Source of the DNA: Prevotella sp.
Lineage (GTDB): Bacteria; Bacteroidota; Bacteroidia; Bacteroidales; Bacteroidaceae
Direction: 5' to 3'
Assembly (NCBI GenBank): GCA_017619755.1
Contig: JAFZRU010000017.1
Span: 221,720 to 285,719, forward strand
Length of the DNA: 64,000 nt
The notes under the pieces: generated by a model
Told to the model about the DNA's origin: nothing
The model's input: only the letters and a program-made list of their open reading frames with translations
Databases searched by the model: none
Translations under genes and position numbers: made by a program
In this document: piece by piece, positions 1-64,000 of the stretch
How the letters are laid out: every line of letters begins with the position of its first letter
Numbering within the stretch: position 1 is the first letter of the stretch

Positions 1-1
1 C

Positions 2-109
2 CAAGCAGAGTGGGAGGAGTTCGTGGCGCAGTTCCAACAATGCGACAAGAATGCCACCAGCGACCAGAAATGGCGTATGATGGAACGCATCTTCTACCTC
101 TACGAATGA
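2..109 (+). CDS. C-terminal end of an unidentified protein (partial)
   Basis: An open frame enters from the left edge and ends at TGA 107-109, giving the last 35 residues of a protein that finishes in RIFYLYE. The peptide is rich in charged and aromatic residues and looks like a genuine coding tail, with no membrane segment. I do not recognise the family. The next 300 bases are non-coding repeats, so this gene ends its own unit. Confidence 0.45.
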   Translation, partial: QAEWEEFVAQFQQCDKNATSDQKWRMMERIFYLYE

Positions 110-436
110 TTATTTTTCGTTGATTCCATAAATGGCCGCCGAACCTTTTCATGGGTTGACAAAAAACTCCGTCCTGTGCGGTTGAAGACGGCCTGAAAGG
201 CCAAAAGCAATCAGGGGAAGAGGGTGAGCCAAATATCGCCCTGCAAGGGCAAAAGCATTATAGATGCCATAATGCTTTTGCCCTTGCAGGGCGCAATCTA
301 CTCCGTTATTTTCCATTTCCCCAGGGCGTTGCCCTGGGCTGGTATCTCGTTGGCCTTTCAGGCCGTCTTTGCACAAAATCCATCCGTACAGCACAAAAAA
401 CTCCCTGCACCAAGTGTGCAGGGAGCATTTTGCTTG
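110..436. repeat. Intergenic palindromic repeat module
   Basis: No gene is visible here. The stretch is built of nested palindromes. The largest is a perfect 25-bp inverted repeat (237-261 with 269-293) around a 7-base loop. An 18-bp inverted repeat (187-204 with 350-367) encloses it. A third hairpin, CCAGGGC-GTT-GCCCTGG, lies at 321-337. Such GC-rich palindromes are typical of dispersed intergenic repeats in Prevotella-like genomes. Small open frames across it are by-products of the repeats. Confidence 0.75.
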
Positions 437-510
437 TGATTCCGTTGGGGCTCGAACCCAAGACCTACTGCTTAGAAGGCAGTTGCTCTATCCAGCTGAG
501 CTACGGAACC
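437..510 (-). tRNA. tRNA-Arg (anticodon TCT)
   Basis: Read on the minus strand, the gene starts GGTTCCG at 510 and ends CGGAATC plus discriminator A at 437, so the acceptor stem pairs fully with one G-U. The anticodon loop CTTCTAA lies between ACTGC and GCAGT, giving anticodon TCT, which reads AGA/AGG. The T loop contains the usual GGTTCGA. CCA is not encoded, so it must be added after transcription. The length is 74 nt. Confidence 0.95.
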
Positions 511-524
511 ATCAAAAGCGGCTG

Positions 525-556
525 CAAAATTACTGCTTTTTGTGGTGATTTCCAAA
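525..556 (-). promoter_or_regulatory. Promoter of tRNA-Arg
   Basis: On the minus strand TTTG (553-556) is followed after 20 bp by TAATTTTG (525-532), matching the Bacteroidetes primary sigma consensus. Transcription would start about 8 nt before the mature tRNA end. Confidence 0.7.
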
Positions 557-599
557 TTATTTGTTTATTTTTTGTTCAAATCGCCAAATTCTCGCCGCC

Positions 600-2258
600 T
601 TACTTGTATTTTTCGATTAGCGTTGTCGCTTGCTCGCTTCCGAGTTCCTTGGCTTTCTCGAAGGCCGCGAGTCCCTCCTTTTTCTTTCCCGTCTGGATGA
701 GTGCAAGTCCCTTGATCAAGTATGCCTCATCGTAATTGGGATCCAGGTTGATGGCTTTTTGTGCTGTTTCGATGGCCTCCTCCTTCATGTTCACCCTGAG
801 TTGCAGCGAGGCCTTTTCCGCCAAGTACAGCGGCTCTTGAGGAGCCATGGTTACAGCCTTGTCAATGTCCTGCAGTGCTTGTTGGAAGAGTTTTCCCTTC
901 ATCTCGCACTGCTCCCGTTGGTAGTAGAAGTCGGCTCCTATGCGTCCTGTCATCAGTGAGTCATATTGGTTGTAGTCAAACACAGCCTTTCGATATTCCC
1001 CCTTGTCTTCCAGGGCGGCTGCGCGGTAAAGGAAATAGGGTGCCGCATCGAGGGGGTAGGGCTTGTTGAAAAGGCTGATGGCGCTGTCGAGCAACGCGAT
1101 GGTCTCCTCTTGTGGTGCTTGGAGTTGCGTTTTGCATTGTGCTGCTTCGTAGAACAATTCCGGGTTGCGCAGGTTGGTGCGTGTGAGTTCGAGGAAGATG
1201 TCGCAGGCCTGTTGGTAGTCTTTTTTCGAGTATCTCACTTGAGCCTCAAGGTGTCGGTAAAGTGGTTGGGGACTGATGGCGTAGGCCTGCTGTGCCTCGT
1301 CAATGGCCTTGTCAAGGTTCCATGCCGGGAAAGACTCGTCGAATTTGTATAGTTCTTTCTGATAGATGACACGGGCGTAGTCAAAATGCGCCACGTCTTT
1401 CTCGTCGGCCATTTTGATGGCTTTCTCCATGTCGTCCTGTGCCGACTGGAAATAGCTGTTGCTCGCCGCTCTTTGTGCCCGAGCGTAGTATCCATCGGTG
1501 AGGTTGGGGAATTTTTCGATGAACATTCCAGCGGTCTTTTCGAAGCGCTCTGGGCTGCCTTGCTGTGCGAGCATGAGTGCCAGTTGTGCCTGCTCCTTGT
1601 CGTTGGGGAGAGCGGTGGGGATGTTGGTTCGACGTAGCACCGGTTCGTTGGCACTGAGGCCTGTCACTACGAAGTCTTTGATATAATTGGCATCGGTGGA
1701 GTGGTAGTCGGTGGTGTACTGCGACTGCTGCATAAAGCCGATGACCTGTCCGTTGGCGTTGGCGAAGGGGCATCCCACGGCATTTTCCGGAGCCGACATC
1801 TTGATGATGTAGTAGGCGTATTTGTCCATGAAGGTCTCCACCTTGTCGATGGTGGTTTCCTTAAATTCCGGTTTTTTCACGGAATAGCCCACGAGATAGA
1901 CGGAGCTTCCTGCGGCTGTCGGTGTGGTGGCTAAGGGAGCCGGTGTGGTTTTCCCTTTCACCTTGAATTTCGCCACGTCATAAATCTCATTGGCTCCAAG
2001 GATGCACTCCACGTCGAGACTTTTGCCGGTAGCGTCCATCACCACGGCTTTGCTGGCACCGTCAAAGGGCGTCCAGTCGCTGATGGCTGTTCCGTCGGCG
2101 TCGATGAACACGCCGTGGCTGGAGGCGAGCAGGGAGCCGTCGGCCTTGAAGGTGGTGAGGGTGAACACGGCTTTCGCCACGTTTTTCACCGCTACGGGTT
2201 GGGCCGCCACGCCAAGGGTGGTAGCCATTACTAAAAATATCGTTGCTATTCTTTTCAT
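600..2258 (-). CDS. Secreted TPR protein with a degenerate trypsin-like domain
   Basis: The 552-residue product has a signal peptide (MKRIATIFLVMATTLGVAAQ), a trypsin/HtrA-like beta-barrel region at about 25-180, and TPR repeats from about 230 to the C terminus. The barrel aligns by eye with HtrA-type proteases. The histidine segment reads ISDWTPFDG instead of a TNxHV-type motif, and the serine segment reads VGCPFANANG instead of GNSGGP; only the Asp of DVAKFKV is kept. It therefore looks like a catalytically dead protease used for binding, perhaps as a periplasmic scaffold. ATG 2258 was chosen over an upstream in-frame start because it begins the signal peptide. It lies 7 bp after recN in the same leftward unit. 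Confidence 0.75.
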   Translation of the reverse strand: MKRIATIFLVMATTLGVAAQPVAVKNVAKAVFTLTTFKADGSLLASSHGVFIDADGTAISDWTPFDGASKAVVMDATGKSLDVECILGANEIYDVAKFKVKGKTTPAPLATTPTAAGSSVYLVGYSVKKPEFKETTIDKVETFMDKYAYYIIKMSAPENAVGCPFANANGQVIGFMQQSQYTTDYHSTDANYIKDFVVTGLSANEPVLRRTNIPTALPNDKEQAQLALMLAQQGSPERFEKTAGMFIEKFPNLTDGYYARAQRAASNSYFQSAQDDMEKAIKMADEKDVAHFDYARVIYQKELYKFDESFPAWNLDKAIDEAQQAYAISPQPLYRHLEAQVRYSKKDYQQACDIFLELTRTNLRNPELFYEAAQCKTQLQAPQEETIALLDSAISLFNKPYPLDAAPYFLYRAAALEDKGEYRKAVFDYNQYDSLMTGRIGADFYYQREQCEMKGKLFQQALQDIDKAVTMAPQEPLYLAEKASLQLRVNMKEEAIETAQKAINLDPNYDEAYLIKGLALIQTGKKKEGLAAFEKAKELGSEQATTLIEKYK

Positions 2259-2265
2259 ATCGTTG

Positions 2266-3933
2266 TCATTCGTTGGTTGTTTTTCCCAGCAGTTCCTCCG
2301 CATTGCGGATGGCTGCCTGACTAATGTCGCTGCCGCTCACCATCTGTGCTATCTCCCTTACGCGCTCGTCGTGGTTGAGCAACCTCATGTGGCTGGTGGT
2401 GCCTTCGTCGCCCTCCTCTTTGTACACCTTGTAGTGTCGTGCGCCTTTGGCTGCGATTTGTGGCAGGTGGGTGATGCTGATTACTTGCCGGTCGTTGTCG
2501 CCCATCTCCTGCATGATGTGTGCCATCATCTCCGCCACCTTGCCGCTCACGCCGGTGTCTATCTCGTCGAAGATGATGGTGGGGAGTTTCACTGCTCCGC
2601 TGATCATCGCTTTGAGCGAGAGCATCACGCGGGCTATCTCGCCTCCCGAGGCCACCTGTGCCACGGGTTGCAGCGGCGTGCTGCTGTTGGCGGTGAAGAG
2701 GAATGCTACCTTGTCGTGGCCGTCATTGGCAAGAGGCTTTTCTTGTAGGAGTACCTCGAAACGTACTTTGGGGATGCCTAAAGGCACTAAGCGCTGGCGC
2801 ATCTCTGCTTCAACCTTTCGTGCAGCGTTGGTGCGTATGTTGGTGAGTTTTGTCGCTTTCTGCTCGCAGTCGTCGAGCAGTGTGGCGAGCCGTGTCTCCA
2901 TCTGCTGCAACTCCTCGTCGCCCCCGTCGATTTGGCCCAGTTGTCGCTCGATGTCCTTTTGCAGGCTGAGCAGTTGTGCCACATTTTCCACGTGGTATTT
3001 ACGCTCCAGGCTGTAGAGGGTGTCGAGTCGTGCATCGACAGCTTCCAAGCGTGCTGGGTCAAACTCCACGTCCTCCGACCTCGACGCCACTTCGTCGGCG
3101 ATGTCTTTTAGTTCGATGAAGCAACTTTCCAGACGCTCGGCAGCCCCGGCGATGTCGCGGAAGACATCTTTCACCCCCTCGATGCTATGGCTCGCGCTCT
3201 TCAATCGTTCCACAGCTCCGCCGTCGCCGGAGAGGAGGTTGTCGGCCTCGTAGAGTGCGCTCTTGATGTCCTCGGCGTGTGAGAGCATCTCCTGCTCGCT
3301 CTCCAACTCCTCCTGCTCGCCATCCACGAGACGGGCGGTTTCCAACTCGTTGAGTTGGAAGCGAAGGAAGTCTTCGCTTTCACGGCTCCTTCTCAACTGC
3401 TCGCGCTTTGCCTCTATCTCCTTGGTCAGGGTCTTGTATTCTTGATAGGAGGTTTGGTAGGAGGAAAGTTCCTGGGCGTCGTTAGAGATGATGTCGAGCA
3501 CGTTGAGCTGGAAGTCCTCCTTGTTGAGCAGCAGGTTTTGGTGCTGGCTGTGTATGTCCACGAGCATCCCGCCTAACTCGCGAAGGGTGGTGAGCGGGAC
3601 GGGGGTGTCGTTGACGAAGGCGCGGCTTTTCCCGGCGGTGGTCACCTCTCGCCGGAGGATGCAGTCTCCGCCGTCGTAGTCGAGGTCGTTCTCCTCAAAG
3701 AATTTCTGCATGTCGTATTTCCGCAGGTCGAAATGTGCCTCCACCACGCATCGGTCGCGTCCTGCCTTGATGGCTTTGGTGTCGGCGCGTTGCCCCAAGA
3801 GCAGCCCTAAGGCGCCGAGGATGATGCTTTTCCCCGCGCCAGTCTCGCCGGTGATGACGGAGAAGCCGCCCTCGAAGGGGATGTCGAGCTGGTCGATTAG
3901 CGTGAAATTCTTGATGAATAGTCGTTGCAGCAT
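2266..3933 (-). CDS. recN: DNA repair protein RecN
   Basis: This is an SMC-like ATPase of double-strand break repair, 555 residues, the usual RecN length. The N terminus reads MLQRLFIKNFTLIDQLDIPF, followed by the Walker A motif GETGAGKS. A long coiled-coil centre (about 155-380) is followed by the ABC signature region ASGGEIARVMLSLK and the Walker B segment TIIFDEIDTGVSG. The ATG at 3933 matches the family N terminus; a longer reading frame upstream is not needed. It sits 7 bp downstream of the DUF4835 gene, a neighbourhood common in Bacteroidetes. Confidence 0.95.
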   Translation of the reverse strand: MLQRLFIKNFTLIDQLDIPFEGGFSVITGETGAGKSIILGALGLLLGQRADTKAIKAGRDRCVVEAHFDLRKYDMQKFFEENDLDYDGGDCILRREVTTAGKSRAFVNDTPVPLTTLRELGGMLVDIHSQHQNLLLNKEDFQLNVLDIISNDAQELSSYQTSYQEYKTLTKEIEAKREQLRRSRESEDFLRFQLNELETARLVDGEQEELESEQEMLSHAEDIKSALYEADNLLSGDGGAVERLKSASHSIEGVKDVFRDIAGAAERLESCFIELKDIADEVASRSEDVEFDPARLEAVDARLDTLYSLERKYHVENVAQLLSLQKDIERQLGQIDGGDEELQQMETRLATLLDDCEQKATKLTNIRTNAARKVEAEMRQRLVPLGIPKVRFEVLLQEKPLANDGHDKVAFLFTANSSTPLQPVAQVASGGEIARVMLSLKAMISGAVKLPTIIFDEIDTGVSGKVAEMMAHIMQEMGDNDRQVISITHLPQIAAKGARHYKVYKEEGDEGTTSHMRLLNHDERVREIAQMVSGSDISQAAIRNAEELLGKTTNE

Positions 3934-3940
3934 GGTTGAA

Positions 3941-4843
3941 TTATTGCTTGATTTTTTCCCATGAGTTGTTCTGCGAGGCGTTGATGCTGAAAAGGATTTC
4001 ATACACCTTGTCCTTCTCGTTCTGTGTGCCTTTGCCCTTGTAGATGTTGGCCAGCTCGTCTTTTTTGTAGTCGGTCCATATCTGTGGGAGCATGCTCAGA
4101 GGTTTGTTTTCGTGAGCTTTTTTCAGACATTCCTCCAAGGCGGTGGTCACGTTGGTGCGCCCGCGCTCCACGTTGGTGGCCATCTCGTCAAGCCCTTTGC
4201 GGTAATAGTCGTATTGTAATTGCCTGAAGGGTTGCATGCCTCCGTCGAGGTAGTCGTTGATGATGGCGAAGCGGTTGCGGTCGTTGTCGAAGGCTTTCCA
4301 ACCGGGGAAGTTGAGGTTTTGCGCGTTGTTGGCGAGGTTCATGCAGCGTTGCAGGATGTCCTCGCCGCCCATGGGTGAGAAACTGTCAAGGTCGAGGCCG
4401 ATGATGAGGTAGGCGTAATAGGCGATCAAGGCCACGAGTTGGTTGTCGATGACTTCCTCGTTGAACTCGATTTGGTCGAACTGCGCGAACTCGAAGTTGA
4501 AGTCGTTGTCCTTGTTGTTGTAGAGCGTCGTGGTGTAGGCAGAGTTCCACACCGGACGGTTGGCCTGGATGAGGGCGTTGCAGGTGAAAATGTTGGACGA
4601 GGCGTCGTATTTCGTCACCGTGATGTTGAAATTACAGCTGATGCGCTCGTTTTTCTGAAACTGGTATTGTGTCCACTGCTTGTCATTGATGAACTGTTCC
4701 AGTGTCTCCTTGAGGTTGTCAAAGACACTGACGTCTGTGCCTTGGATTTGGTTGTGGTTGATGGTCACTTTCGCCTCCAACTCCTGGGCGGCGGCGAGCA
4801 TGGGGACTAATGCTGCGAGTGCTATGAAGAGTAGCTTTTTCAT
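3941..4843 (-). CDS. DUF4835 family protein (PorD-like)
   Basis: The 300-residue secreted protein has a signal peptide ending in LAAAQ. The body is typical of DUF4835: an early ELEAKVTINHNQIQGTDVSV segment, a middle DNQLVALIAYYAYLIIGLDL segment and a conserved NxxFPGWKAFD. Members of this family have been named PorD in connection with the type IX secretion system, and they usually sit beside recN as here. Its exact role in secretion is not evident from sequence. It is the first gene of a leftward unit with recN and the TPR protein. Confidence 0.8.
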   Translation of the reverse strand: MKKLLFIALAALVPMLAAAQELEAKVTINHNQIQGTDVSVFDNLKETLEQFINDKQWTQYQFQKNERISCNFNITVTKYDASSNIFTCNALIQANRPVWNSAYTTTLYNNKDNDFNFEFAQFDQIEFNEEVIDNQLVALIAYYAYLIIGLDLDSFSPMGGEDILQRCMNLANNAQNLNFPGWKAFDNDRNRFAIINDYLDGGMQPFRQLQYDYYRKGLDEMATNVERGRTNVTTALEECLKKAHENKPLSMLPQIWTDYKKDELANIYKGKGTQNEKDKVYEILFSINASQNNSWEKIKQ

Positions 4844-4878
4844 GCGCTTGTATGTGTTTGAGGGTGTGATTCGGGGGG

Positions 4879-4886
4879 CAAAATTA
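4879..4886 (-). promoter_or_regulatory. Probable -7 box for the DUF4835-recN unit
   Basis: TAATTTTG on the minus strand lies 36 bp before the DUF4835 start. No good -33 TTTG is seen at the right distance, so this is a half-supported promoter. Confidence 0.45.
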
Positions 4887-4982
4887 GGAAAAATAGGTGC
4901 AATTACCGCCCATAAAAAGCAAAAAAATCAAAAAATACCATTCTTTGACAAGATAGTATTACAATTATTGATAAAATAAATG

Positions 4983-4990
4983 TACTTTTG
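4983..4990 (+). promoter_or_regulatory. Probable -7 box for the mannan locus
   Basis: TACTTTTG lies 50 bp before ATG 5041, in an AT-rich divergent intergenic region. There is no clear -33 TTTG at 19-21 bp. It is the only promoter-like element seen before the first PUL gene. Confidence 0.45.
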
Positions 4991-5040
4991 CGGCGAAAAC
5001 GAGAAAAACGTTGTAATAACTATTAATCAATTAAAAGCTT

Positions 5041-6606
5041 ATGAAGAAAATTTTTACTTTGTTTGCAGTGGCTTGCATGGCTCTCTCCGTCAGTGCACAG
5101 GAGAAGGTGATGTTTGACCCTGCTGGAACGTATGGCAATGGTGCCACTCTGACTTCGGAGAACACCAAGGTGGTGCTGGGCAACGACCGTACCACTAAGA
5201 ACTATGACTTGAAACTGGCATCGGTGAAGGCATACTGCGCCGAGTTGCTTGGACAAACCGTCTTGGTGGAGAATGAAGAAGGTGTGAAGGAGGAGAAGAC
5301 CCGCGTGGTGTATGTCGTGGGCAACCAAAACCCCAAGGACGGTGAGTTGGATGGCGACAAGAGCGCCGGATCCGGCTACAACCCCGAGAAGATGAATTTG
5401 CCGCATTCGGGTACCTATTACATGATTACCCCGGCCACCAATGGTCACATCACTGCCTTCATCGTTCTCAATGCTGACAAGGCTTTCTATGTGGTCAAGA
5501 GCAATGGCGAGGCTTTGCCCAAGAGTGCCATTACCATCAAGGCCGACGGTGAGGAACCCACCGTGGTGCCGCAGAACGATGACAACACCATCAACGAGAA
5601 AACCACTGGAACAGTGGAGTTTGACGTGTTGGCTGGTGAGACCTACTATGTCTTCTGCGCAGGTTCGAAGCTCAGCTTCGGTGGATATGTCTTTGAGAGC
5701 ACCGGTGACACTCCCGGTCCTCAGCCCGGTGAGGGTTCCAATGTGGCCACCGACCCCGCACTGCCCATTACGTTCAACTCCTGGGATGCCAATTTCTTGA
5801 TCTTGAAGACTGGCGTGAGCGCTGGCGACAAGTTCGTGTTCACGGGTGAGGCTATCGATGTGGCCGATTGGCAGTGGGGTCCGCAGATTCTCCCGAAGAG
5901 CAATGCCGACTGGAGCGACCTGGGTCCGGCGCTTGTTCCGGGTGCTGACGGAAAAGCCACATTCACCTTGACTGAAGAATACGCCAAGGTCATCAACGAC
6001 AATGGTGGCCTGCGCGTGCAAGGCATGGGCGTGATTGTCACCACTGTGAACTACGAACCGGCCGGCGAGCCGCAGCCCGAGGGCGACAAGGTGAGCATCA
6101 TCGACAAGTTCACTTACACATGGGGTGCCGAAAAGGGTGAAACTATCACTCAAAACGCCGATGGCAGCATCACGTTCAACTCTGTAGAATGGGGTGGAGC
6201 TGCTGCTTGGTTGGCCGATAACGACACTCCTGCTGACTGGTCTTCCTATACCAAGCTCGTCTTCGTGTATGCCGAACCCACCACTGTCAACACACAGGGC
6301 TTTGTGCAGACCACCACAGAGAATCTCACATGGTGGGGCAATGCGGGTATCACTTCCCTCGAGTGCCCGTTCGATGGCAAGGACGTTACCAAGGTCAATC
6401 AGGTAGCTCTCCAGGCTTCTGCCCCCGCCACCATTGTCATCAAGGAAATCTACTTGGTGAAGAGTGTTGAAGGCATTGAGGAGCTTGTCTCCATCAAGAA
6501 CGTCTTCGACGTCAATGCTCCCGCCTATAACCTCGCCGGCATGCGCGTTGGCAAGGACTACAAGGGCGTTGTAATCCAGAACGGTCACAAGTTCATTCAA
6601 AAATAA
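5041..6606 (+). CDS. Secreted protein heading the mannan PUL, with a C-terminal sorting-like tail
   Basis: The 521-residue protein has a signal peptide (MKKIFTLFAVACMALSVSAQ). The N-terminal region (about 22-230) is of unknown type. Two beta-rich segments follow (about 240-345 and 355-470), separated by Pro/Gly linkers, with Trp-rich stretches such as DWQWGPQIL and WGGAAAWLADN that resemble carbohydrate-binding modules. The end, NLAGMRVG...GVVIQNG, is the short C-terminal signature common on secreted Prevotella proteins and resembles a type A T9SS signal. A role in capturing mannan at the surface is inferred from position. A terminator-like hairpin separates it from susC. Confidence 0.7.
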   Translation: MKKIFTLFAVACMALSVSAQEKVMFDPAGTYGNGATLTSENTKVVLGNDRTTKNYDLKLASVKAYCAELLGQTVLVENEEGVKEEKTRVVYVVGNQNPKDGELDGDKSAGSGYNPEKMNLPHSGTYYMITPATNGHITAFIVLNADKAFYVVKSNGEALPKSAITIKADGEEPTVVPQNDDNTINEKTTGTVEFDVLAGETYYVFCAGSKLSFGGYVFESTGDTPGPQPGEGSNVATDPALPITFNSWDANFLILKTGVSAGDKFVFTGEAIDVADWQWGPQILPKSNADWSDLGPALVPGADGKATFTLTEEYAKVINDNGGLRVQGMGVIVTTVNYEPAGEPQPEGDKVSIIDKFTYTWGAEKGETITQNADGSITFNSVEWGGAAAWLADNDTPADWSSYTKLVFVYAEPTTVNTQGFVQTTTENLTWWGNAGITSLECPFDGKDVTKVNQVALQASAPATIVIKEIYLVKSVEGIEELVSIKNVFDVNAPAYNLAGMRVGKDYKGVVIQNGHKFIQK

Positions 6607-6624
6607 TCAACAAAACACCAACAG

Positions 6625-6655
6625 GAGGGTGGCCCCAGCGACCACCCTCTTTTCT
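6625..6655 (+). terminator. Intrinsic terminator between the first PUL gene and susC
   Basis: GAGGGTGG (6625-6632) pairs with CCACCCTC (6642-6649) and is followed by a T-rich run. Since no strong promoter is seen before susC, it may only attenuate, leaving high expression of the first gene and partial read-through. Confidence 0.75.
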
Positions 6656-6745
6656 TAAATCCTTCATACTACTATTTACATAACCTTATTCCACAACACT
6701 GTCAGACTTTCAAAAACAATAGGCATCAACCTAAAAACTAATGAT

Positions 6746-9700
6746 ATGAACAAAAAAAAGTCAATGACCAAGCAAGGCCTTGTACATATATATAAGGTGT
6801 TGCTGCTGTTCTTGGCCTTGCTCCCCTTGCAGGCTTTCGCTCAGGCGAAAGTCACCGGAACGGTGGTCGATGAAACCGACGGAGAACCCATCATCGGAGC
6901 AACGGTCAAAGTCAAGGGTTCCACCTCCGGCGTGGTGACCGACATCGACGGTAATTTCTCCGTTGACGCCTCTTCAGGGCAGACGATCGAAGTCTCTTAC
7001 GTCGGTTACACCACCTTGCCGGTGAAGGTGAACAAGGCCGGCCATCTCACCATCCGCCTCTCGGAGGACACCCACCAACTCGACCAGGTAGTGGTTGTGG
7101 GTTATGGTACGATGAAGCGAAGCGACCTTACGGGTGCCGTGTCGAGCATCGATGAGAAAGCCATCAAACAAGGTGTCAACACCAACATCGAGCAGGCCAT
7201 GCAAGGACGCATCGCCGGTGTGCAGGTGACGCAGAACTCCGGCGCCCCCGGCGGAGGCATCTCCGTGCAAATACGCGGTGTCAACTCCCTCTCCGCCAAC
7301 GAGCCTCTCTACATCATCGACGGCATTGCCGTCTCTGGACAGACCGACGGCAACTCCAGCGCACTCTCCGGCCTCAACCCCTCCGACATCGTCTCTCTTG
7401 AGGTGCTCAAGGATGCCTCGGCTACTGCCATCTACGGCTCCAGGGCCTCCAACGGCGTGGTGCTCATCACCACCAAACGTGGCCAGGAGGGAAAGACCCA
7501 GGTGCAGTATGAGGGATATGCCGGTTGGCAACAAATTCCCACCCAACTCGACTTGATGAACCTCAAGGAATATGCCGTGTTCTACAACGAGCGCGGACGC
7601 CTGTATGGAGGTGATTGGGCCATGCGCGAGGATTTCAAGGACCCCACGCTCCTCACCGACGGCACCGACTGGCAGGATGTGCTCTACCAAACCGCCTTTA
7701 TGCACAACCACCAACTGAACGTCAGCGGCGGCTCCAAGGACACCAAGTTCTCGCTTTCCGGCGGCTACCTCGACCAGGACGGCATCGGCATCGGCTCCAA
7801 TTTCCAAAGAGCCTCCTTCAGGGCCAACCTCGACATGACGGTCAACAAATGGCTAACCGCCGGCGCCAACGTCTCATTTGCCAACACAAGCCGCACGGTG
7901 ACCTTCGACGAGTCGAACGTCATACAAATCGCTCTCCAGCAGTTCCCCGACGTGGCGGCTAAAAATCCCGACGGCACCTACGGCTTCAACAGCGATGCCT
8001 CCGACAAGTTCAATGTCTCCTACCAGAACCCGCTTTTTGAGGCGGAAATGAGGGAAAACAGACGCAAGAATTTCTCCTTGGACTACAACTTCTTCGCCAA
8101 CATCTTCCCTGTCAAGGGACTCAACATACGCGTGGAGTATGGTGGCAGCAGGGGATGGAACCACACTTATCAGTTCCAACCCGACTACCAATATGGCTCC
8201 ACCATCATCACGTCGCAGTCCACGCGGCGTATCGACAAGAATGTCTATAACTCCTTCAAGCAATATGCCACCTACGACATCGACCCCCTCAAAGGACATC
8301 ATTTGCAGATGATGCTCGGCCATGAGGCACAGTGGGGTGATTGGGGCTTCCTCGCTGGCAGCAGGAAAGGTTTCGTCTCCGATGACGTGCATTACCTCAA
8401 CGTGGGAGATGCCAATACCGCCACCAACGACAATGGAGGCAACTCCTGGGGCATCGAGTCTTATTTTGGACGCCTGAATTACAACATCCACGACCGCTAC
8501 TTGGTGACAGCCACCCTCCGTACCGACGGCTCCTCAAGCTTCAACAAGGACAACCGCTGGGGATGGTTCCCCTCCGCAGCCGTTGCTTGGCGCATCACGC
8601 AGGAGAAATTCATGGAGAACGTGAAGTGGCTGCACAATGCCAAGCTCAGACTCGGATGGGGCCTCGTGGGTAACCAGCAGACGGGTAGTTACGCATACGG
8701 CTCCACGCTCAAGTCCATCACCACGGCATGGGGCACCGGCTTCCTTCCTGCCAACGTGGGCAACCCCGACCTCACTTGGGAGTCCACCAAGGCTTGGAAC
8801 ATCGGCCTCGACCTCAACCTCTTCAGAAGGATTGAAATCATCATCGATGCGTACTTGAAAGACACCGACAACCTCTTGATGAGAGCCGCTTTGCCCACCT
8901 ACGCCAATATGAACAGTTGGTTGGGAATGACAGCACCATGGGTGAATGCCGGAAGCATCAGGAACAAGGGTATAGAGCTTACCATCAACTCGCAGAACAT
9001 CAAGACGAAAGACTTCGACTGGCGTACTGGCCTGACATTGAGCATCAACCGCAACAAACTTGTCAAGTTGAACAGCACGGCTTCTGCCATCCAAGGCATC
9101 GACAGCCGCAACCTCACCTACACCCTCTCCGAAATCGGAGGTCCTGTGGGAAGGTTCTATGGATACAACGTCATTGGCATGTTCACCTGCGAGGATGACT
9201 TCTACCAGAAAAACCAACTGGGAGAGTATATGCTCGACCAGAACGGCAACCGCCTCCCCGTGGCCCGTCCTGTGGCTACCGACGGTTCCATGCACCCCAT
9301 TCAAGTGGATGGCATCTGGGTGGGCGACTATATGTTTGAGGATGTCAACGGCGACGGCGTCATCGACGAAAGCGACCGCAAGTACATCGGCGACCCCAAC
9401 CCCGATTTCACCTTCGGTATCAACAACGTCATCACGTGGAAGAATTTCGAACTCTCCTTCTTCTTCAATGGAAGTGTAGGCAACGACATCTACAACTATG
9501 TGCGCGAGCGTCATACCAACTACCTCAATTGGGGCAACTATTTGAGTTCGGTGGCCAACTTCGCACGGGTGGAGATGATCGACCCCAATGGGCTTGGAAC
9601 AGACATCTCCAATGTCTATGTACCCAACGCCGCCACGGCGCAAAGCCAGCGCATCAATCCTGCCCACACCAACCTCAATGAAAACAACCGTGTGAGCACC

Positions 9701-9961
9701 CGATTCATAGAGGATGGCACCTACATCCGTCTCAAAACCCTTTCTTTGGCTTGGAACATGCCCAAGAAATGGTCCAACAAGATAGGCATCGACTGGTTGC
9801 AACTCTATGTCAACGCGCAAAACCTCTTCACAATCACCAGCTACGACGGCTATGACCCCGAAATCGGAGCCTACAATCAAAGTGTCACGCTCCAGGGCAT
9901 CGACATGTACAGGTATCCCTCGCAGAGAATTTACAATTTCGGACTGAAAATGAGATTCTAA
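6746..9961 (+). CDS. SusC/RagA-family TonB-dependent outer membrane transporter
   Basis: The 1071-residue protein imports oligosaccharides across the outer membrane using TonB energy. A signal peptide (about 10-33) precedes a carboxypeptidase-like regulatory domain (KVTGTVVDETDGEPIIGATV...), the TonB-box-like segment DQVVVVGYGT, a plug domain with the SusC hallmark LKDASATAIYGSRASNGVV, and a beta-barrel ending in the aromatic YNFGLKMRF. It forms a pair with the SusD protein, whose start lies 40 bp downstream. The downstream enzymes indicate beta-mannan or glucomannan oligosaccharides as cargo. Confidence 0.95.
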   Translation: MNKKKSMTKQGLVHIYKVLLLFLALLPLQAFAQAKVTGTVVDETDGEPIIGATVKVKGSTSGVVTDIDGNFSVDASSGQTIEVSYVGYTTLPVKVNKAGHLTIRLSEDTHQLDQVVVVGYGTMKRSDLTGAVSSIDEKAIKQGVNTNIEQAMQGRIAGVQVTQNSGAPGGGISVQIRGVNSLSANEPLYIIDGIAVSGQTDGNSSALSGLNPSDIVSLEVLKDASATAIYGSRASNGVVLITTKRGQEGKTQVQYEGYAGWQQIPTQLDLMNLKEYAVFYNERGRLYGGDWAMREDFKDPTLLTDGTDWQDVLYQTAFMHNHQLNVSGGSKDTKFSLSGGYLDQDGIGIGSNFQRASFRANLDMTVNKWLTAGANVSFANTSRTVTFDESNVIQIALQQFPDVAAKNPDGTYGFNSDASDKFNVSYQNPLFEAEMRENRRKNFSLDYNFFANIFPVKGLNIRVEYGGSRGWNHTYQFQPDYQYGSTIITSQSTRRIDKNVYNSFKQYATYDIDPLKGHHLQMMLGHEAQWGDWGFLAGSRKGFVSDDVHYLNVGDANTATNDNGGNSWGIESYFGRLNYNIHDRYLVTATLRTDGSSSFNKDNRWGWFPSAAVAWRITQEKFMENVKWLHNAKLRLGWGLVGNQQTGSYAYGSTLKSITTAWGTGFLPANVGNPDLTWESTKAWNIGLDLNLFRRIEIIIDAYLKDTDNLLMRAALPTYANMNSWLGMTAPWVNAGSIRNKGIELTINSQNIKTKDFDWRTGLTLSINRNKLVKLNSTASAIQGIDSRNLTYTLSEIGGPVGRFYGYNVIGMFTCEDDFYQKNQLGEYMLDQNGNRLPVARPVATDGSMHPIQVDGIWVGDYMFEDVNGDGVIDESDRKYIGDPNPDFTFGINNVITWKNFELSFFFNGSVGNDIYNYVRERHTNYLNWGNYLSSVANFARVEMIDPNGLGTDISNVYVPNAATAQSQRINPAHTNLNENNRVSTRFIEDGTYIRLKTLSLAWNMPKKWSNKIGIDWLQLYVNAQNLFTITSYDGYDPEIGAYNQSVTLQGIDMYRYPSQRIYNFGLKMRF

Positions 9962-10001
9962 GACTTCCGCATCATTGTTGAATTTCAAACAAGACAGAAA
10001 A

Positions 10002-11804
10002 ATGAAAACGAAGATATTCAAATATATGGCTTTCGGGATATGTGGCTGCATGACTCTCGGTCTCGCCAGTTGTGGTGAGGACTTCCTCGACAAGACACCT
10101 GAGAGCGATTACGTCGCCAGCACCTACTACAATACGGATGCTGCTGTCATCAAGGCCATCGAACCGCTATACAACCGTGCTTGGCACGAATTCAATCGCC
10201 GCTCGCTCATGGCCATGGGGTCCATCAGGGCCAACGACGCATGGAACCCATACGTGAGTGCTGAGTTCGCAAGGTTCCAACTCACCGGCCTCGACGAGAA
10301 CGTGGCCGCTGCATGGTCGGCACTCTACAACGTGGTGAGCATGACCACGGAAACCATCGACAACGTGAGAAACTATGCCACCGGCGATGTCTCCGAAGCG
10401 GTGAAAAACCAAGCCTACGGCGAGTGCTACCTGTTACGGGCTACCGCCTATTTCTATCTCCTTAGAGGATGGGGCGAAATCGTGCTTTATGAAAACAACC
10501 AGGAAATCATCAACGAACCCATACGTCCTCTCACCAAGGAGGAGGACGTGCTGAAGTTTATCGTCCGAGACTTGCGAAGGGCCGTTGACCTGCTGCCTGT
10601 CGTGGGAGCCGACCATCACCCGTCGCGATATGCCGCCAAGGCCATGCTTGCCAAGGTGCTCCTTGCCCAAAGCGGGTGGAACAAGGCCACACGTGACGAA
10701 GCCACCCTCAAGGAAGTGGTGACGCTTTGCGACGAGGTGCTCAACTGCGGGCAGTACTCCCTGATGGACGACTATGAGCAGCTCTTCCGCATGCAGAACA
10801 ACGACAACCCGGAGACCGTCCTCGCACTGAGGTGGGCGAAACCCAGCTCCAACGAGTATGGCTCGATGAACGCCACTTATTCCGACTTGGCCTCCAATGA
10901 CATCTCCGACGACGTCAACGTATGGGGAGGTTCACTCTGTCCCTCGCCCGACATGATTGACTATTACAACGAGGAGCCCGCCGACTCCTTCCGCCTCCGT
11001 GGAACATTCTTCACCTACGGCCGCCATTACGACTACCTCTGGACGAATGCCGGAGGCTACACCTATATGAAGAACTGGATGCAGGTGAAGAAGGGCGTGC
11101 TTGGAAGGAAGGCCGACGCCGGTGGGGAACTCGACCAGATGGCCTCGCCTCTCAACACCTACATCATGCGACTGAGCGACGTCTATCTCACCAAGGCGGA
11201 GGCGCTTTTGGGCAACCAGACCTCCACCTCCGACCCGCAGGCCCTCGCCGCTTTCAATGCCACAAGGCTCCGGGCCAAGGTGCCGGCAAAGACGTCCTTC
11301 TCTTTCGACGACCTCGTCAGGGAGAGGCGCATCGAGTTCTGCATGGAATACCTCAACTGGTTTGACATGGTGGTGTGGTACAGATGGAAGCCGCAGTACA
11401 TGCTCGACTTCTTCAACAACAAGCAGCACAGGGCGTTTGAAATCAGGGAGAACGACATCCTGAGAAACGATGACGGCACCTTCAGCTATCGCGCCTTCCT
11501 CAACAGCGGCACCGACTGCTGGTATTTCACTGATTGGACAAACACCGGTGGCGGCGTTTACTGGAATGATTTCATGGCCAAGAATGTGGATGTGAATGCC
11601 AACAACGCCATGGAGAACGGCAACATCATCAAGACCAAGAAAGAGGGATATGTCTATGATGTCAACGCACTGGTGAGCCAGAACAAAAACCTGCTGCCCA
11701 TCACCCTCAACGAGGCCAACATCTTCATGCCCTACCCGGAGACCGACGTGATACAGAACCCCTATTTCACACAGCCGGCACAGGACTATGATTTCGGAGA
11801 GTAA
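10002..11804 (+). CDS. SusD/RagB-family outer membrane lipoprotein
   Basis: The 600-residue lipoprotein has the lipobox LASC followed by GEDFLDKTPES, the usual opening of SusD proteins. TPR-like helices follow (YGECYLLRATAYFYLLRGWG), and the C-terminal part holds the RRIEFCMEYLNWFDMVVW segment typical of the family. It forms the lid over SusC and binds glycan at the cell surface. ATG 10002 begins the lipoprotein signal; an in-frame TTG upstream adds nine unlikely residues. Confidence 0.95.
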   Translation: MKTKIFKYMAFGICGCMTLGLASCGEDFLDKTPESDYVASTYYNTDAAVIKAIEPLYNRAWHEFNRRSLMAMGSIRANDAWNPYVSAEFARFQLTGLDENVAAAWSALYNVVSMTTETIDNVRNYATGDVSEAVKNQAYGECYLLRATAYFYLLRGWGEIVLYENNQEIINEPIRPLTKEEDVLKFIVRDLRRAVDLLPVVGADHHPSRYAAKAMLAKVLLAQSGWNKATRDEATLKEVVTLCDEVLNCGQYSLMDDYEQLFRMQNNDNPETVLALRWAKPSSNEYGSMNATYSDLASNDISDDVNVWGGSLCPSPDMIDYYNEEPADSFRLRGTFFTYGRHYDYLWTNAGGYTYMKNWMQVKKGVLGRKADAGGELDQMASPLNTYIMRLSDVYLTKAEALLGNQTSTSDPQALAAFNATRLRAKVPAKTSFSFDDLVRERRIEFCMEYLNWFDMVVWYRWKPQYMLDFFNNKQHRAFEIRENDILRNDDGTFSYRAFLNSGTDCWYFTDWTNTGGGVYWNDFMAKNVDVNANNAMENGNIIKTKKEGYVYDVNALVSQNKNLLPITLNEANIFMPYPETDVIQNPYFTQPAQDYDFGE

Positions 11805-11829
11805 CAACAGTAAACATCAAGCACAAATT

Positions 11830-13479
11830 ATGAATACCTTATATATGAAACGCCTGCGCAACCTTGTATGGACATGTCTTGCCCTTGCAGCTTTCACCAT
11901 GCTGCCCATCACGACGGCGTCGTGCAGCGACGACGAGGAGGGCATGGGCACGCCGGAAATCACGGGTGTGAGGGCCTGCGACCCGGCGAAGGCCGACAGC
12001 CTTTTCGCCAAGGCAAGCACGGGGCAGACCATTGCCGTCATCGGACGCAACTTGGCCGATGTGCAGCAAGTCTTTATCAACGACCAGAAAATCAACTTCA
12101 ATCCCACCCTCAACACCCCGCACAGCATCATCCTCTCCATCCCGGCGGAGGAGGACGGCTTCATCCTCACTGCCTTCGACAGCAGCCTCAAGGATGAAAT
12201 CAGGGTGGAGACATCACATGGGACAGCCACCTATTCATTTAAAATCACCGCACCTTATCCCTCCATCTCACGCGTGCAGGCCACCTATCCCCGCAAGGCA
12301 GGAGACGTGCTCAGCGTCTATGGCCTCAACCTCGTGGACATCGAGAAGGTCTATTTCACCGACATCACGGCAGAGCAGCTCGACACCACCGTGTGGGAGA
12401 CCATCGGAGGAAACCACGTGGAGGCTGCCGGAGTGACCACCGTCATCGCCGACCACAAACTCAACAGTCGCACGCAAGCATACGAGACCACCTCGATGCT
12501 CAACGTCACCATGCCAAACCTTCCCTTCCAGAACGGAACACTCGTCATCGAGTGTGCCAGCGGCACCACCTACATCGACTTCTCCGTCGTGCCAGGACGC
12601 CCGGTGTTGCTGGACGTCACGTCCGACATGCCCGTGCCGGGAGAGGAGGTGACGCTTACAGGTAGGGAGTTCGTACAGGTGGAAAGCATCTCCTTCGGCG
12701 ATGTCACACTCACTGCCGACCAATTCGTAGTGGCCGAGAGCGAGGACGCCATCACCTTCACCATGCCAAGGATGCCCTCCGCTGGCAACGATGGACTGCT
12801 CACTGTCACCACGCCGGGAGGAAGCGCCTCCATCCTTTTCTGCAATTACAGTTGCTTGCTCACCAACTTCGAGGGTGAGGACGCCACCGACAACGGATGG
12901 GACCCCAACGCCGCCTATGAGACGGTCACACCCGGGTTGCCACCCTATACCAGTGACGGAAGGTATGCCCGCATCACCGTGGAAAGTGAAGGACAGCAGT
13001 GGTGGGGAAAGATGATTTACTTCAGGAAGGACTGGGATGGCCACTCTTTCGCACTGCCATCGTTTGACATCATACCCGAGACGGCCACTGCCGACGAGGT
13101 GTATCTCGCCATGGAGGTCTATGACAACAACTGCGATTACAACAACGGTGAGTTCTCTGGGTACATCAGGTACATGATACAGCCCCTTGACAACTCGGAG
13201 AACATGTATGACAATTTCAACTGGGTTGACTACGGAGCCGGTGTCTTCGAGTTCTTCAACCCGGTGCTTGCCGACATCAACGACGAGACGTTCAAGGGAA
13301 AATGGTATCGCCACGTCATGCCGTTGAGCAACATCCCATGCTTCACCGGACTGACCTACGCTGAAATCGTCACTGTCGGCATCAACCAGTTCCGGCTGCA
13401 GTCCATCAACCAAGGAATGGCAAAGGGTGCCATCGATGTCTGCATTGACAATGTGAGAATCTTCTACAAGAAGAAATAA
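11830..13479 (+). CDS. TIG-domain surface glycan-binding lipoprotein (SGBP-B type)
   Basis: A lipoprotein of about 549 residues, lipidated at TTASC and followed by acidic SDDEEG, a pattern typical of surface export. Successive IPT/TIG-like Ig domains occur (ITGVRACDPAKADS..., ISRVQATYPRKAGDVLSVYG, PVLLDVTSDMPVPGEEVTLTG). A C-terminal beta-sandwich with WWGKMIYFRKDW and a final CIDNVRIFYKKK resembles the binding domain of xyloglucan SGBP-B proteins. It has no catalytic motif. The position between susD and the first GH5 gene fits a mannan-capturing role. ATG 11845 is an alternative start. Confidence 0.85.
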   Translation: MNTLYMKRLRNLVWTCLALAAFTMLPITTASCSDDEEGMGTPEITGVRACDPAKADSLFAKASTGQTIAVIGRNLADVQQVFINDQKINFNPTLNTPHSIILSIPAEEDGFILTAFDSSLKDEIRVETSHGTATYSFKITAPYPSISRVQATYPRKAGDVLSVYGLNLVDIEKVYFTDITAEQLDTTVWETIGGNHVEAAGVTTVIADHKLNSRTQAYETTSMLNVTMPNLPFQNGTLVIECASGTTYIDFSVVPGRPVLLDVTSDMPVPGEEVTLTGREFVQVESISFGDVTLTADQFVVAESEDAITFTMPRMPSAGNDGLLTVTTPGGSASILFCNYSCLLTNFEGEDATDNGWDPNAAYETVTPGLPPYTSDGRYARITVESEGQQWWGKMIYFRKDWDGHSFALPSFDIIPETATADEVYLAMEVYDNNCDYNNGEFSGYIRYMIQPLDNSENMYDNFNWVDYGAGVFEFFNPVLADINDETFKGKWYRHVMPLSNIPCFTGLTYAEIVTVGINQFRLQSINQGMAKGAIDVCIDNVRIFYKKK

Positions 13480-13497
13480 ACATTCAAACATACGGTT

Positions 13498-14958
13498 ATG
13501 AAAATAAGAAAAACTTTTGGCGTCGTGCTGATGGCACTCGTGGGCATGGGGCTCTACAGCTGCAGCGACGACCTCGACAATAATATTGACAACGGCCTCC
13601 GCACCGGCAAGGCCAGCAAGATAGAACTCACCAAGGACGCCGAGCCGGTATCCGAACTCCAATTCTCCATGGGAAGGGGAACGGCCATCATCGGCATCGA
13701 CGCCGACGGAGACTGGACGGCGGAGGTGGGAGATACCACGTGGGTGAAACTCGCCGTACATGCAGGTCACGGCTACACCAACAAACTCTCCTACACCAAA
13801 CTCGAGGTGGCGAAGAATGAGGGGGAGAAGCGTGCCACCACACTCTCCGTCAAGTCTGGCTCCCTTGTCAAGATGATAACCATCAACCAAAATGGCATCG
13901 GCCTCGACCCCAACGACCCCTTCATGAGTTCCTTCACGTTCGTGGAGAACATGGGGATGGGGTACAACTTGGGAAACACTCTCGACGCCAACCCATCTGG
14001 CTCTTGGTGGGACCCGGAGGACAAGACTCCTTACGATTTCGAGACATCGTGGGGGCAGCCGGAAACCACTCAGGAAATCATCGACTTCATCGCAGAGAGA
14101 GGCTTCAAGACCATCCGCGTGCCGGTGACTTGGTGGATACATGCCAATGCGAATGGAACCATACGCAAGGACTGGATGAACCGTGTGGAGGAGGTGGTCA
14201 ACATGGTGCTCAACGCAGGGTGCTACTGCATCCTTAACATCCAGCACGACTCCGGCGACGGGGAGAGTTCGTGGCTCAGGGCCGACATGGACAACTACGA
14301 CACCATCAGCGAGCGATTCAAAAGCCTGTGGACACAGATTGCCACACGTTTCCGCGACTATGACGACCGTCTCGTCTTCGAGGCTTTCAACGAAATCCTC
14401 AGTGCTAATGGAGAATGGGGCGACCCTGCCGACGAGGCTTGCTACACCGCAGTGAACAAGTTGGAACAGGACTTCGTGGACGTGGTGAGGGCTACTGGAG
14501 GAAACAATGAATACCGCAACCTCTTGGTCAATCCCTATGGATCCGGCAGTTCTGCAGCAAAACTGGCGGGAATGGAAATACCCAATGACATCCATCCCAA
14601 CCACATCCTTGCATCCATTCACAGCTATGACCCCTACTGGTTCTGCAATGACACAACCGATCCCGATGCCCAACAGTGGTACATCTATATGTTTGACTCC
14701 ACCTGCCAACAGGAGATTGACGACATCTTCACCAGGATAGAGAAGCGCTTCTCGGGAGAACTCGGTGTGGCTTACATCATTGGAGAGTTCGGAGCCATCG
14801 GTAAGCACCCGGCTATGGCGGAAAGGGTGAAATACGCTCAATACATGGTGCAGAAATTCAAGCAGTACAACACCACCGGCCTCTGGTGGATGGGCCTCTG
14901 CGACCGTGACGAACTTGAATGGACGGAAACAGACATCGTAGATGCACTCTTCCAATGA
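13498..14958 (+). CDS. GH5 endo-glycanase lipoprotein with BACON-like N-domain
   Basis: The 486-residue lipoprotein (lipobox YSC, Cys22) carries a BACON-like Ig domain at about 38-133 and a GH5 TIM barrel at about 140-486. GH5 landmarks are GYNLGNTLDA, the acid/base Glu299 in FEAFNEIL, HSYDPY, and the nucleophile Glu430 in IIGEFG. The GNTLDA and EFG pattern is that of the endoglucanase-like GH5 branch (subfamilies 2/4) rather than GH5_7, so it may cut glucomannan or beta-glucan at the cell surface. Substrate is inferred from the locus. Confidence 0.9.
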   Translation: MKIRKTFGVVLMALVGMGLYSCSDDLDNNIDNGLRTGKASKIELTKDAEPVSELQFSMGRGTAIIGIDADGDWTAEVGDTTWVKLAVHAGHGYTNKLSYTKLEVAKNEGEKRATTLSVKSGSLVKMITINQNGIGLDPNDPFMSSFTFVENMGMGYNLGNTLDANPSGSWWDPEDKTPYDFETSWGQPETTQEIIDFIAERGFKTIRVPVTWWIHANANGTIRKDWMNRVEEVVNMVLNAGCYCILNIQHDSGDGESSWLRADMDNYDTISERFKSLWTQIATRFRDYDDRLVFEAFNEILSANGEWGDPADEACYTAVNKLEQDFVDVVRATGGNNEYRNLLVNPYGSGSSAAKLAGMEIPNDIHPNHILASIHSYDPYWFCNDTTDPDAQQWYIYMFDSTCQQEIDDIFTRIEKRFSGELGVAYIIGEFGAIGKHPAMAERVKYAQYMVQKFKQYNTTGLWWMGLCDRDELEWTETDIVDALFQ

Positions 14959-14976
14959 CATCCTCAAAAAAATCCC

Positions 14977-14984
14977 TACTTTTG
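14977..14984 (+). promoter_or_regulatory. Possible internal promoter in the mannan locus
   Basis: TACTTTTG lies just after the GH5 stop and 26 bp before the next start. A -33 element is not clear. It could give separate expression of the downstream mannanase and phosphorolysis genes. Confidence 0.4.
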
Positions 14985-15009
14985 CACAAAATTGCAAACC
15001 TACCCTAAA

Positions 15010-16305
15010 ATGAAGAAACTACTCACCTTTTTGGCCATGGCAATGACACTTGCCGCTTGCAACCAACAAGCCGCCCATGAAGCATCTTTTGTGCGAGTGA
15101 GCGACGGACATTTCATAAGAAACGGCAAACCCTATTACTATGTAGGTACCAATTTCTGGTATGGTGCCATCCTCGGAAGCGAGGGGCAGGGAGGCGACCG
15201 CGACCGTCTTTGCCGTGAGTTGGACTTCATGAAGGAGATGGGTATCGACAACCTCCGTGTACTCGTGGGAAGCGATGGGGAGAGAGGGGTCACCACCAAG
15301 GTGGAGCCCACCCTGCAGGTGAGGCCCGGCGAATACAACGACACCATTTTGGCCGGCCTCGACTTCCTGCTCCAGGAAATGGGCAAGCGCGACATGGTGG
15401 CCGTGCTTTACCTCAACAACGCTTGGGAGTGGAGTGGGGGATATGGCTTCTACTTGGAGCATGCCGGTGAGGGGAAGGCACCGCGACCCAACGAGGACGG
15501 TTATCCGGCCTATATGCAATTCGTGGAGAAATATGCTAATAGCGAGAAGGCACACCAACTTTTCTATGATTACGTCCGCTTCATCATCTCGCGCACCAAC
15601 CAATACACCGGGGTGAAATACATCGACGACCCGGCCATCATGTCGTGGCAGATAGGCAACGAGCCAAGGGCGTTTAGTAAAGAGGCTCTGCTGGCTTTTG
15701 AGAAATGGCTCGCTGAGGCATCGGCACTCATCAGAAGCATCGACCCCAACCACCTCATCTCCGTGGGAAGCGAGGGGGCTTGGGGATGCGAGGGTGACTT
15801 CGACGCCTGGGAACGCATCTGCTCTGACAAGAACATCGACTACTGCAACATCCACCTTTGGCCATTCAACTGGTCGTGGGCGAGAAAGGACCACTTGGTA
15901 GAGGATGTGGACTCCAGTTGTGTCAAGGCAAAGGATTACATCGACCGCCACCTCGATATTTGCGCCCGCATCAAGAAACCACTCGTCATGGAGGAGTTCG
16001 GGTACCCACGCGACGGCTTCCTTTTCACCAAGGACACACCGACAACGGGGCGTGATGCTTTCTACAAGTTCACTTTCTCGCTCGTGGGCGACAATGCGGA
16101 GAGCGGAGGGTATTTCGCTGGCTGCAACTTCTGGGGGTGGGGAGGATTTGCCAATCCCAAGCACAACCAGTGGCAGGTGGGCGACGACTACACCGGGGAC
16201 CCGGCACAGGAAGACCAGGGCCTCAACTCCGTTTTCGCCACGGACACCTCGACCCTCAAGGTGGTCAAGGCGGAGGTGGACCGCATGGCAAGCATTGGAA
16301 AATGA
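15010..16305 (+). CDS. GH5_7-type beta-mannanase lipoprotein
   Basis: A lipoprotein of 431 residues (lipobox LAAC, Cys17). The fold resembles mannan endo-1,4-beta-mannosidases of GH5 subfamily 7: the opening FVRVSDGHFIRNGKPYYYVG, the sequence NLRVLVG, the acid/base Glu218 in SWQIGNEPR, and the nucleophile Glu329 in LVMEEFGYPRDG. It should cut beta-1,4-mannosyl links in mannan, galactomannan or glucomannan. ATG 15010 begins the signal peptide; a start six codons upstream is less likely. The CE7 esterase follows 25 bp downstream. Confidence 0.92.
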   Translation: MKKLLTFLAMAMTLAACNQQAAHEASFVRVSDGHFIRNGKPYYYVGTNFWYGAILGSEGQGGDRDRLCRELDFMKEMGIDNLRVLVGSDGERGVTTKVEPTLQVRPGEYNDTILAGLDFLLQEMGKRDMVAVLYLNNAWEWSGGYGFYLEHAGEGKAPRPNEDGYPAYMQFVEKYANSEKAHQLFYDYVRFIISRTNQYTGVKYIDDPAIMSWQIGNEPRAFSKEALLAFEKWLAEASALIRSIDPNHLISVGSEGAWGCEGDFDAWERICSDKNIDYCNIHLWPFNWSWARKDHLVEDVDSSCVKAKDYIDRHLDICARIKKPLVMEEFGYPRDGFLFTKDTPTTGRDAFYKFTFSLVGDNAESGGYFAGCNFWGWGGFANPKHNQWQVGDDYTGDPAQEDQGLNSVFATDTSTLKVVKAEVDRMASIGK

Positions 16306-16320
16306 GTTACTTTCTAATCA

Positions 16321-16330
16321 TAATTTCTCA
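16321..16330 (+). other. AT-rich leader before the CE7 gene without Shine-Dalgarno
   Basis: The start of the esterase is preceded by TAATTTCTCA with no purine-rich ribosome site. This is typical of most starts in the window and contrasts with rpsR and rplI. Confidence 0.4.
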
Positions 16331-17614
16331 ATGATGAAAAGACTGACAACCCTCTTGGCGCTTTTCGCCATCATCATCCCCCTGCAAGCCCAAATCAGGG
16401 GATACAACATCACCGTCAGCGTCACGCCCGACCACAAGGATTGGAACTACGTGGTTGGTGAAAAGGCCAACTTCGTCGTCAACGTCCGCAAGTCGGGAAC
16501 CCTCCTTGACAAAGTGGACATCGACTACGAGGCGGGTCCCGTGATGTATCCTGATGTGAAAAAGACACACGTCACACTTTCCGACGGGACGATGAAATGG
16601 ACCGGCACGATGAAGACCCCGGGCTTCTACCGCTTGAAAGTCACCGCCCACGTGGATGGAAAGGACTATGTGGGGATGTGCACCGCCGCCTTCTCGCCGG
16701 AGAAACTCATGCCCGCCACGCAATGCCCGGCCGACTTCGATGATTTCTGGGGGAAGGCTCTCGCCAGTGCACGACAGAATGCCCTCGACCCACGTATGAA
16801 ACTCTTGCCGGACAGGTGTACGGAGACCGTCAATGTCTATGAGGTGAGTTTTGTCAACACTAAGCCCGACAGCCGCATCTACGGAATACTGTGCGTGCCG
16901 GTGAAGCCCGGGAAATACCCGGCACTGCTGCGTGTGCCGGGGGCTGGAGCAAGACCCTACAGCGGGGACGTCTATACCGCTTCGCAAGGGGCCATCACCC
17001 TTGAGATTGGCATCCATGGCATCACCGTCACCATGCCCAGGGAATTCTACCAGGACTTGTGCGGAGCGGCCATCGACGGATACTGGGAGACCAACCTCGA
17101 CCAACCCGACAAGAATTTTTACAAGCGCGTGGTGACAGGGGCTGTCAGGGCCGTGGATTACATCGCATCGCTGCCGGAGTGGAATGGCACCGACGTGGGC
17201 GTGACGGGTTCTTCGCAGGGGGGATTCCTTTCGCTCGCCGTGGCAGCCCTCGACAAGCGCATCACCTTCCTCGCACCCGTGCACGACGCTATGTGTGACT
17301 ATGAAATCGCCCTCCAGAAGAAAGCCTGCGGATGGCCGCACTACTTCTACAACGTGGAAAAACCCGATATGAAAAAGGTGGAGGGGGCGAGATATTACGA
17401 CGGGGTGAATTTCGCCAAAAGGGTCACTTGTCCGGGATGGTACTCCTTTGGGTATAACGACGAGGTGGTGCCGCCCAACTCGGCATACTCCGTTTATAAT
17501 GTCGTCACCGCGCCTAAGACGCTCAGCGTCTATCAGATGACAGAGCATTTCTGGTATCAGGAGCAGTGGGACGAGTGGGAGAATTGGTTGTTGGAACAAA
17601 TGCACTTGAGATAA
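16331..17614 (+). CDS. CE7-family acetyl esterase (acetyl xylan esterase-like)
   Basis: The 427-residue secreted enzyme has a signal peptide ending in LQAQ, an N-terminal beta-sandwich (about 22-130), then an alpha/beta hydrolase of the AXE1/CE7 family. The likely triad is Ser295 in TGSSQGG, Asp377 in GYNDEVVPP and His406 in TEHFW. CE7 enzymes remove acetyl groups from sugars. Here acetylated glucomannan or its oligosaccharides are the likely substrate. It ends one base before the GH26 gene. A start at the second Met (16334) is equally possible. Confidence 0.9.
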   Translation: MMKRLTTLLALFAIIIPLQAQIRGYNITVSVTPDHKDWNYVVGEKANFVVNVRKSGTLLDKVDIDYEAGPVMYPDVKKTHVTLSDGTMKWTGTMKTPGFYRLKVTAHVDGKDYVGMCTAAFSPEKLMPATQCPADFDDFWGKALASARQNALDPRMKLLPDRCTETVNVYEVSFVNTKPDSRIYGILCVPVKPGKYPALLRVPGAGARPYSGDVYTASQGAITLEIGIHGITVTMPREFYQDLCGAAIDGYWETNLDQPDKNFYKRVVTGAVRAVDYIASLPEWNGTDVGVTGSSQGGFLSLAVAALDKRITFLAPVHDAMCDYEIALQKKACGWPHYFYNVEKPDMKKVEGARYYDGVNFAKRVTCPGWYSFGYNDEVVPPNSAYSVYNVVTAPKTLSVYQMTEHFWYQEQWDEWENWLLEQMHLR

Positions 17615-17615
17615 C

Positions 17616-18707
17616 ATGAGAAAAATCATCTTGATGGCCATCGCCACCATCATGCTTGCCGCGTGCAACAAGACAGAGACCATGAAAACCGGAGCAGAGC
17701 AACTGCTCGACCGGCTGCAGGCCTTGCAGCAGAAAGGCTATATGTACGGACACCAGGACGACCCCTTCTATGGGTTGACATGGGACGGAGACACCATGCC
17801 CGGAGTGGAGCGAAGCGATGTCTTGGAGACGGTGGGCGACTATCCCGCCGTCATGGGTTTCGACCTCGGGGGCATCGAACTCGCCGACTCTCAGAACCTC
17901 GACCGCGTGGCGTTCTCACGCATACATGACGCCATTGTCAAGCATCATCAGAGGGGAGGCATTGTCACCATCAGTTGGCATCCGCGCAATCCCGTCACGG
18001 GAGGCGACGCATGGGACGTGAGCGACACCACCGTGGTGGCGCAAATCCTTGGAAACGATTCCGTCAAGGAGAAATTCAATACGTGGATGACCCGTGTGGC
18101 CGACTTCCTCAAGACACTCAAGACAGACGACGGCAAACCCATACCCGTCATCTTCAGACCATGGCATGAGAACAACGGCTCGTGGTTCTGGTGGGGCCAG
18201 AAACTCTGCACCGACGAACAATTCCACGGGTTGTGGAACACTTTGCAGGATTTCCTCAACGCACAGGGGTTGGACAACCTCCTGTGGAGCTACTCTCCCA
18301 ACCTCGATGGGGGATGGGATGAGCAACGCTTCCTCCAACGCTATCCCGGCAACGACCGCGTGGGGCTTATCGGGGAGGATGCCTACCAGTGGGGGACGGA
18401 GGAGGACTTTGTCAAGCAACTCACTGCCGACCTCGATTTCATCAGCAACTTTGCCAAGGAAAACAACAAACTGTTTGCCATGACTGAATGTGGGTATAAG
18501 AACATCCCCGACACCACTTGGTGGACTCGTGTGCTGAAACCCATCATGGACAAATACCCGCTCTCTTATTTCCTCACATGGCGCAACTATAGCGGAACGG
18601 ACAAGGTGGAGTATTTCGCACCCGACCCCACGCAACAGAGCGCGGAGGATTTCAAAAAACTCTATGAGGCGGACAACACACTCTTCCTCAAGGAAATACA
18701 ACCCTGA
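17616..18707 (+). CDS. GH26 beta-mannanase lipoprotein
   Basis: The 363-residue lipoprotein (lipobox LAAC, Cys17) has a complete GH26 domain: GYMYGHQDD near the start, TISWHPRNP, the acid/base Glu185 in FRPWHENNGSWFWWG, and the nucleophile Glu291 in FAMTECGYKN. GH26 enzymes of this type release mannobiose from beta-mannan. The gene begins one base after the CE7 stop. It heads the block GH26 - GH130 - transporter - epimerase, the same order described for the B. fragilis mannan pathway, which supports mannobiose production as its job. Confidence 0.94.
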   Translation: MRKIILMAIATIMLAACNKTETMKTGAEQLLDRLQALQQKGYMYGHQDDPFYGLTWDGDTMPGVERSDVLETVGDYPAVMGFDLGGIELADSQNLDRVAFSRIHDAIVKHHQRGGIVTISWHPRNPVTGGDAWDVSDTTVVAQILGNDSVKEKFNTWMTRVADFLKTLKTDDGKPIPVIFRPWHENNGSWFWWGQKLCTDEQFHGLWNTLQDFLNAQGLDNLLWSYSPNLDGGWDEQRFLQRYPGNDRVGLIGEDAYQWGTEEDFVKQLTADLDFISNFAKENNKLFAMTECGYKNIPDTTWWTRVLKPIMDKYPLSYFLTWRNYSGTDKVEYFAPDPTQQSAEDFKKLYEADNTLFLKEIQP

Positions 18708-18759
18708 AAACACCTTTCGGACAATCTCTTGAAACACCAAATCAATAACCTATGGCATC

Positions 18760-19926
18760 ATGAATGATTTCAAAATGAGGGTGGAAGCCCTAAAGAAGTG
18801 CCACGAACAACTCCTCAGTAGGAAAAACGAACCCATGGAGGGGGGCAACGGCATCTACACCAAATATAAATATCCCATCGTCACCGCTGAGCATACACCG
18901 CTCACTTGGAGATATGACTTCGACGAGAAAGACAACCCCTTCCTCATGCAGCGCATCATGATGAACGCCACGCTCAACAGCGGAGCCATCAAATGGAAAG
19001 GCAAGTATGTCATCATCGTCCGGGTGGAGGGAGCGGACAGAAAGTCGTTCTTTGCCGTGGCGGAAAGTCCGAACGGCATCGACAACTTCCGCTTTTGGGA
19101 CGAACCAATCACCATGCCCGACGATGTCATTCCTGCCACCAACATCTACGACATGCGCGTCACACAGCATGAAGACGGGTGGGTGTATGGCGTGTTTTGC
19201 GCAGAGCGACACGACGACACCAAACCGGGGGATCTCTCGGCTGCCACCGCCACTGCGGGCATCGCCAGAACAAAAGACCTTGTCAACTGGGAGCGACTGC
19301 CTGACCTCAAGGCACGGAGCCAACAGCGCAACGTGGTGCTTCACCCGGAGTTTGTGGATGGGAAATACGCCTTCTACACCAGACCCCAGGACGGCTTCAT
19401 CGACACCGGCTCAGGGGGAGGCATCGGATGGGCGTTGGTGGACGACATCACACACGCGGAAATCAAGGAGGAGAAAATCATCAACCCCAGGCACTATCAC
19501 ACCATCATGGAGGTGAAAAACGGGGAGGGGCCTCATCCCATCAAGACCGACAAGGGATGGTTGCATTTAGCGCACGGAGTACGTGGGTGTGCCAGCGGTC
19601 TGCGCTATGTGCTTTACATGTACATGACGGCCCTCGACGACCCCACACGTGTCATCGCACAGCCAGGAGGGTATTTCCTTGTCCCAGAGGGTTGGGAGTA
19701 CATTGGAGACGTGATGAATGTCGTCTTCGCCAACGGCTGGATCGCCGACGAAGACGGGAAGGTCTTCATCTACTACGCCTCCAGCGACACGCGCATGCAT
19801 GTGGCCACCTCCACCATCGACCAACTCATCGACTATTGCATGAACACCCCGGAGGACGGCCTATATACCGCCGCTTCCGTGGAAACCATCAAGAAACTCA
19901 TCGCCAAAAACCGCGAAATCTTGTAA
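18760..19926 (+). CDS. mgp: GH130 4-O-beta-D-mannosyl-D-glucose phosphorylase
   Basis: The 388-residue cytoplasmic enzyme (no signal peptide) splits mannosyl-glucose with phosphate into mannose 1-phosphate and glucose. The length and the sequence NIYDMRVT, with Asp131 as the proton donor, match the characterised B. fragilis enzyme as I remember it. Other GH130 features are [13 protein letters not shown] and TRPQDGF. It lies between GH26 and the transporter and works on the product of the 2-epimerase encoded two genes on. This is an energy-saving route that avoids one kinase step. Confidence 0.93.
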
Positions 19927-19980
19927 GGCTCTACCATCACTCCCATAGCTCACACATTAAAATCATAAAAATTACACACA

Positions 19981-21321
19981 ATGGCAACATTAAAAGAAAA
20001 AATCGGATATGCACTGGGCGACGCCGCTGCGGGCGGCATCACTTGGAAGGTTATGTCCATCGCGTTCCCCCTGTTCTTCACCAATGTCTTCGGACTTACC
20101 GTGGCAGATACCGCCACGCTCATGCTCATCGCAAGGATGTTCGACGTCGTCACAGACCCGCTCATGGGAAGTCTGGCCGACCGCACACAGTCCAAATGGG
20201 GCACCTACAGGCCATGGCTCATCTTCGGAGCCGTGCCGCTCGGCCTCATCTTCGCATTGTTGCTTTACACGCCCGACTTCGGCCCCGTGGGCAAGCGCAT
20301 CTATGCCTATACGCTCTATCTGCTCATGATGGCCGTTTATACGGCGGTCAATGTGCCTTACGGATCATTGCTCGGCGTGATGACCGAAGATGACAATGAG
20401 AAAAATCAATTTTCGTCTTTCCGCATGGTGGGGGCCTACGCCATGGGCTTCATCACCCTCCTTTCCTTCCCCTACTTGCAGAAGATGGTGGGTGGCTCCG
20501 ACCAACACCAGTATGCCGTTCTCGGTGCATGTTTCGGCATCGTGGCCACCCTCATGACGCTGGCTTGCGGACTGCTCACCAAGGAGAGGCTAAAGCCCGT
20601 CAGGGCGGAGAAATTCTCCTTCAAGCCGTTTGCCGACCTCTTCAAAAACAAACCGTGGATTTATCTCACCCTCATCGGCATCTGCACCAATTTCTTCAAC
20701 GGTTTCCGATACGCCGTGGCGGGTTATCTCATGGAATACTGCCTGCATGGAGATGTCACTGTGAGCGGTCTCATCATCAACTATACCGTCTTCATGACTT
20801 TTGGTGAGGTGACTTGTATGATTTTCGGCGGACTGTCGCCCAAGTTCACGGAGTGGATGGGTTCTAAGAAAAAGGCTTTCATCGTGGCGGCCATCATCTG
20901 CTTGGTGTTCTCCGTAGCATTCTTCTTCGTCCCTATGGACCCCAAGTATATCTGGGTGTTGGTGGCCATCGTGGTCTTTACTTCTGTGGGAGTGGGGCTT
21001 TATTCGCCTCTGTTGTGGTCGATGTATGCCGACGTGGCCGACTATGCCACGGAGAAGAACGGAACGTCTTCCACCGGCCTCATCTTCTCCTCGGGAACCA
21101 TGGCGCAGAAATTCGGAACGGCCATCTCTGGTTCGCTTGTCGCACTCTTCCTCGGGTGGTCGGGCTTCCAGTCTGGAACAAATGCCGCTGGCGAGACCGT
21201 CATCACCATCACCGACATGGAGGCCGTGCGCAGCATGGTGTGGGCCTTGTTCTCCCTCTTCCCCGCAGCCATCGTGCTCATCATGATGTATCTGCTGAAG
21301 CTCTACCCCATCAAGAAGTAG
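19981..21321 (+). CDS. GPH-family sugar:cation symporter (probable mannobiose importer)
   Basis: The 446-residue inner membrane protein has about 12 hydrophobic segments and GPH-family landmarks: a short N-terminal segment LKEKIGYALGDAAAGG, then RMFDVVTDPLMGSLADRT and SKWGTYRPW. A long soluble loop around 200-215 follows the sixth helix. By position between the phosphorylase and the 2-epimerase it should bring mannobiose or similar disaccharides into the cytoplasm. The epimerase starts 4 bases after its TAG stop. Confidence 0.9.
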   Translation: MATLKEKIGYALGDAAAGGITWKVMSIAFPLFFTNVFGLTVADTATLMLIARMFDVVTDPLMGSLADRTQSKWGTYRPWLIFGAVPLGLIFALLLYTPDFGPVGKRIYAYTLYLLMMAVYTAVNVPYGSLLGVMTEDDNEKNQFSSFRMVGAYAMGFITLLSFPYLQKMVGGSDQHQYAVLGACFGIVATLMTLACGLLTKERLKPVRAEKFSFKPFADLFKNKPWIYLTLIGICTNFFNGFRYAVAGYLMEYCLHGDVTVSGLIINYTVFMTFGEVTCMIFGGLSPKFTEWMGSKKKAFIVAAIICLVFSVAFFFVPMDPKYIWVLVAIVVFTSVGVGLYSPLLWSMYADVADYATEKNGTSSTGLIFSSGTMAQKFGTAISGSLVALFLGWSGFQSGTNAAGETVITITDMEAVRSMVWALFSLFPAAIVLIMMYLLKLYPIKK

Positions 21322-21325
21322 GAGC

Positions 21326-22606
21326 ATGGCCAAGGTCGTGAAGAAACTGAAAGCGGAGGTTGGGGATGTCTTGGAAAACAACATCCTCAACTTCTGGCTC
21401 AACCACATGGTGGACGAGGAGAACGGCGGCTTTTATGGTCGTATGGACGGACAGGGGGTGTTGCATCCCGATGCAGAGAAGGGGGCGATACTCAACGCTC
21501 GCATCCTCTGGGCCTTCTCCGCTGCCTACCGCGTGTTGAGGAAACCCGAATACTTGGAGGCGGCCAACAGGGCCAAGCGATACCTCATCGACCATTTCTA
21601 TGACAGCGAATACGGCGGCGTGTTCTGGAGCGTGGACTGCAAAGGGCAACCCTTGGATACAAAGAAGCAGTTCTATGCCATCGGATTTGCCATCTATGGC
21701 CTGTCGGAATTTGTACGTGCAACGGGTGACCGCGAGGCGCTTGACTATGCATTGGAGTTGTTCTACTGCATGGAGGACCACGCCTTTGACACCGAAAACA
21801 ACGGATACATTGAGGCTTGCACACGGGAGTGGGGAAAGATGGAGGATATGCGTCTCTCCGAACTTGACGCCAATTTCCCCAAGTCGCAGAACACCCACTT
21901 GCACATCATCGAGCCTTATACCAACCTCTACCGCTGCCTCAAGGAACTGAAGTCATCCGCACCATACGACTACCTGCCGGTTGTCGGGGCTGTGCAGATG
22001 GTGGATATTTCCCTTGATTTGGAGAGGATCATCCGTGTTGAAGGAGCCATCCGCAACCTCATTGACATCTTCGCTGAAAAAATCCTCAACCCGCAGACAC
22101 ATCACCTCGACCTCTTTTTTGAGAACGACTGGACAAGGGGTGCTGGAGCGTTGGAGAGTTACGGGCACGACATCGAGTGTTCGTGGCTCTTGCACGAGGC
22201 GGCTCTCGTCTTGGACGACAAGGAGGTGTTGGAAAAGGTGGAGCCAATCGTGAAGATGGTGGCAAAGGCTGCGGAGAAGGGTCTCAATGACGACGGTTCC
22301 ATGGTGCACGAGGCCAACCTCGATACCGGCTATGTAGATACCGACCGCCACTGGTGGGTGCAGGCGGAGGCCGTCGTAGGCTTCTACAACATCTACCAGT
22401 ATTTCGGCGATGAGGAGGCTTTGGATAAAGCCCTGCGATGCTGGCAGTACATCAAGGACCACCTCATCGATGGGGAAGGGGGCGAATGGTGGTGGAGTTG
22501 CGACCCGGAAGGGAACATCAACCGTTGCGATGACAAGGCCGGCTTCTGGAAATGCCCTTACCACAACTCAAGAATGTGCCTCGAAATCATCGAAAGGGAA
22601 ATGTGA
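21326..22606 (+). CDS. Cellobiose/mannobiose 2-epimerase
   Basis: The 426-residue cytoplasmic enzyme belongs to the N-acylglucosamine 2-epimerase superfamily ((alpha/alpha)6 barrel). It converts mannobiose into mannosyl-glucose, the substrate of the GH130 phosphorylase. Landmarks are SQNTHLHIIEPYTNL, ESYGHDIECSWLLHEA and DRHWWVQAEAVVGF, with a C-terminal FWKCPYHNSRMC. The histidines in GHDIE, DRHWW and PYHNSR correspond to the active-site histidines of known cellobiose 2-epimerases. It is the last gene of the locus. Only a weak terminator-like stretch (about 22680-22710) follows. Confidence 0.93.
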   Translation: MAKVVKKLKAEVGDVLENNILNFWLNHMVDEENGGFYGRMDGQGVLHPDAEKGAILNARILWAFSAAYRVLRKPEYLEAANRAKRYLIDHFYDSEYGGVFWSVDCKGQPLDTKKQFYAIGFAIYGLSEFVRATGDREALDYALELFYCMEDHAFDTENNGYIEACTREWGKMEDMRLSELDANFPKSQNTHLHIIEPYTNLYRCLKELKSSAPYDYLPVVGAVQMVDISLDLERIIRVEGAIRNLIDIFAEKILNPQTHHLDLFFENDWTRGAGALESYGHDIECSWLLHEAALVLDDKEVLEKVEPIVKMVAKAAEKGLNDDGSMVHEANLDTGYVDTDRHWWVQAEAVVGFYNIYQYFGDEEALDKALRCWQYIKDHLIDGEGGEWWWSCDPEGNINRCDDKAGFWKCPYHNSRMCLEIIEREM

Positions 22607-22813
22607 TGCACATGCAACTTACGTCTCTGTCACCCCCACCCCCGAAAACAGCCGAAAAACGCACAACGCACAGCGGCTCTTGATATCCATCAATAATTGA
22701 CTTTTTTTAGCCTTTTTTCAATCGATTGCACTGAGAAAATGTGTAAAATTTGTTAATTTTTTGATTGTGTGGGCGCACAGCCGCCAAACACTAAAAAATT
22801 TTGTTTAAATCTT
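22607..22813. other. Non-coding AT-rich spacer after the mannan locus
   Basis: No gene is visible. A short hairpin at 22680-22693 before a T run may end the PUL transcript. An imperfect inverted repeat (AATTTTTTGATTGTGTGGGCG against CGCCAAACACTAAAAAATT, about 22755-22800) sits just upstream of the next promoter and could be a regulator site. Confidence 0.4.
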
Positions 22814-22844
22814 TTTGGCTGTTGGAAAAAAACCTTTACCTTTG
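22814..22844 (+). promoter_or_regulatory. Strong Bacteroidetes-type promoter with no downstream gene
   Basis: TTTG (22814-22817), 19 bp, then TACCTTTG (22837-22844): one of the best consensus matches in the window. The only thing downstream on this strand before convergent genes is about 90 nt ending in a terminator. Confidence 0.7.
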
Positions 22845-22849
22845 CATCG

Positions 22850-22940
22850 TTATCCTGAAAACAATCTTTTTACCTTAAAAAAAACTAATACCTATTGAAG
22901 ATTCGAAGCGGTCGCCTGAGAAGGTCATCGCTTTTTTTGT
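22850..22940 (+). ncRNA. Candidate small RNA or orphan leader
   Basis: The segment lies between a consensus promoter and a rho-independent terminator, and no convincing protein is encoded. The predicted start is about 22850. Its middle (CTTAAAAAAAACTAATACC) resembles the leader just before susC in this window (CCTAAAAACTAATGATATG), so it may instead be the relic leader of a lost PUL. No known RNA family is recognised. Confidence 0.4.
22907..22938 (+). terminator. Rho-independent terminator of the candidate small RNA
   Basis: AGCGGTCGCC (22907-22916) pairs with GGTCATCGCT (22923-22932), with one C-C mismatch and two G-U pairs around a TGAGAA loop. A run of seven T follows. Confidence 0.65.
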
Positions 22941-22971
22941 TTTTATTATCCCCATGTTTCTATGACCCTAA

Positions 22972-23220
22972 AAAATCGCAACTTTGTTGCGTAAACAATC
23001 ACCCGACCCTTTGGCCTTCGGTTGAAGGCACTCACGCTTGGTGGGCGAAGCCCATAGAAAATCGCAACTCTGTTGCGTAAGAAATGATGCCGCACCTTTG
23101 ATGGTGCGAGCATACCTTAATGTAAGAGCGACGAGTAGGAGCGGTTGAGCCCCCTCCCGATGTCGAGAGGGGGACGGGGGGTGGGTAGGTACCCCTCCTT
23201 AGGATAAGGAGGGGGCGGGG
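22972..23220. repeat. Intergenic repeats with hairpins
   Basis: No gene is visible. A 23-bp direct repeat with an inner palindrome (CGCAAC..GTTGCG) occurs at 22972-22994 and 23058-23080, one mismatch apart. Further hairpins are CCCCCTC/GAGGGGG (23150-23156, 23167-23173) and CCCCTCCTT/AAGGAGGGG (23192-23200, 23206-23214). They lie between convergent units and may act as transcript ends. Confidence 0.6.
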
Positions 23221-23272
23221 TGGTTGTGAAAACTCCTTAGGATTAGGAAGATAACGCCATTTCGCCGAAAGG

Positions 23273-25798
23273 CTAATTCCCTTCACTTAATATGATGTTG
23301 ACGAGGGCAGTGACGTCGCTGACACTGATGGGGCCGTCCAAGTTGACGTCGGCGGCCACGAAGTCATAGAGGTCGGGGCTTAAGTTCCCTTCGCTGAGGA
23401 TGATGTTGACTGCTGCTGTGACATCGGAGACGTTGATGACGCCGTCACGGTTGACATCGCCCATGAGGTGCTTGTTGTTGCCAGCCTTCAGGCAGTTGAA
23501 CTCCACCACGACGGGCCTATGGTCGCCCAAGGCCTTGGTGTTGTTGGTGCCTTCCACGGTGCCGTAGGTGTAGTCCTGCTCTAACTTGAAACTCAGGGGT
23601 TTCAGTTGCAAGGTGTTGCTGGTTTTCGGGTTGAGGTAGATGATTTTATCTACCACCTCGTAGTTGGCAAAGTTGGCAGGGTCTGTTTGGTTGGTGAGGT
23701 CTCCCATGGACGTGTTGGGGTATTGGTTGTTCCGGCACAGTTCCACCCATGTGTCCGACACGTTGTAGTTGCTGAGCAATGAGAAGAAATTTGCATGGAT
23801 TTCCTCGCGTGTCCATCGGCTGTTGGTGTCGCCAAGCACCAGTTTGGGGCGGTCGGCTGTGGCGGTGTTGATGGCTTCTGCAAGTTGTTTCCATTGCTTT
23901 TCGCGGGATGAGATGGCGTCGCCGGCGTCCATGTGCAGCACATAGACGTCGAACACGCAGCCGTTGGCCAAGGTCATGTCGTAGTGGCGGTAGCCCTTTT
24001 TCACGTATTGGTTGCCGTCGGTGCTGGTTGTTTCCTTCCATCGCATCCAACTCTCGTTGGAGGCAGAGCAGGTGCTGTTTTTCCAAATGAGGTTGAGGCC
24101 GTCGGTGTCGAAGGGGATGCTGAGGTCGGTGAGGCTGAGAGTCGCCCGCACGGTGCCGCTGCTGTAGTAGTCGTCATCGTCCAGTTCGCTCATCAACGAA
24201 CCATGGTAGTTGAAATCCTCACTCACGCCGATGAAGTCGTAGTCCTTGGCTTTGAGGTATTGGCTGATGAGTTTGGTGCCGTCGGAGCCGGGGCCGTCCT
24301 CGTTGATGGTCACGAAGGCAACTTTTTGGGGAAGGCCATCTACATTGAGTGCGACTGCAGTGAACGTGCTTTCCTCCACCTCTTTCTCCGCTTCTATGGA
24401 GAGCGTGGCGCCGGTTTGCGTGGTTTTGAAATACACTCGCCCTGCATCGAAGGTCAGATGTCTTTCCACGGGCTGTGTGGTGATGTCTGTGGAGAAGCGT
24501 GTGCCGTCGGTGCTATACACCATGTCGGTGATGTTGCCGCGAAGCAGGTATTGGGTGTGGTAGGCCGCATCGTAGTAATACCATTGACCGGCGGCGAGCG
24601 GCGTGACGTTGTCGTTGGGGAGGGGGACGGCCATTCCGTCAAGATATACTCCTTGGCAGGTGAGGCGGATGTCGTCGGCCTTGAAGAACGTCTGCGTTTC
24701 ATCTTTATGCCCTTCCAACCACCATTGGCCGGTGCTGCCGATGGAGATGCTCAACAGCCTGTTGCTGCCTACGTTGAGGGGGATGGTCACTTCGATGCCT
24801 TCATCAGCGCCCCTGCCCGCTGCGGTCACCGTCGTACCATTGACGGTGGCATACACTTCACGGTTCTCCCATGTCGCCACCACGGCTTTCAGTTCGTAGA
24901 TGCCGCTGGGTACGTTTTCCACCGTCTGGCTGATGGCAATGTTTTCGGCCCACCATTGGTAGGCGTTGAAAAGGAAGTGGCCCTCTTTCCCTGTCATCGT
25001 GTAGTCGCTTCTGACAGCAAATTCTGTGTTGTCGGCGTTTTTTCCGATGAATGTCCAACCCGTTCCATCGCCCGTCTCGAAGGAGGGGTTATTGATGAGA
25101 CCGGTGGCATCGACAGGTGTGGAGCTATTCGCTGTTTGCAGAAGTTGGCGTGTCAGCTTGAGGTAGTCACTTTTTTTGATGCGGAAGAAGCGGTAATGTC
25201 CGGCCTCGTCGTCCGTCGTGTTCTTGCGGTTGAGAGCGATGGCCTCACCCACCGCCACGATCTTGTTCCAAGGGCCAAGGTAGCCGGAGTAGTAGTTGCC
25301 ACCAGAAAGGGGGTACTTGCCGCTTTCCAACAGCCAATAGCCATCCTGGTAGGAGGGGGTCAGGTAGCTCCACTCGTCCAATGAAGGGTCGGTGAAGGTG
25401 TTGACATACATGAAACCGGCATCGTTATGGGTCTGCATCAGGTCGGAGGCGTAAACCACATTGCGTAACCCGATGTAGGGGCCTGAATTCTCGATGGTGA
25501 AATAGTTGGACGTGCGCAGCAGTTGTTGCTCGCTGGCCGTCACGTAGCGTAGGGCTTTGGTGTCGGTGCCGGCCCAGGAGGGCTTTGCCTCGTAGGTGCC
25601 GATGCCCACCATGAGGCTGTGGTCTTCATCCGGCGCAATGAGGTAGTAGTAGGTGTCTTCAGTAATGAAGCCATCAAATGTGGTCACCTCTGTAAAGCCG
25701 CGATCAGGGGTGAGGAATGTGAGGTAGTCGGTGGCGGCCATAGGCTGTGCTGCCAACATGGCGACGAGCAAGCCCGTAAGGATTTTCAGTTGTTTCAT
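23273..25798 (-). CDS. Secreted EEP-fold phosphodiesterase/nuclease-like protein with dockerin-like C terminus
   Basis: The 841-residue protein has a signal peptide (MKQLKILTGLLVAMLAAQPM). An N-terminal region of unknown type (about 25-220) and a lectin-like beta-sandwich (about 235-390) precede an endonuclease/exonuclease/phosphatase domain (about 480-770). EEP landmarks are GVSEDFNYHGS, VYVLHMDAG, VLGDTNSRW and LGDHRPVVVEF. The end holds two dockerin-like calcium repeats, GDVNRDGVINVSDV and ADVNLDGPISVSDV, each followed by NIILSEGN. The substrate (nucleic acid, phospholipid or inositol phosphate) cannot be told from sequence. ATG 25798 was chosen because it begins the signal peptide. Confidence 0.8.
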   Translation of the reverse strand: MKQLKILTGLLVAMLAAQPMAATDYLTFLTPDRGFTEVTTFDGFITEDTYYYLIAPDEDHSLMVGIGTYEAKPSWAGTDTKALRYVTASEQQLLRTSNYFTIENSGPYIGLRNVVYASDLMQTHNDAGFMYVNTFTDPSLDEWSYLTPSYQDGYWLLESGKYPLSGGNYYSGYLGPWNKIVAVGEAIALNRKNTTDDEAGHYRFFRIKKSDYLKLTRQLLQTANSSTPVDATGLINNPSFETGDGTGWTFIGKNADNTEFAVRSDYTMTGKEGHFLFNAYQWWAENIAISQTVENVPSGIYELKAVVATWENREVYATVNGTTVTAAGRGADEGIEVTIPLNVGSNRLLSISIGSTGQWWLEGHKDETQTFFKADDIRLTCQGVYLDGMAVPLPNDNVTPLAAGQWYYYDAAYHTQYLLRGNITDMVYSTDGTRFSTDITTQPVERHLTFDAGRVYFKTTQTGATLSIEAEKEVEESTFTAVALNVDGLPQKVAFVTINEDGPGSDGTKLISQYLKAKDYDFIGVSEDFNYHGSLMSELDDDDYYSSGTVRATLSLTDLSIPFDTDGLNLIWKNSTCSASNESWMRWKETTSTDGNQYVKKGYRHYDMTLANGCVFDVYVLHMDAGDAISSREKQWKQLAEAINTATADRPKLVLGDTNSRWTREEIHANFFSLLSNYNVSDTWVELCRNNQYPNTSMGDLTNQTDPANFANYEVVDKIIYLNPKTSNTLQLKPLSFKLEQDYTYGTVEGTNNTKALGDHRPVVVEFNCLKAGNNKHLMGDVNRDGVINVSDVTAAVNIILSEGNLSPDLYDFVAADVNLDGPISVSDVTALVNIILSEGN

Positions 25799-25851
25799 AG
25801 TTCTTGGTGTTGTTTTTGTCTCCCCGCCAACTCTCAGCAGGGATGATGGTT

Positions 25852-26019
25852 GCAAATTTAGTGAAAGTCGAGCGGAATGCCAAATAAAAAACGCAGTTTT
25901 TATTTGTATTCCCGAGACGCATCCTAAATTCGCGTTAGCAAATTAGTGAAAGTCGAGCGAAGTACAAAATAAATCCGTGATTTATTTTTGATTCCGAGAC
26001 GCATCCTAAATTCGCGTTA
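25852..26019. repeat. Two tandem copies of an about 84-bp palindromic repeat
   Basis: Copy 1 (25852-25937) and copy 2 (25938-26019) share GTGAAAGTCGAGCG near the start and GAGACGCATCCTAAATTCGC at the end. Within each copy the ends are partly complementary (AATTTAG against CTAAATT) and the middle is an AT-rich hairpin. This is a REP-like intergenic element upstream of the EEP gene. Confidence 0.8.
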
Positions 26020-26320
26020 AACCCCGATGTTGGATCCCAACTCCAAAAATCCGTTCCAAAACCTGGTGCAACTGTAGGGGTGGACTTTATGTCCATCCGC
26101 TCGCCCGGTAGGGCGAATGTTCGGCACTCGTCATCTTGGCGTTTTTGGAAATCACTTGAGGAAAGATGCGAATAATCATATTGAAAAATTCTCTCATTCT
26201 TGATAGATAAGATGAGAGAAAGTTCAGTAAGTTGATGTTTTCAGCGCTTCAATAATGACCACATTGTACAAGGCCAGAGTAGTTGCCAAATTTTGCCATC
26301 CCCTATTTCTTTGTTAAAAA
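26020..26320. other. Non-coding spacer with small hairpins
   Basis: No gene is visible. Hairpins include GGGTGGAC-TTTAT-GTCCATCC and TCGCCC-GGTA-GGGCGA (about 26080-26120), and an inverted repeat TTCTCTCAT/ATGAGAGAA (about 26188-26220). Confidence 0.5.
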
Positions 26321-26352
26321 TTTGCGGCTTTCGACAAAAAATCCTATTTTTG
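26321..26352 (+). promoter_or_regulatory. Promoter of the LRR-queH operon
   Basis: TTTG (26321-26324), 20 bp, then TATTTTTG (26345-26352). It lies 76 bp before the first start. Confidence 0.7.
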
Positions 26353-26428
26353 CATGGTGGAAAGCCATTTTGTGAAAATCAGAATCAATGCCCCACACCA
26401 TTATTTAATACAATGTGAATGACTACTT

Positions 26429-28204
26429 ATGAGAAGACACCTGTTTCTTTTGCTCCTTGCCACGCTGTGCGTCAACACCGTCAGGGCGCAATATGACTTG
26501 TACGTGGAGTTGGTCAAGGCCGGGACGTTGGAGGAAGTCGTGGCTGACATCTCCGAGGAGGCCAAATACGGAACCACGTCGATGAAGGTCATCGGCCCCA
26601 TCAACGGTGCCGACATGATGTTCTTGCGCGACATGTGCGGTGTGAAAGGCTATGCCCAGCCCACAGATGGAAAACTGAAGGTCTTGGACCTGGCCGACGC
26701 ATACGTCGTCGATTCCGACGAGCCATACATCAACCTCTACGGCGTGGACCATACCACCCAGTTCGGACGCTTTGGCACCTGCTTCCTCTACAACTGCCGC
26801 AATCTCGAACAAATCGCACTCCCCGCCACCCTTGTAGCCATCGACTCTTTGGCGCTTGCCAGTTGCAGCAACTTGCAATACATCGACATTCCCCCCACGG
26901 TGACCTCCATCGGCTACGGGGCCTTCGTGGGGTGCGACAACGTCACCTACCTCACCATCCCCGACGGTGTGGAGGAAATCGGCACCGGGGCCTTCCAACA
27001 GATGCCGCGCCTCAAGGAACTGACTTTGGGTGACGCCGTCGAGACCATCGACAATTCCCTCATCCTCGGCGACGACAGTTTGGAGGTCATCAACCTTGGC
27101 GTGCGCTTCCACTACTTCAACCCCGTCGTCTTCTACACGGCCAACGCATTGAAGGAACTCTACGTGGGAATGGATAATCCCTACTACTCCTCTGAGGATG
27201 GCGTGTTGTTCTCCGACTCACGCGACACGCTCGTCACCTTTCCGCCGGCGCTCGAACAAATCGACTACATCATCCCTGACAACGTGAGTCGTATCGCATC
27301 AAGTGCCTTTTACAACGCACGATACCTCCAGACGGTCTCCATGCCCGCTTCCATGGAGGTCATCGATTCCCTCGCGTTTTTCAACTGCACGTCGCTTGTT
27401 GCCGTAGCCCTCAACGAGGGATTGCGCAGCATCGCCTTCGGAGCTTTCGGTTTGTCATTGGGCGAGGAGGGCGCTTTGACCGACATTCACATACCGGCTT
27501 CCGTGGAAAACATCGAGGGTGGTGCCTTCCTCTTCAACACAGCACTTGCAGCGATTGAGGTGGACGAGGCGAATCCGCGTTACACTGCCGACGAACATGG
27601 ACAGCTCTTTAACAAGGAACTTACCGCCCTCTGCTACGTCCCGTGTATGGCTGACGAACTCTTCCTGCCCGAGACGGTGGTGGAGATAGCCCCCTACGCC
27701 CTTTCAGGGGCCATGGGTATGCCGGAGGTATATATCCCCGACCATGTGCGTACCATTGGTGACGGAGCTTTCGCATACGCCATCGGCATCAACACACTCG
27801 TCTTGGGCAAGGGCATTGAGAAGGTGGGCGACCTGGTCATCGACTACTGCGAGGGATTGGAGCACCTCTACCTCTTCGCCGACGACATCTCCGATGAGCA
27901 GTTGCAGCCCTTCTCCTTCCTCGATGAGAGCGGTGCGGTGATGGAGCAGTGCCTGTTGCACGTCCTACCCGGCAAGGCCGCCGGTTACATGCTCAAGAAG
28001 GGTTTTTATTCTGAGGAATACGACCTCTTCTTCTTTGCCGACATGGTGGAGATGGACAACCCAGACCGAATGGATGCGGTGAGTATGGCGACGACGGAGG
28101 AAAAGACGTGGTACGACATCGCCGGACGTAAACTGCGGCATCCCGCCAAGGGCGTCGTCATCGAGAGGGTGGGGGACAAGTCGCTCAAACGCTTCATCAA
28201 GTGA
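26429..28204 (+). CDS. Secreted BspA-like leucine-rich-repeat protein
   Basis: The 591-residue protein has a signal peptide ending in TVRAQ and about a dozen BspA/LRR_5-type repeats (for example LEQIALPATLVAIDSLALASC and YLTIPDGVEEIGTGAF). Its C-terminal tail has the WYDIAGRK...GVVIERVG signature seen on secreted Prevotella proteins. Such proteins are usually surface exposed and bind host or partner proteins. The TGA stop overlaps the ATG of queH, so this surface protein is tied to a tRNA-modification gene in one transcript. Confidence 0.85.
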   Translation: MRRHLFLLLLATLCVNTVRAQYDLYVELVKAGTLEEVVADISEEAKYGTTSMKVIGPINGADMMFLRDMCGVKGYAQPTDGKLKVLDLADAYVVDSDEPYINLYGVDHTTQFGRFGTCFLYNCRNLEQIALPATLVAIDSLALASCSNLQYIDIPPTVTSIGYGAFVGCDNVTYLTIPDGVEEIGTGAFQQMPRLKELTLGDAVETIDNSLILGDDSLEVINLGVRFHYFNPVVFYTANALKELYVGMDNPYYSSEDGVLFSDSRDTLVTFPPALEQIDYIIPDNVSRIASSAFYNARYLQTVSMPASMEVIDSLAFFNCTSLVAVALNEGLRSIAFGAFGLSLGEEGALTDIHIPASVENIEGGAFLFNTALAAIEVDEANPRYTADEHGQLFNKELTALCYVPCMADELFLPETVVEIAPYALSGAMGMPEVYIPDHVRTIGDGAFAYAIGINTLVLGKGIEKVGDLVIDYCEGLEHLYLFADDISDEQLQPFSFLDESGAVMEQCLLHVLPGKAAGYMLKKGFYSEEYDLFFFADMVEMDNPDRMDAVSMATTEEKTWYDIAGRKLRHPAKGVVIERVGDKSLKRFIK

Positions 28205-28797
28205 TGGCGGAGAAAAGACAAGCCATACAAGTGCCGGAGGGAGCCTCAAAGGTGATGCTCCACGCCTGTTGCGCTCCTTGCTCCTCGGCCATCGTCGAGT
28301 GGATGCTCCACCACGGCGTCACCCCTGTGATATACTATTTCAATCCCAACATACACCCCCGTGAGGAGTATGACAAGCGCAAGGAGGAGAGCAAGCGACA
28401 CGCCGACGCCTTGGGGGTGGAGTGGGTCGATGGCGACTACGACCACGCATCATGGCTCCTCTGCGCCAAAGGGTTGGAGCAGGAGCCGGAGAGAGGAAGG
28501 CGCTGCTACCAGTGCTTCCTCATGCGCCTCAGGGCGACAGCCCTTGAGGCAAGGCGCAGGGAACTCCGCTTTTTCGCCACCACGCTCGCCTCTTCTCGGT
28601 GGAAGAGCATCGAACAGGTGAACGCCGCCGGCTTGGAGGCGCAGCAGGAGGTGCCTGGCACCACCTTTTGGGCACAGAACTGGCGCAAGGGAGGGCTTTA
28701 CGAGCGGCGGAACCAACTGCTAAGGGAGTTTGACTTCTACAACCAACAATACTGCGGATGCGAGTACAGCATCCGTCCAACAACTGACAAGATATGA
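28204..28797 (+). CDS. queH: Epoxyqueuosine reductase QueH
   Basis: The 197-residue cytoplasmic enzyme performs the last step of queuosine synthesis in tRNA, reducing epoxyqueuosine. It is of the QueH (DUF208) type, not the B12-dependent QueG type. Metal-binding cysteines are seen in LHACCAPCSSA, in RCYQCFLMRL and in the C-terminal QQYCGCEYS; FFATTLASSRWKS and FWAQNWRKGG are also family landmarks. It overlaps the LRR gene by one base and the next gene by four, so translation is coupled. Confidence 0.93.
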   Translation: MAEKRQAIQVPEGASKVMLHACCAPCSSAIVEWMLHHGVTPVIYYFNPNIHPREEYDKRKEESKRHADALGVEWVDGDYDHASWLLCAKGLEQEPERGRRCYQCFLMRLRATALEARRRELRFFATTLASSRWKSIEQVNAAGLEAQQEVPGTTFWAQNWRKGGLYERRNQLLREFDFYNQQYCGCEYSIRPTTDKI

Positions 28798-29777
28798 AAA
28801 GAATACAATGGGGCTTCATCGGATGCGGCGAGGTGGCGGAGAAAAAAAGCGGGCCGGCCTTCAACGAGGTGGAAGGTTCGAAGGTCGTGGCCGTTATGAG
28901 CCGCACGGAGCGCAGGGCGCGCTCATACGCCGTGAGACATGGTATCGCCAAGTGGTACACTGATGCACAGCAAATTATCGACGACCCCGATGTCAACGCC
29001 ATCTACGTCGCCACACCGCCGTCAAGCCACGCCACATACGCCATCATGGCCATGAAGGCCGGCAAGCCCGTCTATGTGGAGAAACCGCTCGCTGCCACCT
29101 ACGAGGACTGTGCGCGCATCAACAGGGTGAGCGAACAGACCGGTGTGCCATGCTTCGTGGCCTATTACAGGAGGTACCTCCCCTATTTCCAAAAGGTGAG
29201 GGACATCATCAAGAATGGAGAGATAGGAAAGGTCATCAACGTCCAGGTGAGGTATGCATGTCCGCCACGCGACATCGATTACACCAAGCCGGAACAACTG
29301 CCGTGGAGGTTGAGGCCCGAAATATCAGGAGGAGGGTATTTCTACGACCTGGCGCCACACCAGCTCGACTTGCTCCAGGAGTTCTTCGGGGTCATCGTTG
29401 ACGCCAAGGGCATCTGCGCCAACAGAGGTGGGCTCTACCAGCCTGAGGACACCCTCAGCGCTTGCTTCAGGTTTGAGAACGGTCTGCCCGGAAGCGGCTC
29501 TTGGTGCTTCGTGGGGCATGAGGCGGCAAGGGAGGACCGCATCGAGGTCATCGGAGACAAGGGCATCGTCCTCTTCTCTGTCTTCAACTACGAACCCATA
29601 CAACTCTTCAATACTGCTGGAGCCACCACCATCGAGGTGCCCAACCCGCCCTACGTGCAACTCCCCATCATCAAGGCCGTCATACAACACCTCCAGGGCA
29701 TCGACGTGTGCAACGCCACCAGCGTGTCCGCCACGCCTGTCAACTGGGTGCTCGACCGCATCCTCGGCAAGTTCTGA
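28794..29777 (+). CDS. Gfo/Idh/MocA-family NAD(P)-dependent oxidoreductase
   Basis: The 327-residue enzyme has a Rossmann N-domain (WGFIGCGEVAE, ATPPSSHATYA), the family motif VYVEKPLA with its catalytic-region Lys, and a C-terminal alpha/beta domain with GGGYFYDLAPHQLD. It probably oxidises or reduces a sugar or inositol-like hydroxyl. The substrate is unknown. The start overlaps the queH stop by four bases. Confidence 0.88.
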   Translation: MKRIQWGFIGCGEVAEKKSGPAFNEVEGSKVVAVMSRTERRARSYAVRHGIAKWYTDAQQIIDDPDVNAIYVATPPSSHATYAIMAMKAGKPVYVEKPLAATYEDCARINRVSEQTGVPCFVAYYRRYLPYFQKVRDIIKNGEIGKVINVQVRYACPPRDIDYTKPEQLPWRLRPEISGGGYFYDLAPHQLDLLQEFFGVIVDAKGICANRGGLYQPEDTLSACFRFENGLPGSGSWCFVGHEAAREDRIEVIGDKGIVLFSVFNYEPIQLFNTAGATTIEVPNPPYVQLPIIKAVIQHLQGIDVCNATSVSATPVNWVLDRILGKF

Positions 29778-30868
29778 TGTTCCGACTGCTCGCCATAGCC
29801 CTCTTTGTCGCATTGCCGATGCACATGCTCGCGCAAGACGACAGCATTCCCAAAAAGAAAACCTTTGTGGGCAAGGCTGTCGATGGACTGGTGGGTGTGG
29901 TGAAGGAGTTCAACAACATCGACACCGCGTTCATCGAACCGCAGCACTACAAGTTCACCACCACCTTTATGTCCACATACACCTTCGAGTCCTACCGCAT
30001 CAGGAGTAGTTCGGGGCAGACGGTGCGCTTCTCGCCGGAGGCGAACATCAAGGTAGGACCCTACATCGGGTGGAGCCTCCTCTTCTGGGGATACACCATC
30101 GACCTGGCATACATCAGCGCCAACAAGAAGCGGGAGCTCGACCTCAGCGTTTATACATCCATGCTTGGCATCGACTTTTTCTATAGGAAGTCCGGCCATG
30201 ACTACCGCATACGCTCATGGGACTTGGGCGATGGGGAGAACACGGTCACCGGCATCCCCTTCGACGGACTGAACGTCAGCATCACAGGTCTCAACGGATA
30301 CTACATCGTCAACCACCGCAAGTTCTCTTACCCGGCGGCCTTCAGCCAGAGCTCATGCCAGCGAAGGAGCGCCGGTTCGTTCATGTTCGGAGGGGGATAT
30401 ACACGGCACACCCTCGACCTCGACTACCACAGACTGCAACAGGCATTGGAGACGGCAAGTCCCGAACTCTCGGAAAAATTGGACAGCGGACTGCTCTTCA
30501 ACAAAATCAAATACACCGACGTTTCTGCCTCCGCCGGATATGGCTACAACTGGGTGTTCTCGCGCAACTGGCTCCTGTCCGCCTCCCTGTCCGCCTCCCT
30601 CGCATACAAGCACTCCTCCGGCAACCACGACCCCATCAACTTCTTCCTCGATGACTTCTCCATCAGCAACTTCAATTTCGACGGGGTGGGGAGGCTCGGT
30701 GTCATCTGGAACGACTCCAAATGGTATTTTGGAGCCTACGGGGTCGTTCACTCCTACAACTACAGCAAGTCGCGCTTTGCCACCAGCAACTATTTCGGAA
30801 ACGTGAAGGTGTATGTTGGCATCAATTTCGGAAGAAAGAAATCACATAAAATACAATCAGGACAATGA
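29777..30868 (+). CDS. DUF4421-like secreted or outer membrane protein
   Basis: The 363-residue protein has a signal peptide (MFRLLAIALFVALPMHMLAQ) and a body full of alternating beta-strand patterns such as YTIDLAYISANKKRELDLSV and YFGNVKVYVGINFG, suggesting a small outer membrane beta-barrel. It resembles the DUF4421 family, whose function is unknown. The ATG overlaps the previous TGA by one base. Confidence 0.75.
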   Translation: MFRLLAIALFVALPMHMLAQDDSIPKKKTFVGKAVDGLVGVVKEFNNIDTAFIEPQHYKFTTTFMSTYTFESYRIRSSSGQTVRFSPEANIKVGPYIGWSLLFWGYTIDLAYISANKKRELDLSVYTSMLGIDFFYRKSGHDYRIRSWDLGDGENTVTGIPFDGLNVSITGLNGYYIVNHRKFSYPAAFSQSSCQRRSAGSFMFGGGYTRHTLDLDYHRLQQALETASPELSEKLDSGLLFNKIKYTDVSASAGYGYNWVFSRNWLLSASLSASLAYKHSSGNHDPINFFLDDFSISNFNFDGVGRLGVIWNDSKWYFGAYGVVHSYNYSKSRFATSNYFGNVKVYVGINFGRKKSHKIQSGQ

Positions 30869-31809
30869 GAAAAATCTTTGTTACATTACTGCTTGTCGGG
30901 GTGGCCATCACCTCGTGCAGCCAGCAAGCTCCCAAGGCGGACAAGAGTGCCGCTGCGGCCTCTACCATGGAAATACAGACCGACGAGAGTGCTGACGCAA
31001 CCAATCGCCCCCAATACCAAGTGCTCATAAAAAATCCCGATGACAAGAAGCGTGTCGAAGCACTCTTGAAAGAAGGAGCAGCACAACCAATGGAGACGAA
31101 CCTCATGCTGTTCTTCGCCAAGAAATTCCTCGGGCAGGTTTATGTGGGTGGCACGCTCGACAAAGACAAGGAAGAGGGACTCGTCATCAACCTCGGGGAA
31201 CTCGACTGCACCACCTATGTGGAGAACGTGCTGGCCCTCGCACTGTGTGTCAAGCGAGACAAGACCACTTTTGACGACTTCTGTCAGGCTCTGGCAGACG
31301 TGAGGTACATCGGCGGGGAGGTGGCTTACACTTCACGTCAACACTATTTCACCATCTGGCTTGACGACAACATCAAGGACGGTCTCCTACAAGAGGCCAA
31401 ACTGCCCGAAGCGCCATTGTCGGCCACGCGCACGCCCCACGTGGACTTCATGTCCACCCATGTGTCTAATTACAATATGCTCAAAGCACACCCGCAGTGG
31501 CTGCCCGGCATCAAGGCATTGGAGAAAAAAGTCAACCAAAGCAAGTTCCAATACATTCCCAAGGCGCAGCTTGCCAACTCGAAACGCTACAAGGACTGCA
31601 TTCACGACGGAGACATCATTGGCATCGTCACCAACAAGAAGGGGCTCGACATCTCCCACGTAGGTTTTGCTGTGTGGCACGACGACGGACTGCACCTCAT
31701 GCATGCATCATCAGGTAAAAAGAAAGTCATCGACGATTCGCTCACCCTTTACCAATATCTGCAAAAACAAGAAACAAGCGTGGGAATACGGGTGGCAAAC
31801 GTCAAGTGA
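30865..31809 (+). CDS. DUF1460 NlpC/P60-like amidase lipoprotein
   Basis: The 314-residue lipoprotein has the lipobox ITSC. DUF1460 proteins are cell-wall peptidase or N-acetylmuramoyl-L-alanine amidase-like enzymes with a papain-like fold. The likely catalytic Cys is in GELDCTTYVENVLAL and the His in DISHVGFAVWH. A role in peptidoglycan turnover or muropeptide recycling is known for relatives. It overlaps the DUF4421 gene by four bases and closes the operon. Confidence 0.85.
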   Translation: MRKIFVTLLLVGVAITSCSQQAPKADKSAAAASTMEIQTDESADATNRPQYQVLIKNPDDKKRVEALLKEGAAQPMETNLMLFFAKKFLGQVYVGGTLDKDKEEGLVINLGELDCTTYVENVLALALCVKRDKTTFDDFCQALADVRYIGGEVAYTSRQHYFTIWLDDNIKDGLLQEAKLPEAPLSATRTPHVDFMSTHVSNYNMLKAHPQWLPGIKALEKKVNQSKFQYIPKAQLANSKRYKDCIHDGDIIGIVTNKKGLDISHVGFAVWHDDGLHLMHASSGKKKVIDDSLTLYQYLQKQETSVGIRVANVK

Positions 31810-31861
31810 CATGTCTTGAAAACGATTGCGAAGAAAAACTTCAACTACTTGCTCTTTTTTA

Positions 31862-31892
31862 TTTGAAAACTCATTTTTTTGACGTATCTTTG
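31862..31892 (+). promoter_or_regulatory. Promoter of the rseC-rnf operon
   Basis: TTTG (31862-31865), 19 bp, then TATCTTTG (31885-31892). A hairpin GCAAGGGCG-TGAC-CGCCCTTGC (31910-31931) lies in the leader before ATG 31972. Confidence 0.7.
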
Positions 31893-31971
31893 CAGATGAA
31901 TACACGGGAGCAAGGGCGTGACCGCCCTTGCGAAAGTGAAAAACAACACCGTGTGCCTACACGCAAAAGCC

Positions 31972-32385
31972 ATGAGCAGAATATCGCACGAGGGAATTGT
32001 TGAGGAGGTGAGGGGCGAAAGCGTCAGGGTGCGCATCGTCCAAACCTCTGCCTGTGCCGCCTGCAAGGTGGCCGGACACTGCAGCGCCGCCGAAAGCAAG
32101 GAGAAGGTGGTGGAGGTGGTGGACCGACGTGCCGCTGCCGCTTACGCACCGGGCGACGCCGTCGTGGTGTCCATCACACCCTCCACCGGTCGCAGGGCCG
32201 TTGTTCTCGCCTTCATCGTGCCGTTCGTCATCCTCGTGGCCGTCTTGGCTGTCACCTTGTGGGTCACCGGCGACGAAGGTCTCGCCGCCATCATCGCCTT
32301 GGCAAGCCTTGTGCCATACTATTTCCTCCTGCACAGCATGGAGCATCGCCTGGCACGGAAATTCTCGTTCGTCATAAATCAGTAA
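31972..32385 (+). CDS. rseC: SoxR-reducing system protein RseC family
   Basis: The 137-residue membrane protein has an N-terminal domain with the Cys cluster SACAACKVAGHCSAA and two C-terminal transmembrane helices (about 78-98 and 103-120). RseC proteins sit next to Rnf complexes in many bacteria and are linked to redox control; here it directly precedes rnfB. ATG 31972 fits the family start; an upstream GTG would add a stretch derived from the leader hairpin. Confidence 0.85.
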   Translation: MSRISHEGIVEEVRGESVRVRIVQTSACAACKVAGHCSAAESKEKVVEVVDRRAAAAYAPGDAVVVSITPSTGRRAVVLAFIVPFVILVAVLAVTLWVTGDEGLAAIIALASLVPYYFLLHSMEHRLARKFSFVINQ

Positions 32386-32409
32386 CCAATATCAACCAAA
32401 ACAAACATT

Positions 32410-33378
32410 ATGGATTTCATTTTTAGTGCAGTAATCGTCCTTGGAGGGATTGCCCTGATAGCAGCCGTCATCCTCTACGTCTGCTCCAAGAAGTTTGCTG
32501 TGGAGGAAGACCCCCGGCTGCCATTGGTGATGGAGCAACTCCCCGGAGCCAACTGCGGCGGGTGCGGCTTCCCCGGATGCGCAGGACTGGCTGACGCCCT
32601 CGTCAAGGGAGCTGATGCTGGCTCCATCGACGGACTGTCGTGCCCGGTGGGAGGCACCGAGGTGATGACCAAAGTGGCCGACTTGCTCGGAATGGCCATG
32701 GCCAACACCGAGCCAAAGGTGGCCGTGGTCAGGTGCAACGGCACTTGCGAGAACCGCCCCAAGACGGTTCAATACGACGGGTTGCGCACTTGTTCCGCCA
32801 TGCACGCCTGCAGTGCCGGCGAGACCGGCTGTGGTTATGGCTGCTTGGGATGTGGCGACTGCGTGGCGGCTTGCCAGTTCGGGGCCATCGTCATCAACGA
32901 GCAAACCGGCATCCCGGAGGTGGACGAGGAGAAATGCACCTCCTGCGGTGCATGTGTCAAGGCTTGCCCCCGTGGTGTCATCGAGTTGAGGAAGCGCGGG
33001 CCAAAGGGACGCAGGATTTATGTGCAGTGCGTCAACAAGGACAAGGGACCGGTGGCGAAGAAGGCTTGCAAGGCTGCTTGCATAGGATGCGGAAAATGCC
33101 TCAAGGAGTGCAAGTTTGAGGCCATCACCATCAACGCCAACCTCAGTTACATCGACCCTGAAAAATGCAAGATGTGCCGCAAGTGCGAGGCTGCATGCCC
33201 CACCGGCGCCATCATCGCCTACAACTTCCCCCCGAGGAAAGAGAAGCCGGCAGAGCCAAAGGCCATCGGTGCATCGGCGGCACAACCCGTCAAGCCCGTG
33301 GAGACAGCCACCAAGGTGCAGGCCGCTGAGAATGAGAAAACCATCCAACAACCCGGAAGAAAGGAGGAACAAGCATGA
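32410..33378 (+). CDS. rnfB: Rnf complex subunit RnfB (polyferredoxin)
   Basis: The 322-residue iron-sulfur subunit has an N-terminal membrane helix, the 4Fe-4S motif GANCGGCGFPGC, and four ferredoxin-like CxxCxxC motifs (CLGCGDCVAAC, CTSCGACVKAC, CIGCGKCLKEC, CKMCRKCEAAC). It takes electrons from reduced ferredoxin and passes them into the membrane complex. The C-terminal tail is a low-complexity Lys/Ala/Pro stretch. It overlaps rnfC by four bases. Confidence 0.95.
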   Translation: MDFIFSAVIVLGGIALIAAVILYVCSKKFAVEEDPRLPLVMEQLPGANCGGCGFPGCAGLADALVKGADAGSIDGLSCPVGGTEVMTKVADLLGMAMANTEPKVAVVRCNGTCENRPKTVQYDGLRTCSAMHACSAGETGCGYGCLGCGDCVAACQFGAIVINEQTGIPEVDEEKCTSCGACVKACPRGVIELRKRGPKGRRIYVQCVNKDKGPVAKKACKAACIGCGKCLKECKFEAITINANLSYIDPEKCKMCRKCEAACPTGAIIAYNFPPRKEKPAEPKAIGASAAQPVKPVETATKVQAAENEKTIQQPGRKEEQA

Positions 33379-34727
33379 AACTGCACACGTTTAGTATGGG
33401 TGGCGTACACCCTGAAGAAAACAAGATTTCGGCGGAGGTGATGACCATAGCCGCCGCACTGCCCCAGCAGGCTGTCTTCCCGCTCTCACAGCACATCGGC
33501 GCTCCGGCTAAACCCGTCGTCGCTCGTGGCGACAAGGTGAAGGTGGGCACGATGATTGCCGAGGCCGGAGGTTTCGTTTCTGCTCCCATCTTTTCATCCG
33601 TTTCCGGCACCGTGCTAAAAATCGACAACGCCATCGATGCCACGGGATACCTCAAGCCCGCCATCATCATCAAGGTGGAAGGCGACGAGTGGGAGGAGGG
33701 CATCGACCGCTCCGACAAACTTGAGACACTCGAAGCGCACCCGGAACTCACGCCGGAGATCATCGTGGAGAAGGTGAAGGCAGCCGGCATCACCGGCATG
33801 GGCGGCGCAGGCTTCCCCACGTTCATCAAACTCTGCCCACCGCCCACCGCCAAGGCTGAATGTATCATCATCAATGGCGTGGAGTGCGAACCATACATCA
33901 CTGCCGACTACCGCCTCATGGTGGAGAAAGCCGACGAGATCCTCGTGGGTCTCGAACTCCTTATGAAGGCCGCCAAGGTGAACAAGGGGTACATCGGCAT
34001 TGAGGACAACAAACCCGAAGCCATCCGCATCTTCGAGCAGAAGACCGCCGGGCGCAATGACATTGAAATCGTGCCGCTCGCCAAGAAATATCCGCAGGGA
34101 GGTGAAAAGCAACTCGTCGATGCCGTCATTGGACGACAGGTGCCGGCACCACCGGCCATCCCCGTCAACGTGGGTGCCATCGTCCAGAACGTGGGTACGG
34201 CATACGCCGTCTATGAGGCGGTGATGAAAAACAAGCCGCTCTTCGAGCGTTACACCACCGTCACCGGCAAACTACTCGCCAACCCGGGCAACTTCCTCGT
34301 GAGGATGGGTACGCCGATGAAGGACCTCATCGAGGCCTGCGGTGGCATGCCAGAGGGCGACAACAAGGTGCTTGCCGGAGGCCCCATGATGGGAAGGGCG
34401 CTCACCTCCATCGACGTGCCGGTGTGCAAAGGCACCAACAGCATCACCATCATCAGCGGCGAGGAGGCCGTCAGAAAGGAGCCGCATCCGTGCATCAGGT
34501 GCGCCAAATGCGTCAGCGCATGCCCCATGGGGCTCGAACCATACCTCCTTGCCCAGGTCTCCAACCTGCACCTGTGGGAGAGGGCGGAGGCAGAGGACAT
34601 CACTTCCTGCATCGAGTGCGGCTCGTGCATGTTCACATGCCCGGCACACCGTCCGCTGCTCGACAACATACGTCTGGGAAAATCTACAGTAATGGGCATC
34701 ATCAGGGCCCGGAACGCTAAGAAATAA
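33375..34727 (+). CDS. rnfC: Rnf complex subunit RnfC
   Basis: The 450-residue peripheral subunit has an N-terminal barrel-sandwich region, the NADH/FMN-binding segment GMGGAGFPTFIKL and NGVECEPYITADYR, and two ferredoxin motifs (CIRCAKCVSACP, CIECGSCMFTCP). It is the NADH dehydrogenase arm of the ferredoxin:NAD+ oxidoreductase. The length is normal for Bacteroidetes. Confidence 0.95.
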   Translation: MKLHTFSMGGVHPEENKISAEVMTIAAALPQQAVFPLSQHIGAPAKPVVARGDKVKVGTMIAEAGGFVSAPIFSSVSGTVLKIDNAIDATGYLKPAIIIKVEGDEWEEGIDRSDKLETLEAHPELTPEIIVEKVKAAGITGMGGAGFPTFIKLCPPPTAKAECIIINGVECEPYITADYRLMVEKADEILVGLELLMKAAKVNKGYIGIEDNKPEAIRIFEQKTAGRNDIEIVPLAKKYPQGGEKQLVDAVIGRQVPAPPAIPVNVGAIVQNVGTAYAVYEAVMKNKPLFERYTTVTGKLLANPGNFLVRMGTPMKDLIEACGGMPEGDNKVLAGGPMMGRALTSIDVPVCKGTNSITIISGEEAVRKEPHPCIRCAKCVSACPMGLEPYLLAQVSNLHLWERAEAEDITSCIECGSCMFTCPAHRPLLDNIRLGKSTVMGIIRARNAKK

Positions 34728-34738
34728 AGAATAAAAAT

Positions 34739-35731
34739 ATGGCAAAACTCATCGTTTCACTTTCTCCGCATGCGCACGGCTCCGACACCGTGGAGCGCAA
34801 CATGTATGGAGTCATCATCGCCCTGGTGCCGGCATTGCTCGTGTCGTTCCTCTATTTCGGCATCGGCTCGGCCATCGTCTGCGCGGCAAGCGTGGCGGCA
34901 TGCGTCTTTTTCGAATGGGCCATCACCAAATACCTGCTCAAGAGGCCCACGTCCATCGCCGACGGCTCAGCCATCCTCACCGGACTGCTCTTGGGCTTCA
35001 ACCTGCCCTCCAACCTGCCCGTGTGGATTATCATCATCGGCGCACTCGTGGCCATCGGCATTGGAAAGATGACCTTCGGCGGCTTGGGGTGCAACCCCTT
35101 CAACCCGGCCCTCGTCGGGCGTTGCTTCCTCCTCGTCTCATTCCCGGCACAGATGACCTCATGGCCGCAGGTGGGACAGCTCGCAAGCTACGCCGACGCC
35201 ACCACAGGAGCCACGCCGCTCAGCATCATGAAGATGGCCGTCAAGACGGAACAAGCCTCCTATCTCAACGAACTACCCGACTCCTTCGCGATGCTCTTGG
35301 GCAACGTGCCTGACGGAGCGGGAACCATCGGCGAGGTGTGTGCACTGGCGCTTCTCCTCGGCCTGGCCTACATGCTGTGGAAGAAAATCATCACCTGGCA
35401 CATCCCGGTGAGCATCATCGCCACCGTCTTCGTCTTCTGCGGACTGCTCCATCTGGCCTGCCCCTACTATGCCGACCCCGTGTCCGCCATCCTCAGCGGT
35501 GGTCTCATGCTCGGAGCCATCTTCATGGCCACCGACTATGTCACCTCGCCCATGACGCACAAGGGACAGCTTATCTACGGAGTGTGCATCGGACTGCTCA
35601 CCGTTGTCATTCGCAACTGGGGTTCCTACCCCGAGGGAATGTCGTTTGCCATTCTCATCATGAATGCGTTCACGCCGCTCATCAATACTTACGTCAAACC
35701 TAAACGATTTGGGGAGGTAGTCAAGAAATGA
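34739..35731 (+). CDS. rnfD: Rnf complex subunit RnfD
   Basis: The 330-residue membrane subunit has about nine hydrophobic segments. The segment DATTGATPLSIMK contains the Thr to which FMN is covalently attached in relatives. It is an ion-translocating partner of the Rnf complex. It overlaps rnfG by four bases. Confidence 0.95.
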   Translation: MAKLIVSLSPHAHGSDTVERNMYGVIIALVPALLVSFLYFGIGSAIVCAASVAACVFFEWAITKYLLKRPTSIADGSAILTGLLLGFNLPSNLPVWIIIIGALVAIGIGKMTFGGLGCNPFNPALVGRCFLLVSFPAQMTSWPQVGQLASYADATTGATPLSIMKMAVKTEQASYLNELPDSFAMLLGNVPDGAGTIGEVCALALLLGLAYMLWKKIITWHIPVSIIATVFVFCGLLHLACPYYADPVSAILSGGLMLGAIFMATDYVTSPMTHKGQLIYGVCIGLLTVVIRNWGSYPEGMSFAILIMNAFTPLINTYVKPKRFGEVVKK

Positions 35732-36363
35732 AAAAGTTAGAATCCACATTAGTCAACATGGTGGGTGTGCTCGTGGCTGTGTGCCTCGTCATGGGCGGCA
35801 TCCTCGCCTTCGTCAACCATGTCACAGAGGGACCCATCTCGCAGCAGGCGGAGAAGGCACTCGCCGACGGCATCAAGGCTGTCATGATGAGTCCGCAACT
35901 CACTGTCACCGCCAATGACACGGTGAGGGAGACCATCGACAACAAGGAATACACTTTCATCGTGCACAAGGTGGCTGACGCAGCCGGCAAGGAACTTGGC
36001 GCGGCCATCGAGTCCACCACCCTCGGCTTCGGAGGAGACCTCAAGGTGCTGGTAGGCTTCAACCCCGATGGGGAAATCCTGGGTTACACCCTCTTGGAGC
36101 ATGCTGAGACACCCGGACTGGGTGCCAAGGCCGACAAGTGGTTCCAGAAGGATGGCAAGGCGAGCATCATCGGAAAGAACCCGGAGCAGCCGCTCGCCGT
36201 CAGTAAGGAGGGTGGCGACGTGGATGCCATCACCGCTTCCACCATCACCTCCAAGGCGTTCCTCAAGGCCGTTAACCAGGCGTACAACGTGTATAAGAAA
36301 AAAGGGACCGACGCAACAAGCGGGGCCACGAAAAAAGCAACAACTAAAGCAGAACAGCCATGA
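35728..36363 (+). CDS. rnfG: Rnf complex subunit RnfG
   Basis: The 211-residue subunit has one N-terminal membrane helix and a periplasmic FMN-binding domain. The flavinylation motif is in [14 protein letters not shown], and [16 protein letters not shown] is also typical. The C-terminal tail is rich in Lys, Thr and Ala. It overlaps both neighbours by four bases. Confidence 0.94.
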
Positions 36364-36944
36364 ACTATATGAAAATACTGACCAATGGACTGGTCAAGGA
36401 GAACCCCATCTTCGTGTTATTGCTCGGCATGTGCCCCACGCTGGCCACCACCACGTCGGCCATCAACGGCCTCTCTATGGGACTGGCCACTATGTTCGTG
36501 CTCATCTGCTCCAACATCGTCATCTCGTGCATCAAGAGCATCACACCTGACAAGGTGCGCATTCCCGTCTTCATCGTCGTCATCGCATCCTTCGTCACCA
36601 TCCTGCAACTCTGCATCAAGGCTTACCTACCGGCGGTGGATGCAGCCCTCGGACTGTTCATACCGCTCATCGTGGTCAACTGCATCATCCTCGGCAGGGC
36701 GGAGGCATTTGCCTGCAAGAACAACCCCGTGGCGAGCCTGTTCGACGGCATCGGCATCGGACTGGGCTTCACCTTCGCACTCACGCTCCTCGGCATGGTG
36801 CGCGAACTGCTCGGGGCGGGCTCGCTCTTCGGCTTCGTGCTGCTGCCGGAGGTGTGCAACATCCTCGTCTTCGTGCTGCCTCCGGGCGCCTTCATCACTC
36901 TGGGATACATCATTGCCATCGTCAACAAACTTAAGAAAGCATAA
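36360..36944 (+). CDS. rnfE: Rnf complex subunit RnfE
   Basis: The 194-residue membrane protein has about six helices and family landmarks [20 protein letters not shown] and [15 protein letters not shown]. Together with RnfA it forms the inverted-repeat core of the ion channel of the complex. Confidence 0.95.
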
Positions 36945-36947
36945 GCC

Positions 36948-37550
36948 ATGGAATATATCTTGATTTTCGTCTCGGCCATCTTCGTCAACAACATCGTCCT
37001 GTCGCAATTCCTTGGGATTTGCCCCTTCCTCGGAGTTTCCAAGAAGGTGGACACGGCGCTCGGCATGGGCGGGGCGGTGGCTTTCGTCATGACATTGGCC
37101 ACCATCGTCACGTTCCTCGTGCAGAAATACATCCTCGAACCCATGGGGCTGCAATACCTGCAGACATTGGCGTTCATCCTCGTCATCGCATCGCTCGTGC
37201 AGATGGTGGAGATCATCCTCAAGAAGGTGTCGCCAACGCTCTACCAGGCACTCGGCATCTTCCTGCCGCTCATCACCACCAACTGTGCCGTGCTCGGTGT
37301 GGCCATCCTGGTCATACAGAAGGATTTCAACCTGCTGCAGGCGGTTGTCTATGCCTTTTCCACGGCCATCGGCTTCGCTCTCGCACTCACCGTCTTCGCA
37401 GGACTGCGCGAGCAACTCTCTCTCGTGAAGATACCCAAGGGCATGAGCGGAATGGCCATCGTGCTTGTCACGGCCGGACTCCTCAGCCTCGCCTTCATGG
37501 GATTCTCCGGCGTTGACAACGGACTGAAACAACTATTCGGACTGGAATAA
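36948..37550 (+). CDS. rnfA: Rnf complex subunit RnfA
   Basis: The 200-residue membrane protein is homologous to RnfE but in opposite orientation. The landmarks are NNIVLSQFLGICPFLGVS near the start and LITTNCAVLGVAI in the centre. It completes the set B-C-D-G-E-A. Energy is conserved as an ion gradient while ferredoxin reduces NAD+. Confidence 0.95.
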   Translation: MEYILIFVSAIFVNNIVLSQFLGICPFLGVSKKVDTALGMGGAVAFVMTLATIVTFLVQKYILEPMGLQYLQTLAFILVIASLVQMVEIILKKVSPTLYQALGIFLPLITTNCAVLGVAILVIQKDFNLLQAVVYAFSTAIGFALALTVFAGLREQLSLVKIPKGMSGMAIVLVTAGLLSLAFMGFSGVDNGLKQLFGLE

Positions 37551-37565
37551 AAACAACATAGCATC

Positions 37566-38603
37566 ATGAAAAAAACTATCCTCGTCACGGGTGGAACGGG
37601 CTTCATTGGCTCGCACACCACCGTGGAACTGCAACAGGCGGGCTACGACGTCGTCATCGTGGACAACCTCTCCAACTCGAAAATCGAGGTGGTAGATGGC
37701 ATAGAGAAAATCACCGGCATCAGACCCGCTTTCGAGAAAGTCGATTGCTGCGACTTAGAGGGGCTGCGAGCCGTCTTCACCAAATACCCGGGCATCTGCG
37801 GCATCATTCACTTCGCTGCCAGCAAAGCGGTGGGGGAGAGCGTGGAGAAACCGCTGCTCTACTACCGCAACAACATCAACAGCCTCATCAACCTCCTCGA
37901 ACTCATGCCGCAGTTCAACGTCAAGGGCATCATCTTCTCATCCAGCTGCACCGTCTATGGACAGCCTTCCAAGGAGAACCTCCCCGTCACGGAGAACGCA
38001 CCCATCCAGAAGGCGCTCAGCCCATACGGAAACACCAAGCAAATCAATGAGGAGATCATCCAGGACTACATCCATTCAGGAGCCAACATCAAGTCGGTCA
38101 TCCTCCGCTACTTCAACCCCATCGGTGCGCATCCCTCGGCTCTCATAGGTGAATTGCCCCTCGGTGTGCCGATGAACCTCATCCCCTTCGTCACGCAGAC
38201 GGCCATCGGCATCCGCAAGGAACTCAAGGTCTTCGGCAACGACTATAACACGCCCGACGGCACATGCATCCGCGATTACATCTACGTAGTGGATTTGGCA
38301 AAGGCGCACGTCGCCGCCATGACCCGCGTGTTGGAGCAGGAAACCGACCTCGTGGAAGTGTTCAACATCGGCACCGGCCGCGGCCTCTCCACCCTCGAAG
38401 TGGTCCAGGGCTTCGAAAAGGCCACGGGCGTGAAACTCAACTGGGCCTTCGCTCCGCGCCGTGAGGGCGACATCGAGAAGGTCTGGGGCAATGTCGATAA
38501 GGCCAACAAGGTGCTTGGATGGAAGGCCGACACACCCATCGAGGACGTCCTCGCCTCCGCATGGAAATGGCAGGTGAAACTCAGGGACGACGGCGTCATG
38601 TAG
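37566..38603 (+). CDS. galE: UDP-glucose 4-epimerase
   Basis: The 345-residue short-chain dehydrogenase/reductase-type enzyme interconverts UDP-glucose and UDP-galactose. It shows the NAD motif VTGGTGFIGSHT, the catalytic Ser/Tyr region SSSCTVYGQP and YGNTKQINE, and RYFNPIGAHPS. It starts 15 bp after rnfA and may be co-transcribed. It ends with TAG. The last 28 bases are partly duplicated just downstream. Confidence 0.95.
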   Translation: MKKTILVTGGTGFIGSHTTVELQQAGYDVVIVDNLSNSKIEVVDGIEKITGIRPAFEKVDCCDLEGLRAVFTKYPGICGIIHFAASKAVGESVEKPLLYYRNNINSLINLLELMPQFNVKGIIFSSSCTVYGQPSKENLPVTENAPIQKALSPYGNTKQINEEIIQDYIHSGANIKSVILRYFNPIGAHPSALIGELPLGVPMNLIPFVTQTAIGIRKELKVFGNDYNTPDGTCIRDYIYVVDLAKAHVAAMTRVLEQETDLVEVFNIGTGRGLSTLEVVQGFEKATGVKLNWAFAPRREGDIEKVWGNVDKANKVLGWKADTPIEDVLASAWKWQVKLRDDGVM

Positions 38604-38640
38604 CCACAACAATAGAAACTCAGAGACGGCGTCATATAGC
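38577..38640 (+). repeat. Tandem partial duplication of the galE 3' end
   Basis: Positions 38577-38604 (AAACTCAGGGACGACGGCGT and the following bases to the TAG) recur at 38616-38640 with a 3-base deletion and two substitutions, including the in-frame-looking TAG. The spacer is 11 bp. The copy is non-coding. Confidence 0.8.
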
Positions 38641-38693
38641 GCCATTTTCAAAAGAAACAACACAGTTATTCGGTCTCAACTACTACAATTCCA

Positions 38694-38725
38694 CCTCCCG
38701 CACCCACCGGTGCGGGAGGCTTTCA
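38694..38725 (+). terminator. Terminator after galE
   Basis: A perfect 11-bp stem (38694-38704 with 38709-38719) with loop CACC is followed by CTTTCATTTT. Confidence 0.8.
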
Positions 38726-38775
38726 TTTTCAAAAATTGTAACAACTCAGTCGTCATTCAAATGAGTGCGACGCTC

Positions 38776-38876
38776 GGTCGGATTTGCAATCCGACCGCAT
38801 TGAATATAAGCATTTGTAATGCGATTTTCGGATTAAAAATCCTGATATTCAAAACATCGGGATTACAAATCCCGAT
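38776..38876. repeat. Cluster of short intergenic hairpins
   Basis: GGTCGGAT/ATCCGACC (38776-38796) and ATCGGGATT/AATCCCGAT (38856-38876) flank a GCATTTGTAATGC palindrome. This family of xxGGATTxxxAATCCxx palindromes appears as an array in a 400-bp gap with no gene. Confidence 0.65.
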
Positions 38877-38939
38877 AAGCATTAGTATGACTGAGATGTT
38901 ACCAAAAATTACTTCATCCCCCAAAAAACATTCTCTTCA

Positions 38940-38971
38940 CTTGCATCATCCAAAAATATTCCCTAACTTTG
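38940..38971 (+). promoter_or_regulatory. Promoter of the small orphan gene
   Basis: CTTG (38940-38943), 20 bp, then TAACTTTG (38964-38971), 38 bp before the start. Confidence 0.55.
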
Positions 38972-39009
38972 CACAAAATATAGCATCCACCAAATAATCC
39001 CCGTTTCCT

Positions 39010-39435
39010 ATGGAAAAAGACAAGAGACTCCCTTACGCAAAACCCCTCATGAGAATTGAGGAGTTCCAACCTAATGAGTATGCAAGGGTTTGTGGTGATG
39101 ATGAATTAAAAGTGGTGTATGATGATGGCACACAGTTTACTTCTATTTTTTGGGATTACAATGATAATGGAGTGATAGACACCAATGCGGATCATCAGGA
39201 ACTTTATGAGTATTCGGCTTTCCCATCACCCCTTCTTGTTAATTTAGCTGTTAGCAAATCAGAAGGATTTCTTTTAGAAGACTTATCATTTGTTAACCAG
39301 GCTAATAGGGGCTTGTTATTCTATTCGCCAATTAGTTCCTCATCGAAGCAGAAAGTAGTCTATGCCGTCCGTTCCACAGATGGCAACGACTATTTCTTTA
39401 AATCAAAACCTTCACTGAAAAAGGCTCATTCTTAA
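39010..39435 (+). CDS. Small orphan protein with an EEFQPNEY-type N terminus
   Basis: The 141-residue protein has no signal peptide or membrane helix. It opens with KPLMRIEEFQPNEYARVCGD. I recall this pattern (aromatic/KP, EEF-PNEY, then a Cys) from short uncharacterised Prevotella and Bacteroides proteins; no function is known to me. Its AT content and codon use (many TTT, TTA, GAT) differ clearly from neighbours, suggesting recent acquisition. It is a single gene between palindromic repeat tracts with its own promoter. Confidence 0.65.
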   Translation: MEKDKRLPYAKPLMRIEEFQPNEYARVCGDDELKVVYDDGTQFTSIFWDYNDNGVIDTNADHQELYEYSAFPSPLLVNLAVSKSEGFLLEDLSFVNQANRGLLFYSPISSSSKQKVVYAVRSTDGNDYFFKSKPSLKKAHS

Positions 39436-39746
39436 TACCTCTTTTAAGAATCTCGTCATTATTGTAGGTCCTCCCCAGTGTTCCCGCGCCTCAGTGACTC
39501 CTCCCTTCCTCATGCTGCGATAGCATCGCAGCAGCTCTCTATTATAATAAGGTTTAGGAGGCCTTTGAAAGATTTGGGGACCGAAATCCCGTTATCCCGT
39601 CATTTCGTAATAACGTTATTCCGATATTCCGCCATCCCTCCATCCCTCCATCCCGCAAACAACCCCTTATTATAATTAATAATTATCAATCATTATCTAT
39701 TATTTTAGTTAAAATTCCTTTCTTTCCCCGAAATAATTAACATTTT
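39436..39746. other. Non-coding gap with hairpin and simple repeats
   Basis: No gene is visible. A hairpin GCTGCGAT/ATCGCAGC (39514-39532) is followed by a tract built of CGTTATTCC/ATCCCG units (about 39584-39655), then AT-rich sequence up to the promoter. A related tract lies at about 45200-45265. Confidence 0.55.
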
Positions 39747-39779
39747 ATTGTTAAGGCATTAATATTTGTCTTATCTTTG
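39747..39779 (+). promoter_or_regulatory. Promoter directly abutting the kinase start (leaderless candidate)
   Basis: ATTG (39747-39750), 21 bp, then TATCTTTG (39772-39779). The ATG is at 39784, so transcription should begin at or within a few bases of the start codon. Confidence 0.6.
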
Positions 39780-39783
39780 CGGT

Positions 39784-41298
39784 ATGAAAAAGAAGACGAT
39801 ATGGGCTGTAGCCACCATCATGGGGCTTTCGTTTCTTGCTCTGCTCTTCCTCCAGTTGAAATACATCGACGAGATGGTGAGCATGAAGAAAGAGCAGTTC
39901 GACGAGTCGGTGACTCGCTCGCTCGACCAGGTGTCTCGCAACTTGGAGCTCAACGAAACATTGCGCTTCTTGGAGAGTGACGTGGACGCCGGCAAGCGTA
40001 CGCGTGTGGCGAGCGACACGACGATGAGCGCCGTGGGCGACTATGCATCGGGAGGGGAGTACTACTCCTTCGAGGCAAAGGTGAGCGAGCATAAGCCTGG
40101 AACCGTGCCCAAGTTGCTCATTGTCAGGAGCGACAAGAGCACGCTCTCCAAGTCGAACAAGTCGATGCAGGAAATCCTGCGCAACCGATACGTCTATCAG
40201 AAAGCCCTGCTCGACCGCGTGGTGATGAGCATTCTCTACTCCGCCTCGGAGAAACCCTTGGAGGAGCGCGTCAACTTCCGCTTGCTGGACCGCGAGTTGC
40301 AGGCCGAGTTGAAGAACAACGGCATCGACATCCCCTTCCATTTCACCGTGGAGACCAAGGAGGGCCGTGAGGTCTATCGCTGCTCCGACTACGACGAGGA
40401 GGGTGAGGAATACACCTACTCCCAGGTGCTTTATCGCAACGACCCCGCCAACAAGACCGGCATCGTGAAGATACACTTCCCGCTGATGAACAAGTACATC
40501 TTCCGCAGCATACGTTTCATGGTGCCGTCCATCGTCTTCACCGTCATCCTGCTCATCACGTTCATCTTCACCATCGTTGTCGTGTTCAGGCAGAAGAAAT
40601 ACTCGGAAATCAAGAACGATTTCATCAACAACATGACGCACGAACTGAAGACGCCCATCTCCAGCATCTCCCTCGCCTCGCAGATGCTCAACGACCAGTC
40701 GCTCACCAAGAGTCCGGCCATGATGAGCCACATCGGGACGGCCATACAGGAGGAGTCCAAGCGCCTCAAGTTCCTCGTGGACCGCGTGCTGCAGATGTCC
40801 ATGTTCGACAAGCACGACGCCATCTTCAAGAAAAAGGAACTCGACCTCAACGAGATGATGGAGAACGTGGCACACACCTTCACCCTCAGGGTGGAGCATA
40901 CGGGAGGGAAAATCATGACGGAGGTGGGAGCCGTGGACTCCACCATCTTCGTGGACGAGACGCACTTCCAAAACGTCATCTTCAACCTCCTCGACAACGC
41001 CATCAAGTACAAGAAGCCCGACCAGCCCGTCAACCTCATCCTGCGCACATAGAACAGCGGCGACCGGGTGTGCATGTCAATCAAGGACGACGGCATAGGC
41101 ATCAAGAAGGAGAACGTGAAGAAAATCTTCGAGAAATTCTACCGTGTGCACACTGGAAACGTGCATGATGTCAAGGGCTTCGGACTGGGCCTCGCCTACG
41201 TGAAGAACATTGTCGAGTCGCACAAGGGCGACATCAAGGTGGAAAGCGAATACGGAAAAGGAACCACATTCACCATATCATTACCAATCATTAAATAA
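39784..41298 (+). pseudogene. rprX: RprX-type sensor histidine kinase interrupted by an in-frame amber codon
   Basis: The full frame would encode 504 residues: helix 1 (about 5-24), a periplasmic sensor region, helix 2 (about 245-267), a dimerisation domain with NNMTHELKTPISS, and the N box NLLDNAIKYKK. TAG 41050-41052 (codon 423) then interrupts the frame. The same frame continues with [31 protein letters not shown] and GFGLGLAYV, all classic ATPase motifs. The last 81 codons are therefore cut off, which should kill ATP binding unless read through. A single base change (TGG to TAG, or CAG/GAG to TAG) explains it. A sequencing error cannot be excluded. The response regulator gene follows 10 bases later and is intact. 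Confidence 0.85.
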
Positions 41299-41308
41299 AA
41301 TAAGCTTT

Positions 41309-42007
41309 ATGGAAGAAAAACTGAAAATTCTATTGTGCGAAGACGAGGAGAACCTCGGTATGCTGCTTCGCGAATACTTGCAGGCAAAGGGGTATATGGC
41401 AGAACTCTGTCTCGACGGAGAGGCCGGCTACCGCGAGTTCCTCAGAAGCAAGTACGACATCTGTGTGCTCGACGTTATGATGCCGAAGAAGGACGGCTTC
41501 ACCCTGGCACAGGAAATCAGGCAGTCCAACGCTGACGTGCCCATCATTTTCCTCACCGCCAAGCAACTCAAGGACGACATCCTCGAAGGTTTCAAGATCG
41601 GAGCCGACGACTACATCACCAAACCCTTCTCCATGGAGGAACTTGTCTTCCGTATTGAAGCCATCCTCAGAAGGGTCAAAGGCAAGAAGAGCAAGGAGTC
41701 CACACTCTATAACATCGGAGATTTCGTCTTCGATACGCAAAAGCAGCTCCTCACCATCGGGGAGAAGCAGACGAAGCTCACCACCAAGGAGAACGAACTG
41801 CTCGCACTGCTGTGCGCCCACGCCAACGAGATCCTCCAGCGCGACTTCGCCTTGAAGACCATCTGGATTGACGACAACTACTTCAACGCTCGCTCCATGG
41901 ACGTCTATATCACCAAGCTGCGCAAGCACCTCAAGGACGACCCGAAAATCGAGATCATCAACATCCACGGCAAGGGTTACAAACTCATCACGCCGGAGGA
42001 GGAGTAA
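41309..42007 (+). CDS. rprY: RprY-type response regulator, OmpR family
   Basis: The 232-residue DNA-binding regulator has a receiver domain (about 5-120) with acidic pocket CEDEE and phospho-acceptor Asp55 in CVLDVMMPKKDG, followed by a winged-helix OmpR/PhoB effector domain ending in LRKHLKDDPKIEIINIHGKG. It pairs with the upstream RprX-type kinase. ATG 41309 fits the family start; a longer open frame upstream runs into the kinase gene. Confidence 0.93.
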   Translation: MEEKLKILLCEDEENLGMLLREYLQAKGYMAELCLDGEAGYREFLRSKYDICVLDVMMPKKDGFTLAQEIRQSNADVPIIFLTAKQLKDDILEGFKIGADDYITKPFSMEELVFRIEAILRRVKGKKSKESTLYNIGDFVFDTQKQLLTIGEKQTKLTTKENELLALLCAHANEILQRDFALKTIWIDDNYFNARSMDVYITKLRKHLKDDPKIEIINIHGKGYKLITPEEE

Positions 42008-42010
42008 AAG

Positions 42011-42193
42011 TCAGTATTTGCCGTCGCGACGGGCTCCCGAAACATAGAGCACGACGCCCGACACCACCAGCACCCCACAGGCGATGAGATACCAGTTGTG
42101 GTTCACCATCCCTGTGGGGTAGCCGGTTCCAAGAAGCACGACACCGAGCACCTGAAGCGTCACACCCGTGCGTGACATCCATCGTTTTCTCAT
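42011..42193 (-). CDS. Small two-helix membrane protein
   Basis: The 60-residue protein starts MRKRWMSRTGVTLQ and has two hydrophobic segments, VLGVVLLGTGYPTG and WYLIACGVLVVSGVVLYV, ending in a positive GARRDGKY. I do not recognise a function, but the composition and length are typical of conserved small Bacteroidetes membrane proteins. It is convergent with rprY and its stop lies 4 bases past that gene. Confidence 0.6.
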   Translation of the reverse strand: MRKRWMSRTGVTLQVLGVVLLGTGYPTGMVNHNWYLIACGVLVVSGVVLYVSGARRDGKY

Positions 42194-42312
42194 TTTTGCT
42201 GCTTTTTTATGGAAAGGTACGAAAAAGCCCTCCGAAAGCACGGTCAATCCGCCCGGGAAGCACGCTTTTGACGCCCCTTTTCCCTTTTGAACAGCAAAAA
42301 TAGCGAAAATAT

Positions 42313-42343
42313 TTTGTCAGGTGAAGAAAAAGCAGTAATTTTG
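42313..42343 (+). promoter_or_regulatory. Promoter of the rpsF-rpsR-rplI operon
   Basis: TTTG (42313-42316), 19 bp, then TAATTTTG (42336-42343), 45 bp before rpsF. This is a full consensus. Confidence 0.75.
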
Positions 42344-42387
42344 CACCGCATTTTTGCAAAACAACATTTTTATCACATTATTTTCAC

Positions 42388-42744
42388 ATGAATCAATACG
42401 AAACCGTTTTCATTTTGACTCCCGTTTTGTCTGATGAACAGATGAAGGAAACGGTCGCTAAATTCAAGAAAATCCTTACCGACAAAGGTGCGGAAATCGT
42501 GAATGAAGAGGCCTGGGGAAGATTGAAACTGGCTTATCCCATCCAAAAGAAGTCGTCGGGATTCTATGTCCTCATCGAGTTCAAGGCTGAGCCAGAAGTT
42601 ATCAAAACACTCGAAACCGGCTACCGCCGCGACGAGAAAGTCATCCGCTTCATGACTGTCAAGCTCGACAAGTATGCTGCGCAGTATGCTGAGAAAAGAC
42701 GTATCAAATTAGGTAAAAAAGAAGAGGAAAAAGAGGAGGCATGA
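42388..42744 (+). CDS. rpsF: 30S ribosomal protein bS6
   Basis: The 118-residue protein has the standard start [18 protein letters not shown] and an EEEKEEA tail. It binds 16S rRNA with bS18 at the platform of the small subunit. It heads the operon rpsF-rpsR-rplI, as in most bacteria. Confidence 0.97.
42734..42739 (+). promoter_or_regulatory. Strong Shine-Dalgarno sequence of rpsR
   Basis: AGGAGG lies 7 nt before ATG 42747 and inside the end of rpsF. Bacteroidetes genes rarely carry such sites. It decides the start in favour of 42747 over ATG 42741, which is only one base away from the motif. Confidence 0.8.
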
Positions 42745-42746
42745 CC

Positions 42747-43016
42747 ATGGCAGAGAAAGATACTGAAATCCGTTACCTGACACCACCGTCGGTGGACACC
42801 AAGAAGAAAAAGTATTGCCGTTTCAAGAAGAGCGGCATCAAGTACATTGACTACAAGGATCCCGAGTTCCTCAAGAAATTCCTCAATGAGCAGGGTAAAA
42901 TCCTGCCTCGCAGAATCACCGGAACTTCTCTCAAGTACCAGCGCCGGGTGGCTACAGCCATCAAGAGGGCAAGGCAAATCGCTCTGCTCCCATACGTAAC
43001 CGATTTGATGAAATAA
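42747..43016 (+). CDS. rpsR: 30S ribosomal protein bS18
   Basis: The 89-residue protein contains [20 protein letters not shown], then [20 protein letters not shown] and [16 protein letters not shown], all near-identical to Bacteroides bS18. Together with bS21 and bS6 it forms the pocket that holds the 3' end of 16S rRNA in this phylum. The start was chosen by the Shine-Dalgarno spacing and family length; a start two codons earlier overlaps the rpsF stop. Confidence 0.95.
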
Positions 43017-43019
43017 AAT

Positions 43020-43025
43020 AGGAGG
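43020..43025 (+). promoter_or_regulatory. Strong Shine-Dalgarno sequence of rplI
   Basis: AGGAGG lies 7 nt before ATG 43033, the same spacing as for rpsR. Confidence 0.8.
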
Positions 43026-43032
43026 ACAAGGC

Positions 43033-43596
43033 ATGAAAATCATTCTGAAAGAAGACATCATCGGTCTGGGATACAAAAACGACGTGGTGGAGGTGAAACC
43101 GGGATACGGACGCAACTACCTCATTCCCAAGAAAAAGGGCGTCATCGCCTCTCCCTCTGCTCTTAAGCAGCTTGAGGAGGACAAGCGCCAGCAGGCTCAC
43201 AAAATCGAGGCTCAGAAGGCTGCTGCACAGAAACGTGCCAACCAACTCGATGGCATTGTCATCGAGGTGGCTGCCAAGGTAAGCTCCAACGGCGTGCTTT
43301 ACGGTTCTGTCAACAAGAACACCGTGGTGGAGGAGTTGGCAAAGAAAGGCATCGAGGTGGACCGCCGCATCATCACCATGCGCGACATCAAGGCCGTAGG
43401 CGAATACGAGGCCACCGTGCACTTCTACAAGGACGTGGAGGTGAAACTGCCCATCAAGGTGGTGGCAGAGAACCCCGAGGAGATGGCTCCCGCCGAGGCT
43501 GCACCTGAAGATCCCGCCGAGGAGGCTGCTCCTGCAGAGTCCGTGGAGGAGGATTTCGACGCTCCCGAAGAGGAGGAAGAGCCGTCAGCAGAATAA
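43033..43596 (+). CDS. rplI: 50S ribosomal protein bL9 with acidic C-terminal extension
   Basis: The 187-residue protein has the N-terminal domain MKIILKEDIIGLGYKNDVVE with GYGRNYLIPKKKGV, a long connecting helix and a C-terminal domain to about residue 150. An added acidic tail of about 35 residues (Pro, Ala, Glu) follows, longer than the common 147-150 residue bL9. It is the last gene of the operon. Confidence 0.96.
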   Translation: MKIILKEDIIGLGYKNDVVEVKPGYGRNYLIPKKKGVIASPSALKQLEEDKRQQAHKIEAQKAAAQKRANQLDGIVIEVAAKVSSNGVLYGSVNKNTVVEELAKKGIEVDRRIITMRDIKAVGEYEATVHFYKDVEVKLPIKVVAENPEEMAPAEAAPEDPAEEAAPAESVEEDFDAPEEEEEPSAE

Positions 43597-43648
43597 CGAA
43601 CGACACCGCCTCGAAAATTTCTCATAACGACGGGGCGGCAATCATACA

Positions 43649-43678
43649 GGGCGGGGATGCCGAACGGCGTTCCCGCTC
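43649..43678 (+). terminator. Hairpin after rplI (weak terminator)
   Basis: GGGCGGGGA (43649-43657) pairs with TTCCCGCTC (43670-43678), with an inner GCC/GGC. No good T run follows, so it may be a 3' end stabiliser rather than a terminator. Confidence 0.45.
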
Positions 43679-43731
43679 TTCGGCTCTATGAAAAAATCAT
43701 TCCACGGATGCAATAAAAACCACAAAAATAT

Positions 43732-43762
43732 TTTGCTAATTATCGGAATTGTCGTAACTTTG
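43732..43762 (+). promoter_or_regulatory. Promoter of infC-rpmI-rplT
   Basis: TTTG (43732-43735), 19 bp, then TAACTTTG (43755-43762), 24 bp before infC. This is a full consensus. Confidence 0.75.
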
Positions 43763-43786
43763 CAGCCGCTTATCAAAAACAGTTGA

Positions 43787-44497
43787 ATGAAGAACGACAA
43801 AAAGACCAACCAATACCGTGTGAATGAGCAAATTCGCGTGAGAGAGGTGCGCGTCGTCGGTGACGGCGGCTCCACTGTCATGCCAACACGCCAGGCCTTG
43901 GACATGGCCCGGCAGCAAGGGGTGGACCTCGTGGAGATCTCACCCAACGCCCAGCCGCCTGTCTGTCGCTTCATCGACTACTCAAAATTCCTCTACCAGC
44001 AGAAGAAGAGGGCCAAGGAGATGAAGGCCAAGCAGGTGAAGGTGGAGGTGAAGGAAATCAGGTTCGGACCTCAGACCGGAGACAACGACTACGCCTTCAA
44101 GCTCAAGCACGCCAAGGAGTTCCTGCTCGACGGCAACAAGGTGAGGGCATACGTCTTCTTCAGAGGCCGCTCCATCCTCTTCAAGGAGCAGGGAGAGGTG
44201 CTGCTTTTGCGCTTCGCCAACGACTTGGAGGAATACGGAAAGGTGGAGCAGCTGCCCCAGCTCGAAGGAAAGAAAATGGCCATCTTCATCGCTCCCAAGA
44301 AGGCTGGCGTGGCCAAGAAGAGCCAGCAGAAGATGGATCGTGAGCGCCGCGAGGCGGAGGCCAAGGAGGCTGCCAAGAACACTGCCGCCGAGGCAGAGGA
44401 GACAGAACCTGTGGGAGGTGGATTGCTCGCCAACGCCAAAATCAGCAGCGAGGCCCTGAAAAAACTCACAGAACAGAAAGAACAAGAGGGTGCGTAA
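43787..44497 (+). CDS. infC: Translation initiation factor IF-3
   Basis: The 236-residue factor binds the 30S subunit and controls start codon choice. The N-domain has [16 protein letters not shown] and [17 protein letters not shown], then a linker and the C-domain [20 protein letters not shown]. The C-terminal tail beyond about 185 is an added charged Ala/Glu/Lys extension. The start is ATG, not the unusual AUU used in E. coli. Confidence 0.97.
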
Positions 44498-44552
44498 CGC
44501 CCGGTATATGCGTTGCCACCGTATAATAAATAACCATCAAATAAAAGAAAAA

Positions 44553-44750
44553 ATGCCAAAAGTAAAGACCAACTCCGGTGCGAAAAAGAGATTTCGCTTC
44601 ACCGGGACAGGTAAGATCAAGAGACATCACGCTTACCACAGTCACATTCTGACGAAGAAAACAAAGAAGCAAAAGCGTAATCTGGTGCACCAGGCCATCG
44701 TGGACCGCTCTAACCTCAAGCAAGTGAGAGACTTGCTGTGCTTGCGTTAA
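44553..44750 (+). CDS. rpmI: 50S ribosomal protein bL35
   Basis: The 65-residue basic protein starts [20 protein letters not shown], as in the family. An in-frame upstream start at 44490 overlaps the infC end and is not needed. It lies between infC and rplT as usual. Confidence 0.96.
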
Positions 44751-44782
44751 CATTGAAGTCAAACATTTAAAAGGAAGAAACT

Positions 44783-45127
44783 ATGCCAAGATCAGTCAAT
44801 CACGTTGCTTCTAAAGCAAGAAGAACCAGAATCCTGAAGTTGACAAAGGGTTATTTTGGTGCCCGGAAGAATGTTTGGACCGTTGCCAAGAACACTTGGG
44901 AGAAAGGTCTCACCTACGCTTATCGCGACCGCAAAAACAAGAAGCGCACCTTCCGCGCTCTGTGGATCCAGCGTATCAACGCCGCCGCTCGCCTCAATGG
45001 TATGAGCTACTCACAGCTCATGGGCGCTCTCAACAAGGCCGGTGTGGAAATCAACCGCAAGGTGCTCGCCGACCTCGCCCTCAACAATCCCGAGGCCTTC
45101 AAGGCCATCGTGGAGAAAGTGAAGTAA
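44783..45127 (+). CDS. rplT: 50S ribosomal protein bL20
   Basis: The 114-residue protein starts [20 protein letters not shown] and carries [16 protein letters not shown] and [20 protein letters not shown]. It binds 23S rRNA early in assembly and in other bacteria represses this operon. A strong terminator follows. Confidence 0.97.
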
Positions 45128-45147
45128 ACACTGCTGCACACAACGAT

Positions 45148-45183
45148 AAAGCCGCAAGTCATCATGTCATGACTTGCGGCTTT
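45148..45183 (+). terminator. Bidirectional terminator after rplT
   Basis: A perfect 15-bp stem (45148-45162 with 45169-45183) with AAA/TTT ends can stop transcripts from rplT and from tex on the other strand. Confidence 0.85.
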
Positions 45184-45192
45184 GCATTGAAG

Positions 45193-45270
45193 AAGCCCGT
45201 CATCCCGTTATCCCGAAATCTCGTTATTCCGTAATAACGTTATAACGAAATAACGAAATCCCGTGCTAAC
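45193..45270. repeat. CGTTATTCC/ATCCCG-type simple repeat tract
   Basis: The tract is made of repeated CGTTAT, CGAAAT and ATCCCG units and shares ATCCCGTTATCCCG and CGTAATAACGTTAT with the tract at 39584-39655. Confidence 0.6.
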
Positions 45271-45279
45271 GCCATTATC

Positions 45280-47409
45280 TCACACCCCCTTCATCGTCAG
45301 AGAGATTCTATTTCGGCGATAATCCACCTCCTTCACCTTCACGCGCACGTGCTGGTGCAGGTGCACCACGTCGTTGGGATCCTTCACGTAGCGGTTGGAA
45401 AGTTGCGAGATGTGCACCAGGCCGTCCTGGTGAACACCGATATCAACAAAAGCCCCGAAGTTGGTGATGTTGGTGACGATGCCGGGCAGCACCATCCCCT
45501 CCACCAAGTCGTCGATGCTCGTCACGTTGGGGTCGAACTCAAACTCCTCTATCTGTTCGCGGGGGTCGCGGCCGGGCTTTTCCAACTCGCCCATAATGTC
45601 GGTGAGGGTGGGGAGACCCACCGTCGCCGTTACATAGCGACGGATGTCTATCTTATTACGCTTCTCTCCGTCGGCCATCAACTCGCTCACGCTGCAGCCG
45701 CAGTCGCGGGCCATCTGGGCCACCACGGGATAGCTCTCCGGGTGTACGGCACTGTTGTCCAAGGGATTCGAAGCCCCGGGGATGCGCAGGAAGCCGGCAC
45801 ACTGCTCGAAGGCTGCCGGACCCAAGCGAGGTACTTTCTTCAACTCCTGACGGCTGTTGAAAGCCCCGTGCTTGCGGCGGTAGTCCACGATGTTCTTGGC
45901 CAAGGTAGGCCCTAAGCCACTGACGTAGGTGAGGAGGTGCTGGCTCGCCGTGTTCACGTTCACACCCACTAAGTTGACGCAACTCTCCACCGTCTGGTCC
46001 AGGCTCTTCTTCAACTTGGCCTGGTCCACGTCGTGCTGGTATTGTCCCACGCCGATGCTCTTCGGGTCGATCTTCACCAACTCCGCCAAGGGGTCCATCA
46101 GGCGACGGCCGATGCTCACTGCGCCGCGCACCGTGACATCCTCGTCGGGGAACTCCTCGCGGGCGGTCTTCGAGGCGGAATAGACGGAGGCACCGTCTTC
46201 ACTCACCACGAATGTCTGTACCTTGTGCTTGAAATCGAGGGTCTTGACAAAGTCGCTTGTCTCGCGGCTCGCCGTGCCGTTGCCGATGGCGATGGCTTCG
46301 ATGCCGTATTGTTCCACCATCTGCTCCACGTGGGCGGTGGCCTGCATGCGGTGGTTCACCGGCGGGTGGGGGAAGATGGTCTCGTGATGAAGTAAGTTGC
46401 CCTGGGCGTCGAGGCACACCACCTTGCAGCCGGTGCGGAAGCCGGGGTCGATGCCCATCACACGCTTCTGGCCCAAGGGGGCGGCAAGGAGCAGTTGGCG
46501 GAGGTTTTCGGCGAAGACACCGATGGCCTCCTCGTCGGCCTTCCCCTTGCTCAAACTGGCAAACTCCGTCTCTATCGATGGTCGCAGGAGGCGTTTGTAG
46601 CCATCGGTCACCGCCTCTTCCACCAAGTCGCAGCATAGGCCGCGGCCTCGCACGTACTGTCGCACCAAGCGCTCCACGCACGCCTCGTCGTCGGCGCTGA
46701 TGCTCACACGCAGCACGCCTTCGCTCTCGCCACGGCGCATGGCCAACAGGCGGTGGGAGGTACAGCGGCGCAGCGGCTCGGAGAAGTCGAAGTAGTCGGA
46801 GTATTTCGCGGCCTCGTCGCTCTCGGCCTTCGCCTTCACCACCTTCGAGGTGATGACGGCCTCGCGGCGGTAGGCATTGCGCACCTGGTTGCGCGAACGC
46901 TCATCCTCGCTCACCATTTCGGCGATGATGTCCTGAGCGCCCTTGATGGCGGCTTCGACGTCCTTCACGTCGCCTTTCACATAGCGGGCGGCGGCTTCAA
47001 AGGGATCCGCCTCGCGCTGCAGCAGGAGGAGGGTGGCTAACGGCTCCAAGCCTTGTTCGCGGGCGGTCTGTGCGCGTGTGCGGCGCTTGGGTTTGAAGGG
47101 CAGGTAGAGGTCTTCCAATGTCGTGGCGTCCCACGTCTCTTCTATCCTCTTGCGCAGGTCGGCGGTCAGTTTTCCTTGCTCTTCGATGGTCTTCAGGATG
47201 GTCTCTTTCCGCTTGGCCAACTCCTGCAACTTTTCGTAGCTGTCGCTGATTTGGGAGATTTGCACCTCGTCGAGGTTGCCGGTGCGCTCCTTGCGGTAGC
47301 GGGCGATGAAAGGGATGGTGCAACCAAGGTCGAGCAGTGCGAGGGTGTTCTCCACACCCTCCTCGGGAAGGTTGAGACGCTTGGAAATGAGTTGTGCAAA
47401 GATGTTCAT
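45280..47409 (-). CDS. tex: Tex-family transcription accessory / RNA-binding protein
   Basis: The 709-residue protein has the Tex layout: an N-terminal helical domain (FIARYRKERTGNLDEVQI), a YqgF/RNase H-like domain (VMGIDPGFRTGCKVVCLD), helix-hairpin-helix motifs (YVSGLGPTLAKNIVDYR, LKKVPRLGPAAFEQ) and a C-terminal S1 RNA-binding domain (GMVLPGIVTNITNFGAFVDI). Tex proteins act in transcription and RNA metabolism. It is convergent with rplT and shares the terminator. Confidence 0.94.
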   Translation of the reverse strand: MNIFAQLISKRLNLPEEGVENTLALLDLGCTIPFIARYRKERTGNLDEVQISQISDSYEKLQELAKRKETILKTIEEQGKLTADLRKRIEETWDATTLEDLYLPFKPKRRTRAQTAREQGLEPLATLLLLQREADPFEAAARYVKGDVKDVEAAIKGAQDIIAEMVSEDERSRNQVRNAYRREAVITSKVVKAKAESDEAAKYSDYFDFSEPLRRCTSHRLLAMRRGESEGVLRVSISADDEACVERLVRQYVRGRGLCCDLVEEAVTDGYKRLLRPSIETEFASLSKGKADEEAIGVFAENLRQLLLAAPLGQKRVMGIDPGFRTGCKVVCLDAQGNLLHHETIFPHPPVNHRMQATAHVEQMVEQYGIEAIAIGNGTASRETSDFVKTLDFKHKVQTFVVSEDGASVYSASKTAREEFPDEDVTVRGAVSIGRRLMDPLAELVKIDPKSIGVGQYQHDVDQAKLKKSLDQTVESCVNLVGVNVNTASQHLLTYVSGLGPTLAKNIVDYRRKHGAFNSRQELKKVPRLGPAAFEQCAGFLRIPGASNPLDNSAVHPESYPVVAQMARDCGCSVSELMADGEKRNKIDIRRYVTATVGLPTLTDIMGELEKPGRDPREQIEEFEFDPNVTSIDDLVEGMVLPGIVTNITNFGAFVDIGVHQDGLVHISQLSNRYVKDPNDVVHLHQHVRVKVKEVDYRRNRISLTMKGV

Positions 47410-47448
47410 GTTTCTTCTTGTTGAATCGGTTTTAATTTCCTTTAGCTG

Positions 47449-48393
47449 TCAATGGCCGTTTGCATTGGCAAAAATACAAATATGGGTGGAATCCTCCATC
47501 ACTTCCTTCAAGTCGTGTGCGAAGAGCGAGGAGAAGACCCGCGCCCCCTCGTCGCATAGGTGGCTGACGTCCTTGAAATATTCCGGATGGTCGAGATAAA
47601 GTCCCGGCGTGTGGTAGTCGAGGAGGGGGAGGGCGTTGTCACGGGCAAACTGTCGCAGCGCGTCGTAGTGGTTGGCGCCGGCAAGGGTGAACTTGGGGGA
47701 GATGGTAAGCACCAACTGGGTGCCGTGCTGGCGGCAGAGGTCTGCAAAACGCTTCAAGTAGGACAATTTCAGGCTGTCCGTCTCGCCGACGGGTTTCTCG
47801 GCGGTGGCTGAGCTGGGAGGGATGGCCGCACGCTCCAAAGGGATGTAGCCGTTGTCGGATCCTCGTTGGCGGTTGAGTACCAGCCCCCACAGCATCGAGG
47901 AGGCTTTGGCGTTGTAGCGGTAGAGGTGCGACAGACGGTATCGCCAGTGGGTGCCGGCAAGGAGGAAGATGGAGTCGGCGACGGCATTGCGGCCATACAG
48001 CGGGGCGAAAAAGCTGGTCACCGTGAATGGCTCGGCTTGCTGGTTGACGTCGGTGGGCATCACTTCCAAGCACACCACCTTGGGAGCATGGGAGGCCAGC
48101 ACGTGGCATAGCACGATGTAGTGGGAGTAGATGTTGTCGGCACCGCCCACCCCGGCGTTATAGACGCTCAACCCGAGACTGTCGGCAATCACCGACGGGA
48201 CGTAGTGGTGGTGGCAGCGCGAGGCCCCGAGCAACACCACGTCTTCATCCACGCCGTCGGCCAAGTGGCGCAGCTTGGGCGACAGCACGTCGTTGGAATG
48301 ACGGAACACCCACTCCATAGCCATGCTGCCAAGGCGGTCGGCAGCGAAGAGTGCGACCAGGAAAACCAACAAGGTGCAAGCGATTTTTCTCAT
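47449..48393 (-). CDS. SGNH-hydrolase-like protein partnered with MBOAT (AlgJ/DltD-like)
   Basis: The 314-residue protein has an N-terminal membrane anchor (about 4-20). An SGNH-type core carries the nucleophile region VVLLGASRCHHHY and a C-terminal DVSHLCDEG with likely catalytic Asp and His. Such proteins transfer or process O-acyl groups together with an MBOAT partner, here encoded 12 bp upstream in the same direction. The acyl acceptor is unknown. Confidence 0.8.
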   Translation of the reverse strand: MRKIACTLLVFLVALFAADRLGSMAMEWVFRHSNDVLSPKLRHLADGVDEDVVLLGASRCHHHYVPSVIADSLGLSVYNAGVGGADNIYSHYIVLCHVLASHAPKVVCLEVMPTDVNQQAEPFTVTSFFAPLYGRNAVADSIFLLAGTHWRYRLSHLYRYNAKASSMLWGLVLNRQRGSDNGYIPLERAAIPPSSATAEKPVGETDSLKLSYLKRFADLCRQHGTQLVLTISPKFTLAGANHYDALRQFARDNALPLLDYHTPGLYLDHPEYFKDVSHLCDEGARVFSSLFAHDLKEVMEDSTHICIFANANGH

Positions 48394-48405
48394 GGGCCGG
48401 TGGGG

Positions 48406-49824
48406 TTAGAATTGGAAATAGATGAACTGGTCGCCGCCGAGAACGCCGAAAAGCAACAGGTAGGCAGCCATCAAGGCAAGGTAGAGAGGGGTGAGGAGGG
48501 CAGGGCGGCGACGCATCAGGGCGGGACGCCATCCGTTCTCGTCGCATAGCTCCTTCACCAAGAGGATGCCCAAGGCGAAGAGGGCCAAGGTGAGTTCGGT
48601 GAACATGGCGAAACTGATGTCGGGTTTGCCGGGGCGCGTGAAGATGCCGGAAAGCACCTGCCAGGCGTCGGAAAGGTTGTTGGCCCTGAACAGCACCCAC
48701 GCCAAACTCACCAACACGAATGTCAGGGCGCAGTGGCACCATTTTTTCAGGCCAATGTAGGTGCGGCGCCCCATCCCCAAGGCTTTCTCCACGCATAGCA
48801 GCACGCCGTGTACCACCCCCCAGCAGAGGAAGGTCCAGTTGGCTCCATGCCACACGCCGCTCACTACGAAGGTCACAAGCAGGTTGATGTAGTTGCGACC
48901 ACGGCTCACGCGATTGCCGCCGAGGGGGATATAGACATAGTCCTTGAACCATGTGGAGAGGGAGATGTGCCAGCGGTGCCAGAACTCGCCCACCGTACAG
49001 GAGAGGTAGGGGCGGTGGAAATTCTCCATCAGACGGAAGCCTAACACGCGGGCCACGCCGATGGCTATCAGCGAGTAGCCGGCGAAGTCGCCGTAAATCT
49101 GGAAGGGGAAAAGCAGCGAGGCCACCAAGTAGGAACCGCCGTTGTGCATCCCTACGTTGTTGAACACGGCATCTACATAGAGGCCGCAGCGGTCGGCAAG
49201 GGCGAGTTTCATAAAATAGCCCCACGCCATCAGCCGCAGGCCCTTCATCGCAAGGCCGTAGTCAAAACGGTGATGCTCGCGGAACTGTGGTAGCAAGTGA
49301 TGGGAACGCTCGATGGGGCCGGCCACCAACTGGGGGAAGAACGACACGAAGAGGGCATAGGTGGCGAAGTCACGCTCCACCGGCGTCGTGCCGCGATAGA
49401 CATCGATGGAGTAGCCCAATGCCTGGAAGGTGTAAAACGAGATGCCCACGGGGAGCAACAGACTGAAATCGGGCAATGACATGCCGACACCAAAGGCTTG
49501 GAAAGCCGCCTCCACGTTGGTGGCCAAGAACTGATAGTATTTAAAGAGGAAGAGGATGGACAGGTTGACCACCAAACTTCCCACCAAGCACCATTTCTTG
49601 CAGAGGCGTGAGTGAAAGTGGGAGATGCCCAACGCGGCGAGGTAAGTCACCACCGTGCTCGTCAGCAGCAGCAGTGCGTAGGCCGGTTCCCAGTTCATAT
49701 AGAAATAGTAGCTGCTGGCCAGCAACAGCAAGTTGCGAGCCCTCACCCTTGCCGCCGGGATGCAGAAATAGAGCAGGCACACCACGGGGAAGAACAGCAG
49801 GAAGGCGATGGAGTTGAACAGCAT
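48406..49824 (-). CDS. MBOAT-family O-acyltransferase
   Basis: The 472-residue membrane protein has about ten helices. The MBOAT landmarks are FWHRWHISLSTWFKDYVYIP and the catalytic His in SGVWHGANWTF, as in AlgI and DltB. It moves acyl groups across the membrane to a sugar polymer. ATG 49824 starts the first helix (MLFNSIAFLLFFPVV); a longer frame upstream has no such start. It forms a two-gene unit with the SGNH gene. Confidence 0.9.
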   Translation of the reverse strand: MLFNSIAFLLFFPVVCLLYFCIPAARVRARNLLLLASSYYFYMNWEPAYALLLLTSTVVTYLAALGISHFHSRLCKKWCLVGSLVVNLSILFLFKYYQFLATNVEAAFQAFGVGMSLPDFSLLLPVGISFYTFQALGYSIDVYRGTTPVERDFATYALFVSFFPQLVAGPIERSHHLLPQFREHHRFDYGLAMKGLRLMAWGYFMKLALADRCGLYVDAVFNNVGMHNGGSYLVASLLFPFQIYGDFAGYSLIAIGVARVLGFRLMENFHRPYLSCTVGEFWHRWHISLSTWFKDYVYIPLGGNRVSRGRNYINLLVTFVVSGVWHGANWTFLCWGVVHGVLLCVEKALGMGRRTYIGLKKWCHCALTFVLVSLAWVLFRANNLSDAWQVLSGIFTRPGKPDISFAMFTELTLALFALGILLVKELCDENGWRPALMRRRPALLTPLYLALMAAYLLLFGVLGGDQFIYFQF

Positions 49825-49918
49825 CTCTCTATGGGTGGGCGTCAAAGGACGCGGTAAGGTTTTATGGGCAAGCCTTTTCTCCAAGAGCCGGAATGGCGGT
49901 AGGGGATGGCAGCGGTTG

Positions 49919-49926
49919 CAAAGGTA
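49919..49926 (-). promoter_or_regulatory. Probable -7 box for the MBOAT-SGNH unit
   Basis: TACCTTTG on the minus strand lies 95 bp before the MBOAT start. No good -33 is visible. Confidence 0.45.
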
Positions 49927-49992
49927 TTCATTTTTTATTATAAAAAACATTAATTATGATAGAAAAAACGCACGAGTGGGGCGAAAAATTCT

Positions 49993-50000
49993 TACCTTTG
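49993..50000 (+). promoter_or_regulatory. Probable -7 box for the M16 peptidase gene
   Basis: TACCTTTG lies 32 bp before ATG 50032 in a divergent gap. Confidence 0.5.
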
Positions 50001-50031
50001 TTGCAAATTTTATAAATTTTTTATACTATTT

Positions 50032-52869
50032 ATGAACATAAGAACTCTATTTGCAGCCGCCGCGCTCTCATTGTTCGGCGCAGCGGCGGTGATGGCACAG
50101 GAAATGCAACTGCCATCCATCCCTATCGACGACCAAGTGCGCATAGGAAAACTCGACAACGGACTTACCTATTACATCCGGCACAACGAGTACCCGGAAC
50201 ACGTGGCCAACTTCTACATCGCACAACGTGTGGGTTCCATTCAGGAGGAGGAGAATCAGCGCGGTCTGGCTCACTTCCTTGAGCACATGGCGTTCAACGG
50301 TTCGGAGAACTTCAAGGGCAACGGCATCATCGACTACACCCGCACGCTTGGCGTCTCCTTCGGCATGGACCTCAACGCATACACTTCCATCGACCAGACG
50401 GTCTATCGCGTGTGCAACGTACCCACCAAGCGGGTGTCGGCGCTCGACTCCTGCCTCCTCATCCTCAAGGACTGGTCCAACGGACTGCTGCTCGAAGAGG
50501 AGGAAATCGTCAAGGAGCGCGACGTCGTACATAATGAGTGGAGATTGGGAGAAGGGGCGCAGCAGCGCATGCAGACAAGATGTCTGCCCAAACTGTATCC
50601 TGGCTCCAAGTATGGAGAGCGCTTGCCCATCGGCCTCATGTCGGTGATTGACAACTTCAAGCGCCAGGAACTGGTGGACTACTACAAGAAATGGTATCGC
50701 CCCGACAACCAGGCCATCATCGTCGTGGGTGACATCGACGTGGACCACACCGAGGCGGAAATCAAGAGACTTTTCTCACCCATCAAGGTGCCTGCCAACG
50801 CCGCCAAGGTCGTGGCAGAGCCGGTGCCTGACAACAACGAGGCCATCTATGTCTTCGACAAGGACCGCGAGATGCCGCTCAACCAGATGATCGTCTTTAT
50901 GAAGCACGACGCCGTGCCTGACGAGGAGAAAACTTCCATCGCATACCTCATCCAGGATTACGTCACCGACATCGTGGGCAGCATGCTGGGAGCACGCTTC
51001 TCAGAGATGACGCAGGAGCCTGACTGCCCCTTCGTGCAGGCCATGTGCGATGACGAAAGCTACCTCCTCTCCAGAACCAAGGATGCCTTCACCATGATCG
51101 GCGTACCCAAGGAGGGGAAGGACATGGAGACGCTGGCAGCACTCATCAGGGAGGCCAAGCGCGCACGTGAATTCGGCTTCACCGGCACGGAGTATGAACG
51201 CGCCAAGAGCGAATACTTGGCCAGCCTCGAAAAGGCTTACACCAACCGCGACAAGAGGAAGAACGACGAGTATGGAAACGACTACCGCGACCATTACCTC
51301 ACCAACGAACCCATCCCGTCAATCGAATACCTCTACCAGACCATGACCCAGTTTGCCCCCATGCTCACCGTTGACTTGGTCAACGAGGCCGTCAAGGAAC
51401 TCATCTGCGAGAGCGACACCAACCTCGTGGTATGGGAAATGGGCAGGGAGGCCGAAGGGCTGACATACCCCACGGAGGCGCAGATGGCACAGACCGTCAA
51501 CGCCGTCAGGGCGGAGACGTTAGAGGCTTATGTGGACAACGTGAAGGACGAGCCGCTCATGCTGCCGGAGAACATGCCCGCCAAGGGTAGCATCGTCAGC
51601 GAGACGGAGAACACCCAATTAGGATACAAGGAACTGAAACTGTCCAACGGGGCCACCGTGCTGCTCAAGAAAACAGATTTCAAGGATGACGAAATCTTGC
51701 TGCAGGCTTTCTCCAAGGGTGGGTCAAGCCTCTATGGGGAAAAGGACTATGCCAACCTCAAGGCCTTCGACGACATCATAGGGTCCAGCGGCATTGGCAA
51801 CTTCTCCAGCAACGAACTGCAGAAGGCGCTCGCCGGGAAGAAGTGCAACGCCGACGCCACACTCAGCGTCACAAGGCAGCATGTCACGGCACACTCCACC
51901 CCCAAGGACTTGGAGACCATGTTCCAGATGATGTACTACTATTTCACCAACATCAAGAAGGACGAGAAGCAGGTGCAGAACCTCATGTCGCAACTCGAAC
52001 TTATGTTGAAAAACAAGAACTTGCAGCCGGCAGCCGTGTTCCAGGACTCCCTCACCAACACCATGTACGCCCACAACCCACGCTTCGCCAACATCCAGGT
52101 GGAGGACATCAAGGACATCGACTATGACCGCATCCTCGAGATACACAAGGACCGCTTCAAGAACGCTGCACAGTTCAATTTCGTCATCGTGGGCAATTTC
52201 GACGAGGACGCCATCAAGCCGTTCATCGAGCAGTATGTGGCCTCGCTGCCGGCTGACAAGAACGCCGCACCCGACAAGCAGAAGGATGTGCTGACCACCT
52301 TTAAGGGAAAGGTGAAGAACAACTTCACCGTCAAGACCGACTCCCCGCAGGCCATCTCCGTACTTGTATGGCAGGCTCCCGTGGACTATACGCTTGAGAA
52401 CAACGTCAAGGCCGACGCCATCGGTCAGGTGCTGATGCAAAACTACCTCGCCACCATTCGTGAGGAGGAGAGTGCTGCCTACACTTGCGCAGGACAGGGT
52501 AACATCGACATGAGGGGTGCGAAGCCGCTGGCGCGCATTTTGGGCATCAGCCAGGGCAACCCGGAGAAGAACGCCCGCGCCCTGGAACTCCTCTACAAGG
52601 GCTTCAACGACAACATGAAGAAGATGGACCTCGACGCACTCGGAAAGGTGAAGGAGTATATGCTCAAGCAGGCTGACGTCGATGCCAAGTCCAACCAGCA
52701 CTGGGTCAACGTGCTTACGGCCTGGAAAGACTATGGCGTGGACTTGCAGACCAATTACAAGAGCGTCGTGGAAAGCCTTTCTGCGAAGGACTTGCAGAAA
52801 TTCATGAAGAAACTCACAAAGTCGGGCAACCAGATGGAGTGCGTCATGATGACAGAACCAAAAGACTAA
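50032..52869 (+). CDS. Secreted M16 (insulinase) zinc peptidase
   Basis: The 945-residue periplasmic or secreted protease has a signal peptide (MNIRTLFAAAALSLFGAAAVMAQ) and an active M16 domain with the inverted zinc motif His81-Phe-Leu-Glu84-His85 in GLAHFLEHMAFNG, plus downstream NEWRLGEG. A second, non-catalytic M16 half follows (about 530-945). Such two-half proteins degrade small peptides in a closed chamber. A terminator hairpin follows the gene. Confidence 0.92.
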   Translation: MNIRTLFAAAALSLFGAAAVMAQEMQLPSIPIDDQVRIGKLDNGLTYYIRHNEYPEHVANFYIAQRVGSIQEEENQRGLAHFLEHMAFNGSENFKGNGIIDYTRTLGVSFGMDLNAYTSIDQTVYRVCNVPTKRVSALDSCLLILKDWSNGLLLEEEEIVKERDVVHNEWRLGEGAQQRMQTRCLPKLYPGSKYGERLPIGLMSVIDNFKRQELVDYYKKWYRPDNQAIIVVGDIDVDHTEAEIKRLFSPIKVPANAAKVVAEPVPDNNEAIYVFDKDREMPLNQMIVFMKHDAVPDEEKTSIAYLIQDYVTDIVGSMLGARFSEMTQEPDCPFVQAMCDDESYLLSRTKDAFTMIGVPKEGKDMETLAALIREAKRAREFGFTGTEYERAKSEYLASLEKAYTNRDKRKNDEYGNDYRDHYLTNEPIPSIEYLYQTMTQFAPMLTVDLVNEAVKELICESDTNLVVWEMGREAEGLTYPTEAQMAQTVNAVRAETLEAYVDNVKDEPLMLPENMPAKGSIVSETENTQLGYKELKLSNGATVLLKKTDFKDDEILLQAFSKGGSSLYGEKDYANLKAFDDIIGSSGIGNFSSNELQKALAGKKCNADATLSVTRQHVTAHSTPKDLETMFQMMYYYFTNIKKDEKQVQNLMSQLELMLKNKNLQPAAVFQDSLTNTMYAHNPRFANIQVEDIKDIDYDRILEIHKDRFKNAAQFNFVIVGNFDEDAIKPFIEQYVASLPADKNAAPDKQKDVLTTFKGKVKNNFTVKTDSPQAISVLVWQAPVDYTLENNVKADAIGQVLMQNYLATIREEESAAYTCAGQGNIDMRGAKPLARILGISQGNPEKNARALELLYKGFNDNMKKMDLDALGKVKEYMLKQADVDAKSNQHWVNVLTAWKDYGVDLQTNYKSVVESLSAKDLQKFMKKLTKSGNQMECVMMTEPKD

Positions 52870-52900
52870 CATCACAACAATTTTGATAGACAACAATGAT

Positions 52901-52942
52901 GGCCGGAAGGCGTGTGCTGTGAAGCACACCTTCCGGCCTTTT
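52901..52942 (+). terminator. Long terminator hairpin after the M16 gene
   Basis: GGCCGGAAGGCGTGTGCT (52901-52918) pairs with AGCACACCTTCCGGCC (52923-52938), with one bulged C, and is followed by TTTT. A variant of the same hairpin recurs at 63197-63240. Confidence 0.8.
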
Positions 52943-53169
52943 CAGAACTATGTGATATTCCTCATTTTTCCGTATAATTTTATTATGCAAAAAGCGGTGA
53001 TTTTCTCATTTTTTATTGCTATCTTTGCCAAGTCATTCATATTTTTGCTGCTTTTGAAATGCACCACTAAGGTAAGTGAAAATCTTGATAGGACAAAATT
53101 TTTGGTAACAAATTGTTACTCAGGAACTTGCAAATAATGTAAATACAAAATGGTGCGGATTTTGGGAAT
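52943..53169. other. AT-rich leader of the binding-protein/protease locus
   Basis: No gene is visible. It holds the -7 box at 53020-53027 and a long untranslated leader before ATG 53170. Confidence 0.45.
53020..53027 (+). promoter_or_regulatory. Probable -7 box for the binding-protein/protease locus
   Basis: TATCTTTG, 142 bp before ATG 53170, with only a weak -33 region. The leader is long. Confidence 0.45.
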
Positions 53170-54327
53170 ATGACATCACTACTCCATATCATACCCGTTG
53201 TCATCAATGCCGTTTTTGCAGCACTGGTGGCGGTGTTGCTGACGCGGGTGCAGAAGAGTGTCAAAGGTTTGACTGCCATTTTACTGGCAACAGCCCTCGT
53301 CTCCTGCACCAAGGAAGGCGATGTCATCTACCTGCCCGACCCTGCCGACATGGCAAAAACCAGTCCGCTTATCACCGTCGTTTACGACCCCGACGCTTTG
53401 GGCGACCGCTCCTACAACGACCTCATTTATCAGGGTGTGGAAGAGGCTGCCATGAAAAACGGGTTGCGCACCTTGCAACTGTCGCCATCGTCCATGGAAG
53501 AGGGAGAAGATTATTTGGAGAGCCTGTTCTCAAGGCTGAGCCAGGCATCCGACACGGTGAGACGGCTGATTATAGTCACTACTCCGGCATACGATGCTTT
53601 TCTGCGCAAGAACAGCCATCGCCTCGAAAGCAACAAATACGTTGACCTTCTCTACTTGGAATCGGACAGCCCCCTGCCCGACAAAGGTTCCACTCTGTTT
53701 TTGCAGTATTATGGTGCGATGTATGAGGCGGGAGTCATAGCCTCTGCATTCGTCAGTCATGGCCATGTCATTGGTGCAAATCCTGAGAACAAACCCGTAC
53801 ATGATGCCATACAAGGTTTTTCTGACGGTTTTTTGGCAGACTATTTCAAAAACGACACGAAAATTACTACTAACTATATAGGCGAAAAGGTGAATGAAGG
53901 CTTCGTGATAGAAGACAGCGTGGCTATAGGCATGTTGTACAAACAATACTCGAAAAACAGGATTGTGGTGCCTGTTTGTGGTGGCGCGTCGAATACGTTC
54001 TACCGCATGATTGAAACGTTCGAATCTTATAATGCGGAAAACAGATTCTTCTATATGGGCATCGATCAGGAAAAATCATCCATTTTCTGTTTTATGTCTG
54101 CCGTTAAGCATATTGACCAGGTGGTGGAAATGTGCATCGGACAATGGCTGTCGGAAAAGGGAATGCCGAAACACCAGACATTCGGACTGGAATCTGGATA
54201 TACAGAAATGGTGTTGAAGCCATTCACAGAAGATGTGAAAAAGGAATTGCAGGACAACTTTCCTGAAGCCGTCTCTCAAAAAATCCATGCGGAAGCACTG
54301 AGAAAGGAGGCGGAGTATGAGAAGTAA
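53170..54327 (+). CDS. BMP/PnrA-like substrate-binding lipoprotein
   Basis: The 385-residue protein resembles the basic membrane protein/PnrA group of type 1 periplasmic binding proteins: VVYDPDALGDRSYNDLIYQG near the start, then FLQYYGAMYEAGVIASAF and VVPVCGGASNTFY. Relatives bind nucleosides or similar small ligands, but no ABC transporter gene is present here. Two hydrophobic segments precede the lipobox LVSC. A start at GTG 53248 would give a classic 20-residue lipoprotein signal and may be the real one. It overlaps the next gene by 11 bases. Confidence 0.75.
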   Translation: MTSLLHIIPVVINAVFAALVAVLLTRVQKSVKGLTAILLATALVSCTKEGDVIYLPDPADMAKTSPLITVVYDPDALGDRSYNDLIYQGVEEAAMKNGLRTLQLSPSSMEEGEDYLESLFSRLSQASDTVRRLIIVTTPAYDAFLRKNSHRLESNKYVDLLYLESDSPLPDKGSTLFLQYYGAMYEAGVIASAFVSHGHVIGANPENKPVHDAIQGFSDGFLADYFKNDTKITTNYIGEKVNEGFVIEDSVAIGMLYKQYSKNRIVVPVCGGASNTFYRMIETFESYNAENRFFYMGIDQEKSSIFCFMSAVKHIDQVVEMCIGQWLSEKGMPKHQTFGLESGYTEMVLKPFTEDVKKELQDNFPEAVSQKIHAEALRKEAEYEK

Positions 54328-56731
54328 GAGGTTGGAGGTAAGAGGTACGAGGTTGGTAGCCGTCATTCTGACGTTGCTGACGATGTCCTTCATGGGCTGT
54401 AGGCAGGAGGATGACGTGACCGTGATTCAGTCACAGAGAGAGTGGGTGAAGAAAACGGTCGTGGTGGTGGCTCCCCAGAGCAAAAACGCGTCGGTCAAGG
54501 CACGCTTGGAGCGAACAGCCGACTGGTTCCTGACCAATTTCCATGATGCCCAGCTGCACGACACGCTTGCCATTGACATGCAGATAGAATGGCATGATGA
54601 AGACAACGAAGACCTCAGCCTGTTGAGCAGGGAGGTGTCGGAACGTGAAGACATCATCGGTGTCATCGGCCCTTTCTCAAGTGAACATTTGGAGATTTTT
54701 GTGCCGGCATGTCAGTCAAACCAGACTCCGCTGATTGCCCCCACGGCAAGCAGTGAGGAGATTATCCGCCGATATGCCGTGGCAAGTGCGGGAAGCACGA
54801 CAAACAAGAAACCCTTCCTTTGGTCGCTGACGGAAAGCGATGTGTCTTTCACGGAAACACTGATTGGAGGCTATAATGAAATGTTCAGATACGATGATAG
54901 CCATATTGCTTATCTGGCCGCTTTCTTCTCACCCGACAACGCCTACGGCAAGACTTTCTTTGACTGGGCACCGTTCTTTGCACAGGAAAGCGAGGTGGAG
55001 CTTGTATGCAACGGGCAATACCGCAGTGATGACGAACTCCAAAGCAAGATGGAAGAGTATTTGGATGGTGTATTAGGTAAGGATGATATTACGATGGTCA
55101 GCAGTTTCTGCGTGGTTGAAAGCATGAAGCAGATGTATGATGTGTCTCGAACCAGGCGTAAAAGTGTCATCAACAATCCTCAGTATCATTTCTTTTTTGA
55201 CACAGACGACCCTGATGACCCTTCGCTGGATTCCTGGTTTTTAATTTACTCTCTCTTTGTCGATATTTACTTTGCCTATAATGACTTGTATGTCGGGTCG
55301 CTTGACGGGTTGGGAGAACGCGGGGTGGCCATGCTGCAAGGCTGCAAGGGCTTCTCCCCATACGCCGACCCCACGACGGGGTTCGAATTCAGCTATGAGA
55401 AGAAATTCAATGCAAAACCCACGTTTGCAGAGTGCAAATTCTATGACGCCTTGATGATCATGGGGTTTGCGGCTTGCTATGAAGAGCATTTCACCAAGAC
55501 ACAAGACGGTATGTCGTTGGCGGCGCGTCATGCCGCCTTCAACAATGCCATCGTCGCCATCACCACCCCTGAAGACGGTACGCTCGGCGGGGCGGCATGG
55601 AACGCCACCCCCATGGATATTTATCTCTCCGAACTGGAAAACGGGAACAGGCTGCAGTTCAGAGGGGCCTCGGGCGATATCGGTTTTGACAAAGACACCT
55701 ATACCGCTTCTACGCACACCACATATTTGAAGTGGCAGATTGTGAACGGTGAGTTTGAACATCTGTATTACTATGGAAAAGGCGGCAGCGGACGGTTGAA
55801 CGACGCCCATGCCTCTTGGCAATATCTCTATGATTCAACCAAGGCAGAAGAGAACTTCCGACGGCAAGCCACAAGCGGAGTGGACATTTCCTATCCTGAA
55901 ACCCAAGGACAGTATGCCGTGCTTGTGCAGGGAAGCGAAGGCATGGCCAATTACCGGCATCAGTCAGGGGTCCTGTCCATGTATCAACTGCTCAAACGTG
56001 GCGGATTCGACGACGAACACATTATTCTCGTGATGGATGCTTCACTGGCATCTTCAACAGACAACAATGAACCAGGCATCATCCGTTCCAGCAAGGACGG
56101 CGAAAACCTGCTTGAAGGGGTGGTGGTGGACTATGATAACGCCGACCTGTCGCCCGAAAGCATTGCCGACATTCTGAAGGGCCGGCGCAGTGAAAGGCTG
56201 CCAGTGGTGGTCAGTGGCGACGAATGCACCAATGTGCTGCTCTATTGGGGCGGGCACGGACGGAGTGTGCAGCATGGCGGAAGCGACGAGTTCATCTGGA
56301 GGGATAATCCGTCCGGTAAAGGATTCACGGCTGACCTGATGAGGCAGACGGTGGAAGGCATGAGTGAGGTAAAGGCATTCCGGAAGTTGCTGATTATCGC
56401 CGAGGCATGCTATTCGGAGAATGTCATCAAGCCAGTGGAGGGAACGACGGGAGTAATGGCCATCTCCGGGGCAAGCGGTGAGGAACAGTCATGGGCAGAG
56501 AACTGGAATCCGGACTTGGGAAAATACGGCACCTGGATGAGCGACCGGTTCACCATGAACACGGTGAATTTCCTCACGTCGAATCCATCGGCCACCTACA
56601 GGGACCTGTATCTCTATTGCACCCGGCACACCATCGGCTCGCATGTGAGAATACTCAATTCATCACATTTTGATAACTTGTATGTCACCGGACCGAAGGA
56701 ATTCATCATGAAGAGTGGACTGTCCGAGTAA
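54317..56731 (+). CDS. Lipoprotein joining a type 1 periplasmic binding domain to a legumain-like (C13) protease
   Basis: The 804-residue lipoprotein has a basic start and the lipobox FMGC. Residues about 45-480 look like a leucine-binding-type domain (GVIGPFSSEHLEIFVPAC, TPLIAPTASSEEI). Residues about 520-800 look like a clan CD peptidase: YAVLVQGSEGMANYRHQSG, His647 in VLLYWGGHGR, Cys698 in IIAEACYSENV, then GVMAISGASGEE and WMSDRFT, as in legumain and GPI8. The ligand-binding domain could control or position the protease at the cell surface or in the periplasm. Translation is coupled to the PnrA-like gene by overlap. Its codon use is more AT-tolerant than the PUL genes. The fold calls are by eye. 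Confidence 0.75.
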   Translation: MRSKRLEVRGTRLVAVILTLLTMSFMGCRQEDDVTVIQSQREWVKKTVVVVAPQSKNASVKARLERTADWFLTNFHDAQLHDTLAIDMQIEWHDEDNEDLSLLSREVSEREDIIGVIGPFSSEHLEIFVPACQSNQTPLIAPTASSEEIIRRYAVASAGSTTNKKPFLWSLTESDVSFTETLIGGYNEMFRYDDSHIAYLAAFFSPDNAYGKTFFDWAPFFAQESEVELVCNGQYRSDDELQSKMEEYLDGVLGKDDITMVSSFCVVESMKQMYDVSRTRRKSVINNPQYHFFFDTDDPDDPSLDSWFLIYSLFVDIYFAYNDLYVGSLDGLGERGVAMLQGCKGFSPYADPTTGFEFSYEKKFNAKPTFAECKFYDALMIMGFAACYEEHFTKTQDGMSLAARHAAFNNAIVAITTPEDGTLGGAAWNATPMDIYLSELENGNRLQFRGASGDIGFDKDTYTASTHTTYLKWQIVNGEFEHLYYYGKGGSGRLNDAHASWQYLYDSTKAEENFRRQATSGVDISYPETQGQYAVLVQGSEGMANYRHQSGVLSMYQLLKRGGFDDEHIILVMDASLASSTDNNEPGIIRSSKDGENLLEGVVVDYDNADLSPESIADILKGRRSERLPVVVSGDECTNVLLYWGGHGRSVQHGGSDEFIWRDNPSGKGFTADLMRQTVEGMSEVKAFRKLLIIAEACYSENVIKPVEGTTGVMAISGASGEEQSWAENWNPDLGKYGTWMSDRFTMNTVNFLTSNPSATYRDLYLYCTRHTIGSHVRILNSSHFDNLYVTGPKEFIMKSGLSE

Positions 56732-56818
56732 GCAAGTGCGGTGATTCGTGGGTCTGGACATCTACCAAGATAAAAAACCGTTGTAAGATAAAATAAACAA
56801 TCAAATAGTATCAATCAA

Positions 56819-58465
56819 ATGAAAAAGAATAGAACAGCCCTGTTGCTCGCTTCGGCGATAGCCTTGACAGCAGTTCCGGTATTTACAGCATGTAGCGATG
56901 ACGATGACGACGATGGCAAAGTCGAAGACGTGACCGTACAAATCGATGAATTGCTGAAAGCGAGTGATTCAACCGTTAAACTTTGTGACAGTGGTGTCGG
57001 GAACCTGCTCGATGACTACCGCAACATCATCAAGGAGCTTTCGCAGAGCAATGATGCTGACGATATGATGGAACTGGACTATTACAAGCAGAGACTCCAG
57101 GAGATAGAGGCATACTGCGAGCACAAGTCGGACTCGGTGAAAGAAGCCGACCCCGCAGGCTATCAGCATGCACTTGATTCACTCAAGGCCCTTGACCCGG
57201 CTAACAGCTTGATGGCTGGCATAGGACAGATGTTCGGCACCTACGGATGGGCTGTCCTCTCCTATATGGACGTCGGCGCCGACGGGAAGAGAAGAAGGAT
57301 GTCAGCCCTGGCAATCTTTCCCCGCAATGCATTCTGCAACCTCAATGCCGAGCACGTGATCCTGTGTCCCCACTGGACGATTGCCAGCGACGGGGAACGC
57401 CCGACGAACTATGTCGAAGCGGAGGGAGCATTATCATACAAGAGCGACAATTCCAACGTGATGGCTGGAGAGTGGGCCGCCTTTGACGAATACCTTGTCA
57501 TCATGCCCGACTATGAAGGATATGGAGAGTCAAAAGATGTGTCACATCCTTATCTCATACGCGAAGTACAGGCACGACAGTGCATCATAGCCCTGCTGAG
57601 AGGTATCGGCTGGTTCACTTCCAACACAGACCTATGGGGGCCTGACGGACATGGTGAGAAGATCGACAAAGACTATAAAATCGTGATTGAAGGCTATTCG
57701 CAGGGAGGGGCGGTATCGGCCGCTACATACCGCTATTTCCTGGAACATCAGGGTGAGGCGTGGGCGAAGAACCTCCCTATTGCCGGTGCCGTATGCGGCG
57801 ACGGTCCTCACGACCCGTTCGCCACGCTGACCTACTATTGCACGACCAATTACGTGGAAATGCCGGTGGCGCCTGCCATGGTGCTCAAAGGACTGTGCGA
57901 CTACGACCCGGAGATGATAGCAGCCAAATGCACACCGGCAGACTTCTGCAACCCTGGGTTCATCAATTCGGGAATCTTCGAGGCTATCGCCTCCAAAAAC
58001 AACAATACTGACCAATGCAGCGCCTTCGTCTATAAATATGCGAAAGAGCATCCGGATGAGATCAAGTTGCGGGACGACGGCGGGCTGTCTGCCGACCAGA
58101 TGCTTACACCGGCGGCATACAACTATTTCGCCACCGGGAAACTCATCAAGGGTGCCAACTACCAGAAGCTGGCCATTCTCAAGAAATGTCTGCAGAAAAA
58201 CAGCGTGGCATACAACTTCACCCCGCCACCCTACGCACATTTCACCTTCTTCCACAGCGAGGGCGACAGGGTGGTTCCCTACGATAATTACCAGTCGATG
58301 AAGAAAGCCTGGGGAACGGGCAAACTGCGTGGAGTCACCTACAAGGGTGAAGGCAAGGAAAGCCATCTCGATGTGGGTACCATCTTCTTCAAAAGCTATC
58401 ATAGCGGACTGGTGGGAGACATCATAGACGGCGACTGGAAGTCAGGTGAAGAAACAAAGGAATGA
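56819..58465 (+). CDS. Secreted alpha/beta hydrolase (lipase/esterase-like) lipoprotein
   Basis: The 548-residue lipoprotein (FTAC followed by SDDDDDDG, an acidic surface-export pattern) has a helical N-domain (about 35-125) and an alpha/beta hydrolase domain. The nucleophile lies in IEGYSQGGAVS, the likely Asp in FFHSEGDRVVPYDN and the His in ESHLDVG. The oxyanion region and the Ser motif resemble secretory lipases. The substrate is unknown. It lies 87 bp after the protease gene in the same direction. Confidence 0.8.
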   Translation: MKKNRTALLLASAIALTAVPVFTACSDDDDDDGKVEDVTVQIDELLKASDSTVKLCDSGVGNLLDDYRNIIKELSQSNDADDMMELDYYKQRLQEIEAYCEHKSDSVKEADPAGYQHALDSLKALDPANSLMAGIGQMFGTYGWAVLSYMDVGADGKRRRMSALAIFPRNAFCNLNAEHVILCPHWTIASDGERPTNYVEAEGALSYKSDNSNVMAGEWAAFDEYLVIMPDYEGYGESKDVSHPYLIREVQARQCIIALLRGIGWFTSNTDLWGPDGHGEKIDKDYKIVIEGYSQGGAVSAATYRYFLEHQGEAWAKNLPIAGAVCGDGPHDPFATLTYYCTTNYVEMPVAPAMVLKGLCDYDPEMIAAKCTPADFCNPGFINSGIFEAIASKNNNTDQCSAFVYKYAKEHPDEIKLRDDGGLSADQMLTPAAYNYFATGKLIKGANYQKLAILKKCLQKNSVAYNFTPPPYAHFTFFHSEGDRVVPYDNYQSMKKAWGTGKLRGVTYKGEGKESHLDVGTIFFKSYHSGLVGDIIDGDWKSGEETKE

Positions 58466-58518
58466 TCTCTTTTTTACTTTATATGCAGACTTAGATTTAC
58501 TTTAAAAACTTTTTAAAG

Positions 58519-61500
58519 ATGAAAAGAACGTTTTCAATCATCATTTCCACCGTCATTATGACGATGCTGAATGTGATGAACACAAATGCTGCCATCCATT
58601 GGGATTATAACAGCACAACCCATACATTATCTATTTCTGGAACGGGGGCGATGGCCGATTATGACATTAGCGAAAACACCCCCTGGTACAGTCGTAAAGA
58701 CGACATTACGACAGTTGTCGTGAAATCCGGGGTGACATCCATAGGAAACAATGCGTTTGCTAAGTTTCCAAAACTTGCCTTTATCTCACTTCCCAACGGG
58801 TTGCTGTCCATCGGCGACTACGCCTTTGCGGAAACCGCCGTGCAACAGCTCGTCATCCCGGCATCGGTGCAGACCATCGGCGGGGCGGCATTCCTGTGGT
58901 GCGACCAGTTGAGAACCATCTATCTTGGTGGCAGCATCACCAGGATGGGACATCCGGGGACCACCGACTCCGACTATGGCGCTTTTGCCTACTGCGATGC
59001 GGTATCCGACATCTATTTCTACCAGAACAACATCTCTTCTATCAGTTGGAACAACACATGGGAGTTCAAGGACAACAAGGCAACCAAAGTGCATGTCTAT
59101 AAGAGTGCGTCATTGCCAAGTGGACTGAACTGCAACTTCGTCAAGGATATCGGTGATGACATGCGCAGTGTCGGACAAAGTGACATGACAGACCCAGACA
59201 ATCCTTACGAAATATACTACAAGTGGCAATTGGATTTCATCATCGCCATGATGAACAGCACTTCCATTGACAATACCGAGGACTGTAATTTCTATTTGAA
59301 ACTGATGGCAGACTTGGCGTATGACGAGACGGAAGAAAACAATTTCACCCCTGTCGGCTCTGAAGAGAAGAGCTTCTTCGGCTCGCTCGACGGCAATGGA
59401 CACACGATAAGCGGCATCAACATCAAGACCGATAAGGATTACGTGGGAATCATTCCCTATGTGACGGGAACCGTGAAAAACATCAAGTTTGACAACATTC
59501 ACATACAAACCACCGGTTCGTACGCCGGCGTAATGGGAGGTGCCAACTTTTCCACCATAGATAATATATGTATCGAAAACTCGTCGTTCCAAGCAGACAA
59601 TTGCGTGGGACCGTTGTTGGGTATTTTGGAAGACGCAGTTACTGTCAGAAACTGTCATGTCAAATCAAGCGTGACTGTCAATGGTTTGTCCGAGGAAAGT
59701 ATTTACTCAAACGCAGGAGGACTGATAGGCAAGGCCAACGGCGGTTCCCTGTCGGGATGCTCAAGTGCCGCCCAAGTCTCCGGAAACGGACAGTGCGTGG
59801 CGGGACTGGTTGGTTATAACAAGGCCGATCTGACCGACTGCATCTATCTGGGGGCATCCATCATCGGAACCAACGCGTATGCGGTTTCCGATAATTACTT
59901 GGCAAATGTAAGCAACTGCTTCTACACAGAGCCTACATTAACTGACGGTGAAGCCCAACTGGCATACACACTCACAATGGATGAAGGTGTGACATTGACG
60001 AACACCGTAGTAAGCACATACGGAACAAGCGACTTCCCGGGGATTACATCCTATAATGACATTCTTTTCTTTGACGGGAATTACTATGCTAAACAAACTG
60101 CCTCTCTGACATTCGCCAATCAGGACGCATGGTATGTTGTCAATGACGAGTGTGTGAGGACAAACAGCATTCAGATGCCGGGACAAGAAACCCACGTTAG
60201 CCTGTATGCCCTTGACGGAACTGGAACAGAAGAGGATCCCTATCTCATCAATAACACCAATGACATGGACTACTTGGCATCGAGAGTCAACAGTGGAAAC
60301 TCTTATGAAGGCAAGTATGTGGAATTGACAGCCAGTTTGGTATATGATGGGACAGAAAACAATTACACACCTGTCGGCAAACATGATAACCCGTTTGATG
60401 GCGTGTTTGACGGCAAAGGGCATAGCATAAGCGGCATATATGTAAGAAAATCTGGAAGCACGTATAGTAGTAGCAACGGTTACAATGGCATATTCGGTGT
60501 CGTAGGCTCCAATGGCATTGTCAAGAATCTTGTCAGCGACTCCAACACCTTCACGGGACATTATACGGGCGGTATCGTCGGCTATAACTTGGGCATCATC
60601 GAAAACTGCCGCGCCACTTCCACCGTGATCCTGAAGGCGGCATGGAGCGAATACTACAACACTTACAAACAATGGAATGGAACGAACTACATTGGTGGAA
60701 TTGTAGGTTATCAGCCCAGCACTAACGTCAACACCGACGCACCCCGTATCATCCGGGGGTGTGTCAGTGCCGCATACATTGACAATGACGGCCATTATGC
60801 GTGCAAAGAATTTGGCGGAATTATTGGTTCTAACAACCGCAGCACTCCCAACATCCAGCACTGTTTGTATTTAGGTGACCATGTGAGTGTGGGAACAGAC
60901 TTGGGAGGCAGTGCAGAAGGTGCAATTGCCGGATGGACTTTCGTGACAACAGGTTACACCCCCAACAGTTATTACACCGACAATTCTCTCGTCGGCGACT
61001 ATAACAACAATTTCCTGCTGGCCCACAGAATCATACTTGCCGAAGACGTGGAAATCGATGATGAGAAGACCGTCTATGGAGAAGGCGATTATATAGGTGT
61101 CACGGCATACGACAACGGAGTGCTCTTTTACGATGGAGTCTATTATGCACCGCAGAATCTTGAAGTCACACTGAAACTCGCTGAAACCTCTGCGGAAGGG
61201 GTACAGCCACTTGGACTGATGATTCTTCCCTATTCCTTTGGAGATACAGGCGATGCTACGTCCGACGGCATGACACTTACAATGGGGTCTGCCGACATCT
61301 ACGTCGCAATTGCTTCAAGAATAGCCATCGCCAACGACAACTGGATTTACTATCGTTCGGAAACTTTCTCCGACATATCGGAAACGGACAAGCTGCTCGT
61401 CCTGCACAGCGAAGAGGAGTTGGCAAGGGTTGCCTACGAGGTGAACGTGCTTGGAAACAACTTCGAAGGATGGACGGTGAAGCTTGCCGATGACAAGGAC

Positions 61501-63114
61501 TTTTACATGCCAGGTCACAGATGGGAACCGGTGGGAAGCATCGCTATGTTGGACATAAACAAACTTTTCAAGGGCACTTTTGATGGAAACCGCAGGAACA
61601 TCAGAGGCATCAATGCGTCCTTAAACGACAGTCCTGATGAATACAGCAACGATTACATCGGACTCTTCAGCATTTTGCCTGAGGGAGCGGTGGTGAAGGA
61701 TCTGTTCATACAGGAAGCCACTGTGACAGGAGCAAGAAACGCTGGAGTAGTGGCAGGAGAAAACCGTGGAACGGTGACGAATTGCCATATCGTTGAGGCT
61801 TCAGTTTCCGCCGTGGCCGACAATGCCGAATATGTAGGAGGCGTGACCGGAAACAATCTCGGAGGAACCATCCAGAACAGCAGTGTCAACAAGACAGCCA
61901 TCAGCGACGGCGACGGTTGCCAGAATGTTTCGCACTTCGGAGGCATCTGCGGCGGAAACACCACATACGCCCAGTCGCTGATAAACATGGAAACGGGTGA
62001 TGTGACCACCAATGTCAGAGAGGCGACGATGAGCGACAACATTTTCTTCGGTAGCATTCACGTCAGCGGCGCAGACCCCCTCGGTCATTTCGGATCCATC
62101 ACGAGCGACAACAGGGCGGCAACCGACCGTGAAGGAAATGAATACCCCGCCCACGCCAGCAACAACTACTACGATAACGCACCTGTAGTGGTGGACAACG
62201 ATGTGCCGTCAACATATTGGGGCGATGATACACATCCATACGACACATCCCTCGGAGTCGGCATCGGGCAGACCAGCCCGAACGGAAACCTCGGCTATTC
62301 AAGCACCGATGTGGAAGGGGTTGCAGAACCCTTGGCAGTGGATGGCCGAGACAATACAGACGCACTGAACCTGCTGATAACCCGCAACCAATACTTTGAC
62401 CGCCCGGAGAACTCTCTCATCTACCATGCAAGGCATACTTTCACTCTCAAAGGACGCACATTCTACAAAGACAAGGGATGGAACACCATCTGTCTGCCGT
62501 TTGACATGGCCATGACATACTCCTCGCCTTTCGGACAGGCTGATGCCATGGAACTGACCGGATCTTCATTCAACCTGGCTACCAAGACGCTGACACTTGA
62601 CTTTGCCGATCCCGAGGGATGGGAAGTGAAGGCTGGAAAACCCTATGTCGTGAGATGGTGGTTTGAAGGAGAAAATACGGTTGACCCGGTGTTCGAGGAT
62701 GTGACGGTGCTGACAGCGGAATTAATAGACGAGGCGACCGACTACATCACATTCAAGGGAACTTACGCCCCCGTCGTCTATGAGGAAGGAAGACAAAATC
62801 GGAGCATCCTGCTCATGGGGGCAGACAACAAACTCTATTATCCCAATGGTGAGGCCGTGTCGTTTGCCAACGCTTTCCGTGGTTATTTCCAACTGGCCGA
62901 CGAACTCCATGCCGGTGACAAGACTTCAATGGTCAGTGCATTCGTACTCAACTTCAATGGTGGAGAAACTGGCAATGAGGAAATCCAAAACCTCAAACCT
63001 CAAACCTCAAACCTCAAACCTCTCTGGTTCACCCTCGACGGTCGCCGCATCAACGGCCAACCCAACAGGCCAGGCGTTTATATCAACAATGGCAAGAAAG
63101 TAGCCATCAAATAA
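58519..63114 (+). CDS. Large BspA-like / GLUG-repeat surface protein
   Basis: The 1531-residue secreted protein has a signal peptide and a BspA-like opening (TTHTLSISGTGAMADYD, then LRR_5 repeats such as LAFISLPNGLLSIGDYAF). Long stretches of GLUG-type repeats follow (GGLIGKANGGSLSGCSSAAQ, GGIVGYNLGIIENCRATS, AGVVAGENRGTVTNCH). A C-terminal beta domain (about 1300-1490) and the sorting-like tail WFTLDGRRI...GVYINNGKK close it. A 7-bp repeat encodes the linker before this tail. It is probably an adhesin or other binding protein. It follows the hydrolase gene by 53 bp. Confidence 0.82.
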   Translation: MKRTFSIIISTVIMTMLNVMNTNAAIHWDYNSTTHTLSISGTGAMADYDISENTPWYSRKDDITTVVVKSGVTSIGNNAFAKFPKLAFISLPNGLLSIGDYAFAETAVQQLVIPASVQTIGGAAFLWCDQLRTIYLGGSITRMGHPGTTDSDYGAFAYCDAVSDIYFYQNNISSISWNNTWEFKDNKATKVHVYKSASLPSGLNCNFVKDIGDDMRSVGQSDMTDPDNPYEIYYKWQLDFIIAMMNSTSIDNTEDCNFYLKLMADLAYDETEENNFTPVGSEEKSFFGSLDGNGHTISGINIKTDKDYVGIIPYVTGTVKNIKFDNIHIQTTGSYAGVMGGANFSTIDNICIENSSFQADNCVGPLLGILEDAVTVRNCHVKSSVTVNGLSEESIYSNAGGLIGKANGGSLSGCSSAAQVSGNGQCVAGLVGYNKADLTDCIYLGASIIGTNAYAVSDNYLANVSNCFYTEPTLTDGEAQLAYTLTMDEGVTLTNTVVSTYGTSDFPGITSYNDILFFDGNYYAKQTASLTFANQDAWYVVNDECVRTNSIQMPGQETHVSLYALDGTGTEEDPYLINNTNDMDYLASRVNSGNSYEGKYVELTASLVYDGTENNYTPVGKHDNPFDGVFDGKGHSISGIYVRKSGSTYSSSNGYNGIFGVVGSNGIVKNLVSDSNTFTGHYTGGIVGYNLGIIENCRATSTVILKAAWSEYYNTYKQWNGTNYIGGIVGYQPSTNVNTDAPRIIRGCVSAAYIDNDGHYACKEFGGIIGSNNRSTPNIQHCLYLGDHVSVGTDLGGSAEGAIAGWTFVTTGYTPNSYYTDNSLVGDYNNNFLLAHRIILAEDVEIDDEKTVYGEGDYIGVTAYDNGVLFYDGVYYAPQNLEVTLKLAETSAEGVQPLGLMILPYSFGDTGDATSDGMTLTMGSADIYVAIASRIAIANDNWIYYRSETFSDISETDKLLVLHSEEELARVAYEVNVLGNNFEGWTVKLADDKDFYMPGHRWEPVGSIAMLDINKLFKGTFDGNRRNIRGINASLNDSPDEYSNDYIGLFSILPEGAVVKDLFIQEATVTGARNAGVVAGENRGTVTNCHIVEASVSAVADNAEYVGGVTGNNLGGTIQNSSVNKTAISDGDGCQNVSHFGGICGGNTTYAQSLINMETGDVTTNVREATMSDNIFFGSIHVSGADPLGHFGSITSDNRAATDREGNEYPAHASNNYYDNAPVVVDNDVPSTYWGDDTHPYDTSLGVGIGQTSPNGNLGYSSTDVEGVAEPLAVDGRDNTDALNLLITRNQYFDRPENSLIYHARHTFTLKGRTFYKDKGWNTICLPFDMAMTYSSPFGQADAMELTGSSFNLATKTLTLDFADPEGWEVKAGKPYVVRWWFEGENTVDPVFEDVTVLTAELIDEATDYITFKGTYAPVVYEEGRQNRSILLMGADNKLYYPNGEAVSFANAFRGYFQLADELHAGDKTSMVSAFVLNFNGGETGNEEIQNLKPQTSNLKPLWFTLDGRRINGQPNRPGVYINNGKKVAIK
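62991..63018 (+). repeat. Four-copy CCTCAAA heptanucleotide repeat inside a coding region
   Basis: CCTCAAA occurs four times without interruption, followed by CCTCTCT. It encodes the NLKPQTSNLKP linker before the sorting-like tail. Because 7 is not a multiple of 3, gain or loss of one unit shifts the frame. Confidence 0.8.
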
Positions 63115-63196
63115 ACAACAAACACAATTTCCGTGATGAAAAAGAATAATGACCGAACCTAAGGACGAGTAAAATTGCACTTTTGACAGACCACCG

Positions 63197-63240
63197 ATAT
63201 GGCCGGAGGGCGTGCACAGTAGCATACCTTCCGGCCATAT
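63197..63240 (+). repeat. Hairpin related to the M16 terminator
   Basis: ATATGGCCGGAGGG (63197-63210) pairs with CCTTCCGGCCATAT (63227-63240). The sequence is a variant of the hairpin at 52901-52938 in the same orientation, but no T run follows. Confidence 0.65.
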
Positions 63241-63272
63241 TAAAATGACATACTCTTCGCTGCAAAATGGCA

Positions 63273-63280
63273 TATCTTTG
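63273..63280 (+). promoter_or_regulatory. -7 box abutting the last gene (leaderless candidate)
   Basis: TATCTTTG ends 4 bases before ATG 63285, the same arrangement as at the kinase gene. The -33 region is weak. Confidence 0.5.
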
Positions 63281-63284
63281 CAGC

Positions 63285-64000
63285 ATGAAAATCAACAACG
63301 ACTTCTTGAGGCAATCGGCAGACACGGTGGAAGGCATCACCCAACTGCTCTCACGCTTTGATGACAAGCGCGAAGGACTGACGTGGATCTACCTCCTCTC
63401 CCTCGCCGACAGCAAGGGCGAGGTGACTGTCAGCATCTATGCCATGGCCAAAGCACTGAAAATCCACCGCCAAACACTCACCCGAATCATCAAGCATCTT
63501 GCACAGTCGGGATGGGTAACAATAGAGGAATGTGACCATCAAGCTACTGTGACGAACCGTGTGACGGATGATGTGACGCTTTCCGAAAGTGAAAAAGCAT
63601 CCAAAACCTCTTGTGTATCAGTAGAATACAAACCTTGTCTTTCGGAGGGTGTGACGAGTGGTGTGACGCTTGATGTGACGGATAAAAAAGAAACAAAACA
63701 AAAGAAAGAAGAAATCCCCCCTGCACCCCCTAAAGAAGAAAAAAAACAAAAAAAAGAAAAAACAACACACACAAACGCGCATGCATGCGAGAAAAAACAG
63801 ACTGGAAATCTCGAAGAGCGACGGCTGCAGTTCCTCGCCTCGCTGACACCCTACCACGAACGCTATGGCCATGAGATGGTGACGCAATTCGGCGACTATT
63901 GGACCGAACCCAACCACTCCCTCACCAAAATGCGCTTCGAACTACAACGCACATGGAGCACGAAACTACGACTCGCCACATGGGCAAGAAACGACAAAAC
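63285..64000 (+). CDS. Helix-turn-helix, phage/replication-type protein (partial at right edge)
   Basis: The frame is open from ATG 63285 to the window end, at least 238 codons. The N-terminal part (about 1-80) carries a winged-helix motif (YAMAKALKIHRQTLTRIIKH). A low-complexity Val/Thr then Lys/Glu/Pro-rich linker follows. The visible end, HEMVTQFGDYWTEPN with KMRFELQRTW and LRLATWARND, resembles the C-terminal domain of helix-turn-helix proteins of Bacteroidetes phages and mobile elements (DUF7833-like). DNA binding is inferred; a role in replication is only possible. Confidence 0.65.
   Translation, partial: MKINNDFLRQSADTVEGITQLLSRFDDKREGLTWIYLLSLADSKGEVTVSIYAMAKALKIHRQTLTRIIKHLAQSGWVTIEECDHQATVTNRVTDDVTLSESEKASKTSCVSVEYKPCLSEGVTSGVTLDVTDKKETKQKKEEIPPAPPKEEKKQKKEKTTHTNAHACEKKQTGNLEERRLQFLASLTPYHERYGHEMVTQFGDYWTEPNHSLTKMRFELQRTWSTKLRLATWARNDK

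Follow-up and report, generated by a model that had tools for sequence, protein, structure and literature searches.

A ligand-binding domain fused to a legumain-type protease and paired with a second binding lipoprotein in Prevotella and its relatives

The 64,000-nucleotide stretch of Prevotella sp. DNA analysed here (the window) encodes a lipoprotein, SBP-C13, in which a ligand-binding domain is fused to a peptidase C13 (legumain) domain whose predicted active site is complete and of the legumain type. SBP-C13 and a second binding lipoprotein, related to Bmp/PnrA, form a stable pairing, and arrays of genes for MACPF pore-forming lipoproteins are the strongest neighbour in the wider SBP-C13 family. 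The module may act at the cell surface as an asparaginyl-type protease under ligand control, with co-encoded surface proteins as its substrates, a reading to which we give an even chance. Such a system was not described in the open-licence literature searched, which agrees with an earlier note on this DNA that knew of none with this make-up.

Table 1. Coordinates of the features discussed (window positions)
Feature	Positions	Strand	Details
Four-gene block (Bmp, SBP-C13, hydrolase, LRR/GLUG)	52900..63132	+	left edge approximate
Possible Bacteroidota -7 promoter element TATCTTTG	53020..53027	+	weak evidence
Bmp/PnrA-like binding lipoprotein	53170..54327	+	385 aa as listed; lipobox Cys46
SBP-C13 fusion lipoprotein	54317..56731	+	804 aa; lipobox Cys28, then RQEDD
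Type 1 (branched-chain-amino-acid-like) ligand-binding domain	54440..55852	+	residues 42-512 of SBP-C13 protein
Peptidase C13 (legumain) domain	55910..56683	+	residues 532-789 of SBP-C13 protein
Key codons of SBP-C13 (first base)	Asn545 55949, Arg547 55955, His647 56255, Cys698 56408	+	
Alpha/beta-hydrolase (secretory-lipase-like) lipoprotein	56819..58465	+	548 aa; CSDDDDD at lipobox; in block
BspA-type LRR/GLUG protein	58519..63114	+	1531 aa; LRR_5 61.7 bits, Glug 39.3 bits; in block

The fusion protein and its partner

The C13 domain scores 130.1 bits against PF01650 (Pfam cut-off 22.8) and contains the motifs NYRHQ (545), GGHGR (645), EACYSE (696) and DRFT (743), the last three in the C13 order read by the earlier note. 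Legumain was the PDB sequence match of the single protein (E 9.5e-24), and a 42-row SBP-C13 profile matched human legumain at E 5.7e-57 with the active-site residues aligned. His647, Cys698 and Arg547 are conserved in all 42 aligned homologues and Asn545 in 40; the roles of Asn, Arg (S1), His and Cys are assumed to be those of legumain. The C13 match stops at residue 789 of 804, leaving no C-terminal prodomain, and apart from C13 a Pfam search at E<=1 returned just a weak ANF_receptor match and no C11 domain. The RQEDD stretch after Cys28 resembles a surface-export signal. No match to the fusion was found in plasmid or phage collections.

Since GPI transamidase and plant asparaginyl ligases cut at Asn and join the product to an amine acceptor, the C13 domain could instead be a transpeptidase that joins surface proteins to such an acceptor. 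The 42-row profile does match GPI transamidase (E 6.3e-50) and peptide asparaginyl ligases (E 1.6e-45); however, human legumain is matched better, the recurrent neighbour families, a minority of which have an assigned identity, include no recognised acceptor pathway, and the candidate MACPF and hydrolase substrates already appear lipid-anchored. We consider a transpeptidase very improbable.

The claim of a type 1 binding half fused to the peptidase is supported by family profiles together with the C13 score. The profile of the binding-domain family (A6) matched 4gnr, a solved branched-chain-amino-acid binding protein, over most of the domain (E 6.5e-13), as well as 3td9 (E 1.1e-7). At the level of single sequences, ANF_receptor reached 12.2 bits on the whole protein, under its cut-off of 25.4, and the N-terminal half alone matched no Pfam family at E<=0.01; Peripla_BP_6 was matched at that threshold by 30 of the 42 SBP-C13 members, the window's own row not among them. 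The binding domain is fused to the protease throughout the 42 rows of alignment A1, which was collected using the fused protein as query.

The frame upstream, which overlaps the fusion gene by 11 bases as had been claimed, passes the Bmp/PnrA cut-off (PF02608, 36.7 bits against 24.1) and so bears out its description as a PnrA-like lipoprotein. A 35-row profile of its family (A2) matched the solved structures of Lbp (3.7e-17), BmpA (2.5e-12) and TmpC (9e-11), and PF02608 was matched at E<=0.001 by 19 of the 35 members. The listed start (ATG 53170) is probably too far upstream; GTG 53248 is the likelier one, because a normal lipoprotein signal then results.

Recurrence of the pair and its neighbours

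A search for the same gene pair elsewhere showed that it recurs. The fusion was matched in 48 of the 301 genomes sampled from the family, whereas any C13 match, weak ones included, occurred in 64. Bmp lies directly upstream of the SBP-C13 gene at 35 of 42 inspected loci, the two ORFs, as called, overlapping in 32 of these 35 pairs; of the seven genes without an adjoining upstream Bmp, two sit at contig ends. By genome, 43 of the 48 with the fusion have Bmp (five lack the partner) and 43 of the 45 with Bmp have the fusion (Fisher 6e-44). The systematic survey of gene neighbourhoods took in 42 of the 59 stronger C13 matches, L096, L097, L099, L101 and L102 being covered by profile only. A crude pattern, applied without a control set, picks out a lipobox-like site in 39 of 42 C13 proteins (36 of them with an acidic residue at +2 to +6), in 30 of 36 Bmp-labelled proteins (29 of them) and in 21 of 25 MACPF proteins (all 21). 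The 36 Bmp-labelled rows include one mislabelled f2 protein (L061:3698-5038), which was excluded from A2; for f2, a lipoprotein family beside the pair, the best match to a solved structure (E 0.13) is not convincing.

Arrays of MACPF pore-forming lipoproteins precede the pair in one branch; MACPF genes lie upstream of 12 of the 42 fusion genes. MACPF is present in 17 of 48 fusion genomes versus 12 of 253 others (Fisher 2.4e-8), and in the 301 genomes an SBP-C13 gene is found no more than 9.2 kb away from 32 of 50 MACPF matches, a linkage count that used the 59 stronger C13 matches from 47 genomes. Frames of at least 650 aa make up 18 of the 32 linked MACPF matches versus 1 of the 18 unlinked. 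The sole long unlinked frame (G235) itself lies before Bmp and an SBP start. The MACPF-Bmp-C13 order was found again in another family (L096), and some of the neighbouring MACPF lipoproteins bear an N-terminal BACON domain. A further family of about 760 aa (f6), found near the pair at five loci, was considered as a hidden MACPF and rejected, since its similarity to the MACPF proteins is confined to the N-terminal stretch of both.

In a quick tree, 11 of the 12 MACPF-linked rows fall in a branch other than the window's; within the stretch read, upstream MACPF genes are lacking from 30 of the 42 rows, and a search of the window's genome (85.9% complete) at E<=0.01 gave no MACPF match, so the link to pore formers rests on relatives. 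In the window's branch the neighbours are hydrolase lipoproteins and BspA-type proteins. Fourteen of the 42 rows carried none of four neighbour labels, although two of these (L053 and L068) do have an LRR-family neighbour. The neighbours thus vary between loci, which counts against the favoured reading.

MACPF linkage is also what would be expected of self-protection or quality control, in which the protease clears misfolded or self-directed copies of neighbouring surface proteins; a Bacteroides surface lipoprotein is described, in the available part of one report, as shielding the CDCL producer (PMC11169675). Such a task has no need for two ligand-binding domains, and the MACPF genes it would serve are missing from the window's genome and, in the stretch read, from upstream of the 30 rows mentioned above. 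We regard self-protection as improbable.

The window's block and the proposed function

The block of four genes in the window is 97-100% identical to contigs of RUG13814 (L032, L033) in 250-base bins from 53.0 kb onward, with edge bins at 90% (52.75 kb) and 93% (63.0 kb), whereas the left flank from 46.25 to 52.5 kb is only 77-92% identical; the match stops at position 63132. This difference between block and flank suggests that the four genes were exchanged as one cassette between the two genomes. Taking TAnnTTTG as the Bacteroidota -7 consensus, we found matches on the + strand between 50001 and 63272 only at 53020 and 53040, which is weakly consistent with a single operon. None of the block's four proteins matched a defence-system model at E<=0.01.

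The hydrolase scores 22.9 bits against PF03583, marginally below the cut-off of 23, and for 7 of the 42 SBP-C13 genes, the window's included, a homologue is encoded on the same strand as the first or second gene downstream (counts from all-against-all protein families). Elsewhere in the window's branch, too, LRR/BspA-type genes adjoin the pair, two being LRR_5 by Pfam. The tail of the window's LRR/GLUG protein, to our eye, resembles T9SS sorting domains; no sorting model matched it. The earlier note had suggested this GLUG/BspA protein as a possible substrate of the protease, and the link between them gains support because the block appears to have been exchanged whole and LRR/BspA neighbours recur.

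PnrA/Bmp and LivJ-type binding proteins normally serve ABC importers. The earlier note saw no ABC transporter nearby; in agreement, a test for ATPase motifs alone found an ABC-ATPase-like ORF at 1 of 41 loci, the window's being among those tested; 5.6 kb separate that ORF from the C13 gene, so that none is adjacent as in a PnrA-type uptake system. This scarcity argues against nutrient scavenging without signalling, in which the binding lipoproteins would pick up what the protease and the hydrolase release from proteins and lipids, even though both binding-domain families belong to nutrient uptake and a lipase-like gene lies within the block. Retention of the fusion in the A1 rows (gathered, again, with a fused query), the numerous MACPF neighbours and a legumain-type pocket that would suit limited cutting better than digestion also speak against scavenging, which we think unlikely.

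The interpretation in the earlier note, two sensor lipoproteins controlling an extracytoplasmic protease, is partly supported, by the fusion, the stable pairing and the lack of a transporter alongside. For the ligand-regulated protease favoured here, sensing, specificity and substrates are all inferred from sequence. Both binding domains would report small ligands at the outer surface, the fused domain an amino-acid-like molecule and Bmp a nucleoside-like one, as guessed from their families, and how active the C13 domain is, or how well substrates reach it, would depend on the ligand state. Limited cleavage by this domain, with a legumain-like preference for Asn or Asp, would then mature or release surface or secreted proteins that are co-encoded; candidate substrates are the MACPF lipoproteins in one branch and the hydrolase lipoprotein and BspA/GLUG protein in the window. 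A bolder version, possible but doubtful, is that this ligand-gated surface legumain licenses co-encoded pore-forming or effector lipoproteins, reading metabolites from neighbours or lysed cells through the two binding lipoproteins and cutting MACPF proteins to an active or released form. The module would then be a portable regulator whose cargo (MACPF arrays, BACON-like proteins, hydrolases, BspA proteins) is traded as cassettes. Explanations are often lacking for how the lipoproteins that Bacteroidales use in competition and in building their surface become activated; if the proposal is true, surface proteins would be switched on by a metabolite, bypassing the cytoplasm. The recurring order MACPF-Bmp-legumain yields a testable claim on the MACPF trigger, which a 2025 BSAP paper, in its available part, leaves open.

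Relation to known systems

The pair shares its domain families with PnrA/Bmp nucleoside-binding lipoproteins and LivJ-type proteins, but here an importer is not alongside and one binding domain is fused to a protease. Eukaryotic legumain carries a C-terminal inhibitory prodomain that SBP-C13 lacks; the mammalian enzyme is lysosomal and without ligand gating, unlike SBP-C13 as proposed.

Fragipain and doripain are, like SBP-C13, surface lipoprotein cysteine proteases from the same order of bacteria, and we take all of them to belong to clan CD. In SBP-C13, another clan-CD protease would take on the sort of task that these C11 proteases perform on Bacteroidales toxins; it is distinguished by its C13 domain, the fused binding domain, the second binding lipoprotein and a frequent position beside MACPF genes. 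According to the available parts of the reports, fragipain and doripain activate toxins by cleavage, pore-forming CDCL proteins among them (PMC9308784, PMC11169675), C11 enzymes cleave after Arg/Lys, and the BcpT toxin is plasmid-borne with its C11 proteases encoded apart (PMC9308784). These precedents are imperfect, because in the same partial accounts BcpT is still active enough without both doripains (PMC9308784) and the substituted candidate C11 sites of BSAP-1 are dispensable.

The available part of the BSAP literature makes no mention of a C13 gene or binding lipoprotein (PMC12853789), and the MACPF gene that marks a BSAP locus is absent from the window's locus. It describes BSAP toxins as MACPF lipoproteins that carry an export signal and, in some cases, a BACON domain at the N-terminus (PMC12853789), in which they resemble the MACPF neighbours of the pair, likewise lipoproteins with an export signal and partly of BACON-MACPF build. 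Mammalian legumain (AEP) processes perforin-2, a MACPF protein, as stated in the available part of one study (PMC7614779); in our proposal a C13 protease would likewise act on a MACPF protein, and the cutting would be a bacterial counterpart of perforin-2 processing.

The fusion protein and its Bmp partner

Both frames described in the earlier note exist as stated: a PnrA/Bmp-like binding lipoprotein gene (Bmp) and the gene of an 804-residue lipoprotein joining a binding half to a C13 half (SBP-C13). The claimed legumain-like half is borne out by residues 532–789, which match Pfam C13 with 130 bits, and SBP-C13 is the sole place matched by PF01650 in the window's genome (85.9% complete). In an alignment of the window protein with 41 homologues, His647, Cys698 and Arg547 do not vary, 40 of the 42 rows have Asn545, and position 696 is Glu in 37 and Asp in the others; Arg547 and Glu696 correspond to the S1 pocket of legumain. 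The fusion-family profile matches human legumain across the whole catalytic domain (E 5.7e-57), GPI transamidase (E 6.3e-50) and plant asparaginyl ligases (from E 2.4e-46).

The N-terminal half of the window protein alone scores below Pfam cut-offs. In the family as a whole, ANF_receptor reaches E<=0.01 in 34 of the 42 members and Peripla_BP_6 in 30, and the alignment of the N-terminal-half profile with solved proteins that bind branched-chain amino acids covers most of the profile. These family matches and the profile alignment indicate that this half is a type 1 binding domain, as had been claimed, and that the likeness is not due to chance.

The upstream protein scores over the Bmp/PnrA Pfam cut-off, and a 35-row Bmp profile matches the solved Lbp, BmpA and TmpC. 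When the pair was sought in other genomes, as the earlier note proposed, Bmp lay directly upstream of 35 of the 42 SBP-C13 genes, and the two ORFs, as called, overlap in 32 of these; two of the seven remaining genes lie at contig ends. Among 301 genomes of the family sample, the fusion was matched in 48 (including G279, where the binding half only is seen), this Bmp family in 45 and both in 43. Bmp is missing from five fusion-matching genomes, and two have Bmp and no fusion match. In one of the two, G216, pieces of the fusion's binding domain stand in broken frames directly behind Bmp, where the contig ends; G271 is the second, and here a contig end truncates Bmp itself. Given these counts and the exceptions at contig ends, the two families hardly ever occur apart. 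Only one of 41 loci has an ABC-ATPase-like ORF, in line with the claim that no transporter is nearby.

Neighbouring genes and distribution

Two main settings were recognized around the 42 fusion genes. In one branch, the pair is often downstream of arrays of MACPF lipoproteins, part of which carry BACON domains, and of an f2 lipoprotein. MACPF genes lie upstream of 12 of the 42 fusion genes. An independent Pfam search of the same 301 genomes placed 32 of 50 MACPF matches at most 9.2 kb from a fusion gene, a conservative count since G235, where a MACPF array and then Bmp precede an SBP-C13 frame cut short by the contig end, was scored as unlinked. MACPF is present in 17 of 48 fusion genomes versus 12 of 253 others, and the MACPF-Bmp-SBP-C13 order is repeated in a genome of another family (L096). 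The f2 members scanned gave no Pfam match and no convincing PDB relative.

In a quick, unbootstrapped tree, the window's branch holds 14 rows and has an SH-aLRT support of 100. Seven of them have an adjoining hydrolase gene, which in L048 is encoded on the opposite strand. Four have LRR/BspA-family genes upstream, and in the window such a gene lies downstream. No MACPF match was found in the window's genome, at 85.9% completeness. The neighbours of the pair are varied, which counts against the model proposed below.

In a phylum sample (395 genomes, at most two candidates per genome scored), there was no further full-length fusion; the 43 further matches were all partial and located in the binding half. 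An order sample (247 genomes, at most four candidates scored) added the fusion in at least two genomes outside the window's family, and sampling of their families found it in 1 of 13 genomes and in 2 of 100, counting those two. The module thus has a patchy distribution, which in these samples has its centre in the window's family.

Features of the window and of related loci
Feature	Location	Strand	Observation
Bmp	window 53170-54327	+	
Annotated Bmp ATG start	window 53170-53307		Long N-terminus without signal
Bmp GTG (residue 27)	window 53248		Gives normal lipoprotein signal ending at Cys46
SBP-C13	window 54317-56731	+	
Hydrolase lipoprotein	window 56819-58465		
LRR/GLUG BspA-type protein	window 58519-63114		
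Block edges	window 52846-52938, 63146-63236		Terminator-like sequences resembling each other (72% over 93 bases)
End and terminator of the M16 gene	window 52827-52942		Copied in L032
RUG13814, directly behind block	L032:7947-8250		Fragment resembling an IS66 accessory gene, then the 116-base M16 copy
f2 lipoprotein (and relatives)	L046:9575-10927		Mostly 300-480 aa; often flanked by Bmp on one side and MACPF or f6 genes on the other
f6 protein (and relatives)	L067:6153-8444		~660-800 aa; near pair at five loci, upstream at three in the position held elsewhere by MACPF; N-terminal stretch resembles that of BACON-MACPF proteins
Tandem locus	L066:1344-12038		MACPF, Bmp-C13-Bmp-C13, hydrolase family; both settings at one locus
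SBP-C13 without Bmp	L072:2352-6416		Followed by 1354-aa protein with C-terminal dockerin domain
Pair followed by SprA-type secretion gene (PF14349)	L049:2-6376		Single case, possibly chance

A block shared with a near relative

RUG13814, an uncultured Prevotellaceae which, from its name, we take to be of rumen origin, is 97–100% identical to the window per 250-base bin from 53.0 kb until the match ends at 63.13 kb (last bin 93%); over 46.25–52.5 kb identity is only 77–92%. The junction of its two contigs falls within the fusion gene, so continuity of its block copy across them is presumed. The simplest account is that Bmp, SBP-C13, hydrolase and LRR/GLUG genes were recently exchanged as one block, and the arrangement behind the RUG13814 copy looks as if recombination or an insertion element had moved it. 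The earlier note had guessed that the GLUG/BspA protein is processed by the protease; the apparent joint exchange is the best evidence that this protein belongs to the system, and its cleavage is putative.

Proposed role and relation to known systems

Most of the C13, Bmp and MACPF proteins sampled have acidic residues directly after the lipid-bearing Cys (counted with no control set), a feature of surface-exported Bacteroidota lipoproteins; sensor and protease would therefore face outward on the cell surface. BSAPs are lipoproteins of the surface-exported type (PMC12853789). In the same order of bacteria, C11 proteases at the cell surface activate the BcpT toxin (PMC9308784) and CDCL toxins (PMC11169675); in mammals, the MACPF protein perforin-2 is processed by legumain (PMC7614779). 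By analogy with the C11 proteases and legumain, we infer a ligand-regulated surface protease that would mature co-encoded surface proteins. Its domains, active-site residues, lipoprotein signals, pairing, linkage to neighbours and block of high identity are established from sequence, and its surface location, sensing, gating, specificity and substrates are all putative.

A search of the open-licence literature returned no description of such a pair, in line with the earlier note, whose author knew of none. What is new would be the arrangement as a system, the individual domains all being of known families. Eukaryotic legumain has a C-terminal prodomain, whereas SBP-C13 of the window terminates shortly past its C13 domain and thus lacks this part.
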